Assembly: GCF_903969135.1 (NCBI RefSeq)
Contig: NZ_LR824569.1
Location: 930,001 to 994,000 of the forward strand
Length of the DNA: 64,000 bases
Reading direction: 5' to 3'
From: Chryseobacterium sp. JV274
Lineage (GTDB): Bacteria; Bacteroidota; Bacteroidia; Flavobacteriales; Weeksellaceae
The position numbers and the translations under genes are program-made. The notes below the pieces were generated by a model, which was not told where the DNA came from, ran no database searches, and worked only from the letters and a program-made list of their open reading frames with translations. Positions 1-64,000 of this stretch are shown here, piece by piece; the stretch's first letter is position 1; each line of letters opens with the position of its first letter.

Positions 1-197
1 CTTTGTCATCAGATTATTATCAAAAATTAAAACAAAAAAAAACACAGCTTCCAGAGTTCAGGAAAAATATTTATACCGTTGAAATAATTGATTTTATTCT
101 AAATCTTTTAAAAACAAATGAGAAAACCAAACAACAGATAATAGAAGATTACAGAATCCCCAAAACCACTTTATACAAATGGATAAAAAAATACTGA
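1..197 (+). CDS. C-terminal end of a helix-turn-helix protein (cut by window edge)
   Basis: Open from the left edge to the TGA at 195-197. The last ~45 residues hold a transposase-OrfA-like HTH (IIEDYRIPKTTLYKWIKKY). It aligns closely with the C-terminus of the 139-residue protein at 9315-9734: both read QLPxFRKxxYTxEIIDFxLxLL and then YRIPKxTLxKWIxKY. The true start is therefore probably ~75 codons upstream, outside the window. A DNA-binding role is inferred from the HTH. No transposase catalytic ORF or inverted repeat lies next to it, so I read it as a small regulator family rather than part of an insertion sequence. Confidence 0.6.
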   Translation, partial: LSSDYYQKLKQKKTQLPEFRKNIYTVEIIDFILNLLKTNEKTKQQIIEDYRIPKTTLYKWIKKY

Positions 198-323
198 TTG
201 AGCTTTGAACTCCTATAAATCAAGATTTTTAGTTGCTGCATACATTCCAATATCCCTCTATTGAATGTATGCTTTCCTTTTAATTTTTTATAAACTTACG
301 ATTCTATAACACAAATGAAAAGT

Positions 324-371
324 GTATCACTGCGGGATTTCGGTCCTGCAGCATGATACGAAGATGTATCA
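324..371. other. Strong stem-loop with a mutually exclusive alternative stem
   Basis: GTATCA (324-329) and CTGCGGGA (330-337) pair with TCCTGCAG (344-351, one G-T) and TGATAC (354-359), giving 14 base pairs with a 2-nt bulge and a 6-nt loop. TGATAC (354-359) can instead pair with a second GTATCA at 366-371. No U-tract follows, so it is not a standard terminator. It could be a leader or small-RNA structure or a dispersed palindrome; its role is unknown. Confidence 0.5.
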
Positions 372-509
372 AAATAACGGTCAAAAAAATAAGGATTGGT
401 TTGTCTCCAAAACAAAGTAATAATGATTGAATTCTATGAATATAGTTTAGTATTACATTTCTATTTTTTATCCCCAACCTTTTTTTAAGAATTTATTCAT
501 TAATTCTCA

Positions 510-544
510 GGGGAATTTTATTTTTGGTTGGGGAATTTTATTTT
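510..544. repeat. 15-bp direct repeat, 20-bp spacing
   Basis: GGGGAATTTTATTTT occurs at 510-524 and again at 530-544, two helical turns apart. It could be a tandem binding site or a chance low-complexity duplication. Confidence 0.45.
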
Positions 545-550
545 AAATAC

Positions 551-580
551 AAAAACCTCTGAAACAGAGGTTTTTTATGA
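551..580. terminator. Bidirectional intrinsic terminator
   Basis: A perfect 10-bp stem (551-560 with 566-575) has the loop GAAAC and is flanked by A and T tracts. It lies downstream of the minus-strand gene block that ends at 628-3780 and can also stop plus-strand transcription from the left. Confidence 0.75.
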
Positions 581-627
581 TCATAAACTTACGAGCTTAT
601 CCAAGCTTTTCATATTAATCCAGCTTA

Positions 628-708
628 TCAGCCAATAGGAAGTCCACAGGCATTCAGAGTGCAGATCATTACCAGTACAATACTGGATAATTTCATAGTT
701 TTCATCAT
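628..708 (-). CDS. Putative 26-residue small lipoprotein
   Basis: This short ORF starts with two adjacent ATGs (706-708, 703-705) only six bases after the stop of the SDR gene at 715. The product is MMKTMKLSSIVLVMICTLNA followed by CGLPIG. It has a basic N-terminus, a hydrophobic core and a lipobox-like L-N-A-C, so the mature peptide would be only six residues on a lipidated Cys. The placement suggests the last gene of the AraC/SDR operon. It may instead be the decayed stump of a longer lipoprotein. Function unknown. Confidence 0.4.
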   Translation of the reverse strand: MMKTMKLSSIVLVMICTLNACGLPIG

Positions 709-714
709 TCCATC

Positions 715-1467
715 TTATTGATTAGCTCCTCCATTCACCAGTAAATGCTGTCCGTTCACAAATGAAGAAAGATCACTTGCAAAAAATTCCGCAATATTGG
801 CTACATCTTCCACTTCTGCCAATCTCCCCATCGGGCAACTTTCAATCAATGATTTTCTCAGTTCAGGATAGCTTCTTTCTTCTGCAAAAATTCCTGAATG
901 GTCTACAGCGAAAGGAATAATGGTATTCACCGTTACCCCACGGTGTCCTATTTCTTTTGAAAGTACATCCACAAGATATCTGGGGGTTGTTTTACTTCCA
1001 CCATATACTGCCATACCCTGCACAGGAAAAGCTGTAGTAGACGATGCCACATAGATAATCCGTCCGTTGTTCTCTACATTCAGAGCGGCTTGCTGCATGG
1101 TGAAATAAGCTCCTTTGGTATTGATTGAAAACAGTCTGTCAAACTGCTCTTCAGTAAACGCTGTTACAGGAGTTTCTACCATTTCAATACCGGCATTGGC
1201 AACCACGATGTCTATTTTCCCGAATGCTTTTCTGGCTTCCTCAAAAAGATACGTAATTTCAGTCACTTTACTTACATCTGCCTGTACAGAAATCACATTG
1301 CTTCCCATTGCTTTGATGGTGCTTTCCACCTCATCTGCAGAAGCTTTATCCCGTGAATAGTTTAATACGATATCAGCGCCCAAAGCAGCATAACGTTCTG
1401 CGATAGCTTTTCCTAAACCTCTTCCTGAGCCTGTAATAATGGCTACTTTATTTTGTAATGAATTCAT
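715..1467 (-). CDS. SDR-family NAD(P)-dependent oxidoreductase
   Basis: A 250-residue classical short-chain dehydrogenase of usual length, cytoplasmic. The cofactor motif TGSGRGLG is at residues 12-19, ANAG at 90-93, the catalytic Ser around 142-143 and YxxxK at Y155/K159. The C-terminus has the familiar NGxxLxVNGG pattern. The substrate cannot be read from sequence. It is the third gene of a minus-strand operon (SDR 2011-2751, DUF1097 1516-2001, this gene), with 48 bp separating it from the DUF1097 gene. The AraC regulator at 2848-3780 lies upstream and may control the set. The two SDRs of this operon are related but not recent duplicates. Confidence 0.9.
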   Translation of the reverse strand: MNSLQNKVAIITGSGRGLGKAIAERYAALGADIVLNYSRDKASADEVESTIKAMGSNVISVQADVSKVTEITYLFEEARKAFGKIDIVVANAGIEMVETPVTAFTEEQFDRLFSINTKGAYFTMQQAALNVENNGRIIYVASSTTAFPVQGMAVYGGSKTTPRYLVDVLSKEIGHRGVTVNTIIPFAVDHSGIFAEERSYPELRKSLIESCPMGRLAEVEDVANIAEFFASDLSSFVNGQHLLVNGGANQ

Positions 1468-1515
1468 TATTTTTGATTTTTTAATTTGAATAATAATTGT
1501 GTTTAAAAATAAATT

Positions 1516-2001
1516 TTATTGAGTGGATGATTCCGGCACCTGTTTTTCATGGATAGTTTCAACGACCTTGTTATTCAGCCAGGCAAAGAAAAATCCGGCA
1601 ATGATGGGTATCAGTAATTTTAATATCGGGAGCGGTTCCAATGGCGGGTGAACTCCAAACAAAATAATCAATCCTAAAAACCATGCGGGTATGTTATTCA
1701 GCTTTTGGGTTCCTGCGAAATACGCTAATGATCCTATGTAAAAAAATACAGACACCGGAAACCCAAATGCCCCGATAAATTGTCCCAAAAACCCGGATGT
1801 CAACTGAATCAGTACCGCCATTCCCATTCCCAGAATAATCTGTAAAAATGCCCATAGAGAACTGTGCCACTTTTTACCGAAAATATAGAAACTCACCCAG
1901 GCTATGAACATCACCCACGTAGGCCATTGCTGTGAAAAAGAAACAGTGACGGCAATGGCCCCGAAAAGGCCGAATGCGGCTGCAATTGGTAAAGTTTTCA
2001 T
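1516..2001 (-). CDS. DUF1097-family membrane protein
   Basis: A 161-residue protein with about five hydrophobic helices, the first beginning at residue ~4 and the last ending near 145, followed by a short polar tail. The length and the pattern of short, glycine-rich helices match DUF1097 (YcdZ-like) inner-membrane proteins, whose function is not established. It starts 9 bp after the SDR at 2011-2751 and is followed by another SDR, so it is very likely co-transcribed. A transport or channel role for whatever the SDRs act on is only a guess. Confidence 0.7.
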   Translation of the reverse strand: MKTLPIAAAFGLFGAIAVTVSFSQQWPTWVMFIAWVSFYIFGKKWHSSLWAFLQIILGMGMAVLIQLTSGFLGQFIGAFGFPVSVFFYIGSLAYFAGTQKLNNIPAWFLGLIILFGVHPPLEPLPILKLLIPIIAGFFFAWLNNKVVETIHEKQVPESSTQ

Positions 2002-2010
2002 ACTATATGA

Positions 2011-2751
2011 TTATGCCATAGCACCGTTTACCCCAATGGTTTGTCCGCTGATCCATTTCGCATCATCTCCGGCAAGAAAAACCACAATTTTCGCAATATC
2101 CCCAGGTTCTCCCAAGCGGTTAAATGCATTTAAAGAAGCTAGCCTGTCTATCACTTCCTGTGATTTACCGGTAGTAAAAAGTTCCGTATTGGTAGGTCCC
2201 GGAAGAATTGCATTTACATTGATTCCTCTGTTGCCAACTTCTTTTGCAAATACACGGGTCAATTGTTCTACAGCAGCTTTTGTTGCTACATAAGTGCCAT
2301 AAGAAGGCATCATCAGTCTTGTAGTAGAAGATGAAAAATTAATGATACTTCCATTGTCGGTCAGCCTGGCAGCTGCCTCTCTTAAGGTATTGAATGTCCC
2401 TTTTACATTAATATCGAACTGACGTGTAAAGTCCTCATCAGTAGTGTCTTTGATCAGTTTGGTAATCATAACACCGGCATTGTTTACAAGAACATCCAGT
2501 TTTCCATAATGGCCGACAGCCTGATCAAACAATTGTTTTACAGCCTCAGGACTGCTTACATCCGCCTGTATGGCAATGGCCTCACCTCCATTGGATTCTA
2601 TTAAGGCTACAACATCTTCTGCAGCCTCTTTTCCACCTGCATAATTGACGATAACTTTTGCTCCTGCTGACGCAAGCTGTTGAGCTATTTCAGCTCCGAT
2701 TCCTCTTGACGCTCCGGTCACAAGGATCACTTTGTTGTTTAATGTACTCAT
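2011..2751 (-). CDS. SDR-family oxidoreductase (FabG-like)
   Basis: A 246-residue classical SDR with TGASRGIG at residues 12-19, NNAG at 90-93, a catalytic Ser in the run near 140-142, and Y154/K158 of YxxxK. The overall pattern (C-terminal ISGQTIGVNG) is that of 3-oxoacyl-reductase-like SDRs, but a stand-alone copy beside DUF1097 and an AraC regulator suggests an accessory reductase rather than the housekeeping FabG. It is the first gene of the minus-strand operon, 96 bp downstream of the AraC-family gene. Confidence 0.9.
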   Translation of the reverse strand: MSTLNNKVILVTGASRGIGAEIAQQLASAGAKVIVNYAGGKEAAEDVVALIESNGGEAIAIQADVSSPEAVKQLFDQAVGHYGKLDVLVNNAGVMITKLIKDTTDEDFTRQFDINVKGTFNTLREAAARLTDNGSIINFSSSTTRLMMPSYGTYVATKAAVEQLTRVFAKEVGNRGINVNAILPGPTNTELFTTGKSQEVIDRLASLNAFNRLGEPGDIAKIVVFLAGDDAKWISGQTIGVNGAMA

Positions 2752-2847
2752 ATTACTTTGTTTTTATCAATGTTAATTTGATAGGACAAAGTTGATACAT
2801 TACGCTCATCAAGGACGTACAAGAATTATAGCAGATGTTGCAAATAT

Positions 2848-3780
2848 CTAAGATTGGCTTCCAAAATACTGTTTTCTGTATTCTGCGGGGCTTATTGAAG
2901 TGTGTTTTTTGAAATAATTGCTGAAATGAGGAGTTTCAAGAAAGCCTAATCTTGCTGCAATCTCTTTAATACTGAGTTTTTCATTCTGAAGCATGACTTT
3001 GGCCTCAGTTGTCGTTTTATCGGCAATCCATGAGCTGATTGTTTTTCCCGTTTTACTACTGATAACACTGGAAAGATAATTGACATGCAGGGCCTGCAGG
3101 TAGGCATAGTCCTGAACTCTTAACTGAGCATTTGTTTTTCCGCTGATCAGATCTCTGAAATGCCGTTCTACATTCAGTTTGAAAGTTTTAACAATCTGTG
3201 AACTGCGATTCCCTTCATAAATAGGGTCATAATCCTGAAAAAAATATTCTTTGATCTTTAACAGTAATGCAATCACTAGAGCTCCGATAATCTTATTTTT
3301 ATATAAAGAATGTCCTTTATACTCTTTGTGTATCAATCTATATAACTCTTCTATCTGGCCGAATTGCTGCTGTGACAAAACCCGGGGAGCAATAACTTCT
3401 GACAAAAGAAAAGAAAAATCCCGATAGACATCATCATGTACATATTCTTTCAAAAAGCCTTCTCCAAAAGTGATAAGACATGTATGCTTCAGTTTTTCCC
3501 ATTCAAAAATCCTGTAATTTCCGGGGTTGGTAAAGTATACGGTATCTGAGGTCACTTCAAACCGCTGGTCATCTATCGTATAATGTCCGAATGCACTCTT
3601 TATAAATAAAAAACTGAAGTAGTTTGGTCGAAAAGGCTCAGAACGGAAGGGTAAATCTTTGAATGTTTCTTCTAAATGATGAATGGTAAAGCCAGATTCC
3701 ACTTCCAGATAATCAACAGGAAGATCCAGCTGCTGATAAAGCTCACGGAGTGTCCGGACATTCAGTTTATCGTTTGCCAT
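2848..3780 (-). CDS. AraC-family transcriptional regulator
   Basis: A 310-residue protein. Residues ~20-200 form a cupin-like ligand-binding part. The C-terminal ~100 residues carry the double HTH typical of AraC/XylS; the second helix pair is clear (IKEIAARLGFLETPHFSNYF, then an SPAEYR motif). Position and orientation, directly upstream of the SDR/DUF1097/SDR genes on the same strand with a 96-bp gap, suggest it regulates them. This arrangement is common in flavobacteria. The inducer is unknown. Confidence 0.9.
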   Translation of the reverse strand: MANDKLNVRTLRELYQQLDLPVDYLEVESGFTIHHLEETFKDLPFRSEPFRPNYFSFLFIKSAFGHYTIDDQRFEVTSDTVYFTNPGNYRIFEWEKLKHTCLITFGEGFLKEYVHDDVYRDFSFLLSEVIAPRVLSQQQFGQIEELYRLIHKEYKGHSLYKNKIIGALVIALLLKIKEYFFQDYDPIYEGNRSSQIVKTFKLNVERHFRDLISGKTNAQLRVQDYAYLQALHVNYLSSVISSKTGKTISSWIADKTTTEAKVMLQNEKLSIKEIAARLGFLETPHFSNYFKKHTSISPAEYRKQYFGSQS

Positions 3781-4037
3781 TGCATTAATTTTAGGTAAAT
3801 TTAAAAATTTAATCGAGCCTTTCTACATGAAATATTGTTTACTGTGAAAAATTTCTTAAAATAAAAAGAAGAAATACTTTCTCTTAACGACTGGGAAACA
3901 AATCACAAAAGAAAACTTTTGTGGAAGGATTCATAATGGATTAGAAATTCCTTCAATGCTTCCTTGCTGAACAACCATAAACAAAATTCTGGTTATCAGT
4001 ACTTTAAAACACATGCATTAAAAAAATTAAGAAAAGC

Positions 4038-4069
4038 TTTGTTTTTATGACCAATCGGTCATATATTTG
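4038..4069 (+). promoter_or_regulatory. Promoter of the tetR gene with operator between its elements
   Basis: TTTG (4038-4041) is followed after 20 bp by TATATTTG (4062-4069), an exact fit to the Bacteroidota TAnnTTTG -7 element. The palindrome ATGACC-AATC-GGTCAT (4047-4062) fills the spacer and touches the -7 box, so bound repressor would block RNA polymerase. Confidence 0.75.
4047..4062. promoter_or_regulatory. TetR operator 1 (autoregulatory)
   Basis: The 16-bp inverted repeat ATGACC-N4-GGTCAT lies 27 bp upstream of the tetR start. An almost identical copy at 4695-4710 precedes the SDR gene. The pair and its placement strongly indicate the binding sites of the TetR protein encoded between them. 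Confidence 0.8.
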
Positions 4070-4089
4070 TATCATTATTTAAAGGTATC

Positions 4090-4677
4090 ATGGCAAAAGG
4101 TGAAGAAACCAGACAGTTCATTATAGAAAAAGCAGCTCCTATTTTTAACACAAAAGGGATTGCAGCTACTTCTATGAGCGATATTATGGAGGCAACCAAA
4201 TTGTCTAAAGGCAGTATGTATGTTCACTTTGAAAATAAGGATGTTCTTGCCTGTGCTGCCGTTGAGCATAACATGAAACTATTAAGTGATAAACTCCAAA
4301 AAGTTTTGAGCGGGCATACAACTTCCGAAGAGCAATTATTAGCATATATTGATTTTTTTAGTGATCCCAATCACCCACCGGTTGTTGGAGGCTGTCCTTT
4401 ATTAAATTTTGGAATGGAGGCTGATGACACTAATCCTGTAGTCAAAGAAAAGGTAAACCGTGCCATTAAACAGGGACAGGAATTACTTTCCGGTATTATT
4501 GAAAAGGGAATTGCTAATAAAGAGTTCAGAGCAGACTGGAATCCGGCTGATTTTGCAACAGTTCTTTTTGCCATGCTTGAAGGAGGTCATTTGATGTCAA
4601 GAATGTCTGGTAATAATGACAGAATGGAGGTTATTGGCAATAGCCTGAAAAAAATGATAGAAGAAAATAGAGTGTAA
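4090..4677 (+). CDS. TetR/AcrR-family transcriptional repressor
   Basis: A 195-residue protein with an N-terminal TetR HTH (residues ~9-57: RQFIIEKAAPIFNTKG, then TSMSDIMEATKLSKGSMYVH and FENKDVL) and a helical C-terminal ligand domain of typical length. It lies between two near-identical palindromes: one inside its own promoter and one in front of the SDR gene at 4771-5577. That predicts autorepression plus control of the SDR. Families of this type respond to electrophiles or small hydrophobic compounds; the actual ligand is unknown. Confidence 0.93.
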   Translation: MAKGEETRQFIIEKAAPIFNTKGIAATSMSDIMEATKLSKGSMYVHFENKDVLACAAVEHNMKLLSDKLQKVLSGHTTSEEQLLAYIDFFSDPNHPPVVGGCPLLNFGMEADDTNPVVKEKVNRAIKQGQELLSGIIEKGIANKEFRADWNPADFATVLFAMLEGGHLMSRMSGNNDRMEVIGNSLKKMIEENRV

Positions 4678-4694
4678 TTTTTTTTATCAAAAAT

Positions 4695-4710
4695 ATGACC
4701 GATCGGTCAT
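4695..4710. promoter_or_regulatory. TetR operator 2 (in front of the SDR gene)
   Basis: ATGACCGATCGGTCAT is a perfect 16-bp palindrome sharing both half-sites with operator 1. It lies 17 bp after the tetR stop and 60 bp before the SDR start. No clear TAnnTTTG is seen between it and the gene. Confidence 0.8.
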
Positions 4711-4770
4711 TTAAATTAAAAAGAAAACTTTAAAAAGTATAATCATAACAATTAATTAAAAAACAAAACA

Positions 4771-5577
4771 ATGTCAAAAACAGTTTTAATTACAGGGGCG
4801 TCAAAAGGTTTCGGAAAAGCATGGGCAGAAGCTTTTTTAGCAAAAGGATACAATGTAGCGGCAACAGCCAGAAATGTAGAAACACTTAATGATTTAAAAG
4901 AAAAATATGGAGATTCTGTATTGCCTTTAACCTTAGATGTAGACAAACGGGAAGAATCTTTGGCTGTGGCTCAAAAGGTACAACAGCACTTTGGCAGCAT
5001 TGATATCTTGATCAATAATGCGGGGTATGCATTAACGGGTGCTATTGAAGAAACGAATGAACAGGAAGCCAGAGCACAGTTTGAAACCAATTTCTTTGGA
5101 ACTCTGTGGCTTACGCAGGCTGTACTTCCTATTATGAGAGATCAGAAAAGCGGCCATATCATTCAGGTATCTTCTATTCTGGGATTGGCAACTTTACCAA
5201 CAATGGGACTTTATAATGCTTCTAAATTTGCATTGGAAGGGTTAAGTGAAACTCTAGCTACAGAGGTAAAAGAATTCGGTATTCATGTTACTTTGGTAGA
5301 ACCTAACGGCTATGCTTCCAATATCTGGCATACAGGAATTAATACCCAAAGCAACCCCGTTTATGATGGTCTTAAAAAAGCCTTTTCGGAAGCTGAGAAC
5401 TCTTTCGGAAATGTAGAAGCCACAGCACCGGCATTGATAAAATTAGCCGAAACTGAAAATCCTCCATTGCGTTTATTGCTTGGGAAAGTCGCTCTTACTT
5501 TTGTAAAACAAAATTATGAACAGCGATTAAAAGTCTGGGAAGAATGGAATGAAGTATCCGTAGAAGCTCACGGATAA
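4771..5577 (+). CDS. SDR-family oxidoreductase under TetR control
   Basis: A 268-residue classical SDR with TGASKGFG at residues 8-15, NNAG at 82-85, Ser134/135, and Y148/K152 of YxxxK. After the core comes VEPNGYASNIW, the usual substrate-loop region, and a C-terminal helical extension. Cytoplasmic NAD(P)-dependent reductase or dehydrogenase; substrate unknown. The tetR gene lies directly upstream and a TetR palindrome lies in the intergenic region, so it is probably induced by the TetR ligand and may act on it. Confidence 0.92.
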   Translation: MSKTVLITGASKGFGKAWAEAFLAKGYNVAATARNVETLNDLKEKYGDSVLPLTLDVDKREESLAVAQKVQQHFGSIDILINNAGYALTGAIEETNEQEARAQFETNFFGTLWLTQAVLPIMRDQKSGHIIQVSSILGLATLPTMGLYNASKFALEGLSETLATEVKEFGIHVTLVEPNGYASNIWHTGINTQSNPVYDGLKKAFSEAENSFGNVEATAPALIKLAETENPPLRLLLGKVALTFVKQNYEQRLKVWEEWNEVSVEAHG

Positions 5578-5600
5578 TTTTTCAGAAAATACAATCATAA

Positions 5601-5640
5601 AATAAGCTCCGTTTTTGTATAAAACGGAGCTTATTTTTTA
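5601..5640. terminator. Bidirectional terminator between convergent genes
   Basis: A perfect 15-bp stem (5601-5615 with 5621-5635) has the loop TGTAT. A T-rich tract on the plus side and an A-rich one on the other let it serve both the SDR (4771-5577, plus) and the WGR gene (5661-6518, minus). Confidence 0.9.
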
Positions 5641-5660
5641 TCTTTTAAAAAAGGAATCTG

Positions 5661-6518
5661 TTATTTTCTTAACTCACAGATCTCTTTTACTAATTTAGGG
5701 TACATCTTCTGAAGATCAGTGCCTCCTTTTGGCTCACGCTTCATCTGGCGGTTCATACCGTCATAATGATTATCCGGATACTGCTCATCCACCACATCTC
5801 TTATTTCTGACTCATCCTCATTGTCATGATTTTCGGAATAGGCTTCATCTGATACATACAGAAGTCCTTCTCCCCAGCAATCACCAATATTAAAGCTATA
5901 TTTTCCACTTACAAATGACTGGATATCCTGCGTAATATCTTCAAAAAAATCTTTTCCTTTAAGGATCAGCCAGCATCGGAAATAAATAAATCCGTCATCA
6001 GAAAGGAAGCCATCAAAAACATATGTCCCTTTTTCTGATCTGAAATCACCTTCAAGGATAAAGGAAAGTTCAGCAATTTCGGCAGTATACAGTTCACTCA
6101 ATTTTTCCTGAAGGGTTTTTTCAAAAAGAATAAGTCTTTCTTTCCCAAATTTGGCAAGATAAGCCGTTAGATTTTCCAGGTGTTCATCAATATCATATTC
6201 ACTCCAATGGGCTTTTTTATATGTATTAGATTTTTCGATAGCTTCCCAGAAATAAATATCTGCTTTTTCATTTTCTGAAAGCTCTTTTTTCTGGGGTATT
6301 TCTTCGTTCTCCTGAATTTCAGTATATCCTTTTTTTATCTTTTGGCTGATGAGTTTCTCAGATTCCCGGATGCACTCTTGTTCGTCAGCAAATTCTTTAA
6401 TAGTTTCACGTCCTTTGGTTCCGGTTTTCCCGAATGCAATTTTTTGTATAGTTCCTGAATAGTCAATATTCCAAAATTTATCAGAAAGTTCTTCCTGATT
6501 GATAAAATTTCGTTTCAT
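5661..6518 (-). CDS. WGR and DUF4240 domain protein
   Basis: A 285-residue cytoplasmic protein. Residues ~10-68 match a WGR domain (KFWNIDYSGTIQKIAFGKTG, then the KEFADEQECIRESEKLISQKI helix and GYTEI). Residues ~87-205 match DUF4240: xFWEAIE, a helical middle, then LSDDGFIYFRCWLILKGKDF. A short charged tail follows. WGR domains are found in nucleic-acid- or poly(ADP-ribose)-related and MolR-like proteins; the role of this combination is not established. It is a single-gene unit convergent with the SDR upstream. Confidence 0.75.
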   Translation of the reverse strand: MKRNFINQEELSDKFWNIDYSGTIQKIAFGKTGTKGRETIKEFADEQECIRESEKLISQKIKKGYTEIQENEEIPQKKELSENEKADIYFWEAIEKSNTYKKAHWSEYDIDEHLENLTAYLAKFGKERLILFEKTLQEKLSELYTAEIAELSFILEGDFRSEKGTYVFDGFLSDDGFIYFRCWLILKGKDFFEDITQDIQSFVSGKYSFNIGDCWGEGLLYVSDEAYSENHDNEDESEIRDVVDEQYPDNHYDGMNRQMKREPKGGTDLQKMYPKLVKEICELRK

Positions 6519-6703
6519 AGAAGTTTATATAATGTGATAGGCCGAAAACCGTGTTTTCAGAAAAGCGAAACTACAAAAAAAATGAAGAACCAGGCGCCTT
6601 CTCCAACACGTCTTTTCACCAGATCAATCCTTATACTATTTCCTATTTACCACCTGTAGTGTCTATTTCGATACGAAATATGACTACTTGAGTACATTAC
6701 CCG

Positions 6704-6734
6704 TTTCCCTAGCGATTCTCAGAGCATAATTTTG
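6704..6734 (+). promoter_or_regulatory. Promoter of the epoxide hydrolase/Ohr operon
   Basis: TAATTTTG (6727-6734) matches TAnnTTTG. It is preceded after 20 bp by TTT (6704-6706) as an imperfect -33 element. It lies 47 bp before the start codon at 6782. Confidence 0.55.
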
Positions 6735-6781
6735 TCTCATCAAAAAAGAAAAACAAATCTAAATCTAAATACAACAAAACA

Positions 6782-8080
6782 ATGAAAACAACAATTTCAA
6801 ACATCCTGTTAGCAGCAACTTTTATTTTAAGTACTCCTGCAATATTCAAAGCGCAAGCTAATAACACCCATACGGCTTCGTCAAAATCTGACATCAGTAT
6901 CCGTCCTTTTCATATCAATATTCCACAATCTCAACTGGATGAACTCAAAAGAAGAATCTCGGAGACCCGTTTTCCTGATAAAGAGACAGTAAAAGATGCT
7001 TCTCAGGGAATTCAGCTCGCTCAGTTAAAAGAACTGATCACCTATTGGGGTAATGGTTATGACTGGAGAAAAGTAGAAAATAAGCTGAATGCGCTTCCAC
7101 AATTTGTAACAAAGATTGACGGACTTGATATTCAGTTCATTCATGTACGTTCAAAAGAATCTAATGCAATGCCCGTGATCCTTACTCATGGCTGGCCGGG
7201 TTCTCCACTGGAATTTATTGATGCCATAGGACCTCTGACTGATCCCGTGAAATATGGAGGAAAAGCAAGTGATGCATTTGATGTGATCATCCCAGCTATC
7301 CCAGGGTATGGTTTTTCAGAAATACCTACAGAACTGGGCTGGAATCCAGATCGTGTTGCCCGCGCCTGGGATGTTCTCATGAAAAGACTTGGTTACAAAA
7401 ACTATGTTTCTGAGGGTGGTGACCACGGTTCTGTAGTATCTGATGCTTTGGCAAAACAGGCTCCTTCAGGTCTTTTGGGGATTCACCTTACCATGCCGGC
7501 CACTATTCCTGCTGAGCTTGTAAAACCCATCAATGCAGGCGATCCTGTACCTGCCGGACTTTCCGCTTCAGAAGCACAGGCTTACAATGCAATGAGTACT
7601 TTCTTTGGAAGAAATGCAGCCTATGGAGGAATGATGGTAACACGTCCACAGACAACAGGGTATCTACTTTCTGATTCTCCAAGTGCTTTAGCTGCATTCC
7701 TTTACGAGAAGATCGCTGAATGGAGCGAAAGCGACCTCCACCCTGAAAATGTAATCGGCCGTGATGCGATTCTTGATGATATTACGCTTTACTGGCTTAC
7801 CAATACAGGAGCATCTTCTTCGCGTTTCTATTGGGAGAACAATAAAAATAACTTCAGCGCTGATGCACAGAAAACAAAAGACATTAAAGTTCCTGTAGCC
7901 ATTTCGGTATTTCCTCACGAGATTTACCAGGCTCCGGAAAGTTGGTCAAAACGTGCCTATCCTACTTTATATTATTATCATAAAGCTCTAAAAGGAGGAC
8001 ATTTTGCCGCCTGGGAACAGCCACAAGTCTTCACAGAAGAACTTAGAGCCGCTTTCAAAGATTTAAGAAAAAAACTTTAA
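6782..8080 (+). CDS. Exported epoxide hydrolase (EHN/alpha-beta hydrolase)
   Basis: 432 residues. Residues 1-~26 are a signal peptide. An epoxide-hydrolase N-terminal (EHN) region follows (~39-145, IRPFHINIPQSQLDELKRRI). The alpha/beta-hydrolase core has the oxyanion motif HGWPGS (136-141), the nucleophile in GGDHG (Asp214) and the catalytic His in GGHFAAWEQP (about His407). This is the microsomal-type epoxide hydrolase pattern, here predicted to act in the periplasm. The Ohr-type gene follows 44 bp downstream, giving a two-gene unit suited to detoxifying organic epoxides and peroxides. Natural substrate unknown. Confidence 0.9.
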   Translation: MKTTISNILLAATFILSTPAIFKAQANNTHTASSKSDISIRPFHINIPQSQLDELKRRISETRFPDKETVKDASQGIQLAQLKELITYWGNGYDWRKVENKLNALPQFVTKIDGLDIQFIHVRSKESNAMPVILTHGWPGSPLEFIDAIGPLTDPVKYGGKASDAFDVIIPAIPGYGFSEIPTELGWNPDRVARAWDVLMKRLGYKNYVSEGGDHGSVVSDALAKQAPSGLLGIHLTMPATIPAELVKPINAGDPVPAGLSASEAQAYNAMSTFFGRNAAYGGMMVTRPQTTGYLLSDSPSALAAFLYEKIAEWSESDLHPENVIGRDAILDDITLYWLTNTGASSSRFYWENNKNNFSADAQKTKDIKVPVAISVFPHEIYQAPESWSKRAYPTLYYYHKALKGGHFAAWEQPQVFTEELRAAFKDLRKKL

Positions 8081-8124
8081 TAAGAGATCAATCAACAATA
8101 TTTTTCAATCTAAATAATAAAAAT

Positions 8125-8583
8125 ATGGAATTAAATACCATTCAGGAAGTAGAAAATACAACAGTAGTTAACATCAGTAAAGTGTTGTATTCAGGTAACG
8201 TTGTAGTAACCGGAGGACGCAACGGGGAAGCTAAAAGCAGTGACGGAAAACTGGACATTGAACTGACCTCACCCGGAGCAAAAGGAAACGGAACGAATCC
8301 GGAACAGTTATTAGCTGCAGGATGGTCCGCGTGTTTTATCGGAGCTATGCATTTGGGTGCTGTTAAGATGGGAGTTAATCTTCCTACGGACCTGTCTGTC
8401 AATACCTCAATAGATCTGACATCCAATAATGACGGATTTTTTCTACAGGCTCATTTACAGATCATTTTACCGGGTCTTCCTATAGATGAAGCCAGAAAAG
8501 TTGTGGAAACGGCACATGCGACATGTCCTTATTCAAAAGCAACCCGTGGAAATATCAATGTAAAGATAGATGTTGTGGTGTAG
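8125..8583 (+). CDS. ohr: Organic hydroperoxide resistance protein (Ohr/OsmC family)
   Basis: 152 residues, cytoplasmic. The two redox cysteines are Cys70 (WSACF) and Cys134 (HATCPYSKATRGN), with Glu60 (NPEQLLAAGW) and an Arg near residue 32 in the expected places. This is the Ohr branch rather than OsmC by motif. It reduces organic hydroperoxides using dihydrolipoamide in characterised relatives. It follows the epoxide hydrolase gene on the same strand and is closed by a terminator at 8619-8656. No MarR/OhrR regulator is adjacent. Confidence 0.9.
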   Translation: MELNTIQEVENTTVVNISKVLYSGNVVVTGGRNGEAKSSDGKLDIELTSPGAKGNGTNPEQLLAAGWSACFIGAMHLGAVKMGVNLPTDLSVNTSIDLTSNNDGFFLQAHLQIILPGLPIDEARKVVETAHATCPYSKATRGNINVKIDVVV

Positions 8584-8618
8584 TTATCAGAATGTTCTTA
8601 TAGCGTTTTGATTGAAAT

Positions 8619-8656
8619 CTTCCTTGCCTTTTGGGTAAGGGAGGTTTTTGTTTTTT
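8619..8656 (+). terminator. Intrinsic terminator of the epoxide hydrolase/ohr operon
   Basis: A 10-bp stem with wobble pairs (8619-8628 with 8634-8643) and loop TTTTG is followed by a T-rich run (8645-8656). Confidence 0.8.
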
Positions 8657-8904
8657 AATGAAAGAGAAAATATTCAAAACGTAAATGAATACCTAGAAAG
8701 AAAATGATCTTTCTAGATATTTCATCCTTAGTCTTTAGAATCGATATTAATTAAATGCGATCAGGAAATTTTAATCATTAATGTCCTCCAAAGGTCCTAA
8801 TAATTATGGTAAAAGGCAAAACAGATCTTGTAAACATTCTAAGCTTATTCTGTAAAAAAAAATCTCAGGTATTGTAGATAAAATACGACTCAACACTATC
8901 ATCG

Positions 8905-8942
8905 AAACAAAAAAAGAGCATATCTATCATCAGATATACTCT
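8905..8942 (-). terminator. Intrinsic terminator of the HTH/membrane operon
   Basis: The 11-bp stem AGAGxATATCT (8915-8925 with 8932-8942, one mismatch) is followed on the minus strand by a T-rich run. It lies 64 bp after the stop of the 110-residue HTH gene. Confidence 0.7.
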
Positions 8943-9006
8943 AAAAACTTAGAAAAAAAACAAAACGATAAACAACATTGCTTTAGTGGAAAATGTGTTC
9001 TTCTCT

Positions 9007-9339
9007 TTATATTAAAAATGTACGTTTCCATTTGGTCACTGTATTTCTGCTCAGCTTAAAATGGCTAGCCAGCTGGGTATTATTTAACCTGTGCTTTTTC
9101 TGATAATCGAGGATTTCAAAAATAACCTGTTTATCATAGGATTTGAATTTTTGACTTTCAGACAATCCATCAAAAAAAATGATCGTATTAATCTTCAGCA
9201 CATCAGATACTGACAGACAGTCCTTGGCTAAAAACCCTTTGACAAATTCTCTTTTATCAGGGCATTTGGCTTCGATAAAATCATGGTAAATCTGTTTATA
9301 ATTGGGGCCGATATTTATGATCTGTATTTGCTTATCCAT
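9007..9339 (-). CDS. Small helix-turn-helix protein (OrfA-like HTH)
   Basis: 110 residues. The C-terminal third carries a clear HTH (LNNTQLASHFKLSRNTVTKW). The N-terminal part (QIINIGPNYKQIYHDFIEAK) is of a type seen beside similar HTH genes in flavobacteria. Its start overlaps the end of the 139-residue HTH gene by 25 bp, so the two are translationally linked. Automatic annotation may call it a transposase, but there is no DDE ORF, terminal repeat or target duplication nearby. A regulatory role is inferred. Confidence 0.7.
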   Translation of the reverse strand: MDKQIQIINIGPNYKQIYHDFIEAKCPDKREFVKGFLAKDCLSVSDVLKINTIIFFDGLSESQKFKSYDKQVIFEILDYQKKHRLNNTQLASHFKLSRNTVTKWKRTFLI

Positions 9340-9734
9340 TTATTGAGCGTTGATTTTGGAATTCTGTATTGATTCATGATTTCTAAAGTTGTCATCTGCT
9401 TATTCTCCAGGAGCTCCAGCATAAAGTCTATGATCTCTTTAGTATATAAGCTTTTCCTGAATTGAGGCAGCTGGGATTGTTTCTCTTTTTTATTGGGGCT
9501 GGATGCCGGAGCATATAAAATCAAATGATTGGAGTACAGTCGGAAAAAGTCATATTCAAGCAGTTTACACCATTTTAAAAGTACATCTGCACCTACAGAC
9601 TTCTGAGAATACATTTCTGTAATTTCCTTTTCTGTTTTCTGCAAAAACTTACAGATTCTGGTTATCTCTACTTCTTCTTCCTTTACTCTTTTATACAGCA
9701 GATCTCCGATATGAATATCTTTTAAATTTTCCAT
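9315..9734 (-). CDS. Two-HTH regulator-like protein
   Basis: 139 residues. The N-terminal ~65 residues (IHIGDLLYKRVKEEEVEITR, then LLKWCKLLEYDFFRLY) resemble the XRE-like HTH found in many small flavobacterial proteins. The C-terminal ~50 residues are an OrfA-type HTH (MNQYRIPKSTLNKWISKY). It is paralogous to the partial gene at the left edge of the window. It overlaps the next gene (9007-9339) and follows a membrane protein gene by 10 bp. Target unknown. Confidence 0.7.
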   Translation of the reverse strand: MENLKDIHIGDLLYKRVKEEEVEITRICKFLQKTEKEITEMYSQKSVGADVLLKWCKLLEYDFFRLYSNHLILYAPASSPNKKEKQSQLPQFRKSLYTKEIIDFMLELLENKQMTTLEIMNQYRIPKSTLNKWISKYRS

Positions 9735-9744
9735 CTATATTAAT

Positions 9745-10236
9745 TTATTTACTATTCAAAACACCATCATCTCCTTCGGAAATAAACTCATGGTCTTTCA
9801 TGGTCATATTTTTTGTGATATCTTTAAAAAGTAAATTCACCTGATTTTCATTACAAAAGGTAATATCAATATCCATTCTTAAAACTTTGCCCGAAGAATT
9901 CAAGAATAGAATAACCAGGTATTTTTTTAAAATGCCTTCCTTGATTTCAATATTTACGATTTTTCTGTGCGGCATTTCAAAACGAGGTTTTTTACCTGCC
10001 GAAAGCCATTGATAACTTTTTATGGAAAGGATCTCTCCGGAGTTTTCATATTCGAAGATAAACCTGTTTTTTAGTTTCCCGTATAGCAATGCCAAAAGAG
10101 TAATAAAAATAAACAACATTGGAAGTAAATGATAATCAAGGAATCTAAGTGTAATAATTGTTACCAATAGGAATACAATCAGTAGCAGCTGAAAAATCAT
10201 ATGATGAATTACTTTTTTCTTATTGTTTATTTTCAT
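9745..10236 (-). CDS. Two-spanner membrane protein, unknown function
   Basis: 163 residues. Two transmembrane helices (residues ~13-32 and ~35-52) are followed by a ~105-residue cytoplasmic domain rich in beta strands (RFIFEYENSGEILSIKSYQW, then KIVNIEIKEG). This layout resembles PH-like membrane-anchored domains, but I do not recognise the family with certainty. It is the first gene of the unit that continues with two HTH genes, 10 bp apart. Confidence 0.6.
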   Translation of the reverse strand: MKINNKKKVIHHMIFQLLLIVFLLVTIITLRFLDYHLLPMLFIFITLLALLYGKLKNRFIFEYENSGEILSIKSYQWLSAGKKPRFEMPHRKIVNIEIKEGILKKYLVILFLNSSGKVLRMDIDITFCNENQVNLLFKDITKNMTMKDHEFISEGDDGVLNSK

Positions 10237-10351
10237 TGAACTCTCAAATTGTGAAGATTGTTATGTTAATAAATTGCTTTTTATAAAAAGTACTTTGAAT
10301 TCAAATGGCGGAATATTTCTACTCCGCTCATTTTAAAATGTAATTAAAAAT

Positions 10352-11266
10352 CTAATTCTTGTAAAAACTATATCCTGTAGACTGTACTCCCCAGTTCTGT
10401 AAAAAAGCAGCATTTGTAATGGCAGCACGGGAAGATAAATTTTCTATTCCATATAATAATTCTACTTTATATTCAGAATCCGGATCAATACTAATCCCTG
10501 TTCCGTCACCTACACTGTAATTGGCATACAGAAAGTATCTGAAATTGGCATTGGTAGCGCCTCCTACAGCATATGGATTACCTGAGCTGTCTAAATTTGC
10601 CGCATCAAAGAAGTAGGGTGAAATCTGCGAGGTCTGCATAACCACCGTTACTGTATTTTGTTCCGTCCAATCATTTACTCCAGGTCCTGTTTTTTTGTAA
10701 AGTCTTGCGTATGCTCTGCTATTGAACAATACAGGAACTTTAATCTTTCCTGTTCCACTTTCAATGGAAGTTTGGGAAAACGGACCTAAATCACCGTAAT
10801 TCATCTCAAACCATAATCCCCAGGATACAGTACCTCTTCGCACAGAACTTGCCGGAAATTTCAATCCAATCGTAGAATTGGGAACTACCCAGCAATTATT
10901 GGCATCTATCTGAGGAGAACCTCCGTTTTGCGTAGGATTTCTTATCGAAGTTAAAGCTACATTCCTTGAATCATTTTGTCTGATATTACTATCCAGATTA
11001 TAGACAATAAAATCATCCGGATCCACGGGTTTGAATATTCCTATATTTCCATTTGCATCGGACACCATTGGAGTTCCGGCTGGAATGATCGGCAAATCTC
11101 TGACCCGTAAATTTCCGTTGATATCTAATGTACTTGTAGGAGAAGTTGTATTGATTCCTACATTTCCGGTTTGTCCGGACACGGTAATGGATAGTCCAAG
11201 CATTACCAATGCTAAGGATGTAATTTTTCTATTTTTCATAACCTTTGGTTTATTTTTTTTTGACAT
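10352..11266 (-). CDS. Secreted cell-surface protein with GINTTSP head
   Basis: 304 residues. A second Met at residue 10 (MKNRKITSLALVMLGLSITV) may be the real start, directly before the signal peptide. The mature protein opens with the NVGINTTSPTSTLDINGNLR motif common at the N-terminus of flavobacterial surface proteins. The rest is a beta-rich, Asn/Gly/Thr-rich region with no catalytic motif seen. No T9SS sorting domain is evident at the C-terminus. It is divergent from the sensor kinase at 11600. Function unknown. Confidence 0.75.
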   Translation of the reverse strand: MSKKNKPKVMKNRKITSLALVMLGLSITVSGQTGNVGINTTSPTSTLDINGNLRVRDLPIIPAGTPMVSDANGNIGIFKPVDPDDFIVYNLDSNIRQNDSRNVALTSIRNPTQNGGSPQIDANNCWVVPNSTIGLKFPASSVRRGTVSWGLWFEMNYGDLGPFSQTSIESGTGKIKVPVLFNSRAYARLYKKTGPGVNDWTEQNTVTVVMQTSQISPYFFDAANLDSSGNPYAVGGATNANFRYFLYANYSVGDGTGISIDPDSEYKVELLYGIENLSSRAAITNAAFLQNWGVQSTGYSFYKN

Positions 11267-11599
11267 TCATCTGCTTATTGATCACCTGAATTTTAACAGA
11301 GGAGATGTACGTCTCCCCTGTATAAACCACCCTGAAATTTCACTTAAAATACGTGGGAACATATTTAACATTCATTGTTAAATCAGGTAATAAATTGTTG
11401 GGACAAAGATCAGATAACCCATACGGATGGTAAAATAATTATTGTAAAAATAGATAGTCGTGATTGTAATTTTAAATTTAATAGTGTGTAGTTTAAAAAT
11501 GACATTGTATACTTTTGCTGGCCGTTAATTTTTCCTAACTTTATAATAATAATTCACTATATCTATTAAAAAACACACATAATTATCAATCCACAACTG
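11267..11599. other. 333-bp divergent intergenic region
   Basis: The region separates the surface-protein gene (minus) from the kinase gene (plus). The only signal I can support is TACTTTTG at 11510-11517 for the kinase. No exact TAnnTTTG was found on the minus strand. Confidence 0.5.
11510..11517 (+). promoter_or_regulatory. -7 element for the sensor kinase operon
   Basis: TACTTTTG matches TAnnTTTG exactly and lies 82 bp before the start codon. No good TTG -33 element is seen at the usual distance. Confidence 0.45.
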
Positions 11600-14590
11600 A
11601 TGCCTCTTAAAATCTATATTTTCATTTTATTATTCTGTATACAAATCTGTTGTAGCCAGCAGACAGCCTCTGTTTGGTATGATACAGACAACGGGCTTCC
11701 GCAGAATAGTGTAAAGGATATTACCAAAGACAAATATGGATTTATCTGGATGAGTACAGAGAACGGACTTGTGCGGTATGACGGATATAATTTCGTAACC
11801 TTTAATCATCTTAATCTTAAGAATAACAGATTCTCCTTTTTTTTTGGAAATGCTGAAAAAGACTCTATTTATAATTTAACCGCTTACAGTGAAAACACCA
11901 CTTTAATATCCAAAAGAAATGTAAGTATTTTACAGAAAAAGAACCACTGCATAAAAAAAGTACTGAGTGAAAGCAGGTCATATTCAGTATTTATGAAAAA
12001 TGGAGTTTTAGAAGAGATTGATCTTAAGAAATTCTTTATTTATTTTAATAAGAATAGTTATTATCATCTATCTAATGATGGAACAATACAGTATAAGCAT
12101 AAAAATATTGCGACAATAAAAGGACTGCCGAAGGATTTTATATTGGACACGTTTTGTTTGGGAGAAAATATATTTATTATATCCAAGGCACTGAAAAAAA
12201 TCGTTAAAATCACCTCCGAAAAAATTACATACACAGATGCTCCTGATATTTTTTTCCAAAATGATGTCAAGGTATACTGGAGTCAGATTAATAATCAGTC
12301 TTTTATTATTCAGGATCGCATTCTGTATAAAATAGTCTATGAAAACAATGCTGTCAGTTTAAAAAAACTTGCAGCTTATGACCTTAAGAAAAATTCTTTA
12401 TCCTCTATTTATCATGATGAAGCAAATAATAAGCTATACTTGGGAACCTTATCTGATGGGCTTAATGTAATCAAATTCAATAATTTTCATGTGGTCAACA
12501 AATCAGATAAATCTTATGATAATATTTTTTATTCCCTGCTGCCTTTTGGAACGGATAAGGTAATTACATCTTCGGGAGATGTTTACAGTGAAAACGGACT
12601 GGAAAAACAATATCACTTCAGTACAACAAGCAGGTATTTTTTATTATATGATGATCAAAAAAATATAATTATTCAAAATGATTTTTCTCTACTGCGTTTT
12701 CTTAACAATGTCAATTATTCAGGAAAGGAAAAACTTTATTTTGGAAAAACAGCATCTTGCCTCTGGAACATGAACAATTATTATGTCATAGCATTTCATA
12801 CAGCTTCATTAAGTACCCAGCTTGCTTTTTACAAAGATGTCAGTTTTAAAAATCCATTCTTACAACTTTCAATCCCAAATATTGTAACCTCTGTGCAGGA
12901 ATATGGTCAGAACAAATGGTTGGTGGGGACCAGAGATGCTTTATATTCTGTAGAAACTCCCGATTTCACATTAAAAAAAGTATCTGAAAAGTCTTTGAAT
13001 GTAAGGGAAATTGTAAAAACGAATGATGGAAGCTTCTGGATCATGACTCAGGGAAACGGCTTTTTTCTTTACAAAAACAAAGAATTAATAAAAATGCCTG
13101 AAGATAAGGACGGCTACCTTTTGTTTTCACATACAATTCTGGAAGATAAAAAAGGATTTTTCTGGATCAGCACCAATAACGGATTATTTCAGGTACTGAA
13201 AAACAATCTTCTGAACTATTCCAGAGATAGGAAGTCTTCTGTATATTATTACAGATACAGCAAAGAAGATGGGTTCAATACCAATGAATTCAACGGAGGA
13301 TGTTCTCCCAGTTCTGCAATTCTACAAAATGGAAGTTTTGTTTTCCCTTCCATAAAAGGACTGGTATTTTTTGATCCTAAAAAAATAAAAAGTTATTATC
13401 CGCAAAATTTCTTCATGGAACGTGTTGTATTTTATGATTCGAAAAGCAACATACAAGAAAATACCATCAATTTGGAAAATAATTTCTACAAAGCCTTGAT
13501 TTTGGTAGATGTACCTTATTATGCCAACCGGGTAAACCTTGTAATTGAAGCCAAACTAAAAGGCTCTAAAAATGAGAAATGGGAGAAAGTAAATAGTGAT
13601 GGGAAATACTACATCACCAATCTGGAACCCGGAAAATATCAGCTTATCATCAGAGTACTAGCCTCTCCAACAGGAAAATACATTTACAAAACACTGAATA
13701 TTGATGTAAAATATCTATTCTACCAAACATTACTTTTTAAGTTTTTTGTCATTTTAATTCTATCACTCATCTTATTAAAGCTAATCAAACTACGAATAAG
13801 AAGACAGGAACTAAAAAAAAGAGAACTGGAAAAAATCATTGAAACAAGAACTCAGAAATTATTAAAAACAGTTTCAAAACTGGAATATACAAAGGAACAG
13901 CTTCGAAAAGAAAGTGTTCAGCAGAAAAAATTGCTGGAGACAATAAGTCACGACATTATCACTCCTATCAAATATCTGTCTATTGCTGCAAAGAAATTGT
14001 ATGAAACTGATGAACACGATCATTATATACAAAAAAAGCACTTTGAAAGCTTTTATAAATCTTCTATAGAGTTCTACAACTTTGTAAAAACCCTGAAGGA
14101 ATACGCCGAAATTTATAATGTTTCCGAAAAAAAGGAAACCTATAATATTTACGAAGTTATTGAATCCAAAAAAACTCTTTTTGAAGGAGCTGCCAAAGAA
14201 CAAAACACGCAGATCATTAATCATGTTAAAAATCCTACTTACTCCCAAATCAACCAGAATGTAGTAGCGGTTATTATTCATAATTTAATAGATAATGCGA
14301 TAAAAAATACAACAAATGGAACCATAGAACTGTCTACTATTGAAGATGACAGCATCTTTTTTCTGGAAGTAAGAGATACAGGAAAAGGAATGAGCCAGGA
14401 ACAGATGACGTACTATGAAAAGCTTCAGAAAAATATTGAAAATGAAAAACTCATTTTACAAAAATATAGCTTGGGACTGCATCTTATTCTTCAGTTACTC
14501 ATGATGATCAACGGTAAAATAGACTTTAAAAACAATAACCCATATGGAACAATAGTATCGATTAAAATAAAAAAACAAAAATATGGATAG
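11600..14590 (+). CDS. Reg_prop/Y_Y_Y sensor histidine kinase
   Basis: 996 residues. A signal peptide (1-~20) precedes a long periplasmic sensor with two-component propeller repeats (DNGLPQNSVKDITKDKYGFI near residue 28; similar blades at ~500-545), then a Y_Y_Y-type Ig domain (~610-695). One transmembrane helix (~709-731) leads into a coiled coil and a kinase core. The H box is ISHDIITPIKYLS with His784, the N box HNLIDNAIKNT starts at His894, and the G boxes are DTGKGM (Asp926) and YSLGLHLILQLL. It has no receiver or AraC module of its own, unlike hybrid one-component kinases of this class. Its stop overlaps the response regulator gene by 8 bp. Confidence 0.93.
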   Translation: MPLKIYIFILLFCIQICCSQQTASVWYDTDNGLPQNSVKDITKDKYGFIWMSTENGLVRYDGYNFVTFNHLNLKNNRFSFFFGNAEKDSIYNLTAYSENTTLISKRNVSILQKKNHCIKKVLSESRSYSVFMKNGVLEEIDLKKFFIYFNKNSYYHLSNDGTIQYKHKNIATIKGLPKDFILDTFCLGENIFIISKALKKIVKITSEKITYTDAPDIFFQNDVKVYWSQINNQSFIIQDRILYKIVYENNAVSLKKLAAYDLKKNSLSSIYHDEANNKLYLGTLSDGLNVIKFNNFHVVNKSDKSYDNIFYSLLPFGTDKVITSSGDVYSENGLEKQYHFSTTSRYFLLYDDQKNIIIQNDFSLLRFLNNVNYSGKEKLYFGKTASCLWNMNNYYVIAFHTASLSTQLAFYKDVSFKNPFLQLSIPNIVTSVQEYGQNKWLVGTRDALYSVETPDFTLKKVSEKSLNVREIVKTNDGSFWIMTQGNGFFLYKNKELIKMPEDKDGYLLFSHTILEDKKGFFWISTNNGLFQVLKNNLLNYSRDRKSSVYYYRYSKEDGFNTNEFNGGCSPSSAILQNGSFVFPSIKGLVFFDPKKIKSYYPQNFFMERVVFYDSKSNIQENTINLENNFYKALILVDVPYYANRVNLVIEAKLKGSKNEKWEKVNSDGKYYITNLEPGKYQLIIRVLASPTGKYIYKTLNIDVKYLFYQTLLFKFFVILILSLILLKLIKLRIRRQELKKRELEKIIETRTQKLLKTVSKLEYTKEQLRKESVQQKKLLETISHDIITPIKYLSIAAKKLYETDEHDHYIQKKHFESFYKSSIEFYNFVKTLKEYAEIYNVSEKKETYNIYEVIESKKTLFEGAAKEQNTQIINHVKNPTYSQINQNVVAVIIHNLIDNAIKNTTNGTIELSTIEDDSIFFLEVRDTGKGMSQEQMTYYEKLQKNIENEKLILQKYSLGLHLILQLLMMINGKIDFKNNNPYGTIVSIKIKKQKYG

Positions 14591-15221
14591 AAAAATTATT
14601 ATTGCTGATGATCATTTTGTAGTAAGGTTGGGAACCACCCTTATTCTGGAATCACACTACAAAGATGTGAAGATTTCTTACGCAGAATCTTATACAGATC
14701 TAACAGATCAACTACTCATTGAGAAATTCGACTTATTGATCCTGGATATCAATATGCCGGAGAGTAAGTATCTGAGCATGATTGGTGAAGTAAAAAAAAT
14801 ACAGCCGGATCTTAAGATTTTAGTGTTTTCGGTGTATGACAATGATATTGCAGTACAGTATATCATTGAAGGGGCTGACGGATACATTAATAAATTATGT
14901 GATGAAAATAATATCCTGGAAGCCGTAGAAAACATCTTTGAAACAGGAACTTATTATTCCCCGGATATTGTAAAAAAACTGGTTTCTTCCGCTAAAAAAG
15001 ACACTCCTATCAACCCGATAGAAGCCTTATCCGAAAGAGAAAAGGAAATATTTGATTTATTGATAAAAGGATACGGCAATATTGAGATCTCGAATGAACT
15101 GAACCTGCATCTTTCTACAGTAAGCACCTACAAAGCAAGAGTCTACAAAAAACTAAACATTAAAAACACGGTAGATCTTGTACGGTTAGGAGATAAAAAC
15201 CAGGCACACAAATACAAATAA
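14583..15221 (+). CDS. NarL/LuxR-family response regulator
   Basis: 212 residues. The receiver domain has acidic D9/D10, phospho-acceptor Asp55 (LLILDINMP) and the conserved Lys104 (GYINK). The LuxR-type HTH is at ~148-200 (LSEREKEIFDLLIKGYGNIE, then LSTVSTYKARVYKKL). It starts inside the last codons of the kinase gene, so the two form one translation-coupled system, closed by the terminator at 15263-15299. Targets are unknown; the divergent surface-protein gene at 10352-11266 is a candidate by position only. Confidence 0.95.
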   Translation: MDRKIIIADDHFVVRLGTTLILESHYKDVKISYAESYTDLTDQLLIEKFDLLILDINMPESKYLSMIGEVKKIQPDLKILVFSVYDNDIAVQYIIEGADGYINKLCDENNILEAVENIFETGTYYSPDIVKKLVSSAKKDTPINPIEALSEREKEIFDLLIKGYGNIEISNELNLHLSTVSTYKARVYKKLNIKNTVDLVRLGDKNQAHKYK

Positions 15222-15262
15222 TAACGAGCATTCTAACAAACACTAAGATGTAATACCAAAAC

Positions 15263-15299
15263 AAAATCCCCAATATCAGATGGATAAAGGGGATTTTTT
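15263..15299. terminator. Intrinsic terminator after the two-component genes
   Basis: AAAATCCCC (15263-15271) pairs with GGGGATTTT (15289-15297), followed by T residues. The loop is long (17 nt). It lies between convergent genes. Confidence 0.7.
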
Positions 15300-15319
15300 A
15301 TTTTTAACCAGCAATTATA

Positions 15320-15841
15320 TTATTTAATTACTGATTCTCCTTGAAGCAATTTTACAGCTTCTTCATTATTTTGCATCAGAGCATGCTGCAAAGCTGTGTT
15401 TCCTCTGTTATCCTTTATATTTTTATCAGCTCCTTTTTCTAAGAGTATTTTCAGGATTTCTGTTCTGCCAAAAACGGCTGCATAAATCAGAGCTGTTGCA
15501 TCATTGTAATTTTTGGCATTCATATCCGCTTTAAAGGAAATAAGTAATGAAACCATTTCTTTGTATCCTTTAAAAGCGGCACCCATTAATGCTGTATTAC
15601 CACTTTGATCCTGCAGATCGGGATGAGCTCCGTTTTCAAGCATCCATCGGGCCGCTTTGTAATGGTTATGGTATACGGTTAAGATTAAGGGAGTATAGCC
15701 TCCTGTGTTTTTAGAATCAATATCTTTTTTTAACTTAGACATGGCTTCTATATTACCTGTCTTTGCATACGAAAAGATGTCTTGCGCGCTCATTCTGCTC
15801 ATCGCAAGAAACAAAATAACGACGGAAATAAAGTATCTCAT
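15320..15841 (-). CDS. Exported ankyrin-repeat protein, catalase partner
   Basis: 173 residues. A signal peptide (1-~19) is followed by about four ankyrin repeats (GGYTPLILTVYHNHYKAARW, SGNTALMGAAFKGYKEMVSL, NDATALIYAAVFGRTEILKI, RGNTALQHAL). The gene starts 5 bp after the catalase stop, so they are co-transcribed. In Pseudomonas aeruginosa the ankB ankyrin gene lies beside katB and is needed for full catalase activity. An equivalent accessory role in the periplasm is inferred here from neighbourhood and domain. Confidence 0.88.
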   Translation of the reverse strand: MRYFISVVILFLAMSRMSAQDIFSYAKTGNIEAMSKLKKDIDSKNTGGYTPLILTVYHNHYKAARWMLENGAHPDLQDQSGNTALMGAAFKGYKEMVSLLISFKADMNAKNYNDATALIYAAVFGRTEILKILLEKGADKNIKDNRGNTALQHALMQNNEEAVKLLQGESVIK

Positions 15842-15846
15842 TATTC

Positions 15847-17370
15847 TTATTTTGAAGACAATAAAGATTCCAGCTGCTGGCGGTCCATTTTAACATATTG
15901 CGCCAGACGTTTTCCATATTCTGAATCTGCCTGATAGAAGTAAGAGATCATTTTAGCCACTACTTTTTTATTGGTAACACTGTTCAAAGCATTTCCAAGG
16001 TTTTTAATCAGGTTATCCTGATCTTTTTTAGAGAAAGACCTGTAGAGTTCTCCGGCCTGTTTAAAATTATTTTCCTTATCTATTTTCGCCTGTACTGATG
16101 ATGTACCCATTGGAAAAATAGTCTGAGAGTATTTGAATTTTTTGTTATCGGTCACTTCCGGTTTTCCCGCTGACGGCTGGTAATTGACTTCTCCGCTTTG
16201 AGGTCTCATAGACATGTAACCGTTTTGATTGTATGTCATCGCTTCATTCTTTGATGCATTAATTGGTAATTGCTGGAAATTTCCTCCGATCCTATGTCTC
16301 TGAGTGTCAAAATAAGAAAATAGTCTTCCTTGTAACAGTTTATCTTCTGATGGTTCAATTCCCGGTACAAGAGTTCCCGGAGAAAAAGCGGCCTGTTCTA
16401 CCTGCTGAAAATAGTTCGTCGGATTCTGATTAAGAGTCATTGTTCCTGCTTTAACCGATTTTGCAATAGATTCCGGCCATATTTTGGTCACATCTACCGG
16501 ATTAAAATCAAGCTTTTCAAAGTCATCTTTTTTCAGCATCTGTATATACAAATCCCACTTCGGAAAGTTTTTATTGCTAATAGCATTGTACAAATCTCTC
16601 GTAGCATGTTCTATTTGTGTAGATTGAATTTTATCGGCCTCTTCCTGAGTAAGATTCTTTTCGCCTTGCTGAGGAACCCATTTATACTTTACATACGTTA
16701 CTTCTCCTTTTGCATTGACCCATTTGAAGGCATGTACCCCATTCCCCTGCATTTCCCTGTAACTGGCAGGAATACCATAATCTGAAAACAACCAAGTCAG
16801 CGTATGCGTAGCTTCCGGAATATTAGCCATAAAATCAAAAACCCTGTTATTATCAGAAGCGTTATTGGTAACCGGAGATGGTTTAAAAGCGTGAACCATA
16901 TCAGGAAATTTCATGGCATCCCTGATGAAAAACACCGGTAAGTTGTTTCCCACTAAATCATAATTTCCCTGATCAGTATAAAATTTAACTGCAAATCCTC
17001 TTGGATCTCTGAAAGTTTCCGGAGATCCCTGCTGATGTACTACAGTAGAAAATCTTACCAATACAGGCGTTTTCTTTCCTGCTTTTGATAAAAAGTCAGC
17101 CATGGTAACCTCTGAAAAATCGGCATCTGCAACAAATTCGCCAATAGCTCCGGCCCCTCTCGCATGCACTACCCTTTCAGGAATTCTTTCTCTGTCAAAA
17201 GCCGCTAACTTCTCAATTAAATGAATATCTTCCAGTAAAACAGGTCCGTTATTTCCTACCGTTTTAGAATTTTGATTATCTCCTACAGGGCTTCCTGTAT
17301 TAGTTGTCAGTTGTTGAGAATACAGTGTAGAAGTGATAAGAATCCCAGCTAAAAACACATTTTTTTTCAT
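15847..17370 (-). CDS. Exported monofunctional haem catalase
   Basis: 507 residues, small-subunit catalase length. An N-terminal signal peptide (MKKNVFLAGILITSTLYSQQ) predicts periplasmic location. Active-site residues are His69 (RVVHARGAGA), Asn142 (YDLVGNNLPVFFIRD) and the proximal haem ligand Tyr353 (RLFSYFDTQRHRIG). It decomposes hydrogen peroxide. It is co-transcribed with the ankyrin gene 5 bp downstream. A TATATTTG -7 box lies 22 bp upstream, giving a very short leader. Confidence 0.95.
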   Translation of the reverse strand: MKKNVFLAGILITSTLYSQQLTTNTGSPVGDNQNSKTVGNNGPVLLEDIHLIEKLAAFDRERIPERVVHARGAGAIGEFVADADFSEVTMADFLSKAGKKTPVLVRFSTVVHQQGSPETFRDPRGFAVKFYTDQGNYDLVGNNLPVFFIRDAMKFPDMVHAFKPSPVTNNASDNNRVFDFMANIPEATHTLTWLFSDYGIPASYREMQGNGVHAFKWVNAKGEVTYVKYKWVPQQGEKNLTQEEADKIQSTQIEHATRDLYNAISNKNFPKWDLYIQMLKKDDFEKLDFNPVDVTKIWPESIAKSVKAGTMTLNQNPTNYFQQVEQAAFSPGTLVPGIEPSEDKLLQGRLFSYFDTQRHRIGGNFQQLPINASKNEAMTYNQNGYMSMRPQSGEVNYQPSAGKPEVTDNKKFKYSQTIFPMGTSSVQAKIDKENNFKQAGELYRSFSKKDQDNLIKNLGNALNSVTNKKVVAKMISYFYQADSEYGKRLAQYVKMDRQQLESLLSSK

Positions 17371-17391
17371 AATTTCTTATTTATTGTGGAG

Positions 17392-17399
17392 CAAATATA
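17392..17399 (-). promoter_or_regulatory. -7 element of the catalase/ankyrin operon
   Basis: On the minus strand this reads TATATTTG, an exact TAnnTTTG. It is 22 bp from the catalase ATG. The nearest TTG upstream is 25 bp away, longer than usual. Confidence 0.5.
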
Positions 17400-17632
17400 G
17401 ACCGTTGATCTTCTGAATCCTTCTCAATAAATTCAATTTAGATAATTTTTAAAATCTATCACAAAACAACATATCAATAGATATAATCTACTTTATTATT
17501 AAAAAAATAAGAATTATAAAATGATAATAAGATCTGGCTTCTGACAATTTAATTTGCTATTCCTGTAGTTTAATATCTACAGTTTTGAACATTTATCAGA
17601 TTGAAGAATTACTTAATTTTGCAAAAAAACAA

Positions 17633-18154
17633 ATGCTAAAAAAAATAATATTAATTATAATTATTCCAGCAGCAGCCATTTTTCTGGGATTAAAATTCAT
17701 CAAAATAAGTACTGTTGATCCTCCTATAATCAATCAGCTTAAAACAAAATTCTCCGGAAATATTGAAGATAGTCCTTTTCAAAAAGAATATCTGAATAAA
17801 GATGGACTCGTTGTGGTAAATGTTTGGGCTCCGTGGTGTAAACCTTGCATTCAGGAAATTCCTACTTTCAAAAAAATAAGTAAAGAGAACCCAAACATAA
17901 AGTTTGTTTTTCTATCTATTGATGAAGATGCTGAAAAATTAAAAACTTTTCTTGCTAATAATACAATCAACGATATTACGCTTCAGAATATTGAATACAT
18001 TGAAGCCATCAAAACCTTTTTAGGAGGAAATGGTCTGTTGGGATATAGTTCCATCCCATTAACTTTTATCATAAAAGATGGAAAAGTAATTGATAAAAAT
18101 GTAGGCAGTATAGATTACAATGAGTTTACTACTCACTTGAAAACACTACAATAG
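17633..18154 (+). CDS. TlpA/ResA-like membrane-anchored thioredoxin
   Basis: I chose the ATG at 17633 (173 residues) over the TTG at 17585, because a TAATTTTG promoter-like box lies at 17614-17621 inside the longer frame and a typical signal anchor (MLKKIILIIIIPAAAIFLGL) starts at 17633. The thioredoxin fold follows with the redox motif WAPWCKPC near residues 71-78, and IPLTFIIKDGK carries the cis-Pro. It probably acts in the periplasm as a thiol-disulfide reductase. Monocistronic, divergent from the catalase, with a terminator at 18242-18268. Confidence 0.88.
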   Translation: MLKKIILIIIIPAAAIFLGLKFIKISTVDPPIINQLKTKFSGNIEDSPFQKEYLNKDGLVVVNVWAPWCKPCIQEIPTFKKISKENPNIKFVFLSIDEDAEKLKTFLANNTINDITLQNIEYIEAIKTFLGGNGLLGYSSIPLTFIIKDGKVIDKNVGSIDYNEFTTHLKTLQ

Positions 18155-18241
18155 AATCTATCATTTAATCATAAGAATAACATTCAAATTAACTGATCCG
18201 CTGAAAAACTGAGGGTTACGGATGTTGAGCAGCGGTTATAT

Positions 18242-18268
18242 AAGATAGGCGTACAGCTTATCTTTTTT
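18242..18268 (+). terminator. Intrinsic terminator after the TlpA-like gene
   Basis: A 9-bp stem (18242-18250 with 18256-18264, one G-T) and loop GTACA run into six T residues (18263-18268). A further possible stem, CCGCTG (18198-18203) with CAGCGG (18230-18235), lies just upstream. Confidence 0.7.
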
Positions 18269-18401
18269 AAGATCCATCTACAATTAAAAATATTTTATTT
18301 TTTTGAGATGATTTCGGGCAGCAAACGTTGAGACCTTCTGTACATTTAAAAAAAAACAGAAAAAATAATTCAAAATAATGGGACTTTGAATCTTTTTTCA
18401 A

Positions 18402-18483
18402 TACATTTGTGGCTTGATTATCTCATTAATTTGAGTTTCATGGTTATTAGTTTTTATCCCCAGGATTACTGGGGATTTTTTAT
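18402..18483 (+). ncRNA. Candidate small RNA: promoter box and terminator without an ORF
   Basis: TACATTTG (18402-18409) is an exact -7 element. Forty-six bases downstream, ATCCCCA (18456-18462) pairs with TGGGGAT (18470-18476), followed by TTTTTTT, a textbook terminator. No coding gene lies between them and none upstream needs this terminator, since the TlpA-like gene has its own. A transcript of ~70 nt is predicted. The -33 element is poor, so this stays a candidate. Confidence 0.35.
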
Positions 18484-18585
18484 TTCAACCAATACCTGCC
18501 CAATTCTGCTCCATCAGCACTTCAAAAGTTTATTAAAGAAAGGAGGGAAGTAAATTCCATGGACCCATACAATTTGACAGAATAT

Positions 18586-18619
18586 AAAAAATCCATTTCC
18601 GGAAAATTCCGGAAATGGA
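18586..18619 (-). terminator. Intrinsic terminator of the ferritin-like operon
   Basis: A perfect 13-bp inverted repeat, TCCATTTCCGGAA (18592-18604) with 18607-18619, is followed on the minus strand by six T residues (18586-18591). Confidence 0.85.
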
Positions 18620-18647
18620 CACCACTTTATCATCATCCAAATCACAA

Positions 18648-19463
18648 CTAAACTATGAACAAGGAAGCAATAGTCTGTGCATCGCTGCCACTTAATATTT
18701 CATCGTAAGCTGCAGAACCTGCTGCCGCTCCAAATAAAGTTCCTGTATTATAGCCCGCCTGGTTTACATTGTCTTCTCCGGCATACACAGGATTGGTTGC
18801 GGACGGCATATTTCCCCCGTCAGCAAGCTCAATCCATCCTTTATTAGCTCTCATTCTTCTTACCTGTGAAGCATGTCTGGCTTCAACAGAGTGAATCTGT
18901 AATGCAGCCTGAAGCACAACTTTATTGGACATTACGTTTCCCGCCTGTCCTTTATAAGCTCTTACTCCGGTATCTTCAAAAGCCTGGGCGAGAATAAGAA
19001 ACTGATTATAATCTGTAAAAGGCGAAAAATTTCCGCTGGCTGTAAAGTCAAAGGTTGGTTTATTTCCCGGTGTCGTTCCAAGAGAAGTGAGTGTACTTTT
19101 CAGAAAGCTGACATGGGCTGATTCATGTTTTGAAATCTGCATAAAAACAGTTCTGTCTCCAGTGGGAATCAATCCTGGTGTGGATAATCCTATACTGTAA
19201 TATTCATTTTCAAGATATTCCAGAGCCAATGCCAGTTGTAAGGCATCCGTCAGGGTACTTTTTAAAGCATAGCCTGTTAAATTTGTTTTTGTAGTTTCCG
19301 CTTTGGCGGAGGCAGCCATCAGCGTTCCTAATCCAAGCGGTACTGCAGCTGTAGCTGCTTTTTTTCCGAATAAAGACATATTCGTAATCGTTTCCAGTCT
19401 TGAAGCTTCCTTTGTGAAAAATTGATCATAAGAAAGCTTATCCAGTAATTTAAGAATATTCAT
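18648..19463 (-). CDS. Ferritin-like (Ferritin_2) domain protein
   Basis: 271 residues. After a variable head with a hydrophobic Ala/Gly stretch (~35-55) comes a four-helix ferritin-like domain. Its Glu/His pairs are in order: LEYLENEYY, KHESAHVSFL, FEDTGVRAYKG and HSVEARHASQVRR. This spacing matches the Ferritin_2 family (dehydration-stress Rds1-like). Metal binding is likely; the activity is not established. It lies 24 bp after a related Tat-exported gene, so they probably work as a pair in the envelope. The head could be a weak export signal. Confidence 0.82.
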   Translation of the reverse strand: MNILKLLDKLSYDQFFTKEASRLETITNMSLFGKKAATAAVPLGLGTLMAASAKAETTKTNLTGYALKSTLTDALQLALALEYLENEYYSIGLSTPGLIPTGDRTVFMQISKHESAHVSFLKSTLTSLGTTPGNKPTFDFTASGNFSPFTDYNQFLILAQAFEDTGVRAYKGQAGNVMSNKVVLQAALQIHSVEARHASQVRRMRANKGWIELADGGNMPSATNPVYAGEDNVNQAGYNTGTLFGAAAGSAAYDEILSGSDAQTIASLFIV

Positions 19464-19487
19464 AATGTAATTTTTAAAGGTGAATGA

Positions 19488-20198
19488 TTAGTTAATGCCT
19501 CTTTCTTTCCAGGTAAAAGGTGTTTTGATAAACGCTCCGGCAGCCATTACGATATCTTTGGGCTCTTTTGCAAGATCAAGTCCGTTCGCATCTATCACAT
19601 CATCTCCCGAAAAATCAGCAGTTCCCGGATTAATTAAATTTCTGATGACGGAAGCATGCCTGGCCTCTACCGAAACTATTTTGCCGGCAATCACCAGATA
19701 AGCAGGATTGGAAATATATTTCCCTGCCCCGTTGTAGGCTGCTACTCCTGTATCTTCCAAAGCTTTTGCTGTGGCTAATACGGAATTACGATCATTAAAA
19801 TTCACATTCGGATACTGGAATTCCAGTTTGGGTAGCACATGGTCTGTAGCACCGCTGATGGCTGCTTTAAAGAAATCCCGGTGAATCACTTCATGATGAT
19901 AAAGGTCTGTGAAAACTTCTTTCTCAATACTTGAAATTCCCGTATAAAAATTATTCACCACTTTCGTATAAAAATCTGCTTCCAGCTGCTCGAGTGCATA
20001 GGCATAGTTTAATATGCCCACATCTCCTGTCCCCAGATCATATTTAGGTTCATCTATGATCTGAAAATCATCATTGTCATCACATCCTATGAAGGTAAGA
20101 CCTGCGATGGCTAATCCTACTCCACTTAATTTTAAAAAGTTTCTTCTGCTTGTATCAAGGGTAACTCCCTGATTAGAAACCTGAATTGTTTTTTTCAT
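19488..20198 (-). CDS. Tat-exported ferritin-like lipoprotein
   Basis: 236 residues. The N-terminus has the twin-arginine motif SRRNFLKLSG (Arg18/Arg19), then a hydrophobic stretch ending in a lipobox at Cys39 (TFIGC), so a folded, lipid-anchored protein is predicted. The ferritin-like helices carry LEQLEADFY, HHEVIHRDFF, LEDTGVAAYNGAG and VSVEARHASVIR. Tat export fits a metal-loaded protein. It is the first of two tandem Ferritin_2 genes, 78 bp behind the fasciclin gene, with a terminator hairpin between. Confidence 0.87.
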   Translation of the reverse strand: MKKTIQVSNQGVTLDTSRRNFLKLSGVGLAIAGLTFIGCDDNDDFQIIDEPKYDLGTGDVGILNYAYALEQLEADFYTKVVNNFYTGISSIEKEVFTDLYHHEVIHRDFFKAAISGATDHVLPKLEFQYPNVNFNDRNSVLATAKALEDTGVAAYNGAGKYISNPAYLVIAGKIVSVEARHASVIRNLINPGTADFSGDDVIDANGLDLAKEPKDIVMAAGAFIKTPFTWKERGIN

Positions 20199-20227
20199 GC
20201 TATTATTTTTTTAGTGTTCGGATATAT

Positions 20228-20262
20228 AAAAAAGAAAAACAGCATATTCCGGTATGCTGTTT
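20228..20262 (-). terminator. Terminator or attenuator after the fasciclin gene
   Basis: A 10-bp stem, AAACAGCATA (20237-20246) with 20253-20262, is followed on the minus strand by a T-rich run. No separate promoter box was found for the ferritin genes, so partial read-through is possible. Confidence 0.7.
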
Positions 20263-20276
20263 TGTATCTTACATTA

Positions 20277-20846
20277 TTAAGGCATTAGAACCGTATCAAT
20301 TACATGGATCACCCCGTTAGACTGGTTCACATCTGCGATAGTCACTTTGGCACTGTTTCCTTTTGCATCCTTTATGTAAAGGTCTTTTCCTTTAGTCCAG
20401 AATGTAAGATCTTCTCCCTGTACAGTTTTCATCATACTTTTTCCATTTCCTGCTTTCACAGCAGCCCAGATTTCTTTTGCGCTGTATTTTCCAGAAAGAA
20501 CATGATAGGTTAAGATACTTGCAAGCATTGCTTTATTTTCAGGCTTTACAAGACTTTCTACCGTTCCTTTCGGAAGTTTTGCAAACGCAGCATCTGTGGG
20601 AGCCAGTACGGTAAAAGGCCCTGCGCTCTGTAATGTTTCTACCAAACCGGCAGCTTTCACTGCAGCAACAAGGGTTTTGTGATCTTTGGAATTGACTGCG
20701 TTTTCAATAATATTTTTGGAGGGATACATAGGGGCTCCTCCTACCATTACTGTTTTTTCTTTCATCGTTTGTGCTGTTACCTTCCCGCCAAAAGCAAATG
20801 ATAAAACAACCATTGCTAAAACTGTGATTTTTGACTGTGTGTTCAT
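20277..20846 (-). CDS. Secreted fasciclin (FAS1) domain protein
   Basis: 189 residues: a signal peptide (1-~25), then one FAS1 domain (~45-187) with the H1 box (GPFTVLAPTDAAFAKLP), the LTYHVLSGKY segment and the H2-like end (QSNGVIHVIDTVLMP). These small secreted proteins occur in many bacteria and are often encoded beside ECF sigma/anti-sigma pairs, as here, where sigma is divergent. A role in adhesion or envelope stress is inferred. Confidence 0.92.
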   Translation of the reverse strand: MNTQSKITVLAMVVLSFAFGGKVTAQTMKEKTVMVGGAPMYPSKNIIENAVNSKDHKTLVAAVKAAGLVETLQSAGPFTVLAPTDAAFAKLPKGTVESLVKPENKAMLASILTYHVLSGKYSAKEIWAAVKAGNGKSMMKTVQGEDLTFWTKGKDLYIKDAKGNSAKVTIADVNQSNGVIHVIDTVLMP

Positions 20847-21075
20847 TGCGTTGATTTTTAATTAATTATATTTAATTGTGCTTTTAATGTCATTTACGAG
20901 GTCGGTTTCATTTCAGATTGAAAAAAAATGAAATTTATTACAACACATTGATTTACAATAATTTATTTTTTATTAAAAAAAAAGAAACAATCTTGAAAAT
21001 GTAATCTCTCACATTAAATATTTTTCAATAATTTTCAAAAAATCATGTACGAAATAAAAGACGAATTGGATTTTA

Positions 21076-21105
21076 TTGACTATATGTTTTATTTTATTAC
21101 ATTTG
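21076..21105 (+). promoter_or_regulatory. Consensus promoter of the ECF sigma gene
   Basis: TTG (21076-21078), 19 bp, then TACATTTG (21098-21105) is a perfect fit to the flavobacterial -33/-7 consensus. Transcription should begin near 21111. Confidence 0.8.
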
Positions 21106-21123
21106 AATAGAAAAATAAAAGCT

Positions 21124-21672
21124 ATTAAAACAACCTATTCGGAAGAAGAACTTATCGTTTTATTAAAAGAAAAAAACGAAACTGGTTTTCATTATCTGTA
21201 TGACCACTATTCTGGTGCGCTGTACGGAATCATTCTCCGGATCGTTCAATCTAAAGAATATACTGAGGAAGTAATTCAGGATGTTTTTGTTAAAATATGG
21301 AACTCTATCCATCAGTATGACGCCTCCAAAGGGAGGTTTTATACCTGGATGATCAATATTGCAAGAAATACGGCTATTGATTATTTAAAGTCTAAAGGAT
21401 TCCAGAATGAGCTTAAAAACCAACCACTTCCGGATTTCGTATATAATACTACAGAGCTTTCAACGGTCAACAATTCATCTGATTATATCGGGTTTAACAA
21501 TGTGCTGGAAGGGCTGGAAACAGACAAGCAGGAACTCATAAATCTTGCTTATTATCAGGGATACACTCAACATGAAATATCCGAAAAGCTGAAGATACCG
21601 CTGGGAACAGTGAAAACGAAAATGCGTAATGCACTGATGAAATTAAAAGATTTGCTAAAAGATTATCAATAA
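21124..21672 (+). CDS. ECF-type RNA polymerase sigma factor
   Basis: Sigma region 2 (GFHYLYDHYSGALYGIILRI, then EEVIQDVFVKIWNSI, YTWMINIARNTAIDYL) and region 4 (GLETDKQELINLAYYQGYTQ, then EKLKIPLGTVKTKMRNAL) are clear. The start is uncertain. The frame is open from a TTG at 21076, but that TTG is the -33 element of the promoter, and a TTG at 21103 is inside the -7 box. The next candidate within the transcript is ATT at 21124 (IKTTYSEEEL), giving 182 residues and a normal family N-terminus. One base separates it from the anti-sigma gene. It probably controls its own operon and perhaps the divergent fasciclin/ferritin genes. Confidence 0.9.
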   Translation: MKTTYSEEELIVLLKEKNETGFHYLYDHYSGALYGIILRIVQSKEYTEEVIQDVFVKIWNSIHQYDASKGRFYTWMINIARNTAIDYLKSKGFQNELKNQPLPDFVYNTTELSTVNNSSDYIGFNNVLEGLETDKQELINLAYYQGYTQHEISEKLKIPLGTVKTKMRNALMKLKDLLKDYQ

Positions 21673-21673
21673 A

Positions 21674-22495
21674 TTGAACACAAAAGAATACATATCATCC
21701 GGAATTATAGAATCTTATATTCTTGGCCATACTTCTCCTGAGGAAGCAGGGATTTTGGAGTGTGTGATGAAAAATAATGCTGAAGTAAAGGCTGCTTTTG
21801 AAGAAGCCCAAAAAACTTTGGAACATCTTGCTACCGCTCAGGCTGTAACACCTCCAAGTGATTTGAAATCTAAAATCTGGAATAAAATTCAGCAGGAACA
21901 AACTGTTGAAGAAGTAACACCTGTTCTTTCAACAGATATTCCTGAGACAAAAGATCATAAAGAAATTCCGGAAAGAGTAAATATTCAGGGAAATACCCGC
22001 TGGAAAACCTATGCAATAGCAGCTTCTGCATTGTTCCTGATAAGTGTTGCCGGCAATTTATTCTGGATGAACAGCCAATCCTCCCATAAAAAGGAAATCG
22101 CTTTGCTGTCTGCAGAAAAACAAGCTCAGGATCTGGCAATGAAAAAAATGAACCGTAAGATTGATATGTTCTCCAATCCTGATATGCAGATGGTCATGCT
22201 GAAAGGGGTAGAAAAACATACGGATTCCAAAGCAATGGTTTTCTGGGATAAAAAAACAAAAGAAGTCTATCTGAATGCGGAAAAACTGCCTAAAGCTCCT
22301 ACTGGAATGCAATATCAGCTTTGGGCCATCGAAGACGGACAACCTGTGAGTGCAGGAATGTACACCGAAGATAAAGACAGCAACATTGCACTGGCCAATA
22401 TTTCCAATGCTCAGGCTTTTGCCATTACGCTCGAAAAAGAAGGCGGAAGTAAAGTGCCTACCATGGAGAATATGTTTGTCATGGGTGAAATTTAA
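21674..22495 (+). CDS. Anti-sigma factor (RskA-like)
   Basis: 273 residues with a TTG start one base after the sigma stop. Residues 1-75 form a cytoplasmic zinc-less anti-sigma domain (YISSGIIESYILGHTSPEEA). A Glu/Pro-rich linker precedes the single transmembrane helix (~112-132). The periplasmic part ends in the RskA fold (LPKAPTGMQYQLWAIEDGQP, then AFAITLEKEGGSKVPT). It holds the sigma factor at the membrane until a signal triggers release. It is convergent with the outer-membrane gene, 12 bp away. Confidence 0.92.
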   Translation: MNTKEYISSGIIESYILGHTSPEEAGILECVMKNNAEVKAAFEEAQKTLEHLATAQAVTPPSDLKSKIWNKIQQEQTVEEVTPVLSTDIPETKDHKEIPERVNIQGNTRWKTYAIAASALFLISVAGNLFWMNSQSSHKKEIALLSAEKQAQDLAMKKMNRKIDMFSNPDMQMVMLKGVEKHTDSKAMVFWDKKTKEVYLNAEKLPKAPTGMQYQLWAIEDGQPVSAGMYTEDKDSNIALANISNAQAFAITLEKEGGSKVPTMENMFVMGEI

Positions 22496-22507
22496 AACAC
22501 TCCTTTA

Positions 22508-24307
22508 TCAATTCCCAAAGTTCACAAAATGAGGAACATCTGTTGCAAAATTATTCATTGGTAAAAGATTATTTCTATTGCTGTTAAAATCAAAAACAGA
22601 ATTGTTATCAAACGGAACCCGCGGATAATACATGAAAGAAATCTGAATCCTGTTGAACACCAGATACGGATTATTAATTAAAACACCTATTCCGATTTTT
22701 GCATTAGCTTTGGTTTTCAATAGTTTATCATCAGGCATTCCCAGCCAGCCAACCGCGGTAGTTAAATAAGGACTGAAATGGAAATTCTTCCAGGTTTTGT
22801 TAATAAACAACTGGAGCTGATATCTTAAAACCAGTTTTTTAGTTCCGATATAATCTGAATTGTAAACAGGAAATTCATCTGCAGAAGAAAGGTTTATCCT
22901 GTCCTTGTATGAGTAATTATGCTGTGGATTTCCAAGGGCTAACGTTGGAGAAAAGAAATGTCTTGCTTTGGCAAATTTCCAATCCATAAGATTCGTAAAA
23001 TAAGTTCCGTCTACACGGAAAGACTCCCTATTCTGACTGTCTTCATTAAAAAAACGTCCAAACTGAGCTTTGACAGTGAAATATCCTACCTTTATAAAAC
23101 TACCGTAAGAAGCAGAAATTCCCACATAAGGGTTCACTTCTTTATTTCTTGATAAGCCTCCCGCAATAATGTTCACCGAATTACCGTACGCAACATCTTC
23201 CGGCAAATCATATTGAAAAATATTTCTCTGAACCGAAAAGTTTCTGTGGATAAACCCAACAGACATCAGAAAACTGTTGTATGAGCTAAAGTATTTATAC
23301 TGGTCTATTCCCGGACTGTCTTTATACTGGTAATTCTGAAATCGTCCTATTATTGCAATATTGCTGGATACTTTTTCGTTTGGATCTGATGAAACGGGAA
23401 TCTGATAACCACCCCATAAATCCTGGCTGTACACTTTGATCTGAACTTCCGGAAAAGCCGTATCGGTTTCTGTAGGAAGCAAAACATTCCTCTTAAAATA
23501 TTCAAATGTAAAACCACCCGCCCATTTCGTCAAAGGCGAGAAAAAGTCTCTTCTTACATTGAAATTGATTCTTTCGTTTCTCAAAAAATCCCGTTCGCCA
23601 AGAAGCTGGGCATTGATATAAGTGCCTAAAAGGTTATAGGCTGTATAGCTTCCCAAAAGATAATCCTGCTTTTCTTTGGAATCATTTCTGTAAAGGAAAT
23701 CAAGGGTGTGTCCTAATCCCAATACATTTTCTTCAGTAGCTCCCAGACCGAGTTTACTTCCTGAATAGCTGATCCTGGGTTTCAGACTCCAGGAATCCAG
23801 GACTTTTACCACTACATCAATAGAATCTTTACTGGATGTACTGTCGGAAACACTGATATTCACTCTGTTCACAAATGGCATTGCTCTGAGCAAACGCTCA
23901 GATTCATAGAGTTTCTGGGCGTTGTATTCTTCACCTTCTTCAAAAAGCAGATAATTATTTACGGTGGAGTTTTTTGTATTGGCATGAAGATGATCTGCCA
24001 CCCAATCATACCATCTGGATCTTTCTTTAGTGTCCCTGGAACCATATCCAAATGGATCAATAGTCTCTATCCTGATTTTTCTGATGTATTTTTTGTTATA
24101 AGCCTCCTGCGACAGTTTTTCAGTCCTGGACTTAACGGAAGTTGAATCCGGCTCTCTACGAAATATAAAGCGGTGAATAAATTTGGTAACTTTTCTCTTA
24201 TCTGAAAATTCTTCTATTTTGTAATACAGCGAATCTTTCTTCTCCTGTGCATTTAAAAAGAAAAAACCACCTAAAAAGAAAATTAAAATTGCAATCGTTC
24301 TAGTCAT
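22508..24307 (-). CDS. Omp85-like outer-membrane protein with POTRA region
   Basis: 599 residues. A signal peptide (1-~20) precedes a soluble region with a POTRA-like segment (~110-185: EEGEEYNAQKLYESERLLRA, MPFVNRVNISV, DVVVKVLDSWSL). The remaining ~400 residues are alternating aromatic strands of a large beta-barrel that ends FVNFGN rather than with the usual C-terminal Phe. It resembles surface-antigen/BamA-type proteins but is shorter than BamA, and the partner it may export or insert is unknown. Monocistronic by spacing. Confidence 0.75.
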   Translation of the reverse strand: MTRTIAILIFFLGGFFFLNAQEKKDSLYYKIEEFSDKRKVTKFIHRFIFRREPDSTSVKSRTEKLSQEAYNKKYIRKIRIETIDPFGYGSRDTKERSRWYDWVADHLHANTKNSTVNNYLLFEEGEEYNAQKLYESERLLRAMPFVNRVNISVSDSTSSKDSIDVVVKVLDSWSLKPRISYSGSKLGLGATEENVLGLGHTLDFLYRNDSKEKQDYLLGSYTAYNLLGTYINAQLLGERDFLRNERINFNVRRDFFSPLTKWAGGFTFEYFKRNVLLPTETDTAFPEVQIKVYSQDLWGGYQIPVSSDPNEKVSSNIAIIGRFQNYQYKDSPGIDQYKYFSSYNSFLMSVGFIHRNFSVQRNIFQYDLPEDVAYGNSVNIIAGGLSRNKEVNPYVGISASYGSFIKVGYFTVKAQFGRFFNEDSQNRESFRVDGTYFTNLMDWKFAKARHFFSPTLALGNPQHNYSYKDRINLSSADEFPVYNSDYIGTKKLVLRYQLQLFINKTWKNFHFSPYLTTAVGWLGMPDDKLLKTKANAKIGIGVLINNPYLVFNRIQISFMYYPRVPFDNNSVFDFNSNRNNLLPMNNFATDVPHFVNFGN

Positions 24308-24529
24308 TAGTCATCAAAATTCAATACAGTTTGTAGTATCAATTTATACGCCAACAGGCTTTAAAATGGACAAGAATTAGAAAATTTTCCACTTAAAGTT
24401 TTCATGTTTTATATTTTTATTTTTTAAATAATATAACGGTCAAAGAATGACCGCTTCTTCTTGTAACATCCTAAAAACAAATTGTTATGATAATTGAGAT
24501 TTTAGAATATACATTATTTTCAGTCTTTA

Positions 24530-24847
24530 TTAGATGAAACCTGACAATACTATCAAATTCAGAGTAAAAGAAAACAACAGTAAAATAATCAGTTCTTTCG
24601 AAAAACGGCTCTCTTTTTTAAAAATATAATTGATCCAGAATGATAATCCTAGAAACACTAATCCTACTGTTGTAAAAACAACAGTTCTCGTGATAAGAGC
24701 TGGAATAAATTCATTTTCTCTTATCTGATCCCAATTTTCTTTTGATCCTGTCCAAAATCGTGATATTCCTATTAAACTTAGAAAACCAATTGTATAAACT
24801 ATAGTTTTCAACAATAAATAGATATTATTTTTATTTGTATACTCCAT
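24530..24847 (-). CDS. Small three-helix membrane protein, unknown function
   Basis: 105 residues with three transmembrane segments (~12-28, ~48-72, ~83-104) and no recognisable motif. A possible -7 box reads on the minus strand at 24946-24953. It stands alone, with 222 bp to the outer-membrane gene. Coding quality looks normal, but the family is not recognised. Confidence 0.55.
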   Translation of the reverse strand: MEYTNKNNIYLLLKTIVYTIGFLSLIGISRFWTGSKENWDQIRENEFIPALITRTVVFTTVGLVFLGLSFWINYIFKKESRFSKELIILLLFSFTLNLIVLSGFI

Positions 24848-24945
24848 TCTTACATCATCGTAATAGTTTAGATTATAAAAAGGTTCCTTCTACAGCGTAC
24901 AAAAGAAATATACCTTTAAAATAATCACTAATAGGTGCCAGAACA

Positions 24946-24953
24946 CAAATATA
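24946..24953 (-). promoter_or_regulatory. Possible -7 element for the small membrane protein
   Basis: On the minus strand this reads TATATTTG, about 99 bp upstream of the start at 24847. There is no convincing -33 element. Confidence 0.3.
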
Positions 24954-25103
24954 ACGAAAAGCCCTCTCTAAGAGAAGGCTAAAGCCCAGATGTTTTATTT
25001 GTATCCAGCATGTCAACTGAAAAGCTAACTTAAATCATAAAAGCAAGAGTATTTCAATACATTTTTTTTTGTTATTTTTACTCATTATAAATAAAAATAA
25101 GAC

Positions 25104-25589
25104 ATGAGAAAAATCGTACTCTCGGGAATCGCAGTTATAGGAGGGTTTCTAGCAGCAAATGCACAGTGTAAACCTGTATCTACTCTTGCAGAAAATTTTG
25201 ATACCTGGAAAGATATCAATAAATGCTGGACTGCTCAACCAGGGAAAGCTATGCTGTATGCCAGTGATAAAAGAATTATTTTTTATTCAATGAGCAACCC
25301 AGGAGAAAATATGTATCTGGTAACTCCGGAAATGAAAGCCGGAACTTATACGCTTTCTCTTGACCTTTCGGATAACGGAGGTGAAACAACATTAGAACTT
25401 TTCTCTGTAAACAGCCCTTCTGATGCAAAATCTTATGTTTCAATCACTAAGCCTTCAAAGATAACAGGAGAGAAAAAAACATATACCATTTCTTTGAAAA
25501 AAGACTCCCATCTGGGACTGAAAGTTTTACTGAATGGGGTACATCAGGCTGTTTATATGGATAATTTTTCTTTAACTCCAAAGAAATAG
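25104..25589 (+). CDS. Secreted beta-sandwich protein, unknown function
   Basis: 161 residues: a signal peptide (MRKIVLSGIAVIGGFLAANA), then CKPVSTLAENFDTWKDINKC, where two Cys may bridge, and a beta-rich domain (NMYLVTPEMKAGTYTLSLDL, ending AVYMDNFSLTPKK). The NFDxW...YMDNFSL frame resembles the choice-of-anchor/CBM-like modules found in T9SS cargo, but there is no sorting tail. It is a single gene, convergent with the terpene synthase array and separated from it by a hairpin at 25716-25755. Confidence 0.7.
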   Translation: MRKIVLSGIAVIGGFLAANAQCKPVSTLAENFDTWKDINKCWTAQPGKAMLYASDKRIIFYSMSNPGENMYLVTPEMKAGTYTLSLDLSDNGGETTLELFSVNSPSDAKSYVSITKPSKITGEKKTYTISLKKDSHLGLKVLLNGVHQAVYMDNFSLTPKK

Positions 25590-25715
25590 ATCAAGAAACC
25601 CGCAATTAAATTTTTATATAATTGTTTTGTTTAAATTTTTGTTTTCCGCTCTACAAAACCTTCAGACTTCATACTAAATAGAGGATACAAAGGTTTATAT
25701 GAACACAAATAAAAG

Positions 25716-25755
25716 GCTGTATCCTATATTTGACGATGCAAATATAGGATACAGC
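25716..25755. terminator. Perfect 17-bp stem-loop between convergent units
   Basis: GCTGTATCCTATATTTG (25716-25732) pairs fully with 25739-25755 around the 6-nt loop ACGATG. Flanking T tracts are weak on both strands. It probably ends both the secreted-protein gene and the terpene synthase operon. Confidence 0.6.
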
Positions 25756-25844
25756 TTCTAAAAGTGATTACAGAAGTAAAATTCAAGCCTGTTATTGAAT
25801 ATGGGTGAACAGAATTGATCCTGCTCTCTGTGTTTTCATTAAGA

Positions 25845-26828
25845 TTATTGTGTAATTATCCCATATTCTGGTTTAGGAAACTCACCAGGAGTTTTGTACC
25901 TGGTGGAATTGCCTTTATGATACCATGCTCCTAATCCTGAGATCATCAATGCCATATTATGTACAAACCGTACAACATTCTTTTGTTCAAGACCAAAATC
26001 AGGCAAATTATTCTGAAGTGCAACAAATTCCTGAACATATGAATCGTGGATATGCATTGCTTCAGTAATAGCTTCTTCCAATGAAACATGATACTGATTC
26101 TTTATCACCAATATAATGTTCAGAATTTCTGTATCAATTCCTAGTTCCTTCTCTATTGAAGCAAAATCATTCTGAATCGCCATTATTCTGCACATCAGCA
26201 TTTTTAACCGTTTTATAATCGGATGTTCAGATATATACCCCGGAACAATATAATTAATGGAAGGTTCTACCGGATCTCCATAGGGGTACATAAAAACCGA
26301 ATACTCACGGATAAGCAGAAGATTACTAAGAGTTGGAAATTCTCTTTTCAATTTATAGGATGTTTCTTCCATAATTCCATAGGTAGTATAATTATAAAAG
26401 TTTTTAGTCCAACGTATCAACCAGTCATTATTAACGTAAGGAATAAATTCCTGCCTGCTTAGAGCCACTTGTTTTATAAGTCCGATATCATCCGCTTTAG
26501 GCTGTTCTCCCAGCATGACATCCATTATATGGTCTCTGATATCTGCAAATTGATCAACCGGACACAACTCATAATAATCATCAAACAGAGTCAGCCATAC
26601 CATAAATCTTGCTATAGGTCTGATCTGCTCTTTGGTGCTAGCCGCCGGAAACATATAAGATGCGGCTTCTACGAGGCCGTGTTTCTTATATTTAGTTCTT
26701 GTGGCTTCTGACATAAACTGATAATCCGTATCAATCCAATTATTCTGTTCTTCATAGAATGATTGTGAAAACGGGCCTATTTCATAGGTCCAGGGATATT
26801 GTAAAACAGGAACATCTTGCTGTTTCAT
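25845..26828 (-). CDS. Class I terpene synthase 1
   Basis: 327 residues, the usual length for a bacterial class I terpene cyclase, soluble. Metal-binding motif one is LFDDYYEL (Asp83-Glu87). The NSE triad is NDFASIEKE (Asn220, Ser224, Glu228). The pyrophosphate-sensor Arg174 is 46 residues before the triad, and the C-terminal RY pair is Arg310-Tyr311. All catalytic features are intact. It cyclises a linear prenyl diphosphate; chain length and product cannot be read. It is the last gene of the minus-strand array, 34 bp after synthase 2. Its first ~63 residues are nearly identical to the broken copy at 27969-28330. Confidence 0.93.
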   Translation of the reverse strand: MKQQDVPVLQYPWTYEIGPFSQSFYEEQNNWIDTDYQFMSEATRTKYKKHGLVEAASYMFPAASTKEQIRPIARFMVWLTLFDDYYELCPVDQFADIRDHIMDVMLGEQPKADDIGLIKQVALSRQEFIPYVNNDWLIRWTKNFYNYTTYGIMEETSYKLKREFPTLSNLLLIREYSVFMYPYGDPVEPSINYIVPGYISEHPIIKRLKMLMCRIMAIQNDFASIEKELGIDTEILNIILVIKNQYHVSLEEAITEAMHIHDSYVQEFVALQNNLPDFGLEQKNVVRFVHNMALMISGLGAWYHKGNSTRYKTPGEFPKPEYGIITQ

Positions 26829-26862
26829 CTTTAAAATTTAAAATTGTTATATTGAATTAAGC

Positions 26863-27867
26863 TTATTTTACAGTCTTGGGGGTCAGGTTATCCTCAGGCC
26901 AGGCAAAACCAACTCCTCCGTGCTTATACCTATTGGTTTCCAGGTAAAAAGTATTAACTCCCTGCAGTCCAACACCTGCATAATAAACGAATTTGTCTAC
27001 GTGTTCCTGATATTCACCAAACTCCCGATACTCATTATGTAAGCCATTCAAACTGGCCAGCTCTTCATTATGAATACGTAAAGCTTCTGCACAAGCATCT
27101 TCCAAAGAAAGATTATACTCCTGCTGCAAAACAAAAACCAGATTAAAAACCTCTGTTCCTTTCGCCATTTCTTTTGGCAGGGAGTGAAGATCATTTTGCC
27201 AGGCAACAACCAGGGTCATATGGGAAATCATCTTTTGCACTACGATATGCTCAAAGATATGTTCCGGCAGGACAAGACCAGATTCAATCTCACCAAAGAT
27301 CAGATAAGGACGCATTAGAACAGAATATTCTCTAATGGTTTTGTAAAGATTCAGTGATGGCGGGCGGTGGGCTATTTTGTATGGATATTCCAATTCGATT
27401 CCATATCTGAAAGACTGATAAAAATAGTATACAAAACGCTCAAACCATAGGTCTGGCATGAAAGCACGAAATTCATCCCGGATCATTGCCATGTGATGAT
27501 AGAGCGCATTTTCCTCCGGCATGGCTTGAGCACCCCTGAGAATATCTGTACAGCGGATCCGCAGCTCCTGGATCTCTTCAAGGGAAGAATGTTCCACCTG
27601 ATCATCGAGAGCAACATATTGGAGCATAAACCTATTGCATGGAATAGCCTGCTCATAGGTTAAGTGCGGCCACATACGTGCTGTACACATATGAAGCTCC
27701 ATCTTTTTATAAATTGTCCGTTGTTTTTCTGTCAAAAAAGTATAGTCATTATCAATCCAGCCATCCATATCTTTCCCCATTTGTTCAGCATGTGGATTTA
27801 TAAGGTCAGGCCATGGATAGCATCCCCGTGGCAAGTAATCTGTACTATTAAATTGTTCTGGTGTCAT
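26863..27867 (-). CDS. Class I terpene synthase 2
   Basis: 334 residues. Motif one is ALDDQVEHS (Asp88, Asp89, Glu92). The NSE triad is NDLHSLPKE (Asn225, Ser229, Glu233). The sensor Arg179 is at the canonical 46-residue distance, and the RY pair is Arg313-Tyr314. It is intact and clearly divergent from synthase 1, so probably makes a different product. Its start is ~100 bp after the pseudogene stop and its end 34 bp before synthase 1. Confidence 0.93.
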   Translation of the reverse strand: MTPEQFNSTDYLPRGCYPWPDLINPHAEQMGKDMDGWIDNDYTFLTEKQRTIYKKMELHMCTARMWPHLTYEQAIPCNRFMLQYVALDDQVEHSSLEEIQELRIRCTDILRGAQAMPEENALYHHMAMIRDEFRAFMPDLWFERFVYYFYQSFRYGIELEYPYKIAHRPPSLNLYKTIREYSVLMRPYLIFGEIESGLVLPEHIFEHIVVQKMISHMTLVVAWQNDLHSLPKEMAKGTEVFNLVFVLQQEYNLSLEDACAEALRIHNEELASLNGLHNEYREFGEYQEHVDKFVYYAGVGLQGVNTFYLETNRYKHGGVGFAWPEDNLTPKTVK

Positions 27868-27968
27868 CTTTATTTATATTTTAAAATTATTGCAAAGCAT
27901 ATTAGTGTACCCGCCACTCTTTTCTAAACTTTCGGCAGGTTCTTAATACGACGGTAATTGTTCAGTTT

Positions 27969-28330
27969 TTATTGAAATTGGTTATGTCCTAATGTTTCTT
28001 TTAATTCGGAAGCACTTGGAAATTCTGTTTTGTTATAGCGGTCAAGCTTAGTGGATATATTTTTCCAGCCGCTCAATACCATACTCATAATAATCATCAA
28101 ATAGAGTCAGCTCTTGCTATAAGTAATCTGTCTTTGGTACTAGCCGCCGGAAACAGGTAAGACGCGGCCTCTACGAGGCCGTGTTTCTTATATTTAGTCC
28201 TTGTGGCTTCGGACATAAACTGATAATCCGTATCAATCCAACGATTCTGTTCTTCATAGAATGATTGGAAAAACGGGCCTATTTCATAGGTCCAGGGATA
28301 TTGTAAAACAGGAACATCTTGCTGTTTCAT
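27969..28330 (-). pseudogene. Chimeric remnant of a fifth terpene synthase
   Basis: The 5' part (28330 down to ~28090) matches the first ~85 codons of synthase 1, including the DDYYE region, with small deletions that shift the frame. At 28083-28089 (ACTCATA) it switches to a C-terminal sequence matching synthase 4. There, 51 bp (28039-28089) are identical to 29547-29597. The tail MVLSGWKNISTKLDRYNKTE then continues in frame to a stop at 27969-27971. ACTCATA also occurs at 26567-26573 in synthase 1 and 29591-29597 in synthase 4, which suggests a microhomology deletion. About 220 codons with the NSE triad are missing, so it is inactive. Confidence 0.85.
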
Positions 28331-28368
28331 ATCATTTAAAATTAGAAGATTAATTATTGAGTTGCACA

Positions 28369-29385
28369 TTAAAAATGCTTAATTTCCACCCTTTCCAGTG
28401 TTTCACCTTTTCCGTTGGGTGGTACAGCAAATCCTCCCGGTTCATACCTTTTTGTCCCACTTTGATAGTACCAGTTATTTAATCCACTAATCATTTGCTT
28501 TATGTAATAAATAAATTCTTCTGTTTCTTTTTGATATGGGCTGAAATCCGGTAAATGGTTGGATAGCGTTACAAATTCATCTACAAGCTCGTCATGGATT
28601 CTCATTCCTTCCCTACAGGCTTCATCAAAAGACATTTTATTATGATACATCAGTAATTTGATAATATTGAACATTTCTGATTCTATCGCAAGTTCTTTTC
28701 CGATAGTTGCAAAATCGTTCTGTAAAGCAACAATAATTGACTGCAGCATAATTATGCGCTGGATAACAGTATGATTATAAATAAAATCAGGCAAAGCAAA
28801 TCCCGTTGTTGGGCAAATCAAATCAACAAATGGAATCATACCTATTGAATTGGCACGAATTAAATGAAATAAAGGAATGGGAGGAATTTCCTTACTGATT
28901 TTATAAGGAGATTCTTCCATAATTCCATCAGTAACAAAATTATACTTATATTTTTTAGCCATTCGTTCAAGCCAGAAATCTGGCATTCCAAGTGCTATCC
29001 ACTCTTTTCTATTGGCTTGCATCTGGCGGAATATTCCTATTTCGCCAGGTTTGGGGTCATCCCCCATCATAACTTCAAAAATCCGGTCTCTAAAACCTGC
29101 AATTTCTTTTATGGGTAAAAGTTCAGCATAATCATCAGTTACTGTCATATATATTGCAAAACGTGTAGCATGAAGAATTCTTTCTTTTTCAGCAGCACCG
29201 GGTACCATAAAAGGACCTACATCTATCAAACGCATTTTCCTATATCTTGCCATGGATTCTTTTGAAAGAAACTGATAATCCTGGTCATACCAGATAGTTT
29301 CTTCTTGGTCTAAAGTTCCTGCAAAAGGACTTCGAAGAGTTTCCCAAGGATACACCGGCTTTGGTACATTAAATTGTTTGTTCAT
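28369..29385 (-). CDS. Class I terpene synthase 3
   Basis: I start it at the ATG 29383-29385 (338 residues) because this gives the family N-terminus MNKQFNVPKPVYPWETL; the frame is open 23 codons further. Motif one is VTDDYAELL (Asp84, Asp85, Glu88). The NSE triad is NDFATIGKE with Thr227 in the Ser position (a common variant). The sensor Arg177 is 46 residues before Asn223, and an RY pair is in KRYEPGGF. Intact. It lies 100 bp after synthase 4 in the same orientation. Confidence 0.92.
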   Translation of the reverse strand: MNKQFNVPKPVYPWETLRSPFAGTLDQEETIWYDQDYQFLSKESMARYRKMRLIDVGPFMVPGAAEKERILHATRFAIYMTVTDDYAELLPIKEIAGFRDRIFEVMMGDDPKPGEIGIFRQMQANRKEWIALGMPDFWLERMAKKYKYNFVTDGIMEESPYKISKEIPPIPLFHLIRANSIGMIPFVDLICPTTGFALPDFIYNHTVIQRIIMLQSIIVALQNDFATIGKELAIESEMFNIIKLLMYHNKMSFDEACREGMRIHDELVDEFVTLSNHLPDFSPYQKETEEFIYYIKQMISGLNNWYYQSGTKRYEPGGFAVPPNGKGETLERVEIKHF

Positions 29386-29485
29386 AATATGTTGTTTTAA
29401 TTTTAATAGAATAAAAATTACATTTTCAATAATCTCGTTTTTTTCAAATTGCAATATGTAATTGGAAATTTTGTCGATTTTGGTA

Positions 29486-30499
29486 TTAAAATTGGCTCAG
29501 CCTTTCTTTCAATTCATTTGTCTGAGGAAACTCCATAGCATTATAACGGTCAAGCTTAGTGGATATATTTTTCCAGCCGCTCAATACCATACTCATATAG
29601 TGTACCCAATTGACCACAGCCTCGTGCCATATACCAAAGTCTGGAAGTGAAGCCTGCAGGGCTATAAACTCCTTAAGATCTTCATTATGGAGGCGCAGGT
29701 CTTCCAGGCAGGCTTCCTCTAACGAGATGCTGTGTTCATTCTGGATTACCTTCACAATATTATAATAGATACTGTCTGTCGCTTCATCTTTTACTACAGA
29801 TTGAACTTCATTGAAAAAAGTTACCAGATGACAGGCAAGTGCCTGAAGACGGCGGATCACCGGATGATCATGAATTTCCGGCGGCAGGGTGATTCCTGTT
29901 TCAACTTCAGTAAGCTGCAGGAAAGGATACAGGCAGATGGAATCTTCCCTTAAGACAATGCATTCTGCCGTTGTAGGAAACATCTTATTCTTTTTGTATT
30001 CCTGTTCCTTCTTAAGCCCGCTAAAATACCTACTGATCATCTGTGTGAAACGATACATGGATTCTTTTGGAATAAACTGAAGTAATTCCTGTCTTAACGA
30101 AGCAAGCATAGAAGCTAAAGGTATTGTAGACTGAGAAACAGACATTTCACCATTCAATATAGCAATGGATTGAGCATGTACATCATCAATGTCATCAGGC
30201 TTACTTTCTTCATACAGATCATCATTGTAAAGTGTCCAGAGCATCAGTCTGCAGATAGGCCGGAAACGTTCAGCAGAAGCGGTAGGAAACCATTGGGCAG
30301 CGATGTGGGCCGTTTTGGTTTTTTTGTACTTCTTACGCAGATCAGGATTATTTTGATACAGCCACATGTATTCACCATCAATCCATTGATTTTCGGTGAT
30401 TTCCTGCAATTGATCCGCATGGGGATTTTTTAAGGTTGGGAACGGATACCTGAACTTTGTACGAAGAAGTTCAAGAGGGTTAAAATTTTCATTACTCAT
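29486..30499 (-). CDS. Class I terpene synthase 4 with altered NSE motif
   Basis: 337 residues. Motif one is YNDDLYEES (Asp93, Asp94, Glu97). The NSE region reads NEVQSVVKDE: Asn230 and Ser234 are kept, but the second position is Glu231 instead of Asp, and the third metal ligand position holds Asp238 instead of Glu, with Glu239 beside it. The sensor Arg184 is at 46 residues and the RY pair is in LDRYN. It may be active with altered metal geometry or product outcome. It is the first gene of the array, so the promoter should lie upstream of 30499. Confidence 0.9.
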   Translation of the reverse strand: MSNENFNPLELLRTKFRYPFPTLKNPHADQLQEITENQWIDGEYMWLYQNNPDLRKKYKKTKTAHIAAQWFPTASAERFRPICRLMLWTLYNDDLYEESKPDDIDDVHAQSIAILNGEMSVSQSTIPLASMLASLRQELLQFIPKESMYRFTQMISRYFSGLKKEQEYKKNKMFPTTAECIVLREDSICLYPFLQLTEVETGITLPPEIHDHPVIRRLQALACHLVTFFNEVQSVVKDEATDSIYYNIVKVIQNEHSISLEEACLEDLRLHNEDLKEFIALQASLPDFGIWHEAVVNWVHYMSMVLSGWKNISTKLDRYNAMEFPQTNELKERLSQF

Positions 30500-30741
30500 G
30501 ATTATATGTTTTAATGGTTTTTATCTTTTATTGTATAATCGTTTTATTTAAATATATAGCTCTTTATAAAACAGCAGCTATGCTTTTAAAAACATATTAC
30601 ACTAATTACCAATAAGATACATTCATGAATGAAATAAATGTACAAATTAATTTTATTAAATAATACGGAATTTCACTATATTATTAAATATATTTATAAT
30701 ACTGAATAACAACAACTTACAGATCTTCAATGATGATAACT

Positions 30742-30769
30742 CAAATTTACACATCAGATTATCAACAAA
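30742..30769 (-). promoter_or_regulatory. Candidate promoter of the terpene synthase array
   Basis: On the minus strand TTTG (30766-30769), 16 bp, then TAAATTTG (30742-30749). The -7 fits the consensus but the spacer is short, and the leader would be ~235 nt. Confidence 0.3.
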
Positions 30770-30924
30770 TTAACACTTCAAAAAGAGATAAATATTTAAT
30801 ATTTTACCTGTAATCAAATAATTAATATAATTATATTATGATTGATTTTATAAGATTGTTGAAAAAAAAAGTAATAATGGAAAAAGATACCAGATCTTAA
30901 AATATTCCAATGGGAGTATTCCAC

Positions 30925-30958
30925 AAAAAAGAACTCCTGCTGAAAAATCTACAGGAGT
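30925..30958 (-). terminator. Intrinsic terminator of the 30995-33188 operon
   Basis: ACTCCTG (30933-30939) pairs with CAGGAGT (30952-30958) and is followed on the minus strand by six T residues. Confidence 0.8.
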
Positions 30959-30994
30959 CATTTAATGATTTTTGATATATACTAATCGTCCACC

Positions 30995-32704
30995 CTAATC
31001 AATTACCGGAAAAGACCCCAAAGTAAATTGTACGGTTTTTTCCTGATAAATATTCGGATTCATGGCATTGGGCACTACTAAAGTCAAATTAGTCCTCTCA
31101 CCAGGCTCATAATTTTTTAAAGCATCTGAAAATGTTTGCGCATCATATACGGAATAAGAACCTACTTTTTTAACCAAAGTACCGGGCAGGATATTATTAA
31201 GATGTAAAGCTCCGCCTAAAGTTGTTGGACCTATCAGTACCCCTTTTACATTCTGCAAAACGGTATTATATCCGTTAAAAATATACAGCTGTACATCCCA
31301 TGGAATAACATCTATAACTCCTACAGAAGCTCTAAACTTCATATCCTCTTTGGCAATAACAGGTTGAGTAACCGCATGCTGGACCGATATGGTTTTCGTA
31401 TGACTATAATCCTCCACCATCTTTGTCATTTCAGTACTGTTCAGCACCCTTTTAAAGGTGGTGTTACCACGGGCTTCATTATTCCCCCATCTTACTCCAT
31501 TGGCTATAAATCCTATATAATCTTTTCTGCCAAGAGCGGCTACAGCTGCTTCGATATTAGGAGTTAGGTTAGGATCATTTTTTTGCAATGATTCTGCAAA
31601 CTGCAAATGTAAATTCTGCAATTTCTCGTTTCCTTCCGCTTTTGCTTTTTCGGCTGCCTGAAAGTGATTTTTAATGGCTTCTTCCCGAGAGATATCAGGA
31701 AAGAATTTTTCTTCAAACTGATAAATCATATCATCATCCGCATCATACATTTCGATTCTTGTATTATTAATTTTTTCAGCATCATACTGACTGTCAACCT
31801 GCTGATTAAATGAAGACTTCATCGATTTCCTGCTGCTTCCTAAACCGAGAAAGGCCCATCCGCTTGATCTCTGGCTGACACTGCTCTTTTGAGCATCACT
31901 TAAAAATTGGTTAACAACTGTACTCCCATCTATATGCGCATTAATATAACTGTTTTTAGAATTCTTAAATTTATAGCTAACCGATATATCACCATTTCCG
32001 TTGGCCAGCAGATTCTTAACATATTCCGTAGGATTTTCAATACTTATATTTTTAAAGCTTTTATTTCCAACCAGAGTTCCTGAAATGCGCTTGCTGTAAA
32101 CAACCTCCCCTCCTGCTTCCACAATGAATTCTACCTCAGTAGGTGAAATGATCTGGCTTTGAAAATTTGTATTATAATCATTAATCAACTGTTCCTGAGG
32201 AGCCAGCATGGTAGTTTCATACTGCTTGGCTAAGGAAAAGAAATGATTGGTCAATCCAGGATTAGTAATCAGGTAAGGTGTTAACACGGGCTGCCCGTTT
32301 GTATTTTTTAGAATTGGAGCATAAAAGGCTGCTATTGTCGTGCTTCTTATTGCAGCACAAATCGATGCTTTCTGGCTTTCATTGGGTAATGCCAGCTCCT
32401 GAGTTACCGGAATAATCAACGTCCGGATTTGATCAGAACTCTTGGATGTTTCATTTCCTTTATTGTCTATATATTTAATATTATTGATATCAAACTTAAG
32501 AATAGGCAATATAAAAACCTTAGCAACAGTACCCTTGGCAACATTTTCATAAAAGCCGTGGGTGTTGTAAAGCGCATATTTCCCTTTACTATCTATAGCT
32601 GCATAATTCTCGACTGAAAATTTGTTTGAATTTGGTGTCACTTGCGACCAAATAACTCCGGTATTGGCAAAAAGCAATACCATGATTACATAAAAATTTT
32701 TCAT
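30995..32704 (-). CDS. Secreted protein with C-terminal PDZ-like domain
   Basis: 569 residues with a signal peptide (MKNFYVIMVLLFANTGVIWS). The middle has beta-rich and helical segments, including a charged helix (EAIKNHFQAAEKAKAEGNEK), and no catalytic motif I recognise. The last ~85 residues (VKGVLIGPTTLGGALHLNNI, LPGTLVKKVGSYSVYDAQTF, then ALKNYEPGERTNLTLVV) have the order of a PDZ domain but are degenerate. It starts 7 bp after the DUF5675 gene, so they are co-transcribed. Function unknown. Confidence 0.7.
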   Translation of the reverse strand: MKNFYVIMVLLFANTGVIWSQVTPNSNKFSVENYAAIDSKGKYALYNTHGFYENVAKGTVAKVFILPILKFDINNIKYIDNKGNETSKSSDQIRTLIIPVTQELALPNESQKASICAAIRSTTIAAFYAPILKNTNGQPVLTPYLITNPGLTNHFFSLAKQYETTMLAPQEQLINDYNTNFQSQIISPTEVEFIVEAGGEVVYSKRISGTLVGNKSFKNISIENPTEYVKNLLANGNGDISVSYKFKNSKNSYINAHIDGSTVVNQFLSDAQKSSVSQRSSGWAFLGLGSSRKSMKSSFNQQVDSQYDAEKINNTRIEMYDADDDMIYQFEEKFFPDISREEAIKNHFQAAEKAKAEGNEKLQNLHLQFAESLQKNDPNLTPNIEAAVAALGRKDYIGFIANGVRWGNNEARGNTTFKRVLNSTEMTKMVEDYSHTKTISVQHAVTQPVIAKEDMKFRASVGVIDVIPWDVQLYIFNGYNTVLQNVKGVLIGPTTLGGALHLNNILPGTLVKKVGSYSVYDAQTFSDALKNYEPGERTNLTLVVPNAMNPNIYQEKTVQFTLGSFPVID

Positions 32705-32711
32705 GATTAGT

Positions 32712-33188
32712 TTATTTAAAGGTTACTATAATGTTTTTATCAGGAGTACTGTTAGGATTTGAGGTTCCGTAAAAAGCATCTTTCAATTTACTGTATGCGA
32801 GTTTACTATTTCCTACAATACAGCTTTTAATATCTGTTTCCATTCCCACCAAAACACATCCTTTGATCTGCTTTGTATAGTTTCCCATATGAATTTGTAC
32901 CCCATCTCTGTCTGGTACGTTTTCAAGCTGTATTCTCCATCCGTCATTTTTATCATATCTCAAAATGCCGTTATAGGATCCGGGAGGAATACAACTGATA
33001 TTCTTTGTATTATTTTCCCATGGCAGTTCCAACGTATGGCAGATAACTTTTTTATCTGCAATGAGATATCCTAAGGTACAGGCCGCCGATGACAGTTTTC
33101 TTTCAATCACTATTTCAAAATTTCTTTGCCCAAAAAGGCTGCCTGAAAAAACAGCGGTTAATACAATTACAAGTAAAGTTGTTTTCAT
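32712..33188 (-). CDS. Secreted DUF5675-like protein
   Basis: I prefer the ATG at 33186-33188 (158 residues) because it starts directly with a signal peptide (MKTTLLVIVLTAVFSGSLFG); the frame is open 19 codons further. The mature part matches the DUF5675 pattern: YLIADKKVICHTLELPWENN, SCIPPGSYNGILRY, GVQIHMGNYTKQIKGCVLVG. The conserved Cys and His in SCIPPG, IHMGN and KGC suggest an enzyme-like site related to peptidoglycan-active folds, but no function is established. It leads the two-gene operon. Confidence 0.75.
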   Translation of the reverse strand: MKTTLLVIVLTAVFSGSLFGQRNFEIVIERKLSSAACTLGYLIADKKVICHTLELPWENNTKNISCIPPGSYNGILRYDKNDGWRIQLENVPDRDGVQIHMGNYTKQIKGCVLVGMETDIKSCIVGNSKLAYSKLKDAFYGTSNPNSTPDKNIIVTFK

Positions 33189-33686
33189 GATTTTATATTT
33201 TAAGATTGAGGATAAACCTGTATTAACGATATTGATTGATTTCATAGTAAAATTACATGTAAATCAACTGCCTGTCTATAGCACTTTTGTGTAATATTTC
33301 AGCTTCCGGATTTCTTTATACTATGCCGGATAATCCATTTATAATCATAAAATGAAATCAATAAAAATCATTTTTCAAGTAGCATTGAGTAGCTTTTTCA
33401 GAGGTTTCTAATAAGGAAGTAGATATTGAGTATTACAATCTAAAAGTTTAGGTATTTTCTATCAATATGAAAAAAATAGGCTGCATTACAATAAAGATTA
33501 TCAGATTTTCATCCTACGACCATCCATACAGTAAACCCTTAAACGGCTTCACTTACATAAAAAACACCACCACTTATTAACCTCTCCTTTGCATTGAATA
33601 TCTTATATCTCATTTTTGAACTATAAAATAAGCGGTATCCGAAAAGCTTTATATAAAAGAGTAGGAAAATAAAAACATTTTGTATT
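33189..33686. other. 498-bp intergenic region without a supported gene
   Basis: AT-rich, with no ORF longer than ~20 codons that looks coding and no exact TAnnTTTG on either strand. It carries the divergent control regions of the DUF5675 gene (minus) and the bacteriocin-like peptide gene (plus). Confidence 0.5.
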
Positions 33687-33863
33687 ATGAAAAATCTAAA
33701 AAAACTTTCAAGAAATGAATTAAAAACAGTAACAGGAGCTGGAGCAATTGGCGGCCCATTTCCGTCAGTATGCATATACACTCATCAATGGTGTGAAAAA
33801 GTAAAAAAATGCATCCCAAAAACAATAGATTGTAGTCAAATTGAGATTCCCCAGCCCATTTAA
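33687..33863 (+). CDS. Bacteriocin-like precursor peptide with Chryseobacterium-type leader
   Basis: 58 residues. The leader MKNLKKLSRNELKTVTGAG is of the kind shared by many Chryseobacterium bacteriocin-like peptides and ends in small residues (TGAGAIGG) where a GA/GG-type protease could cut. The core has four Cys (PSVCIYTHQWCEKVKKC and DCSQIEIPQPI). It could be a disulfide-bonded or modified secreted peptide. No maturation enzyme, C39 transporter or immunity gene is adjacent, so processing would be supplied from elsewhere. The antisense ORF 33539-33781 is a shadow. Confidence 0.75.
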   Translation: MKNLKKLSRNELKTVTGAGAIGGPFPSVCIYTHQWCEKVKKCIPKTIDCSQIEIPQPI

Positions 33864-33934
33864 AAATAAAAGTTCAACCAATTTTGCGGCAATCTTTTGG
33901 TGCATTTCAGAAAACTATAATAGAATAACTAAAT

Positions 33935-33972
33935 AAAAAAAAATCCTGCAAATCAATGATTTCGCAGGATTT
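33935..33972. terminator. Hairpin after the bacteriocin-like gene
   Basis: AAATCCTGC (33941-33949) pairs with GCAGGATTT (33964-33972), and an inner AAATC/GATTT extends the stem past a one-base bulge. The A-run before it favours termination on the minus strand, but it is the only candidate terminator for the peptide gene. Confidence 0.6.
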
Positions 33973-34171
33973 ATCTGTTAATATTAAAGTCAGAAATTTC
34001 ATAATCAATACAATAAATCAGTTTTAATAATGTTAAGATAAGGTATTCAATATACTTAAATGTAATTATAATTTATAAGCGAACTTTAGGGTAAGGAATC
34101 TGAAAGAAATCCTGATAACAGCCCGAATTTAATGATATTTTTATACATTTATATAAGTTCAACTCAAGCTT

Positions 34172-34184
34172 CAAAATAAGTACC
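34172..34184. promoter_or_regulatory. Shared 13-mer, copy 1 (candidate AraC site)
   Basis: CAAAATAAGTACC is found here, 101 bp before the AraC start, and again at 35754-35766 in front of the major subunit gene. Identical 13-mers at two promoters of one locus suggest a common regulator site. Confidence 0.4.
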
Positions 34185-34284
34185 CAAATATCCTAACTAT
34201 GCCACATCGTTTGATATTTAAACTCATTTTAGCTTTATAATGTGCCTTTACATAACAAATTAATCATTTTATTGAAGCTTAACT

Positions 34285-35115
34285 ATGTACGTTATTACAG
34301 ACCAATTAAAGAATTTAGGATTTAGCATCAACACATTGAATAATATAATACAGAGAAATAATAATAAAAGAAGTTTTAATACACTCGAGTATTTCTGTAT
34401 TTATATCATTATCGAAGATATCACATTAGAGATAGAAAACATTCCACATTCCGTAAAAGGCGGTCATATAGCATTTGTAGGTCCTCAAAAACAAATTGTA
34501 TTTGGTGAAACTAAACGAGGTGAGATTTATGTGATTGCATTTTCCTCAAGTTTTTATGAAAGATCTGCAAAAGACAGCATGTTTATCAATTCAAGGCTTT
34601 TTTTCAATTATGATTCTGATGTTTTTATAGCACCTTTTGAAAATATTAAGGAAATGAACATTGTTTTTATGGGAAGGATGCACAACTTTCAGCATAAAGA
34701 TGAAAGTCTATATGTTTCTGCAGCCCATAACGCTATTGAAAGATTAATTCTGGATGCATTTTTACATATCCCGGCAGAAACACTGAAAAAAGACATCAAA
34801 TTTGATTATCTCCACTATGTCAATAGATTTAAAGTGCTTTTGCAGAGAGACTATAAAAAAGCTAAAAAGGTTTCCCACTATGCTAATGAACTCAATATCA
34901 CTCCCAGAAAACTAACTGAAATGACCGAGTATGTTCTGGGAAAAACTGCCAAACACATTATTATTGAAAAACTTATTAATGAGTGTAAAAAATCCCTTAG
35001 TTTTTCAGGCTACAACATTTCTGAAATTGCTTATGATCTGGGATTCAGTGATGAAGGAAATTTCAGTAATTTTATTAAAAAACATACAGGAAAAAATCCC
35101 TCAGAAATGAAATAA
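34285..35115 (+). CDS. AraC-family regulator of the fibre-like locus
   Basis: 276 residues. The N-terminal ~160 residues are a cupin-like sensor (IENIPHSVKGGHIAFVGPQK). The C-terminal ~100 residues hold the double HTH (KVSHYANELNITPRKLTEMT; then GYNISEIAYDLGFSDEGNFS and the NPSEMK end). It is co-oriented with, and directly upstream of, the secreted-subunit/chaperone/usher-like genes and shares a 13-mer upstream element with the major subunit promoter. It is therefore the probable activator of that locus. The signal is unknown. Confidence 0.88.
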   Translation: MYVITDQLKNLGFSINTLNNIIQRNNNKRSFNTLEYFCIYIIIEDITLEIENIPHSVKGGHIAFVGPQKQIVFGETKRGEIYVIAFSSSFYERSAKDSMFINSRLFFNYDSDVFIAPFENIKEMNIVFMGRMHNFQHKDESLYVSAAHNAIERLILDAFLHIPAETLKKDIKFDYLHYVNRFKVLLQRDYKKAKKVSHYANELNITPRKLTEMTEYVLGKTAKHIIIEKLINECKKSLSFSGYNISEIAYDLGFSDEGNFSNFIKKHTGKNPSEMK

Positions 35116-35131
35116 TGTAAAAATAATATTG

Positions 35132-35139
35132 TATTTTTG
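35132..35139 (+). promoter_or_regulatory. -7 element of the small subunit gene
   Basis: TATTTTTG matches TAnnTTTG and is 32 bp before the start at 35171. There is no TTG -33 box at the usual spacing, as expected for an activator-dependent promoter. Confidence 0.45.
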
Positions 35140-35170
35140 GATAAATAACAGATCAGTGAAAAATTAATAT

Positions 35171-35536
35171 ATGTTGAAAAGATATATTTTTTCAGTAATT
35201 TTCTTTTTTGTTTCCATGAGCATCTATGCGCAGACGGATAATGTTCAGGTGAATGTAAGACTTTATCCTACACAAATGCTGGCGCTTGGAGGTGACAGCG
35301 AAATGGCTGATGATACAGATGAAAGTATCCAGCCGGAAATAAGTTCTGTAATCATTTCAAGTCCGTCAGGCTTTCAGCTGGGAATTCAACAGGATGATAA
35401 GGACGAGTATAACCTCATCAAAAGTCAGGATGGAGTTATAGAAAAAAAATTCATGATAAATCAAAAAATAGATAAAATTATAAAACTGTTTAAAGATAAG
35501 TCTACTTCTATGATGTTAACTTTAATCTCTCAATAG
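35171..35536 (+). CDS. Small secreted subunit, paralogue of the major subunit
   Basis: 121 residues: a signal peptide (MLKRYIFSVIFFFVSMSIYA), then QTDNVQVNVRLYPTQMLALG, which aligns with QQNVTLNVRLKPIQTLIVN of the protein at 35836. Both proteins also end in TxISQ. The middle (SSVIISSPSGFQLGI) matches SVNADHLSIYSTGGFQVKV of the larger protein. I read it as a minor structural subunit of the same surface assembly. It has its own promoter box and a weak AT-rich terminator at 35551-35580. No named family is recognised. Confidence 0.75.
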   Translation: MLKRYIFSVIFFFVSMSIYAQTDNVQVNVRLYPTQMLALGGDSEMADDTDESIQPEISSVIISSPSGFQLGIQQDDKDEYNLIKSQDGVIEKKFMINQKIDKIIKLFKDKSTSMMLTLISQ

Positions 35537-35550
35537 GCCGTTCTATAGCT

Positions 35551-35580
35551 TATTTATCATGCAATAAATATTATTTTTTT
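35551..35580 (+). terminator. Weak terminator after the small subunit gene
   Basis: TATTTAT (35551-35557) pairs with ATAAATA (35564-35570) and a T-rich run follows. The stem is all A-T, so it is probably leaky. Confidence 0.45.
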
Positions 35581-35742
35581 TAATTTTCAACCATCCGTTT
35601 TTAGTAAATTGACAATAATGTAATATTTATTTAATAACATTAACAATATTTTTAATTTTTAATTAACTTAAATCCGCATATTTCTTTATAAAATACTTTT
35701 TTTCAGCAAGATTATTTCCAAAACCAAATTTACAAATCTTTA

Positions 35743-35786
35743 GTACTTTTTCACAAAATAAGTACCTATACCTCTTTCTACATTTG
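35743..35786 (+). promoter_or_regulatory. Promoter and inverted-repeat operator of the major subunit operon
   Basis: TACATTTG (35779-35786) is an exact -7 box 49 bp before the start codon. Upstream, GTACTT (35743-35748) and AAGTAC (35760-35765) form an 11-bp-spaced inverted repeat. Its right half lies in the 13-mer CAAAATAAGTACC shared with the AraC upstream region. No -33 TTG is present, in keeping with activation by a regulator bound at the repeat. Confidence 0.55.
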
Positions 35787-35835
35787 CACCTGAAAAAAAC
35801 AAGAATTAATATACTATTAAAACTCCCGTTATTTT

Positions 35836-36360
35836 ATGAAGAAATATATTGTAGCCTCCATGTCGCTATTTGGTTTTGTTGCATTCAAGGCTCAGCAAAA
35901 TGTAACTTTAAATGTTAGATTAAAACCTATCCAAACGCTTATCGTTAATCCTTCTCAAAAAGTTGTTAACTTAGACTATAAAAACAAAGATGACTATGCA
36001 AACGGAGTATCTTCTGTAAATGCTGACCATTTAAGTATTTATAGTACAGGAGGTTTCCAGGTTAAAGTAAAAGGTGCCAATGCAGCATTGCAAAGTGGGG
36101 CAAAGAATATCCAGGCCAATACAATCCAGATTAAGGCCAGTGCCGGAACTGAAGTTCTTAACGGAGCTCAGTATGCACAGAATGTACAGCTTTCAGCTAA
36201 TGACGCAATATTAGTAACATCCGCTAATGGTGGTGTAGACAAAAAGATTAACATTGAATATAAAGGTGCTGGAGCCAATGCTTATCTTGACAATTATATT
36301 GCAGGTCAGGATCCTACCGTTTATACAACAGAGTTGACATATACTATTATTTCTCAATAA
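35836..36360 (+). CDS. Major secreted pilin-like subunit
   Basis: 174 residues: a signal peptide (MKKYIVASMSLFGFVAFKAQ), then an alternating strand NVTLNVRLKPIQTLIVN, a compact beta-rich domain without Cys, and the C-terminal strand VYTTELTYTIISQ. Length, lack of a lipobox, and neighbours (PapD-like chaperone, large subunit, usher-like barrel) fit a fibre subunit assembled by strand complementation. A hairpin between this gene and the chaperone gene may raise its relative expression. It does not look like FimA/Mfa1 (type V) pilins, which are lipoproteins. No named family is recognised. Confidence 0.78.
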   Translation: MKKYIVASMSLFGFVAFKAQQNVTLNVRLKPIQTLIVNPSQKVVNLDYKNKDDYANGVSSVNADHLSIYSTGGFQVKVKGANAALQSGAKNIQANTIQIKASAGTEVLNGAQYAQNVQLSANDAILVTSANGGVDKKINIEYKGAGANAYLDNYIAGQDPTVYTTELTYTIISQ

Positions 36361-36388
36361 GTATTTAAATATTATATAAACTACTATA

Positions 36389-36419
36389 GATAAAGTGTTA
36401 CAAATTGTAGCACTTTATC
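36389..36419 (+). terminator. Stem-loop between subunit and chaperone genes
   Basis: GATAAAGTG (36389-36397) pairs with CACTTTATC (36411-36419), with a further inner TACAA/TTGTA. No strong T-run follows. It could act as an attenuator or an mRNA-protecting element. Confidence 0.55.
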
Positions 36420-36444
36420 TGTACTTTAATAGCAAAGTATAATA

Positions 36445-37248
36445 ATGAACCGATCTTATATCTTCATTGTATTCTCTTTACTCCTTTTCTGTTCTCAACT
36501 CAAAGCTCAGACAGGTGTATCTGTGTCTCCTCCCAGACTTTATTTTGAATCTGATGCAGGAAAAAGCACTACCCAGAAAGTAACCGTAACCAATGTAAGT
36601 GCAAAAAATTCTTTGGATATGGCTGTCAGTTTAGGTGACTGGGAATATAATGAAACAGGAGAAAACAAAATGTCTCCGGCCAATACGCTGCCAACATCTT
36701 GCGCCAGCTGGATATCTATAAAAAATGAAGACACCTATTTTACCCTAGCTCCCGGGGAAAGAAAAGATATTGATGTAACCATAACTCCTCCCGGCACGTT
36801 GTCAGATCAGATGTTAGCCCATACTGCTGTTCTGTATGTGAGCCAGATGAATCCCGTGAATGATGTAGATAATAAAGGAGCCAATATAAAAGTAAGTATC
36901 CGTTCAGGAATTAAACTCTTTCATAAGTTAACTGCCAAAGCCAGTAAAAAAATTGAAATCCATAATCTTACCCTAGCTCAGTCAAAAAAAGACCTCACCA
37001 TCTTGTTCGAAAATCAGGGTAATATATGGACAGATGGAAAAATACAAACAGAACTTGTCAATACAGAAAACGGCAATAAAGTTTCACTTGATCAGATTAT
37101 TTTCTATACTATGCCCGGAAATAAAAGAGAAGTGAATATACCTCTTCCTTCAACCCTTTTAAAAGGAAAATATACTGCATCGGTAATGATTGATTATGGA
37201 GACAACAATAATCTGGAGCTGGCAGAGCTGAATTTTACGCATGAATAA
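36445..37248 (+). CDS. PapD-like periplasmic chaperone
   Basis: 267 residues: a signal peptide (1-~22), then VSVSPPRLYFESDAGKSTTQ and KVTVTNVS, the typical first strands of a fimbrial chaperone Ig domain, followed by WISIKNEDTYFTLAPGERKD. A second beta domain follows (from ~140, IKLFHKLTAKASKK, DLTILFENQGNIWTDGK). It should bind and deliver the secreted subunits. Its stop overlaps the start of the large subunit gene by 8 bp, so the two are translationally coupled. Confidence 0.82.
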   Translation: MNRSYIFIVFSLLLFCSQLKAQTGVSVSPPRLYFESDAGKSTTQKVTVTNVSAKNSLDMAVSLGDWEYNETGENKMSPANTLPTSCASWISIKNEDTYFTLAPGERKDIDVTITPPGTLSDQMLAHTAVLYVSQMNPVNDVDNKGANIKVSIRSGIKLFHKLTAKASKKIEIHNLTLAQSKKDLTILFENQGNIWTDGKIQTELVNTENGNKVSLDQIIFYTMPGNKREVNIPLPSTLLKGKYTASVMIDYGDNNNLELAELNFTHE

Positions 37249-38266
37249 AAAACTGTTTCTTATCCTGTTATTGATCTCCATGAGCTGCTTTTCACAAATT
37301 TCATACAGCTCGTGGGTAAACAGTTATCTGCAGATTAATTCTTATAACGGCAATACAAATCCGGATGCGTACACGCTTACCTTATCGGGTAATGGAAATA
37401 TCAACATCCCTTATTGGAGGGTTTCGGTAAGGTTGAAACAGCCTATCACGTCCAATAATGGAAATTATATTTTACCTGCGAATAAAATTTCTTTTCAGCC
37501 GGTTTCATTCTCAGGAAAGGCCTACCCTAACCCTGTTCCGTCTATCCCGCAAATTGGCATGCCGCTTAATGTGATTTTGAAAGAAGGGCAAGAAGTTTTC
37601 TTAATTCCCCAGTCAAATGCAGCATTATTTAATCAGCCCGCACAACCGAATGGTTATTATAGCCTTCAGATTAAATACAGCATGAATCTGGCAGGAGGAA
37701 CCTATCTGGGAGCATATCCTGCCTGGATTACTTTTACAGCGCCATTACAGTTTACTGCTTATGATCAATACAACAATATTATTGGTACTATGGATCATAA
37801 TTTTCAATTTCAGATTGGCACGCTTTCAGGAACTCCTACGGATATTCCGGAGATGTCTATGAAGTTTGGAGCTGCCGCCATGAACGGCACTCTTGAATTT
37901 AAAAATATACAGGATTACGTAAATGGGGCTAATGTAACGTATTCTAATGCACTTATTGTAAAAAGCAATACGAAGTATCAGATCAAATTAAAATCCCTTC
38001 AGACTCAGTTCAGTTCATCTGCCGGTAACTTCCTGCCTCTTGATGCAGTACAGCTTAATCTGATTCCTATTTCAGGCAACATGGGAACTGTATATACTGT
38101 TTTGCTGAGTACGGCGCCCCAAATTATCGCAGCTGGTAGTTCTACACAGAATACTGAGGTTTATTATGACATGAAGTATTCTACTAAACCTAATGATCAA
38201 AGATTTATCAATGCCAAAGCAGAAGATTATACGACAACCCTACAATTCGAGATTACTCCTCAATAA
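37241..38266 (+). CDS. Large secreted subunit, possible tip adhesin
   Basis: 341 residues: a signal peptide (1-~19), then two beta-rich halves. The first (~20-185) starts ISYSSWVNSYLQINSYNG, and the second (~200-341) ends EDYTTTLQFEITPQ, matching in pattern the C-terminal VYTTELTYTIISQ of the major subunit. A two-domain protein with one subunit-like domain is the usual design of a tip adhesin. The receptor, if any, is unknown. It overlaps the chaperone gene by 8 bp and is 6 bp before the usher-like gene. Confidence 0.7.
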   Translation: MNKKLFLILLLISMSCFSQISYSSWVNSYLQINSYNGNTNPDAYTLTLSGNGNINIPYWRVSVRLKQPITSNNGNYILPANKISFQPVSFSGKAYPNPVPSIPQIGMPLNVILKEGQEVFLIPQSNAALFNQPAQPNGYYSLQIKYSMNLAGGTYLGAYPAWITFTAPLQFTAYDQYNNIIGTMDHNFQFQIGTLSGTPTDIPEMSMKFGAAAMNGTLEFKNIQDYVNGANVTYSNALIVKSNTKYQIKLKSLQTQFSSSAGNFLPLDAVQLNLIPISGNMGTVYTVLLSTAPQIIAAGSSTQNTEVYYDMKYSTKPNDQRFINAKAEDYTTTLQFEITPQ

Positions 38267-38272
38267 TTTATA

Positions 38273-41071
38273 ATGCTTCATAACAGGCTGTTCAGGAAAA
38301 TAATACTTTTTATTGTGATCCCGTTTTCCATTTGGATTTCGGCTCAAACTGGTACAGCTATAAGCATGGAGATCCGTAATGAGCCCAATCAGGCTAATCC
38401 TAACATTATAGAAATCCTGCTCGTTTTGAAAAACAATGAAAGCAAACATTTCAAAGGCAAGGTTGAAGTCAGGACTCCCAAAGGTTTCAGAACAATATCT
38501 GACAGCAATTCAGAGATAGAACTGAATCCTGGCCAGAATCTGTTTATTCCCATCAAAATACTGACCAGCAACACTATCATCTCCGGTAAAGCAGATCTCA
38601 CATTCACCATTACTGATGAAAAAAATCAAGAGGTTGTAAAAAAGAGCCTTTCCTATGTGGTGATGGAGAATAACAACATGAAGATAACAGCTGAAAATCC
38701 TGTTGTCTACATGGGAACTTATAAAGATTCTCTGGAAGTCCGGGCAAGGGTTTCCAATTTAGGAAACAAAAGACAACATGTTACCCTTGTATTTAAAATT
38801 CCTGAAGCTGCCCAGAAGAACCTTTTTATTGAAAAAAAAGGAACTATCGACGTGCAAAAAGATTCTGTATTTGTTTTTCGGTTTCTGCCTTCCGGAAATC
38901 TGCTTAAGAGCCCTCAGTTTACCATTAATATTGCAGGTTTCAGAGAACCGGACAAGGAAATTTTTGGTAACACTTCTATATCGGTACAAAACGTTTCTTC
39001 TACCCAGCGTTATCAGGATATGGAGTTCGATATATTTTCAAATTACAGCAAAAACACCATCACTGCGAGTTATAGACGTGTTGGCAACACTACAGATATG
39101 TATCAGCTGATGGGGTCAGGCGGCTTTAATCTTCCTTCAGGTTATATGTTTATCCGCGGTAATATTTATACGCTGAACAATCAAAGAGATCCTGTTGTAA
39201 GCAATACCTATATATCTTATCATAAAGAGCAAAGTGAATTCACTTTAGGGAATATCAGTAAAATTATGGAAGTCTCCTTATTTGGAAGAGGTGCAGAATA
39301 TGCTTATACTTCTTCAGATAAAGACAAGAAAATAGAAGTAGGTTTTGTAGATCAGAGTTTCAGTCTTATTGAAAGAAATTCTTTTCTGAAATACGGATAC
39401 GGTTTTTATGCCAGAGGAATAATGGGCGCTCAAAATGCATCGAAAAATTTCTCAGCAACCTATATTTTTAAAAATGACCCTCATGAAAAAGCGAATCATC
39501 ATGTCTTAGGTACAGATATTCAGTATTCTTTCAATAAAGAATGGAAAATGAATTCCAAAATATACAGTGGTTTAAGTTATTATGAAAATACGCATCTTAC
39601 CCAGCCTTCTCTGGCTTTGGAAACACAGTATTCAGGAAGTATCAAAAAAGTTAATCTGAATGGAAACTATTTCTACAGCAGTGACTATTATCCTGGAAAC
39701 AGAAGAGGAATGCTGCAAATACAGCAGAATTTTTCAACCCCCATTTTTGAAAACCACTATTTGTATGCGAATGCGATGATCTCTAACTTTTCACCAAAAT
39801 TTCACTCTTACAACAATGATTTTAAATCAAATACCATAAGAGGAGATATTGGAATCAATTTCGCGAAAAGGAAAAATTCCGGATTTGCTGTGGGCATGCA
39901 ATATCAGGAGGAAAGCTCTAACAGCTACAATAATTTTTTTGATACTTCAGGAAATCAGGAACTGCAAACACTGAAAGCACTTAGAATCATTCAGAATACA
40001 ACATGGATAAGCAATAATAGACAACACTCTTCATTACTTGCACTGGAAGCAGGGTCAGTCCAGTATCCCGATGGCCACAATGCAGAATATCAGATGAAAA
40101 TCACTGGTAATTACAGTTATAAATGGTTCAATATAAACGGAATATATCAGCATGGCAGCTATTACCTTTCCGAATTTGCTTCATCCAGAAATTTCAATGA
40201 GGACATCATGTATAAGAAATTTTCAGTATCCGCTTTTGTCAATAAAAACCTGTTTAGCAAAAAGCTAAATATTACTTCAGGATTATCCTATACTGATGAT
40301 ATTTTATATGGTAAGTCTCCTTCGGGATTTGTTAACCTGAAATATACAAAAGAAAAATATGGAGTATTCCTGAATTCTTCCTGGTTTAATTATTCTTCCA
40401 ACAATTTCAGCAATAATTTTTTTACTATTGAAGCAGGTGTCACCCTGAACCTTCAACCTAACAGACTTATCGCCAGCAAAAAAGGAGAAATAGCTGCATT
40501 TGTATTTTATGATAATAATAATAACAGTGTCTATGATGAAGGTGACCAAAGTGCTGAAAATTATATTATTATGATCAATAATATCTCTTTCAAAACAAAT
40601 CATGATGGTAAAATTGCGTACAAAGCTATTCCATATGGTCAGTATATGCTGAAACAGGTGATCCAGCAAGGATGGTATTATAATGAACTGGAATTTGAAG
40701 TAAAAAAAAGCAGCTATTCTCTTCAAGTTCCGCTCCATCAAAATGGAACAATGCTGGGAAAAATCACTTATGAATTTGACCCTAAAAAAGCATTGGAATT
40801 TGAACCTAAAACTGCAGGAATTATTTTCAGCATCTATGATAAAGATAAGTTTATACAGCGTGTGGTTACAGATGACAATGGCGAAATCGGCTCTTTCCTG
40901 GGGTCTGGAAATTACAGAATAGAACTTGTGGAAAGTTCGTTACCCGCAAACACCTATTGTGAGAAAATAAACCGCCACTTTACAGTTCAAGCAGGGAAAA
41001 TAATAAACCTTGAACCCTTTATCATCAAAGTATCAGAGAAAAGGATACACGTCAAGAAATTTGGAAATTAG
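38273..41071 (+). CDS. Usher-like outer-membrane protein
   Basis: 932 residues with a signal peptide (1-~24). Residues ~25-235 are Ig-like periplasmic modules (IRNEPNQANPNIIEILLVLK; KADLTFTI). Residues ~240-735 are a long run of alternating aromatic strands, a beta-barrel of usher size. Two C-terminal Ig-like modules follow. The first has a Ca-binding SdrD-B-like loop (FYDNNNNSVYDEGDQ, then GQYMLKQVI) and the second is TAGIIFSIYDKD. The arrangement of barrel plus soluble domains at both ends parallels FimD/CsuD ushers, but I see no clear sequence family match. The role is inferred from the chaperone and subunit neighbours. Confidence 0.72.
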   Translation: MLHNRLFRKIILFIVIPFSIWISAQTGTAISMEIRNEPNQANPNIIEILLVLKNNESKHFKGKVEVRTPKGFRTISDSNSEIELNPGQNLFIPIKILTSNTIISGKADLTFTITDEKNQEVVKKSLSYVVMENNNMKITAENPVVYMGTYKDSLEVRARVSNLGNKRQHVTLVFKIPEAAQKNLFIEKKGTIDVQKDSVFVFRFLPSGNLLKSPQFTINIAGFREPDKEIFGNTSISVQNVSSTQRYQDMEFDIFSNYSKNTITASYRRVGNTTDMYQLMGSGGFNLPSGYMFIRGNIYTLNNQRDPVVSNTYISYHKEQSEFTLGNISKIMEVSLFGRGAEYAYTSSDKDKKIEVGFVDQSFSLIERNSFLKYGYGFYARGIMGAQNASKNFSATYIFKNDPHEKANHHVLGTDIQYSFNKEWKMNSKIYSGLSYYENTHLTQPSLALETQYSGSIKKVNLNGNYFYSSDYYPGNRRGMLQIQQNFSTPIFENHYLYANAMISNFSPKFHSYNNDFKSNTIRGDIGINFAKRKNSGFAVGMQYQEESSNSYNNFFDTSGNQELQTLKALRIIQNTTWISNNRQHSSLLALEAGSVQYPDGHNAEYQMKITGNYSYKWFNINGIYQHGSYYLSEFASSRNFNEDIMYKKFSVSAFVNKNLFSKKLNITSGLSYTDDILYGKSPSGFVNLKYTKEKYGVFLNSSWFNYSSNNFSNNFFTIEAGVTLNLQPNRLIASKKGEIAAFVFYDNNNNSVYDEGDQSAENYIIMINNISFKTNHDGKIAYKAIPYGQYMLKQVIQQGWYYNELEFEVKKSSYSLQVPLHQNGTMLGKITYEFDPKKALEFEPKTAGIIFSIYDKDKFIQRVVTDDNGEIGSFLGSGNYRIELVESSLPANTYCEKINRHFTVQAGKIINLEPFIIKVSEKRIHVKKFGN

Positions 41072-41190
41072 ACGAAGAAAGGCCTTTTAATTGTAAAATA
41101 TATTGATTAGAAACTTAACATAAAAAAATAAGTGTTTCATAATCTCCATTAAATTATTTGTTTTTATAAAAAAAATCACTATATTGATAT

Positions 41191-41352
41191 ATGAAAAAAA
41201 ATGATCTTCAGGACAATATAACACACGCAGGTAAGGTTAATGAGAGAACTAAAGCCTTAGAAATCCTTGAAAAAGCAAAGAAAACACAGGGAAAAATTAC
41301 ATTTCTGCGACAAGGCGTAGGAAGAAATTTTAAACCTAAAAACGAGGAATAA
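41191..41352 (+). CDS. Small 53-residue hypothetical protein
   Basis: Product begins MKKNDLQDNITHAGKVNERT and continues with a basic, amphipathic helix (KALEILEKAKKTQGK) and ITFLRQGVGRNFKPKNEE. It is soluble with no signal. It lies 119 bp after the usher-like gene with its own terminator at 41513-41538, which supports a real transcription unit. I do not recognise the family. Confidence 0.5.
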   Translation: MKKNDLQDNITHAGKVNERTKALEILEKAKKTQGKITFLRQGVGRNFKPKNEE

Positions 41353-41512
41353 GATAAGACCAAATCATTAGGGAAGCCATTTTAATTTCCCGCAGTGTAC
41401 GGATTTCATATTTTAATTTAACATTTATCAGATATTACAAAAATCTTCTCAAAGAGAGGGTTTGGTATACATATGTTCTCATATTTTTATTCCCCCATTA
41501 ACTAATCATAAA

Positions 41513-41538
41513 AGCTCCGGATATCGGGGCTATATTTT
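41513..41538 (+). terminator. Intrinsic terminator after the small protein gene
   Basis: AGCTCCG (41513-41519) pairs with CGGGGCT (41525-41531, one wobble) around the loop GATAT, followed by a T-rich run. Confidence 0.65.
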
Positions 41539-41568
41539 TGCTAAAAATCTATATTTGTGTGTGTAAAC

Positions 41569-41593
41569 AAAAAAGCTCCTAAAAAAGGAGCTT
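41569..41593 (-). terminator. Intrinsic terminator of the tRNA-Arg gene
   Basis: AAGCTCCT (41573-41580) pairs with AGGAGCTT (41586-41593), with T residues following on the minus strand, right after the tRNA 3' end. Confidence 0.8.
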
Positions 41594-41595
41594 AG

Positions 41596-41667
41596 TGACC
41601 GCAGAAGGATTCGAACCCTCACTGTCGGAGCCGAAATCCGAAGTTCTATCCATTAAACTATGCAGCC
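41596..41667 (-). tRNA. tRNA-Arg (anticodon UCG)
   Basis: On the minus strand the acceptor GGCTGCA pairs with TGCGGTC (two wobbles). The D arm is GTTT/GAAC, the anticodon stem TCGGA/TCCGA with loop TTTCGGC (U33, anticodon UCG), and the T arm contains GGTTCGAATCC. Length is 72 nt, discriminator A, and CCA is not encoded. It reads CGN arginine codons. Confidence 0.92.
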
Positions 41668-41950
41668 GTGTTCATAAAACAATACGTAATGAGTAATCTC
41701 AAAATACCATTGTCATGATTTCGACTGCGAAAATACTGATTTTTTTACAATTTATAAAGTCTGCAAAAGTTTAATTACAAAATCATTGATAAGGTAGATT
41801 ATCTTTTTGCAGCAGGATCAATGGGGAATATTATGAAGAAAAAGAGCAAACATTTAAAGTTCAGATGTTTAAAAAATAAAATATGTAACATTCAAAATAA
41901 ACTTCAGACTCATATCATAAATATAAAGCACATTTCAAAGATCAAAAATT

Positions 41951-43045
41951 ATGAGAATTAAAATATTATCAGCCTTTCTGTTTTTCTGGACAGCTGTATT
42001 TTTTGCACAGAATACCCCATCCAATGATGAGTATACCAAAGCTAAAGAAATCATTAAAGATCTCGACTCCATTGTTTCCCCCAATGGGATTCAGGAAAGT
42101 TATCCTGTTACCATAGGAAGTATAAAACAGCAGGTATATGTAAGAGGACAGAATAAAGAAAATCCAATTATACTGTTTGTTCACGGAGGGCCCGCCTCTC
42201 CTGTAGCTCCGGTTATGTGGATGTTTCAAAGACCCATTGAAGAGTATTTTACAGTCGTTAATTATGATCAGAGAGCTGCAGGAAAAACCTATGCTATTAA
42301 TGATACCGTTAATTTGGGAAAAACCATACATATTGACCAATATGTAAAAGATGTGATTCAGCTAACGGAATATATTCAGAAAAAATACAATAAGAAAAAA
42401 GTGATATTGATGGGCCACAGCTGGGGAACGATTGTTTCCATGAATGCTGCCTTAAAAAGACCTGATCTCTTCTATTCCTATGTTGGAATAGGTCAGATTA
42501 TCAATACCAAAGATAATGAGCGTTTAAGCGTAGAGTTTGCTTTAAAAGAAGCAACCCGTTTAAAAAATGAAACTGCCATAAAAGAATTGAAATCCATTGC
42601 ACCCTATCCCGGAAATCAGGCGATTACACGGGAGAGAATTATTATTGCAAGGAAATGGCCGCAATATTATGGTGGTTTAACGGCTTTCAGGAATAATTCA
42701 AGGTATTATTTCCAGGCCCCTCTGCTCTTCTCAGAATATTCTGAAAAAGATCTTGATGCCCTTGGCGGCGGAAGTCTTTTTACATTGAAAAAACTTTTAC
42801 CAGAGTTTTTGAATGTTGATTTCAAAACCGTAAAAAATTTCCCTATTCCCGTTTTCATGTTCATGGGACGCCACGATTATACAACCCCTTCTGAACCCAC
42901 CAATGCATGGTTACAAAATGTAAAAGCTCCTGTAAAAAAAGGAATCTGGTTTGAAAATTCAGCACATTTAATTCCTTGGGAAGAACCCGGAAAAATGCTG
43001 GTTACCTTATTGAATGACGTCTTACCAACTGCTAAAGACAAGTAA
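41951..43045 (+). CDS. Exported alpha/beta hydrolase (proline iminopeptidase-like)
   Basis: 364 residues with a signal peptide (1-~20). The oxyanion motif is HGGP (78-81), the nucleophile elbow GHSWGT (Ser157), the acid is in FMGRHDYTTP and the His in NSAHLIPWEEP. HGGPxxP and YDQRAAGKT are hallmarks of the prolyl aminopeptidase/S33 branch. It probably acts in the periplasm on peptides or esters. Monocistronic, with a shared bidirectional terminator at 43049-43080. Confidence 0.88.
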   Translation: MRIKILSAFLFFWTAVFFAQNTPSNDEYTKAKEIIKDLDSIVSPNGIQESYPVTIGSIKQQVYVRGQNKENPIILFVHGGPASPVAPVMWMFQRPIEEYFTVVNYDQRAAGKTYAINDTVNLGKTIHIDQYVKDVIQLTEYIQKKYNKKKVILMGHSWGTIVSMNAALKRPDLFYSYVGIGQIINTKDNERLSVEFALKEATRLKNETAIKELKSIAPYPGNQAITRERIIIARKWPQYYGGLTAFRNNSRYYFQAPLLFSEYSEKDLDALGGGSLFTLKKLLPEFLNVDFKTVKNFPIPVFMFMGRHDYTTPSEPTNAWLQNVKAPVKKGIWFENSAHLIPWEEPGKMLVTLLNDVLPTAKDK

Positions 43046-43048
43046 TAA

Positions 43049-43080
43049 AAAAACCTTACATCCTGAAATGTAAGGTTTTT
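43049..43080. terminator. Bidirectional terminator
   Basis: AAACCTTACAT (43051-43061) pairs with ATGTAAGGTTT (43068-43078), flanked by A and T runs, between convergent genes. Confidence 0.88.
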
Positions 43081-43103
43081 GTTTTATTGAAATATCTTAA
43101 AGT

Positions 43104-44864
43104 TTAGAATGTAATTTTCACTCCTCCTAAAATCTGTGCACCCAGGACTTTATAGCCTTTGTACGTCTGGTATTTTGAGCTCAGAAGGTTATTTCCGAGT
43201 GCGAAAACGCTGAAGTTTTTGTGAATTTTATACTCTGCAGAAAGATTTAAATCAGCATAACCACCCACTTTATCGTTTGTATTCTCCGTAGACTGGTAGA
43301 TTACCGGAGATCCCACTCCTTCAATGGCAAAAGAGTTTGTCGTTCTGTCACTTGCAAAGATTCCTTTAAATCCTAACAATAGTTTTTTGTCAAGCATCGT
43401 ATATTTTGCCCCGATGCTCGCATTGAACAATGGAACGTTATAAATATTGTCGTAATTCTTAAGATCATACTTTGTAAATCTTAATTCTCCATCTAAAATC
43501 AGGTTTGCTAATGGGAAATACTGCACGCTCCCTTTGATATCGCTTACATTTCCATCATCATAGACCGCAGAGAATGTATTGGCAAAGTTATAGGCAGAAC
43601 GTTCAACAGAGGTATTATCAAAAAGACCATTGCCCTTAAAGAACATAATATCTCTCATCTTTCCATACCCTGCAGAGAAGTCGTATTTCAGCGTTTCGTC
43701 AATGTCTCCTCTCAATCCTACATAAAAGTGATATTTGGTCTCTGTAGGCTTTAAAAACTGATCAGAAAGGATGAATGGATTCGTCTGTAACATATCTCCG
43801 TAAGTATTCAGTTTCAGGCCTCCGTCTACCCCACCATAGAATTTAAATTCTTTGGCTGCAGCAAACTGAAACTCTGCCTGCGGGAACCAATAGGTCTTAT
43901 TATTTTTTTGCTGTTCCAGCTGATCATTAGAGTTTTTAGCATTCAGGAAAGAGAATGATGAACCTAACATTAAATAGGAATCACCTTTTCTGAACGTCAC
44001 TTTCGGAGTCAGGCTGGTATTGAAGAAATTGGAAGAGTTTTTATCTCTGATGGCAAAATCAGTCTTCACCGCATCCAATCCTACTCCAAGATCAGCATTC
44101 AGATTGATTCCTGATTTTCCTAATTCTACCGCATGCTTGGAAAAGTTGGCAAGAATGGAAACCTGGTTTTCCTGAGTATCAAAATGATCTTTAAGGAATG
44201 ATGATTTTACCCTTACATCATTTAAGATTTCATTGGAATAAAAGTCATAATATCCGTTTACTTTAAACTGATTTACTTTTTGCTTCAGATCAAGCTCACC
44301 AGTCGGCTGCATCGCATAGATCCCGTAATAATTATAGTTGTCTAAACCATATTCAGCATTGATATTGAATTTTCCTTTTTCTCCGTAAGAGTTCAGGAAA
44401 GCACCAATATTAGCAGAAGTCTGTCCGGATTTCCAGTCATACTCTTTTTTAAGACCATTAGTAGAAAGAACGTGAACATCCGCTCCCACTTCAAATTTAT
44501 TTTCAAGGGTCTTGGAGATGTTTCCATCTACTAAGATTTTACCGTAATTACCCATTCCGAACTGGAAATAATTATTTTGAGCCGTTCCGTCAAATTTCGG
44601 AGCAACATCCTCACCCTGAATCGTTGAAGTTTTGAAATCAGAAACAGCAGGAACATCCGTGATGGTATATTTCACAGGAGTCTGCGATTTCTCTTCCGGC
44701 GGATAGTTTTTAATGGTTTCCACAGAAGTCTTCTTCTTCTCGATCTTCTTCACTTCCGGCTCTCTTTTTTTGTTAAGAACCAGTTTTTCCTCCTTGATCT
44801 GGGAAAACGCCACTGACGAAATTCCTAAAAATAATATGGATAATATTTGAATCTTCTTGTTCAT
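43104..44864 (-). CDS. TonB-receptor-like outer-membrane barrel without a plug
   Basis: I start at the ATG 44862-44864 (586 residues) because the signal peptide MNKKIQILSILFLGISSVAF begins there; the frame is open 17 codons further. A Lys/Pro-rich periplasmic stretch (~30-65, KKREPEVKKIEKKKTSVETI) is followed by a barrel of alternating aromatic strands ending LGAQILGGVKITF, a classic Phe-terminated last strand. No plug or carboxypeptidase-like domain is seen, so it is not a standard TonB-dependent receptor. It is the third gene of an operon behind the lipoprotein and TPR genes. Confidence 0.8.
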   Translation of the reverse strand: MNKKIQILSILFLGISSVAFSQIKEEKLVLNKKREPEVKKIEKKKTSVETIKNYPPEEKSQTPVKYTITDVPAVSDFKTSTIQGEDVAPKFDGTAQNNYFQFGMGNYGKILVDGNISKTLENKFEVGADVHVLSTNGLKKEYDWKSGQTSANIGAFLNSYGEKGKFNINAEYGLDNYNYYGIYAMQPTGELDLKQKVNQFKVNGYYDFYSNEILNDVRVKSSFLKDHFDTQENQVSILANFSKHAVELGKSGINLNADLGVGLDAVKTDFAIRDKNSSNFFNTSLTPKVTFRKGDSYLMLGSSFSFLNAKNSNDQLEQQKNNKTYWFPQAEFQFAAAKEFKFYGGVDGGLKLNTYGDMLQTNPFILSDQFLKPTETKYHFYVGLRGDIDETLKYDFSAGYGKMRDIMFFKGNGLFDNTSVERSAYNFANTFSAVYDDGNVSDIKGSVQYFPLANLILDGELRFTKYDLKNYDNIYNVPLFNASIGAKYTMLDKKLLLGFKGIFASDRTTNSFAIEGVGSPVIYQSTENTNDKVGGYADLNLSAEYKIHKNFSVFALGNNLLSSKYQTYKGYKVLGAQILGGVKITF

Positions 44865-44898
44865 ATTTTCTTTATTTGAAAAAAATATATAACGGGTT

Positions 44899-45390
44899 TT
44901 ACTTATTGGAAGCAATATAATTGCCTAATAAAGCTTTCCCTGACTGTTTTGAAAAAGTTCTCCCTAGTCTGAATATATTAAACAGCCAAAGGCTTTGATA
45001 AACTTGTAATTTGTATTGATAATTTTTCGTTGTACTGTTCTCAGCTACATCATAACTGTAAGAAATATCATACGGAAATCCTGAAGGCAATAACCCGACT
45101 GTAAGCATACTCCCAATCATAGGATTTCCACATGGAGGAGTACGGGTAAGCATCGGATGCAGTGTTATTTTAGCTGTATGGGTACTGTCTTCTACAATTT
45201 CATAAATATCTGAATGTTTTAAAATCTCAAATTCATTCTTAAGCTCTTTGTTCACTACAAAAGCCTTTTGCTTCGGAAAGTCAGTTTTTGCGCGATTATA
45301 CTCTTTAGGATATGCACTGTACGATGGAATGCAGCTCCAGAGTGAAGCCGAAACTAAGAAAGAATAAATAGCAATTTTAAAAACCTTCAT
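44899..45390 (-). CDS. Lipoprotein, unknown function
   Basis: 163 residues. The signal peptide ends in the lipobox SLWSC (Cys20). The mature part shows no known domain but has a Pro/Cys segment (MLTRTPPCGNPMIGSM) and ends QSGKALLGNYIASNK. It lies 3 bp after the TPR gene and 34 bp before the barrel gene, so it is almost certainly part of the same envelope complex or pathway. Confidence 0.75.
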   Translation of the reverse strand: MKVFKIAIYSFLVSASLWSCIPSYSAYPKEYNRAKTDFPKQKAFVVNKELKNEFEILKHSDIYEIVEDSTHTAKITLHPMLTRTPPCGNPMIGSMLTVGLLPSGFPYDISYSYDVAENSTTKNYQYKLQVYQSLWLFNIFRLGRTFSKQSGKALLGNYIASNK

Positions 45391-45393
45391 GTC

Positions 45394-48357
45394 CTATTTC
45401 TTAATCTGTTTTTTAACTTCTTTTGCTTCTGCAACAATTTCAGGGAAATCCTTATAGTTCGCAATGATCTGATCACATGTATAACTTGCCTGGTAGTTAT
45501 CCTTCAGGCCGATATAGTTTTTCGCCATCAATACCAAAGCTTTTGCTCCCCAGAATTCTTCTGATGCATAGTTATTGGCAAGCTTAAAGATCGTCTCATT
45601 AGAAGATTTGAACGCTTTCCCTTTGTTCTGATAATAGGCTTTTGCATATAAAGCTTCTGCAGCTACTGAAGTGTTGGATGATTTTTCAAGAGAAACATAC
45701 GCAGACTGTGCATCTTTATCTTTTCCTGAGTTCATCAGACTTCTTGCTTTAATCACTTTCGCAGTTTCAATAACAGCTGCCGAGTTTTTAGAATTAGCAA
45801 TTACGGCATTGGCTAATTTTTCAGCTTCAGAGAAATTATTTTCTTCTGCATACAGCTTCATCAGCTCAACATTTGCATAATTTTTAATGCTGATATTGGA
45901 AGAGTTTTTAATTCCCTCAAGGTACTTTTTCGCTTCTGCAGTATTCCCTTGTGCAATAAAGATTTGAGCTAAACGAGTTTGTGCATCATCCTGGTAATCA
46001 TTCTGAATTCCAGCAACTTCCTGAAGCACAAGTAAAGCTTTAGTTGAATTATTAGTTTGGTAATAACTTTCCCCCAATTCATACTTCGCCTGGTACAATC
46101 CTTCCCCTGTTGGGTTCTGAGTCAGATACTTTTCGTAATAAGAAATTGCATTCTTATAATCTTTCTTCGCAAACAATTGTTTACCTGTTGACAGATTGAT
46201 CTCATCAATTTCTGCAGCATCTACATTGACACCAATATTTCTTGCGAAGGCTTCATAACCTGAAACATCTCCGTTTTTCGTGAAGACAGGTTTCGCCGCC
46301 TGAACAACTTTCTGGGCATATGCTGTATTTTTATACTGCTCACCCAAAGATTTCAGCTCAGAAAGTGCTTTATCATTCTGGTTCTGATCAATATAATTCT
46401 GTGCTCTGTAGATTGAAGCATTAGCAATTAAATCTTTATCAGCAGATCCTTTAATCACTTTTCCGAAATAATCATTGGAGTTTGTAAAATCATCCTGAGC
46501 AGCATAGGCTGTTCCTATTTCGTATTGAGCATCATCGTAATATTCAGAATCCGGATATTTTGATAAAAGGTTTTTAAGGTTGGTAATTTTCGCCTGAGTA
46601 TCTCCTTTGAATCCTAAAGCCATTGCTTTTTGGTACAAAGTATAATCCGTTGCATCTTCATTTTTATCATAGATGGCAATCGCTTCATTCAGATCATTAT
46701 TGGCATAATGAATATCTGCCAGACGAAGTTCTGCATCATTTTTGAATTCCGGCTTCGGATTGGTAAGATATTGTTTGAAATAAGCAGCGGCCTGATCAAA
46801 TTTCTTGGATTTAAAATAAGCATATCCTAAATCATAAGGAAGCTGTTGTTTTTCAGGGAAGTTTTCGTTCAGAAGCTTTTCATAACGAACAATGGCAGAC
46901 GGATAATTTCCTTTCTGGTAATACACCTGTGCCAGCCAATATAAAGCTCTGCTGTTAAATTCTTTATTAAGATTGAAACCAAGGCTTCTTAAGAAATACT
47001 TTTCAGCCTCGTCATAGTTTCCTTTGTTGAATTCTTCAGTCCCCAATAAATAAGAAACCTCCTGGTCTACTTTATTGATCTCAGGAGTTGAACTCTGTAA
47101 TCTGTCAATAGCGTTCAGAGTTTCTTTATAGTTTCCGGAATACAGATATGATTTTACCAATAATGATCTCATTTCTGAATCATTAGCTCCATTCTGATTG
47201 TCATTGATATAACTTTGGATTACCGCAGAAGGACTTTCAAACGGGTTTCCGATATCGTAACTTAATTTAGCATATTGCTCATGAGCCAGCTTTTTCACTT
47301 TTGCATCATAATCCATCTGATAAGAAGAACGGAATGCAGAAAGAGCTTCCTGTTTTTTGTCTACTGCCAGATAAGCATTTCCCAACTGGTAGTAAGCATT
47401 CTGTGCCAGGGCTGAATTGCTGTTCAGAAGCTGGTTGTAATAAGAAACTGCCTCATCATATTTTTTTAGCTGTGCAGCTACAAATCCCATCTCATACAAA
47501 TCGTTTTCAGACGGATTCTGCTGTACACTCAGATAATCTTTCAAATGTGGATAAGCAGACGTATAATCATTCTTCATGAAATAACTCTCCCCGATAATCT
47601 TATGAACTTCTGCTTTATAAGAATCAGAAATATTTTCGTTCAACAAAGCATTTCCTTCCGTAATTGCCTGATCGTAGTTCTTATCATTGTAATACATCTG
47701 TACATAATAAGGACGTACCAGCTTTGAGAACTTATCCTGATCTTTTATAGAATCAAAATACTGGAAAGCTTTATCATTTTGTCTGTTGCTGTAATATAAA
47801 TGCCCCAACATATAAGCGATTTCTCCTTTTTGAGACTGATCAGCTGTTTTATAAGCTTCCTCCAGGGCATCGATAGCTCCTTTAGAATCACCTGTCATAA
47901 ATTTCGCATACCCAAGCTTCAGAATATACTGTGTATTCTCTTCTTTTGAAAGCTGATACTGGTTTACTTTTTTCAAAGTCTCCAAAGCTTTATCAAAATC
48001 TTTTTTTGCCAAGTAGTAATCTGCCAATGGAAGATTAGCCTGTGCAAAATAAGCAGAATTCGGATATTCTTTCATGAAAGCGGTTAATCCTTCTTCAGCA
48101 TGATTTTTCTGAAGAATCACGCCAATCACATTATCAAAAAACTGCGCAGCTTCTTTTTTCGAACGAGACAAGTTCTGATTGTAGAAATATTGTCTTGCAT
48201 ATTCGTATTGAGAAGCGTTGTATATTTTGGTCTGATAAAGATTTTCGGCTAGATTAAACCTGTAATTTTCTTTCTGGGTAAAATATTGGGACTGCTGAGC
48301 ATCGGAGATTCCGAAATAAGCTACTGCAGCCGCTAAAAGTATTTTTTTTGATTTCAT
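45394..48357 (-). CDS. Large periplasmic TPR protein
   Basis: 987 residues with a signal peptide (MKSKKILLAAAVAYFGISDA) and then tetratricopeptide repeats over nearly the whole length, for example SAYFAQANLPLADYYLAKKD, YYDDAQYEIGTAYAAQDD and GLYQAKYELGESYYQTN. Several blocks resemble the outer-membrane lipoprotein repeats of BamD/YbgF type. It is a protein-interaction scaffold in the periplasm, with no enzyme domain. It leads an operon with a lipoprotein and a plug-less barrel, which together suggest an envelope machine of unknown purpose. Confidence 0.88.
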   Translation of the reverse strand: MKSKKILLAAAVAYFGISDAQQSQYFTQKENYRFNLAENLYQTKIYNASQYEYARQYFYNQNLSRSKKEAAQFFDNVIGVILQKNHAEEGLTAFMKEYPNSAYFAQANLPLADYYLAKKDFDKALETLKKVNQYQLSKEENTQYILKLGYAKFMTGDSKGAIDALEEAYKTADQSQKGEIAYMLGHLYYSNRQNDKAFQYFDSIKDQDKFSKLVRPYYVQMYYNDKNYDQAITEGNALLNENISDSYKAEVHKIIGESYFMKNDYTSAYPHLKDYLSVQQNPSENDLYEMGFVAAQLKKYDEAVSYYNQLLNSNSALAQNAYYQLGNAYLAVDKKQEALSAFRSSYQMDYDAKVKKLAHEQYAKLSYDIGNPFESPSAVIQSYINDNQNGANDSEMRSLLVKSYLYSGNYKETLNAIDRLQSSTPEINKVDQEVSYLLGTEEFNKGNYDEAEKYFLRSLGFNLNKEFNSRALYWLAQVYYQKGNYPSAIVRYEKLLNENFPEKQQLPYDLGYAYFKSKKFDQAAAYFKQYLTNPKPEFKNDAELRLADIHYANNDLNEAIAIYDKNEDATDYTLYQKAMALGFKGDTQAKITNLKNLLSKYPDSEYYDDAQYEIGTAYAAQDDFTNSNDYFGKVIKGSADKDLIANASIYRAQNYIDQNQNDKALSELKSLGEQYKNTAYAQKVVQAAKPVFTKNGDVSGYEAFARNIGVNVDAAEIDEINLSTGKQLFAKKDYKNAISYYEKYLTQNPTGEGLYQAKYELGESYYQTNNSTKALLVLQEVAGIQNDYQDDAQTRLAQIFIAQGNTAEAKKYLEGIKNSSNISIKNYANVELMKLYAEENNFSEAEKLANAVIANSKNSAAVIETAKVIKARSLMNSGKDKDAQSAYVSLEKSSNTSVAAEALYAKAYYQNKGKAFKSSNETIFKLANNYASEEFWGAKALVLMAKNYIGLKDNYQASYTCDQIIANYKDFPEIVAEAKEVKKQIKK

Positions 48358-48614
48358 TCTTCTTGATATAAGAAAATTAGTCTAAATAAGTTAACGAAAA
48401 TATTAAAAACTTATTGTTTAAGCAAGTTTTAACAGATTTATTAGGTTTAAATAGCAATTTAGCAATGATGAAAAATTTCTCACCATTCAATGATAAAATT
48501 TACTACTTTCGTCTGATAAAATGTAAACAATTTTAATAATAAGTTATCAAAAACATATTTTAAGTTGATACTTTTTCAACAGCAGCTAAAAACATACCAT
48601 AAACACACTATCAC

Positions 48615-50855
48615 ATGAAATTTAAGATACTTTTAGCATTAATTTTTGTAAACCTGCTGCAGGCACAAAAATTTCAGTTTCCAAAGACAGCTGTAACAGA
48701 CTCTCTTATATTGGAAAAACAGATGCCAGGACTTGCTCTGCAAGTGATCCCCCAACTTCAGTCTGCAAAGTACAAACCGGAAAACAAAATCGACCTTCTG
48801 GACAATCTTTTCCGTTTACAAATGGTAGCTCAGGATTATAAAAATTCGTTGGCTTCTCTGTCAGAAAACCGTAATCTCTTTGCCGATCATCATATGGGAG
48901 ACTATAGATTGATGGGCTTTGAATTGTACAGCATGGCTAAACTGGCACAAAAAGAAAGCAGCCTCTCTTTTTCTGATGCGCTTCAGAAGGTATTTAATCA
49001 AAAATACGAAAGCATTCCGGAAAAACTGATTCCCAGATTACCTCTTGCGGTTGACGGCAATGTGAAAGAATCCAGAAAACAAATGAATCAAATACTGGAC
49101 GCGCAAAAGAACAAAGATAGTATTGATTACAAAACTGCTCTCTCACTATGCAAAAGTTATCTCAACTATAAAACATATTCAAGTATCAAACCTCAGGTGA
49201 TGAAATTGCTGGCTTCAAAGGATAAGGAAAGATTCATTATTGAAACCAGAGATCTTAAGATAAAAACCGGGAATACCTTAACGATTACCATTGTCAGAAA
49301 AAAGGAAAACACTTCCCCACTTCCTGTTATACTTACCAATAATATTTATGCGGGTCCGTTTGATGAATTTTTTGGAAAGAGAGCGGCTACTTATAATTAC
49401 GTAGGAGTTGTTGTCAATACCCGCGGCAAGAGAAACAGTAAGGATATAAATGATCCTTTTGAGCATGAGTCGGAAGATGTCTATGAGGTAATAGACTGGA
49501 TAAGCAGACAGCCATGGTGCAACGGAAAAGTAGGAATGATTGGTGGAAGCTATTTAGGTTTCAGCCAGTGGGCAGCTGTTAAAAAACTGCATCCTGCATT
49601 AAAGACGATTGTACCGCAGGTTGCAGTAGGAATCGGGATAGACTATCCGGCACAAAATAATATATTTATGAGCTATATGCTGCAGTGGATACAGTATGTT
49701 ACCAACAATAAACTTACTGATGAAGTAGACTTTAGCAATTTCGCAAAATGGAATTTAATCAATACAGAATGGTATAAAAGTGGAAAATCATTCAGGTCTT
49801 TGGACACGATAAGCGGGAAACCCAGCAAAATCTTTCAACGGTGGCTGGATCATCCGGGGTATGACCAGTACTGGCAGAAAATGGTTCCTTACAAAGAGGA
49901 TTTCTCTAAAATCAACATTCCAATTCTGACAACAACCGGATATTATGATGATGATCAGATAGGCGCGCTGTATTATTTTAAAAAGCATCATCAATACAAT
50001 AAAAATGCAGACCATTATCTGGTAATAGGTCCCTATAATCATGGAGGAGCACAGAGTTTCGGCTTTACTTATGTGAATGGCAGTCCTATTGATCCGGCAG
50101 CCAGAATAAGTATCGATGACCTTGCATTTTCATGGTTTGATTATATTCTTAAAGGAGGCAAAAAACCGGAAATTTTAAAAGACAGAATTAACTTTCAGGT
50201 GATGAATACCAATACGTGGAAACATGTTTCTGATCTTGACAAAATGCATACTTCCACTGTTAAATTCTATCTTCAGGACAAGAAAAACACCTCATCTGTG
50301 TTTAATAAACCGGATACCCAAAATTTCACAAAACAAATTGTTGATTTTAAAAACAGGGATCAGAAAGACATTTACTACAAAGTCAGTAAAAAAGACAGTA
50401 TAAAAATGACTACTTCAATTGCTTTTGAAAGTGAAATATTGGATAAGGATATGATCATCAGCGGAAACCTTTCAGGATTCTTCAATGTTTCCATCAATAA
50501 AAAAGACTTTGATACTGACACCTATCTGTACCAGATTCAGCCGGACGGAAAATCATCTTTATTATCAACTCATATTGTGAGAGCCAGCTATGCAAAGAAC
50601 AATGAAATAAGACAGCTTCTTGAACCCAATAAAATGGAGCAGGTTCCCATTAATAACTCGTATTTCATGAGTAGAAAAATAGAAAGAGGAAGTAAACTCC
50701 TATTATTGGTGGGGGTGAATAAAAACCCTAACTGGCAGATCAATTATGGGACAGGCAAGGATGTAAGTGACGAAACGATAAAAGATTCTGGGGAACCTCT
50801 GGAGGTAAAATGGTATAATGACAGCTATGTGGAAATACCTGTTTATAAGGATTAA
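48615..50855 (+). CDS. Exported CocE/NonD (S15-type) hydrolase
   Basis: 746 residues with a signal peptide (1-~18). An alpha-helical N-terminal region (~20-205) precedes the alpha/beta-hydrolase domain with GMIGGSYLGFSQW (nucleophile Ser312), ITTTGYYDDDQIGALYYF (acid) and VIGPYNHGG (His). A C-terminal jelly-roll typical of X-Pro dipeptidyl-peptidase/CocE enzymes follows. The long N-terminal extension is unusual for short family members. Substrate (acyl ester, amide or peptide) unknown. Monocistronic. Confidence 0.88.
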   Translation: MKFKILLALIFVNLLQAQKFQFPKTAVTDSLILEKQMPGLALQVIPQLQSAKYKPENKIDLLDNLFRLQMVAQDYKNSLASLSENRNLFADHHMGDYRLMGFELYSMAKLAQKESSLSFSDALQKVFNQKYESIPEKLIPRLPLAVDGNVKESRKQMNQILDAQKNKDSIDYKTALSLCKSYLNYKTYSSIKPQVMKLLASKDKERFIIETRDLKIKTGNTLTITIVRKKENTSPLPVILTNNIYAGPFDEFFGKRAATYNYVGVVVNTRGKRNSKDINDPFEHESEDVYEVIDWISRQPWCNGKVGMIGGSYLGFSQWAAVKKLHPALKTIVPQVAVGIGIDYPAQNNIFMSYMLQWIQYVTNNKLTDEVDFSNFAKWNLINTEWYKSGKSFRSLDTISGKPSKIFQRWLDHPGYDQYWQKMVPYKEDFSKINIPILTTTGYYDDDQIGALYYFKKHHQYNKNADHYLVIGPYNHGGAQSFGFTYVNGSPIDPAARISIDDLAFSWFDYILKGGKKPEILKDRINFQVMNTNTWKHVSDLDKMHTSTVKFYLQDKKNTSSVFNKPDTQNFTKQIVDFKNRDQKDIYYKVSKKDSIKMTTSIAFESEILDKDMIISGNLSGFFNVSINKKDFDTDTYLYQIQPDGKSSLLSTHIVRASYAKNNEIRQLLEPNKMEQVPINNSYFMSRKIERGSKLLLLVGVNKNPNWQINYGTGKDVSDETIKDSGEPLEVKWYNDSYVEIPVYKD

Positions 50856-50922
50856 AACCTTTTGTTTGAGCATTTTTACCTAAATGTTCTTAACAACTGT
50901 TAACATCAAAATAAAAAATCAT

Positions 50923-50930
50923 TACATTTG
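50923..50930 (+). promoter_or_regulatory. -7 element of the amino-acid permease gene
   Basis: TACATTTG is an exact TAnnTTTG, 30 bp upstream of the start codon. The -33 region has no TTG at the right spacing. Confidence 0.5.
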
Positions 50931-50959
50931 CTTTTTTTCAAATCAAATATAGTTATTGA

Positions 50960-52642
50960 ATGAGTCAACTTTTTAGAAGAAAAATCTATTCAGATACAGA
51001 TACTTCAACGGGACTTTTAAGAGTCCTGGGTGTATGGGACATTGTATTTTTTGGTATTGCGGCTATTATAGGAGCTGGGAGTTTCAGCAGTTTGGGAGAA
51101 GCCGTTTTCAGAGGTGGTCCCGGTGTTATTCTTCTATATTTGATTTGCGGTTTTGCCTGTGGATTTACTGCCTTATGTTATGCTGAATTTGCCAGCAGAA
51201 TTCCTACCGCAGGTTCTGCATACACCTATGCCTATGCGAGTTTTGGTGAGCTGATTGCCTGGATAATCGGCTGGGCCCTGATTATGGAATATTCTTTCGG
51301 AAATATTTACGTAGCCTTTTCCTGGTCGGACTATTTCACCAGTTTCTTAGGGCGTCTCGGAATGCATATCCCTGATTATCTGACCTGCAGCTATACTGAA
51401 GCAAGAAAAGCAGTTCAATATGGTTCAGAAAACAAAGAACTGTTAAATGCCTGGAAAACAGCTCCATTGATTGGAAGTTTGAAATTCATTGTAGACATTC
51501 CGGCATTGGTTATCAACGGTTTGATTACATGGCTTTGCTATGTAGGAGTAAAAGAAAGTAAAAACTTCAATAACTCTCTGGTTATCTTAAAGCTAGGTGT
51601 AATCATATTGGTTATCCTGGTTGGTTTTTCTTATATCAATACTGAAAACTGGACACCAATAAGCCCTACTACCGGAACACCATCCTTTATGCCAAACGGC
51701 TTTGCCGGAGTAATGAGTGCAGTATCCGGAGTATTCTTTGCTTATATCGGATTTGATGCCTTAAGTGTACTTTCTGAAGAGACCAAAGATCCACAAAAGA
51801 CCTTACCAAAAGGAATGATTATCTCTCTTGTACTGTGTACGGTAATTTATATTGCCCTAACGCTTGTACTAACAGGGATGGTAGATTATAAAAAGTTTGA
51901 TGGCGTAGGAGATCCGCTTTCATTCATCTTTGAAAAAACAAATGCTAATGTAGCCTGGATGGAACTTACCGTTTCTTTCGTTGCTATTGTTGCCATTACT
52001 ACTGTATTATTGGTTTTCCAGATGGGGCAGCCGAGAATCTGGTATGCGATGAGCCGTGACGGACTGATGCCTCAGAGATTCCAGAAGGTACATTCAAAAT
52101 ATAAAACTCCTTCTTACGCAACTGTTGTTACCGGAATTGTAGTTGGTATTCCTATCCTATTCACAGATAAAACATTTATCCTGGATTTTACGAGTATCGG
52201 AACTATTTTCGCTTTCGTATTGGTATGTGCAGGGGTACTTATGCTTCCGGCCAAAGAGAAAATCAAAGGCAGATTTCACCTTCCGTATGTGAATGGTAAA
52301 ATTATTTTCCCTGTTGTTTTCATTGGTAGTTTGCTGGCTTTCTATAAGTGGCAACCGGAGTTTTTTGACAACCTGATGAACTGGTCAGATCCTAATGAAG
52401 GAGAATTCAGAGCCTCTATTTTCTTCTTTATTATCATCAACCTGATCTTATGTGTAGTAGCTTTTGTCAAGAACTTATCATTGATTCCATTGGTTGGATT
52501 AAGTTCATGTCTGTATCTACTTACAGGAATGAGCCATGAAAACTGGTTCTGGTTCGGAATGTGGTTCCTGATCGGTATGGTTATTTATTTCTGCTACGGA
52601 TATAAAAACAGTAAACTTGGAAAAGAATTAAAGAATAGCTAA
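50960..52642 (+). CDS. APC-family amino-acid permease (cationic type)
   Basis: 560 residues with about 12-14 transmembrane helices. The first helix has GIAAIIGAGSFSSLG, the APC substrate-binding signature GxGxF-like loop; EFASRIPTAGSAYTYAY follows in helix 2-3, and SEETKDPQKTLPKG after helix 6. The overall pattern is that of the CAT/YfnA-type branch, which imports amino acids by proton symport or exchange. The insertion between helices 3 and 4 (YTEARKAVQYGSENKELLNA) is typical of the eukaryote-like bacterial CAT group. Own promoter and terminator. Confidence 0.9.
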   Translation: MSQLFRRKIYSDTDTSTGLLRVLGVWDIVFFGIAAIIGAGSFSSLGEAVFRGGPGVILLYLICGFACGFTALCYAEFASRIPTAGSAYTYAYASFGELIAWIIGWALIMEYSFGNIYVAFSWSDYFTSFLGRLGMHIPDYLTCSYTEARKAVQYGSENKELLNAWKTAPLIGSLKFIVDIPALVINGLITWLCYVGVKESKNFNNSLVILKLGVIILVILVGFSYINTENWTPISPTTGTPSFMPNGFAGVMSAVSGVFFAYIGFDALSVLSEETKDPQKTLPKGMIISLVLCTVIYIALTLVLTGMVDYKKFDGVGDPLSFIFEKTNANVAWMELTVSFVAIVAITTVLLVFQMGQPRIWYAMSRDGLMPQRFQKVHSKYKTPSYATVVTGIVVGIPILFTDKTFILDFTSIGTIFAFVLVCAGVLMLPAKEKIKGRFHLPYVNGKIIFPVVFIGSLLAFYKWQPEFFDNLMNWSDPNEGEFRASIFFFIIINLILCVVAFVKNLSLIPLVGLSSCLYLLTGMSHENWFWFGMWFLIGMVIYFCYGYKNSKLGKELKNS

Positions 52643-52662
52643 AAAATAGCAGCAAAACTTTG

Positions 52663-52725
52663 AAAAGGCAAAATGGCAAAAAAGTCGAACATTTGAACAG
52701 ACTGATTTGCGATTTTGCCTTTTTT
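52663..52725 (+). terminator. Intrinsic terminator after the permease gene
   Basis: AAAAGGCAAAATGGCAAA (52663-52680) pairs with the segment starting TTTGC at 52706, with one mismatch over 18 bp, followed by a long T-run. The loop is ~25 nt. Confidence 0.75.
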
Positions 52726-52796
52726 ATTTTTTACACTCTAAAAAAATCGGCCGAATTATTGCTATAACTTCAATAGAATCAACAAACTAACCCACC

Positions 52797-53141
52797 ATGG
52801 CTGAAAGAATTAAAACCTACAGAGAATTTTATCTGTTTTACCTTACTGAACACAGTAAAACAGGAACCCGGATTTTTCATTTTATAGGAACACTGCTCAT
52901 ATTTTTCGTCATAGGATATGTGATCAGTTCCGGAAAGGAAAGATTTCTCTGGTATATTCCAATTTTCGGATATGGATTTGCCTGGTTCAGTCATGCAGTG
53001 ATTGAGAGAAACAGACCGGCTACTTTTAAATATCCATTATGGTCTTTAATTTCAGATTTCAGACTTTTTTTTGAACTGTTGATTGGTAAGCAGAAATTCT
53101 TTACATCCAATAATCAACCACAGAAGCAGGAACAGCCTTAA
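52797..53141 (+). CDS. Mpo1-like (DUF962) membrane protein
   Basis: 114 residues. FYLFYLTEHSKTGTRIFHFI near the N-terminus, two transmembrane segments (~25-43, ~49-65) and WFSHAVIERNRPATFKYPLW give the conserved H...H/HxxxExNxPATF signature of DUF962. The yeast member Mpo1 is an iron-dependent dioxygenase in 2-hydroxy fatty-acid alpha-oxidation; the bacterial role is not established. The conserved His residues are present. Single gene. Confidence 0.88.
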   Translation: MAERIKTYREFYLFYLTEHSKTGTRIFHFIGTLLIFFVIGYVISSGKERFLWYIPIFGYGFAWFSHAVIERNRPATFKYPLWSLISDFRLFFELLIGKQKFFTSNNQPQKQEQP

Positions 53142-53187
53142 AGCTTTTTCCAGTTCTTTTTTTATACGAAAAATATTGAGTGTTGGG

Positions 53188-53442
53188 AAACGCAAAGGCG
53201 CAAAAGTTTATACATTTCGCCAATTTTAAGGCGCAAGAAAATCTAAGATTTTCAGCAAAGAAATATTATCAATTTCCCAGAGATCATTCCGGAGATTTAA
53301 CATTTTTTCTCATCAGAATCTGCCTAATTTGTAAAAACTGTGAGAGGTTAAGAATATGTAGTTTACAATTTTATCAAAGATAAAATCCTTGCGTCTTACA
53401 TACACATGGTTTGTAAAAATCTTAGCGCCTTTGTGTGTTCAA
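53188..53442. repeat. MITE-like degenerate repeat element
   Basis: The left end (ACGCAAAGGCGCAAAAGTTT, ~53190-53209) and the inverted right end (reverse strand of ~53420-53442: CACAAAGGCGCTAAGATTT) are imperfect inverted repeats. Inside lie further pieces with GCGCAAGAAAATC and the near-palindrome GAAAATCTAAGATTTTC. Related GCGCCTTTGCG-type sequences are common between genes in flavobacterial genomes. The ORF at 53180-53383 inside it is not considered real. Confidence 0.5.
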
Positions 53443-53501
53443 AAAAACTTCTACTTATAATTTTTTAATTTTGGGTTTGCTTCACCTTCGGTTCGCAATG
53501 A

Positions 53502-53966
53502 CTATAATTCAGTGGAATTTTGTTTATTTGGATGAAGCTTCTTCCCTATCAGATATCCCAATGAGGGCAGAATAAAAGATAATACCACCGGGAATATCAA
53601 TGAAAGGCCAGAACCCTCAAGACTAATCGTTAGAGGAAAAAGATATCCATTATAAACAATGAGCGCCAATGTAAAAATAAAACTGTCACTATTATTTGTA
53701 GAAAGAATATTAAAATGACTTCCAAACTGATCGAATAAACCGGAACAAGCGAATAAGAAAACATTCAAAAAAAACATACACAGAACGGTTCTGTAGATCA
53801 TTCCTTTTTTTGCATTCAGATATCCCGCAAAGATCAAAAAAAGAGATAAAATTCCTGAAATAAAAAAATCTACACCAGAAAAATCTGTTTCTCCGCCAGT
53901 TTTTGTAAAGAAATACATTGCATACAGAACAATATTAAGGAGATAGATTATCGTTACATAATTCAT
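53502..53966 (-). CDS. Four-helix membrane protein, unknown function
   Basis: 154 residues with about four transmembrane helices (~4-19, ~30-47, ~55-76, ~90-145 in two parts) and a short basic tail (GKKLHPNKQNS). No motif is recognised. It lies 25 bp after the lipocalin-like gene on the same strand, so the two are probably one unit. Confidence 0.55.
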   Translation of the reverse strand: MNYVTIIYLLNIVLYAMYFFTKTGGETDFSGVDFFISGILSLFLIFAGYLNAKKGMIYRTVLCMFFLNVFLFACSGLFDQFGSHFNILSTNNSDSFIFTLALIVYNGYLFPLTISLEGSGLSLIFPVVLSFILPSLGYLIGKKLHPNKQNSTEL

Positions 53967-53991
53967 TACATCAAAAGTTTACTGTTGGCTG

Positions 53992-54447
53992 TTAGTATTT
54001 TTTCTCAAGGATATCGTAGTGGATGGTGTTTACCACTTTTTCAGCAAGAGCATCTCCTTTTACTTTAATAGGATTGGGAATGTAACTTGAAAAAGTCATT
54101 GTGTTATCCTGATTAAGGGTCACTTCCACTTCTTCAAGTATATTTTGCTCATCTACATAAAACTGAATTCTGTTTTCTACGATTCTCCAAAAAGAAAGTC
54201 TTGGTTCAGATGGGCTGCAGTCACCTGTTTTCCCTTCTACATAATTATAAATGGCATATCCGTCTTCCCTGATGGCATAATTTCTCATCAGACGGCAATT
54301 ATCAAATTCTTTTACCACTTTCTTTTTATTTTCATAAAACCCGGATTCTTTCAGTTTCCAGAATCCTGTAACGTTTTCTTTCTTTAATTTCTGGGCATTC
54401 ATACAAGATACTGCCATAAGAAAAGCAAGAGAAAATATCTTCTGCAT
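53992..54447 (-). CDS. Secreted lipocalin-like protein
   Basis: 151 residues: a signal peptide (1-~18), then a beta-barrel-like pattern with GFWKLKESGFYENKKKVV near the N-terminus, two Cys that may pair (DNCRLMRNY and GDCSPSEPRLSFW) and regularly spaced strands (IQFYVDEQNILEEVEVTL). The GxWxL start resembles lipocalin-like/DUF proteins of Bacteroidota. Ligand unknown. It is followed by the membrane-protein gene. Confidence 0.65.
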   Translation of the reverse strand: MQKIFSLAFLMAVSCMNAQKLKKENVTGFWKLKESGFYENKKKVVKEFDNCRLMRNYAIREDGYAIYNYVEGKTGDCSPSEPRLSFWRIVENRIQFYVDEQNILEEVEVTLNQDNTMTFSSYIPNPIKVKGDALAEKVVNTIHYDILEKKY

Positions 54448-54504
54448 AGATAAATTTGTGTGTTTTATATGATTTTAAATGAATATACAATAATTGGAAT
54501 AAAG

Positions 54505-54570
54505 AGTTTCGGCGGGCGGCTCCGCCGCCCGCCGAAACTTAAACCCTAAACTCTAAACTTTGAATTTTAG
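54505..54570. repeat. GC-rich perfect palindrome followed by telomere-like AAACCCT units
   Basis: AGTTTCGGCGGGCGGC (54505-54520) pairs perfectly with 54524-54539 around a 3-nt loop. It is strikingly GC-rich for this genome. It is followed at once by AAACTT-AAACCCT-AAACTCT-AAACTTT (54535-54561). The hairpin lies between the minus-strand genes ending at 54581 and starting at 54447. It may be a terminator or a dispersed REP-like element. Confidence 0.65.
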
Positions 54571-54580
54571 AATCCAGGCT

Positions 54581-56602
54581 CTATTTAAATTTCTTCTTAA
54601 AACTGAATTTAAGTCTATTCATCAGCCCTGGTTCTATGATGTCAATTCCAATTCCAAAATTGCTGTCTGCAATGGTATGATGGTCTGTTCTGAACTTTTC
54701 AAACTCACTTTGCGGAATTTCAAGATTGATCAGAGGGTTGTATTCGATGTATACACTTGCCCCGTTCTTGCTTACTTTTTTACGGCTTTTATAGTCAAAA
54801 TACGGATTGGCAATGGTGCATTCCTGAACCGTATATTTTTCTTCGGTATCAATCTTCTGATCTGTATAGAGATTAATTTCATACTTTTCGGTATCGAAAT
54901 TATGCCAGAACGATAAATCTTTATGCATAAAATCTCTTGCACTTGCCTTCACAACATTTCTGTCAAAATACATAAGGAAACGGTTGTTCTGTGGATCTAC
55001 ATAGTAAGGATTCTCAATGATAGCGGTATATTGAATCTTCACTTCATTCAGTCTTTTATCATCACTTATCACATCAATGGCTGCATCTTTGAATACATTC
55101 CGTACATCTGTACCATTTCTGTCACTCGAATAATTTAAGCCATAGAAAAGGAAACTGTTCCAGCTGTCTATAATTTCCCTTTTGTTGGTGCTTTTAAAAT
55201 ACCTTCTCATGGCATTGGCCCTGCTTCCTTTGTAAGTTGTTGACAGAGTAAATTTTCCGACAGTCCCCTGTACATTAAAATCTACTTTTTCGTCAATACA
55301 GAAATAAGGAAATTGATAAGGTTTTCTTATCTGGAGCTCCTGATCTTTTTTCACTTCCAGATAATGCATAAAATACATGAATCCTCTGTTTTCAATCAGT
55401 CCGAATTCATCACGAATCGTAGCATCAATAAAGTATTCCTGATCTTTATAATTCACTTTTACGACAACATGATTGAAGTTTAACAGTGATGGAAGGTAAT
55501 ATTTGATATAATAATCTGTATTGAAATTCACCAGTACAACAGAAGCATCCACTCCAATATAATCAAGGATCACTTTTAATAAAACTGATTTCGCTTTACA
55601 GTCTCCCTGCTTATTTTCATAGGTTACAGACGGTGCTTGCGGCTTATGTCCATTCATTTCATCCGCATTGAAGATATAATAGATATGGTTCTGAACATAT
55701 TCTATAGCAAACTGAAGCTTTTCACCATGATCGGCAATAGCATCCAGCTTTTCAATCAGGTTCGGCGCAAAATCCTTCAAGGAAGAGCTATTGAAAATCT
55801 CCTCATAAAGAGGCACAATATAATTGGAAAGGTCTTTCCAGCTGCTTTCGGTAGCAAAGTCCACATAAGGAAAAATTTCTCTTCCGGAATCTACAGGATT
55901 AATATAATTCTGTTCTTCTATCACAAACCTCTCCCCTTTTTTCAGATGCTTCGTTTCCGGTTCCAGAACATCTCCCTGCTCATCTCTGAAAAATGTCTTT
56001 TTATAGGCAATCGTCTGCTCACGTTCATTGATAAAAGTAAATTTAAAATTGCCATAGGCCCAGTAATTATCCGGACTTACCCATACATATTTTGAGAATT
56101 CCTTTCTTAGGAAATCCCGGTCTGTAAATGCTTTAATCCTTGAATCTTCTAAAATTAATACATCATACAGCCTGAGATCTTTAATCGTAATATTGATCTT
56201 TTTATTACTGCTCAAAACTCCGCCGCTGCTCTGGTTTTCGCTGTCAAGAACTTTAATATTCGTATCCGGAATTTTATCTATCAGTACTCCATCTCTCAAA
56301 ACACTGATCCTGTGAATCTGATAGACTTCATTTTCCTCCACAATGACATCAGACACAGAAGCTCGTTCCAGATTTCCCGGCTCGTTCAGAGTATAAGCCA
56401 TGCAGACATATTCACTGTTTTCCGTATTGCTCGTGTAATATTTTTTGTCTAAAAAGTAGCAGTAATCACGGCCTTCATCAATTTGTTTTTTAGCAAATTC
56501 GGAGTCTTTGATTCTGTTTTTTATTTCCTCATCTCCAATATTTCCTGCCCACATTTCAGGTTTTTGAATCCTGTAATTTTCAACTTGCATTTGATTTTCC
56601 AT
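54581..56602 (-). CDS. DUF3857 and transglutaminase-like protein
   Basis: 673 residues. The N-terminal ~260 residues fit DUF3857 (beta-sandwich before transglutaminase in Bacteroidota). A transglutaminase-like core follows with QGDCKAKSVLLK (Cys335), FNHVVVKVNY (His378) and FIDATIRDEFG (Asp393), an intact Cys-His-Asp triad. The last ~230 residues are beta-rich. Unusually, there is no signal peptide (MENQMQVENYRIQKPEMWAG), so either the start is different or it is cytoplasmic. Likely an amidase or protease-like role; substrate unknown. Monocistronic. Confidence 0.85.
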   Translation of the reverse strand: MENQMQVENYRIQKPEMWAGNIGDEEIKNRIKDSEFAKKQIDEGRDYCYFLDKKYYTSNTENSEYVCMAYTLNEPGNLERASVSDVIVEENEVYQIHRISVLRDGVLIDKIPDTNIKVLDSENQSSGGVLSSNKKINITIKDLRLYDVLILEDSRIKAFTDRDFLRKEFSKYVWVSPDNYWAYGNFKFTFINEREQTIAYKKTFFRDEQGDVLEPETKHLKKGERFVIEEQNYINPVDSGREIFPYVDFATESSWKDLSNYIVPLYEEIFNSSSLKDFAPNLIEKLDAIADHGEKLQFAIEYVQNHIYYIFNADEMNGHKPQAPSVTYENKQGDCKAKSVLLKVILDYIGVDASVVLVNFNTDYYIKYYLPSLLNFNHVVVKVNYKDQEYFIDATIRDEFGLIENRGFMYFMHYLEVKKDQELQIRKPYQFPYFCIDEKVDFNVQGTVGKFTLSTTYKGSRANAMRRYFKSTNKREIIDSWNSFLFYGLNYSSDRNGTDVRNVFKDAAIDVISDDKRLNEVKIQYTAIIENPYYVDPQNNRFLMYFDRNVVKASARDFMHKDLSFWHNFDTEKYEINLYTDQKIDTEEKYTVQECTIANPYFDYKSRKKVSKNGASVYIEYNPLINLEIPQSEFEKFRTDHHTIADSNFGIGIDIIEPGLMNRLKFSFKKKFK

Positions 56603-56751
56603 ATTTATTGTAAGAATTATGTTTTGCGGTTAGTGTTTAAGAACTTCAAATTAAATGATTAAAAAAATAAAAAGCAATAGCAGAAGTACTACAAATTCAG
56701 GAAAGCCAAGTTCGGCATGGTAATTGCGAAGTATGGGGAAAAATCAAGTTT

Positions 56752-57366
56752 ATGAAAAGTATCGCAACAATTCTAAAAGGGGCAGCACCCGCATTAGCAT
56801 TATTTGCAATGACGCAATGTACAACCACAGCCAATGCATCCACAGGCGATGAAGCCACCTTCATCGTAGGACCACAAACAGCAGACTGTACCGGCGTAGC
56901 TCCTATGAAATGTCTGCAGGTAAAAGAAAATGCTTCCGGAAACTGGACCAATTTCTACAGCAATATTGAAGGATTTACCTATGAACCGGGATATGAATAT
57001 GTTTTAAAAGTAAAAACTGAAAAAATTGCCAATCCTCCAGCTGACGGATCATCCATAAAATACACCTTGGTAAAGCAGGTTTCTAAAACGAAAAAGAAAG
57101 AAATGGCATCCAATGAAAAAACACTTATCGTAGGCCCACAAACCGTAGACTGTTCTGCAGGAGCAGGCCGTATGAAGTGTATGCAGGTAAAAGAAAATGC
57201 TTCTGAAAGCTGGACCAATTTCTACAGCAATATTGAAGGATTTACCTATGAACCAGGTTACGAATATGTTTTAAAAGTAAAAACTGAAAAAATAGCAAAT
57301 CCACCGGCTGACGCTTCTTCCATAAAATACACATTGATAGAACAGGTTTCTAAAACGAAAAAATAA
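56752..57366 (+). CDS. Secreted protein with two tandem DUF4377-like domains
   Basis: 204 residues. A hydrophobic N-terminal signal (to ~29, with MTQCTTTANA giving a possible lipid-modified Cys) precedes two nearly identical ~85-residue domains: VGPQTADCTGVAPMKCLQVK with WTNFYSNIEGFTYEPGYEYV in the first, and VGPQTVDC, MKCMQVK and the same core in the second. The 267-bp nucleotide repeat unit (offset 56917 to 57184) shows recent in-frame duplication. Each domain has two Cys. DUF4377 is of unknown function. Own terminator at 57375. Confidence 0.82.
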   Translation: MKSIATILKGAAPALALFAMTQCTTTANASTGDEATFIVGPQTADCTGVAPMKCLQVKENASGNWTNFYSNIEGFTYEPGYEYVLKVKTEKIANPPADGSSIKYTLVKQVSKTKKKEMASNEKTLIVGPQTVDCSAGAGRMKCMQVKENASESWTNFYSNIEGFTYEPGYEYVLKVKTEKIANPPADASSIKYTLIEQVSKTKK

Positions 57367-57374
57367 TAAAAAAA

Positions 57375-57403
57375 GCTTCTGAAAATTTCAGAAGCCTTTT
57401 TGT
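57375..57403 (+). terminator. Intrinsic terminator after the DUF4377 gene
   Basis: GCTTCTGAAA (57375-57384) pairs with TTTCAGAAGC (57386-57395), followed by CTTTTTGTTTT. Confidence 0.88.
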
Positions 57404-57498
57404 TTTATGAAGGAAATGAAGTCTGAAGTTATTTTTGACAATAAAGGAAAATTCTCCAAGGATTCATCTTTTAAGTATTCATACTCTTTTTCCCTATT

Positions 57499-58437
57499 TT
57501 AAAATCCACTCTCTTTTTGAGGTGGATCCGGGTATTTACCTTTAGCTGCCTCACCTACCGTATTTGCAGTAGTCATAGCTACTACAAGATCATTCAACAT
57601 GCTGCTGGCTGCTGTAGGTGAATTGGGAAGAAGAACCAGGTTGCTTCTGTTACTTGCTCCTATGGAATGCAATGTATCATAATGCTGTGTCACTACGATA
57701 AGTGCTGATGCTTCGTGTGAATTGATTTCTACATTATTCAGCATCCTTACAGACTCTTCAAGACCCTTTGCAATTTCTCTTCTTTGGTCTGCAATCCCTT
57801 GTCCCTGAAGTTTTTTAGATTCTGCTTCTGCTTTTGCAACGGCTACAATTCGGATTCTTTGTGCTTCGGATTCATATTCTGCAGCAGTTTTTTCTCTTTC
57901 CGCCGCATTGATTCTATTCATCGCATGTTTTACCTGTTCATCCGGATCAATATCAGTAACCAAAGCTTTGATAATATCATATCCATAGCTGTTCATAGCC
58001 TCCTGAAGCTCACTTTTTACTGCAATCGCCACATCATCTTTTCTTACAAAAACATCATCCAGTTTCAATTTCGGAACTTCTGCTCTTACCACATCAAAAA
58101 CAAATGAAGTAATTTGATTTTCAGGATTTTCCAAACGATAATAAGCATCTCCAACCTGATTTCTGATCACCTGATACTGAACAGAAATTTTCATTTTGAT
58201 GAAAACGTTGTCTAATGTTTTAGTATCAATCATTACATCCAGCTGCTGAATTCTCAGGTTCAGTCTTTTCGCAATCTGATCTATGATTGGCAGCTTAAGA
58301 TGGAGACCGGAATGTTTTACTGCCCGGAACTTTCCAAAACGTTCAATAATCGCTGCGGTCTCCTGCTTAACTACAAAGAACGAAGCGAATAAAATGATTA
58401 GCCCGAAGAAAATAACGGGCGCTAAATATATTCCCAT
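57499..58437 (-). CDS. SPFH/Band 7 (stomatin-like) membrane protein
   Basis: 312 residues. One N-terminal membrane helix (~4-22) is followed by the Band 7 domain (~25-200: VVKQETAAIIERFGKFRAVK, SGLHLKLPIIDQIAKRLNLR, then AMNRINAAEREKTAAEYESE), a coiled-coil helix rich in Ala/Glu and a Ser/Thr/Pro tail (SIGASNRSNLVLLPNSPTAA). This matches the HflC/QmcA-like stomatin group, which forms membrane microdomains and modulates proteases or channels. It stands alone, without an NfeD partner next to it. Confidence 0.92.
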   Translation of the reverse strand: MGIYLAPVIFFGLIILFASFFVVKQETAAIIERFGKFRAVKHSGLHLKLPIIDQIAKRLNLRIQQLDVMIDTKTLDNVFIKMKISVQYQVIRNQVGDAYYRLENPENQITSFVFDVVRAEVPKLKLDDVFVRKDDVAIAVKSELQEAMNSYGYDIIKALVTDIDPDEQVKHAMNRINAAEREKTAAEYESEAQRIRIVAVAKAEAESKKLQGQGIADQRREIAKGLEESVRMLNNVEINSHEASALIVVTQHYDTLHSIGASNRSNLVLLPNSPTAASSMLNDLVVAMTTANTVGEAAKGKYPDPPQKESGF

Positions 58438-58607
58438 AGCTTTTAATTTTTTAATAGGTCGTAATAAATCCTGTTTTGTTAAAACATTTTTATTGGTGTT
58501 TGCTTAAATATATGAAAAATAAATCTAAGGTTTAATACAATATCTCCTAATAATCAAGCCCAAGAATGATTGATTATTTTTAAACTAAAATTATCCTGAA
58601 AAAAACT

Positions 58608-58615
58608 TACTTTTG
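58608..58615 (+). promoter_or_regulatory. -7 element of the Crp/Fnr-type gene
   Basis: TACTTTTG matches TAnnTTTG, 18 bp before the ATG at 58633. The transcript would have a leader of about 10 nt. Confidence 0.45.
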
Positions 58616-58632
58616 AATATTCATTGCATATC

Positions 58633-59205
58633 ATGGTCAATTCTAAAGAAATATTAAAGGATCACATCTCTAAATTCACTTCTCTTACTGAAGAACAACT
58701 TGACTATGTTTTTGAACATTTTAATCTGATTACTTTAAAAAAAGGGCAAAGCCTTATCTCGGAAGGTGATTTCGTAAATCATGAATATTTCGTTCTGGAA
58801 GGCTGTCTGAAAGCTTTTTATCTTAATGACAGCATGAAAATGTTTATTCTCCAGTTTGCTATGCCGACCTGGTGGGTGACAGATTTTGATGCACTTTACA
58901 GTAAAACCAGGGCTACTATTAACGTAGACTGCATTACGAACGCTACTATTCTTTCTATTTCCAACGAAGACAGGGAAAAAATCTGCAATGAAATTCATGA
59001 AGTTGAACATTTTTTCAGATGGAGAACCAACAAAGGATATGTAGCAGCACAAAAACGTCTGCTTTCTTTCATGAATAATGATGCTAAATTCCGGTATGAG
59101 GAACTTTTGGCCATGTATCCCCAACTGTACAATCTGGTCCCTAAACACCTGATTGCATCTTATCTTGGAGTAACCAGGGAAACCCTGAGCAGACTTCATC
59201 AATAA
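58633..59205 (+). CDS. Crp/Fnr-family transcriptional regulator
   Basis: 190 residues from the ATG at 58633; an earlier TTG at 58624 is less likely because the -7 box at 58608-58615 is so close. The N-terminal cNMP-binding fold (ITLKKGQSLISEGDFVNHEY, FVLEGCLKAFYL) lacks the residues for cAMP binding. The C-terminal winged HTH ends HLIASYLGVTRETLSRLHQ. This is the flavobacterial group that often controls neighbouring stress genes. It lies 107 bp upstream of the YceI/tautomerase/SDR operon on the same strand, a likely target. Confidence 0.88.
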   Translation: MVNSKEILKDHISKFTSLTEEQLDYVFEHFNLITLKKGQSLISEGDFVNHEYFVLEGCLKAFYLNDSMKMFILQFAMPTWWVTDFDALYSKTRATINVDCITNATILSISNEDREKICNEIHEVEHFFRWRTNKGYVAAQKRLLSFMNNDAKFRYEELLAMYPQLYNLVPKHLIASYLGVTRETLSRLHQ

Positions 59206-59312
59206 ACAACACCCTTACCTCGTCTATCCTCTCTTCTATTTTGTGAGGTACATCACGTAACTTTTTCTTTCAACCGGCTGAACTTTGTGTCATTAATTAA
59301 ACCCAAATAAAA

Positions 59313-59846
59313 ATGGACACAAAAAATTTCAAAGTCAATAATGAAAACAGTACGATCGACTGGATCGGAAGAAAAGTAACCGGAGCTCACAACGGAACAA
59401 TCGGTGTAAAAGATGGAAACTTCAGATTTGAAGATGGAAAACCTGTATCTGGAAAATTTGTCATTGATACCCGTGCTATCAAAATCCTTGATATCGAGGA
59501 TGCTGAAACCAATGCTCAGTTTGCAGGCCACCTTACCTCTGACGATTTCTTTAATTCTGATCAGTTTCCTGAAGCTCTTTTTGAAATCACTCATGCTGAA
59601 CCTGGTGATCAGAATCTGTATAACGTAACCGGAGATCTTACCATAAAAGGGATTACTCATTCTATCAACACAAGTCTGCAGATTGTAACAACGGATAATA
59701 CGGCTGTTTTAGATGCTAAAATTGTAGTCGACAGAACGAAATTCAATATCAAATTCAGATCCTCCAATTTCTTTACCAATCTTGGTGATACGCTGATCTA
59801 CAACAATTTTGATTTACATATTCATCTTGTTGCAGAAGCTTACTAA
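59313..59846 (+). CDS. YceI-family protein without signal peptide
   Basis: 177 residues, a full-length YceI lipid-binding beta-barrel: STIDWIGRKVTGAHNGTIGV, GNFRFEDGKPVSGKFVIDTR, SDDFFNSDQFPEALFEITHA and DLTIKGITHSINTSLQI. No export signal, so it should be cytoplasmic, as in several Bacteroidota stress operons. YceI proteins bind polyisoprenoid or lipid-like ligands. It is the first gene of a five-gene operon, 107 bp after the Crp-type regulator. Confidence 0.92.
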   Translation: MDTKNFKVNNENSTIDWIGRKVTGAHNGTIGVKDGNFRFEDGKPVSGKFVIDTRAIKILDIEDAETNAQFAGHLTSDDFFNSDQFPEALFEITHAEPGDQNLYNVTGDLTIKGITHSINTSLQIVTTDNTAVLDAKIVVDRTKFNIKFRSSNFFTNLGDTLIYNNFDLHIHLVAEAY

Positions 59847-59885
59847 CAGAACTTAAAGATTATTTAACCTTAAAAATTTACCATC

Positions 59886-60104
59886 ATGCCATTCATAAAA
59901 GTAGATGTGCTTCGCGAAGATCTTAACCGCGAAACGAAACAACAATTAATCAGAAAAATAAGTGAAGCTGTAACTTCAGTTTTGAATAAGGATCCTCATT
60001 TGACCCATATTGTGATCAACGAAATCGAAGATGATAACTGGGGATATGCCGGAGAACAGGTTTCAGTATTAAAAGAACAAGGATTTTCAACAGAAAAAAA
60101 ATAA
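59886..60104 (+). CDS. 4-oxalocrotonate tautomerase-like protein
   Basis: 72 residues. Begins MPFIKVDVLREDLNRETKQQ; the Pro at position 2 becomes the catalytic N-terminal Pro1 after Met removal. The length and the helix plus two-strand pattern match the small tautomerase subunits that form hexamers. Acts on enol/keto acids; the substrate here is unknown. It sits between YceI and SDR genes, 39 and 7 bp away. Confidence 0.9.
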   Translation: MPFIKVDVLREDLNRETKQQLIRKISEAVTSVLNKDPHLTHIVINEIEDDNWGYAGEQVSVLKEQGFSTEKK

Positions 60105-60111
60105 ACATAAA

Positions 60112-60846
60112 ATGAAAAAGCAAACGATAATTGTAACAGGAGCCTCTTCAGGGATAGGATTGGAAACAGCCCGTTATTTCTTAGACAGAGGTGATAATGT
60201 AATCATCAATTCACAAACAGCATCTAAATTAGAGGAAGTTTACCATGAACTGGGAGCCGGAGAAAATCTGGCGATGGTTGCCGGAAATGTATCCGAGAAA
60301 ACAACAGGAGAAGCCTTGGTAAAAACAGCACTTGAAAGATTTGGATCAATTGACGTTCTGATCAACAATGCGGGAATTTACGAGAACAAACCTTTTCTGG
60401 AAGTCACTGAAGACTATCTGGACCGTTTTTTAACAACCAATCTAAAAGGAACATTCTTTACAACACAGGCTGTCATTCCTCAAATGATCAAACAAAAAGA
60501 CGGTGTTGTGATCAATGTAGGAACTCCATTAGTATATCATGCGATTGCACCGTCTCCTTCTACAGCGCCTATTTCAAGCAAAGGAGCTATTCATGCACTG
60601 ACTTTGCAGCTGGCTGCAGAGTTTGGAAAAGAAAATATCAGGGTAAATACGGTCGCTCCGGGCTTGATCAGAACACCGATGCATGGTGCAGGTCTTGATA
60701 ACAATGCCGGAATGCACCTCATCAACCGTATCGGGGAGCCGGAAGAATTAGCTCAGATGATTCATGCGATTGCTAAAAACAAATTAATTTCCGGAGCCAT
60801 CATCAATGTTGACGGGGGAATGGGTGCCGGACATCATTTATTATGA
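60112..60846 (+). CDS. SDR-family protein lacking the usual catalytic Tyr
   Basis: 244 residues. The cofactor motif TGASSGIG (9-16) and NNAG (85-88) are intact. In the catalytic region (NVGTPLVYHAIAPSPSTAPI, then SSKGAIHAL) Lys157 is present, but the residue four before it is Pro153 rather than Tyr, and the Ser site reads Thr138/Leu. Tyr142 is the only nearby Tyr. The C-terminus (ISGAIINVDGGMGAG) is normal. It may use another residue, or bind without catalysis. Overlaps the next gene by 4 bp. Confidence 0.88.
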   Translation: MKKQTIIVTGASSGIGLETARYFLDRGDNVIINSQTASKLEEVYHELGAGENLAMVAGNVSEKTTGEALVKTALERFGSIDVLINNAGIYENKPFLEVTEDYLDRFLTTNLKGTFFTTQAVIPQMIKQKDGVVINVGTPLVYHAIAPSPSTAPISSKGAIHALTLQLAAEFGKENIRVNTVAPGLIRTPMHGAGLDNNAGMHLINRIGEPEELAQMIHAIAKNKLISGAIINVDGGMGAGHHLL

Positions 60847-61295
60847 AACTATCATTAATTATAGCATGGCTGCTCAGTTTTCCATTGAGCGGCCATGCAC
60901 AAAATGTAAAGAATATGAAAACCAACCCAACACCAGAAACTGAAATAAGAAACGTCATTGAAAATTATTATTTCAAAGGAATTTATGAAGGGAATACAGA
61001 CCTTCTTAGAAAAGCCTTCTATAAAGGAGCTTTGCTTTTCGGAGATGTAGATGGAGTTCCCTATTTCAAAACTGCGGATCAATATATTGAGGGAGTCGGA
61101 AACCGTGTAAGTCCGGAAAAATCCGGAAAAGATTTTAAAGCTGAAATCCTTTCTACTGACATCATTAATTCGATTGCTACAGTGAAATTAAATGTAAGAA
61201 TGTATGATTTTAATTATTATAATTTCATAACTTTCAATAAGATAGACGGAAAATGGCTCATCGTTAATAAGACATTGACCAATGTACACCCTTAA
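60843..61295 (+). CDS. Exported NTF2-like (lumazine-binding/SnoaL) protein
   Basis: 150 residues: a signal peptide (1-~19), then a cone-shaped NTF2-like fold (EIRNVIENYYFKGIYEGNTD, LLRKAFYKGALLFG, ATVKLNVRMYDFNYYNFITF, GKWLIVNKTL). This matches the putative lumazine-binding family (PF12893). Its ATG overlaps the SDR stop by 4 bp. It is the only clearly exported member of the operon. Confidence 0.85.
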   Translation: MKLSLIIAWLLSFPLSGHAQNVKNMKTNPTPETEIRNVIENYYFKGIYEGNTDLLRKAFYKGALLFGDVDGVPYFKTADQYIEGVGNRVSPEKSGKDFKAEILSTDIINSIATVKLNVRMYDFNYYNFITFNKIDGKWLIVNKTLTNVHP

Positions 61296-61327
61296 TTCAA
61301 GTTTTTTAATTAAAAATCAACAAAATC

Positions 61328-62404
61328 ATGTGGAATAAAAATAGAATTACGGAATTACTGGGTATTGAATATCCTATTCTGCAAGGTCCTTTTGGCGGAG
61401 GGCTTTCTACAGTTGAGCTGACAACAGCAGTGAGCAATCTTGGCGGACTAGGCGGATTCGGAGCTTATACTTTGTCACCGCAGGAAATTTATGATATTCA
61501 CAAAGAAATACTAACGAAAACGGATAAACCCTATAACCTTAATCTTTGGATAAAAGATCACGATATTATTGATGAACAGCATACAAAAGACCAGTATCAA
61601 AAGGCCATTGAAATTTTCAAACCTTATTTTGATCTTTTAGACACGGATATTCCTTTACCTCCACTCTCTTTTGAATCAAGATTTCAGAATCAGCTGAGTG
61701 TTATTTTTGATATCAAACCTAAAGTTTTCAGCTTTATGTTTGGATTGATGGATGAAAATATCATCGAAGATCTTCATCAGCAGGGAACTGCTATTTTGGG
61801 AACTGCAACAACCTTGGATGAAGCTGTTGCTCTGGAAAAAACCGGAGTGGACGTTATTGTGGCTTCCGGTTTTGAAAGTGGCGGCCACAGACCTTCGTTT
61901 CTGGATCAGGCGGAACTTTCTACAACGGGAACTTTCGCTTTGATTCAACTGATAAAGGATCGGGTAAAAATTCCTGTAGTTGCAGCGGGAGGTATTGTCA
62001 ACGGGCGTGGAATTGCCGGAGCTTTCCAACTGGGCGCAGAAGCGGTACAGATCGGAACGGCATTTCTGGTCACTGAAGAATCCGGAGCTTTACCGATACA
62101 TAAAGAGTTTTTGTTTTCCGATGCAGCAAGATCTACCGCTCTCACCAGAGCGTATACCGGAAGATTAGGACGCGGAATTACCACAAAAATATTCCGGGAT
62201 GTATTGGCTGCCACTGACAAAACATTACCATTTCCTTTACAGACCCATTTTATGGGCGCACTGAGAAAGGCTGCTTTGGAAAAGCAAAAGCATGAGCTGG
62301 TATTTTTCTGGGCAGGTCAGATTGCCCCGCTTTTAAAGCATAAAAAAGCCTCCACTTTAATGCAGTCATTAATTGAAGAGGCTTCTGAGTTATTGAATAA
62401 ATAG
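61328..62404 (+). CDS. Nitronate monooxygenase-like FMN enzyme
   Basis: 358 residues, a TIM-barrel FMN protein of 2-nitropropane dioxygenase type. The start is LGIEYPILQGPFGGGLSTVE; the catalytic segment is ASGFESGGHRPSF (His187); the phosphate-binding segment is VAAGGIVNGRGIAGAFQLGA, then EAVQIGTAFLV. It oxidises nitronates in characterised relatives. Last gene of the YceI operon, 32 bp after the NTF2-like gene and 3 bp from the convergent dgt gene; no terminator is visible between. Confidence 0.9.
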   Translation: MWNKNRITELLGIEYPILQGPFGGGLSTVELTTAVSNLGGLGGFGAYTLSPQEIYDIHKEILTKTDKPYNLNLWIKDHDIIDEQHTKDQYQKAIEIFKPYFDLLDTDIPLPPLSFESRFQNQLSVIFDIKPKVFSFMFGLMDENIIEDLHQQGTAILGTATTLDEAVALEKTGVDVIVASGFESGGHRPSFLDQAELSTTGTFALIQLIKDRVKIPVVAAGGIVNGRGIAGAFQLGAEAVQIGTAFLVTEESGALPIHKEFLFSDAARSTALTRAYTGRLGRGITTKIFRDVLAATDKTLPFPLQTHFMGALRKAALEKQKHELVFFWAGQIAPLLKHKKASTLMQSLIEEASELLNK

Positions 62405-62407
62405 AAT

Positions 62408-63766
62408 TTACACGGTCATTCCGATGTCTATTCCTTTAATTTTTCTATATAAATCGGTAGCATAGTTATCAGTCATTCCTGAAACGAAATCAATTACTCC
62501 GAGAACTTTCTGATAATCGGTACCATCATTGTAAATGAATTGCTTTGGAATTAATTTCAAAGCTTTTTCATCATAAGATTTTCTATGGTCTTCCGGTTTC
62601 AGAATGGAAGGAATAAAATGATCCAGCAATTCATACATTACATTATATCCTGCATTTTCAATTTCTACAACCGCTTTATGATTATAGATTTTTTCTACGG
62701 AGAAACTTGCAATATCCTGCAGTGCTTTATTTTCTTTTTTATAGATATCAAGTAAGCCGTTGCCAAGATTGCCTTCAAGAATCGTTTCAAAGTTATGTTT
62801 GTACATCTCAATCGACTTATTGATCAGAGCATTGATTACTTTTGCTCTTAAGTAAGAAATCTGTTCGTTTTCGTTGGAGATAGAACTTAGCTTTGTTTCA
62901 ATTCTCTGAACATCATTTGTTTCAGATTTTACCAGTTCAAAAAATAAATTTTTACAGTCTGCTGTTGAAACAATTCCCAATCTGTGGGCATCTTCCATAT
63001 CAATGATGTTGTAGCAGATATCATCAGCAGCTTCTACCAGCCATACAAAAGGATGTCTTTTGAAAATATAAGGTTCTTCACTTTCAGAAATAAGCTGGGT
63101 TCCTTTGGCAATTTCAAGGAATATGTCTTTTTCATTCTGGAAAAACCCGAATTTCTTCCTGTGAATGATTCCTTTTTTCTTGGCTACAGCCTCACAAGGA
63201 TATTTTGCAATACTTGCCAGTGTGGAGAAAGTAAGCTGAACACCTCCCGCATCTTTCCCTTGCTGCTGCTGTGCCAGTACTCTGATCGCATTGGCATTTC
63301 CTTCAAAGTTAACCAGATCCGCCCACTCTTTTTCATTGAATTTTGACTTCAGGTCTTTTTCATTCCTTTCAAAATAGCTTGCAATGGCATCTTCTCCTGA
63401 ATGTCCGAAAGCAGGGTTTCCGACATCATGACATAAACATGCAGCTGCAATTACGTTTCCCAGATTATAGAGATAAAAATTCTTTGAATCTTCAGTCAGT
63501 TCATTTTTAAAATCTTCCGCAATAAATTCACCGATAATACTTCCTAAACTTCTTCCTACAGATGATACTTCCAGAGAATGGGTAAGTCTGTTGTGTACAA
63601 AAACACTTCCGGGAAGAGGAAAAACCTGCGTTTTATTCTGTAGTCTTCTGAAAGCAGAAGAGAAAATAATTCTGTCGAAATCCCTTTGAAAATCAGTTCG
63701 TGAAGCTTTGGTCTGTGGATTGTTTCCTGTACGTTGATTGGTGAAAATCTGGTTTAAATTCATCAT
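62408..63766 (-). CDS. dgt: Deoxyguanosinetriphosphate triphosphohydrolase (dGTPase)
   Basis: 452 residues. The HD-domain metal ligands are visible: His63 (RLTHSLEVSSVGRSLG), then His113-Asp114 (CLCHDVGNPAFGHSGE, with His122). The head RTDFQRDFDRIIFSSAFRRL and PFVWLVEAADDICYNIIDME (second metal Asp) are typical. It hydrolyses dGTP and related dNTPs to nucleoside plus triphosphate. Two Met codons (63766, 63763) begin it. Monocistronic. Confidence 0.94.
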   Translation of the reverse strand: MMNLNQIFTNQRTGNNPQTKASRTDFQRDFDRIIFSSAFRRLQNKTQVFPLPGSVFVHNRLTHSLEVSSVGRSLGSIIGEFIAEDFKNELTEDSKNFYLYNLGNVIAAACLCHDVGNPAFGHSGEDAIASYFERNEKDLKSKFNEKEWADLVNFEGNANAIRVLAQQQQGKDAGGVQLTFSTLASIAKYPCEAVAKKKGIIHRKKFGFFQNEKDIFLEIAKGTQLISESEEPYIFKRHPFVWLVEAADDICYNIIDMEDAHRLGIVSTADCKNLFFELVKSETNDVQRIETKLSSISNENEQISYLRAKVINALINKSIEMYKHNFETILEGNLGNGLLDIYKKENKALQDIASFSVEKIYNHKAVVEIENAGYNVMYELLDHFIPSILKPEDHRKSYDEKALKLIPKQFIYNDGTDYQKVLGVIDFVSGMTDNYATDLYRKIKGIDIGMTV

Positions 63767-63894
63767 TTTTCAAAATTACTCCAAATTTTAATTGTATGGA
63801 ATAGTATTTAGATTTTTTATTAAACAGATCTGTCATTCAAAAAATCTATAATAGTAAACGTTTTTTAGGGATCGGAAAGCTTGAAGAAATATTC

Positions 63895-63902
63895 TACATT
63901 TG
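63895..63902 (+). promoter_or_regulatory. -7 element for the gene starting at the right edge
   Basis: TACATTTG is an exact TAnnTTTG, 67 bp before the possible start codon at 63969. The -33 is not clear. Confidence 0.35.
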
Positions 63903-63968
63903 ATGCAACTAATACAACCGAAGAATACTTACAGTTTTTCTTTATCCAAATTTTAAAATTCTTTTACA

Positions 63969-64000
63969 ATGACGGACAACACATGGCTCAAAAGATGGGA
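63969..64000 (+). CDS. First codons of a gene cut by the window edge
   Basis: An ATG at 63969 opens MTDNTWLKRW and runs out of the window without a stop. Only 10 codons are visible, so no family can be named. A promoter-like box upstream and the divergent dgt gene make a start here plausible. Confidence 0.35.
   Translation, partial: MTDNTWLKRW

Follow-up and report, generated by a model that had tools for sequence, protein, structure and literature searches.

A terpene synthase array in Chryseobacterium sp. JV274 as a likely merger of two arrays

Within the genus Chryseobacterium, the wanjudiene and polytrichastrene synthases CwWS and CpPS are class I enzymes that cyclise GGPP (PMC7383580; PMC8518897). 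Also from this genus, CsDTPS of CF314 (EJL71407) and CvTPS of C. vrystaatense (KFF23441) are treated in PMC7192455. The chryseojoostene synthase CjCS of Chryseobacterium joostei (WP_076356785) shares 27% identity with CwWS and is active in vitro on its own (PMC12535395). Genomes with many synthases are also reported from another genus of the Bacteroidota, Chitinophaga, in which C. japonensis holds at least eleven type I synthases and four of the enzymes are discussed without linked oxidation genes; the accessible text of that report describes neither a head-anchored array nor an MEP-linked cluster (PMC12723471). A possible model for the gain of genes is homology-facilitated illegitimate recombination, in which one end is joined by homology and the other by illegitimate joining (PMC3240628).

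The DNA analysed here, called the window, is a 64,000-nucleotide stretch of Chryseobacterium sp. JV274 that contains four synthase genes and one broken copy (Table 1). An earlier note, made from the letters alone, had recognised four same-strand genes for class I terpene synthases with a DDxxE motif, an NSE-type triad, a sensor Arg 46 residues ahead of the triad Asn and an RY pair, and this description holds. All four proteins match PF19086 (79.7-108.5 bits against a cut-off of 23.7) and are exactly the four matches at E <= 0.001 in the whole genome, each within 30499-25845. In the alignment, the active-site motifs are in register; DDxxE, the sensor Arg and the RY pair are found in every protein, and the triad reads N/S/E in TS1 and TS2, N/T/E in TS3 and N/S/D in TS4. 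The distance of 46 residues characterises the family as a whole and is not peculiar to the array; it is kept in 195 of 195 aligned full-length relatives, where the sensor position is Arg in 191, Ser in three and His in one. A profile built from the window synthases matches solved synthases (best E 1.1e-36). Pairwise, the four proteins are 27-41% identical, and dN/dS lies at 0.035-0.114 over 22 usable pairs. They are separate enzymes of class I that evolve under purifying selection, and several terpenes may therefore well arise from this one locus, as the note had suggested.

Table 1. Features of the synthase array, in window coordinates.
Feature	Coordinates	Strand	Length	PF19086 (bits)	Description
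TS4	30499-29486	(-)	337 aa	108.5	Head gene; predicted CjCS-type diterpene synthase; last ~40 nt donor-type
TS3	29454-28369	(-)	361 aa from TTG	79.7	Class I terpene synthase from the extra segment
TS2	27867-26863	(-)	334 aa	105.2	Class I terpene synthase
TS1	26828-25845	(-)	327 aa	96.3	Class I terpene synthase; ends the array
Left junction zone	29541..29597	(-)	51 nt identical in TS4 and remnant		Switch from resident to donor sequence
Fusion remnant	27970..28345	(-)			TS1-type head (28330-28131) and resident TS4 tail (28089 downwards)
Illegitimate junction	28083..28089	(-)	7 nt		Word TATGAGT common to TS1 (codon 86) and TS4 (codon 301)

TS4 carries all seven published active-site residues of CjCS (I66, M86, L90, I188, C189, L190 and D238) at identical numbering (PMC12535395), including the odd Asp of the triad, and is therefore probably CjCS itself, a GGPP-cyclising enzyme, or an orthologue of it. 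Besides these residues, the assignment draws on a CwWS-like protein to which TS4 is 29.7% identical, set against the 27% published for CjCS and CwWS; across TS1-TS4, identity to this protein is 29-32%. Residues I66, M86, N230 and D238 occur in register in 70 of the 224 synthase-like ORFs, every one in the TS4 clade. CpPS and CwWS were rejected as array members, as the residues given in the available text on them fit 0 of 224 array-locus ORFs; those of CwWS fit proteins from other loci (L023, L025, L027, L032, L034; L numbers denote compared loci). The idea that the head gene is inactive through its triad Asp was likewise rejected, given that CjCS has the same Asp and is active, and that its D238E variant is less productive (PMC12535395). 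The substrate cannot be read from the position equivalent to I66 (I in TS4, V in TS3, C in TS2, A in TS1); it is often aromatic, above all in diterpene synthases, yet CpPS and CjCS have Ile (PMC8518897), and so the residue predicts nothing here. Because the diterpenes of CjCS were not detected in the headspace of C. joostei, the array genes may be silent in culture.

TS3 likely starts at an alternative ATG at 29385; the protein would then be 338 aa long, like its counterparts from L120, L122 and L130. Its orthologues (88-100% identity) lie in L115, L117, L120, L122 and L130, and it is absent from relatives with TS4-TS2-TS1 arrays. Among the four genes, dN/dS is lowest in range for TS2 (0.035-0.053), and its orthologue (at least 78% identity) is the commonest first follower of TS4-type genes, found behind 31 of 83 heads. 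The AlphaFold2 model of TS2 (mean pLDDT 85.3) is closest among solved structures to T-muurolol synthase (9hqm, TM 0.84); its nearest solved folds are sesquiterpene synthases, and the favoured explanation of the array would allow a C20 or a C15 substrate. Orthologues of TS1 are found in L036-L039, L041 and L042.

The earlier note had traced the array to duplication followed by divergence. Local duplication and divergence of a single ancestral synthase within this lineage would fit the common fold and strand of all copies and the 41% identity between TS1 and TS3, but is highly improbable. Orthologues in other families (Chitinophaga, Taibaiella, Flavobacterium) reach 84% identity for TS4, 88% for TS3 and 84-87% for TS2, and because identities of 82-88% in other genera stand against 27-41% among the four, TS4, TS3 and TS2 diverged long before the array formed. 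The array appears to have been assembled from old synthase lineages circulating separately, the last visible step probably being the merging of two arrays, which would have brought in TS3 and left a broken gene.

That broken gene had been noted before as a fifth copy. It is real but differs from what was described: a 7-nt match joins the head of a TS1 to the tail of a TS4. The head shows 94.5-95% identity to that of TS1 in the window, with small indels, and the tail (28089-28018) is 89% identical to the window TS4 tail and 94-97.5% identical to the TS4 tails of L036, L038, L039 and L040. Among eight aligned loci, five (L116, L157, L164, L036, L038) skip from window position 29541 to 28089, and L117 aligns without a break to 28085. 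The end of TS4 is itself mosaic. Its nt 976-1014 are 44-54% identical to L116, L036, L038, L039 and L040 against 87% to L117, a donor-type tail diagnosed from about 40-110 nt; before nt 900, identity to the same five loci is 84-99%, and over nt 376-900 identity to L117 is only 69-80%. Mosaics are not confined to the window, since identity drops to 75-81% over TS4 nt 451-900 in L157, a locus of resident type. Identity to C. panacisoli is 99.4-100% over the segment 30467-27968, 98.2% in the next block and 85.6-95.0% in the other 35 blocks.

Comparison with relatives, which the earlier note had recommended, reveals the order TS4-TS2-TS1 in L036, L037, L038, L039 and L041 and TS4-TS3-TS1 in L042 (the same locus as L117), and the window would be both of these merged. 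The reading as a whole, four class I synthases in a locus formed by merging of two arrays, is considered likely; that a single insertion produced it is proposed with less assurance, as the somewhat more probable course. In this course, a resident TS4-TS2-TS1 array would have taken up part of a foreign TS4-TS3-TS1 array, by homologous recombination within the TS4 tail at one end and, at the other, through the 7-nt match that joined the foreign TS1 to the resident TS4. An intact TS3 would have been gained, the tip of TS4 swapped and the fusion remnant left behind. One homologous and one microhomology junction were indeed found around donor sequence (tail 87% identical to L117), a pattern resembling homology-facilitated illegitimate recombination, although here the process would be an evolutionary event read from sequence alone (PMC3240628). 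As to competence for the uptake of DNA, the genome has matches to DprA and ComEC, each of which is also matched in 10 of 14 control genomes.

Tandem joining of the arrays into a six-gene TS4-TS3-TS1-TS4-TS2-TS1 array, followed by a TS1'-TS4' deletion at TATGAGT, would leave exactly such a remnant, and other arrays (L080; L076/L079/L083/L170) likewise contain internal pieces of a TS4 tail. The remnant head is also nearest to the local TS1 (94.5%, against 84.0-90.5% for four other TS1 genes compared). Since it is closer to the window TS1 than to that of L117 (only 84.0%), an internal duplication could have supplied it, and the exact donor was not found among the loci compared. This course nevertheless needs two events in place of one, and no intact six-gene array occurs among the loci surveyed with the 83 heads; it is regarded as possible but rather doubtful, and the single insertion is preferred.

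CjCS is described, in the available text of its report, as lying outside any gene cluster (PMC12535395), whereas the TS4-type genes compared here usually head a multi-synthase array: for 80 of 83, no synthase on the same strand lies shortly upstream, and 77 are trailed by further synthases at a median head-to-follower gap of 55.5 nt. TS4-type genes have evidently been transferred across genera; in seven of eight distant genomes from the Bacteroidota, TS4 is more similar than RpoB. The constancy of the head, the short gap, the strong constraint on head and follower and the recurrence of TS4-TS3 and TS4-TS2 pairs in Chitinophaga and Flavobacterium could suggest that the head acts with its followers as partner, chaperone or intermediate donor, beyond being the first gene. 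Such coupling is unlikely, given that CjCS works unaided in vitro (PMC12535395), that the followers are very diverse in kind and that for six of the 83 heads no follower lies within 2.5 kb.

Upstream of the head, most rows begin to match the window within about 35 nt of the start codon, and a mobile or conserved shared promoter was dropped on this ground; beyond near relatives, eleven rows match from further up, the farthest from about 200 nt. A single insertion site was also rejected, as the first upstream genes of the 83 heads form 50 groups (including a "none available" group of four heads). The insertion site of the window itself is common to several near relatives.

The earlier note had seen no prenyl diphosphate synthase, P450 or transporter beside the array, and none of these families occurs among the six nearest neighbours scanned. 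Prenyl-synthase and MEP cassette genes of other genera have no match within the window, PF00067 (P450) has none in the whole genome, and the two prenyl synthases of the genome both lie away from the array. HMG-CoA reductase is present in the genome, with no dxs above the cut-off. A TS4-type gene adjoins prenyl-synthase and MEP-pathway genes in Taibaiella, Parapedobacter and Dyadobacter; precursor or tailoring genes, the mark of a classical terpenoid cluster, stand alongside in L139, L158 and L160 and are missing from the six neighbours scanned at the window array. The genome of C. defluvii has an IDI relic besides an IDI of its own. The array would be operon-like and co-transcribed, with four working class I synthases. 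TS4 would convert GGPP into chryseojoostene-type diterpenes; for TS3, TS2 and TS1 the most likely substrates are C20 or C15 diphosphates, which each enzyme would turn into a cyclic product of its own. Substrate would be supplied by the mevalonate pathway and the two distant prenyl synthases, and the products would leave without P450 oxidation.

For the Bacteroidota as a whole, it is tentatively proposed that they exchange an expandable mobile synthase array in which the chryseojoostene-synthase head serves as recombination anchor and captures behind it leave scars of decapitated heads. The ancestor would have been a self-contained cluster (prenyl synthase, DXS, IspH, IspG or DXR, IDI and synthases) whose precursor genes were lost when it entered mevalonate hosts such as Chryseobacterium.

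The orphan, "unclustered" CjCS type thereby gains a genomic setting as the gene that usually opens arrays made up of synthases only. In three other genera, it belongs to a cluster that could potentially supply its own prenyl diphosphate, and the substrate of the CjCS type, and perhaps its biological role, can therefore be tested. The scar in the window shows, nucleotide by nucleotide, a way in which a terpene synthase could be acquired while none is lost, and the many synthases of the family that are still uncharacterised can serve the discovery of products.

The host genome (5.23 Mb, one contig) contains four genes matching PF19086, which are those of the array, named TS4, TS3, TS2 and TS1 in transcription order. 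Their ORFs and PF19086 matches confirm the four same-strand class I synthase genes described in the earlier note, whose DDxxE, NSE-triad, sensor-Arg and RY motifs line up with one another in the alignment. The claimed spacing of exactly 46 residues between the Arg and the Asn is present but not distinctive, as 195 of 195 aligned full-length relatives share it, so that it confirms the family and is not special to these genes. Pairwise, the four are 27-41% identical. Against relatives, dN/dS is low for TS4 (0.043-0.114 in seven pairs, one further pair being saturated), TS2 (0.035-0.053, six pairs), TS1 (0.060-0.111, six pairs) and TS3 (0.039-0.092, three pairs), so that each of the four looks functional. 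For TS2, a model built from 17 aligned sequences (mean pLDDT 85.3, with an unreliable stretch in the last 19 residues) resembles class I synthases; the best structural matches are to T-muurolol synthase, with a TM-score by query length of 0.81-0.85, which is also the top PDB match by sequence. This enzyme makes a sesquiterpene, and the fold therefore does not reveal which substrate TS2 uses.

Features of the window and of synthase loci (L-numbers) from other genomes
Feature	Position	Strand	Content
TS4	30499-29486	minus	PF19086 match; first in transcription order
TS3	29454-28369	minus	PF19086 match; second
Remnant	27970-28345	minus	broken fifth copy
TS2	27867-26863	minus	PF19086 match; third
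TS1	26828-25845	minus	PF19086 match; fourth
Ferritin-like region	18648-22495		two ferritin-like proteins and a fasciclin protein, adjoining a sigma/anti-sigma pair (21076-22495)
dGTP triphosphohydrolase	62408-63766		NF002205 barely above its cut-off; sub-cut-off scores with anti-phage dGTPase models too
Taibaiella helva cluster	L139:5668-13812		prenyl synthase, DXS, IspH, TS4, IDI, synthase, TS2; another synthase 1.2 kb before
Parapedobacter tibetensis cluster	L160:3260-15437		prenyl synthase, DXS, IspH, synthase, DXR, TS4, four synthases
Dyadobacter jiangsuensis cluster	L158:9995-19615		TS4, IspG, DXS, IspH, prenyl synthase, IDI, synthase
C. defluvii IDI	L068:6307-6805		frameshifted over three frames, inside a terpene synthase array
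C. lathyri heads	L062:8149-11655		two TS4-type heads, divergent back to back; one broken by stop codons

Each window synthase belongs to a known enzyme class. The chryseojoostene synthase of C. joostei, CjCS, converts GGPP to chryseojoostenes A-E and is said to stand outside any gene cluster; the residues studied were I66, M86, L90, I188, C189, L190 and D238, the last being the unusual Asp in the NSE triad, and no diterpene is reported to have been observed in the headspace (PMC12535395). TS4 shares all seven of these published residues with identical numbering. Across 224 synthase-like ORFs of the fetched loci, I66, M86, N230 and D238 are in register in 70, start-site offsets being allowed, and every one of these 70 belongs to the TS4 clade. 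Judged by these residues, TS4 is a putative enzyme of the chryseojoostene synthase type, and so predicted to be of a kind already described.

In the genus, PF19086 genes occur in 76 of 173 genomes, two of which carry at least 17. TS4 matches (E <= 1e-60) are found in 53 of 320 family genomes, all within one of 33 genera; in one of the 53 (G087) identity is just 44%. Loci were fetched by TS4 or TS1 matches (80) with 57 more, and 83 TS4-type genes of at least 320 aa, here called heads, were counted, 73 from the genus (window included) and 10 from other genera; left out were 47 of the 57, which for the most part duplicate Chryseobacterium places already represented, and any head that was broken. 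No same-strand synthase lies upstream, within a run of gaps <=2.5 kb, of 80 of the 83 heads (exceptions L072, L160 and L163), five of the 80 having <1.1 kb of upstream DNA, which could not fully reveal one. At least one following synthase, fragments included, is present for 77 heads, that of L156 on the opposite strand; under random order the head would be expected first in about 31 of 77, in cases that are non-independent through shared ancestry. The gap to the follower has a median of 55.5 nt over 76 gaps and is <=110 nt in 66. Directly behind the head stands a TS2 orthologue (>= 78%) in 31 cases and a TS3 orthologue in six. Internal TS4-tail fragments occur in L080 and the related L076, L079, L083 and L170, and degraded heads in L109, L110/L171, L111 and L112. 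Long arrays end in a similar truncated synthase fragment (cluster 3) in L075, L076, L083, L089 (181 aa) and L079 (198 aa).

The broken fifth copy of the earlier note exists, but it is not a plain copy: at 28330-28131 it has a head with 95% identity to TS1, joined to a tail that matches TS4 from 28089 downwards. The order TS4-TS2-TS1, without TS3, is found in L036, L037, L038, L039, L041, L116 (C. rhizoplanae), L157 (C. sediminis) and L164, some of which are the same places, and TS4-TS3-TS1 in L117 (C. phosphatilyticum, = L042). Aligned to the window, five of eight loci (L116, L157, L164, L036 and L038) jump from 29541 to 28089, and L118 ends at 29541 and picks up again at 27891; L117 is continuous from 30772 to 28085. 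Window TS4 resembles that of the TS4-TS2-TS1 loci as far as about nt 900, L157 itself being lower (75-81%) over nt 451-900. At nt 976-1014 it is 87% identical to L117, versus 44-54% to L116, L036, L038, L039 and L040 and 49% to L118 and L157. For the remnant tail, identity to the TS4 tail is 94-97.5% in L036, L038, L039 and L040, 88% in L118, 81-83% in L116 and L157 and 67% in L117, against 74% for the TS4 of the window itself. At the right junction lies a 7-nt word, TATGAGT, that TS1 and TS4 have in common. The simplest reading of this scar is one insertion, homologous at its left end and illegitimate at its right. The main rival is a duplication followed by deletion, favoured by the remnant head being closest to the window's own TS1 (94.5% versus 84.0-90.5% for four other TS1 genes).

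C. panacisoli (L115) carries the same scar and aligns to the window without the jump. Over 30467-27968 the two are 99.4-100% identical in five 500-nt blocks, with 98.2% in the next block, versus 85.6-95.0% in the remaining 35; this stretch has therefore been exchanged recently between species. The 2.35-Mb C. panacisoli scaffold with the array is titled plasmid in its record, perhaps mistakenly, since rpoB of that genome lies on contig C1, which may be this very scaffold.

Beyond the genus, TS4 identity to the window exceeds that of RpoB in Chitinophaga ginsengisegetis (84 vs 69), Taibaiella (82 vs 70), Pedobacter steynii (82 vs 72), Flavobacterium cerinum (82 vs 77), Chitinophaga varians (77 vs 69), Parapedobacter (76 vs 73) and Dyadobacter (73 vs 66), and recent transfer is not indicated for Sinomicrobium (58 vs 78). 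Within the genus TS4 is the faster-evolving of the two (C. phosphatilyticum 89 vs 99, C. populi 85 vs 97), and its higher identity outside the genus is all the more telling for that. L122, L123 and L159 fall among Chryseobacterium rows in a quick tree (SH-aLRT 81, 94 and 86) with 38 of 80 inner branches below 80 and a long outgroup. Synthase pairs move together: TS4-TS3 (85/88%) and TS4-TS2 (79/84%) both occur in Chitinophaga ginsengisegetis, and F. cerinum has TS4-TS2 (82/86%). A protein search at E <= 1e-40 gave 160 relatives of TS4, of which 120 were listed, from Chryseobacterium, Chitinophaga, Taibaiella, Belliella, Pedobacter and others. The first upstream genes of the 83 heads form 50 groups. 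Natural competence is known in Riemerella, which abstracts place in Flavobacteriaceae, and Flavobacterium johnsoniae is described there as lacking competence under the condition used; the window's genome has DprA and ComEC, but so do most control genomes.

The clusters of T. helva, P. tibetensis and D. jiangsuensis can be described as putatively self-sufficient isoprenoid clusters. Each genome has two dxs genes above cut-off, one inside the cluster, and the prenyl synthases of the clusters score best with models of GGPP or short-chain synthases, yet below every curated cut-off listed. In F. cerinum (L159) a convergent prenyl synthase adjoins the array. In 138 loci searched for the genes of these clusters, many places being represented twice, the IDI relative of C. 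defluvii (L068 = L168) is the only one found among the Chryseobacterium loci; a dxs-like match in L126 (28%) was taken as a different transketolase-type protein. The host of the window most likely relies on the mevalonate route, since its genome encodes HMG-CoA reductase and has no dxs above cut-off. Hosts do not divide neatly by route: Dyadobacter, Parapedobacter and F. cerinum have both genes. Two prenyl synthases are encoded in the window's genome, both away from the array, and a P450 search of it gave no match.

Constant-head arrays, the scar and MEP-linked relatives were not found in the open-licence papers searched. The array most likely yields several terpenes, among them at least one predicted diterpene, most likely released without P450 oxidation. 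Such arrays would grow as foreign synthases are captured behind the head, a course that the structure of the scar fits.
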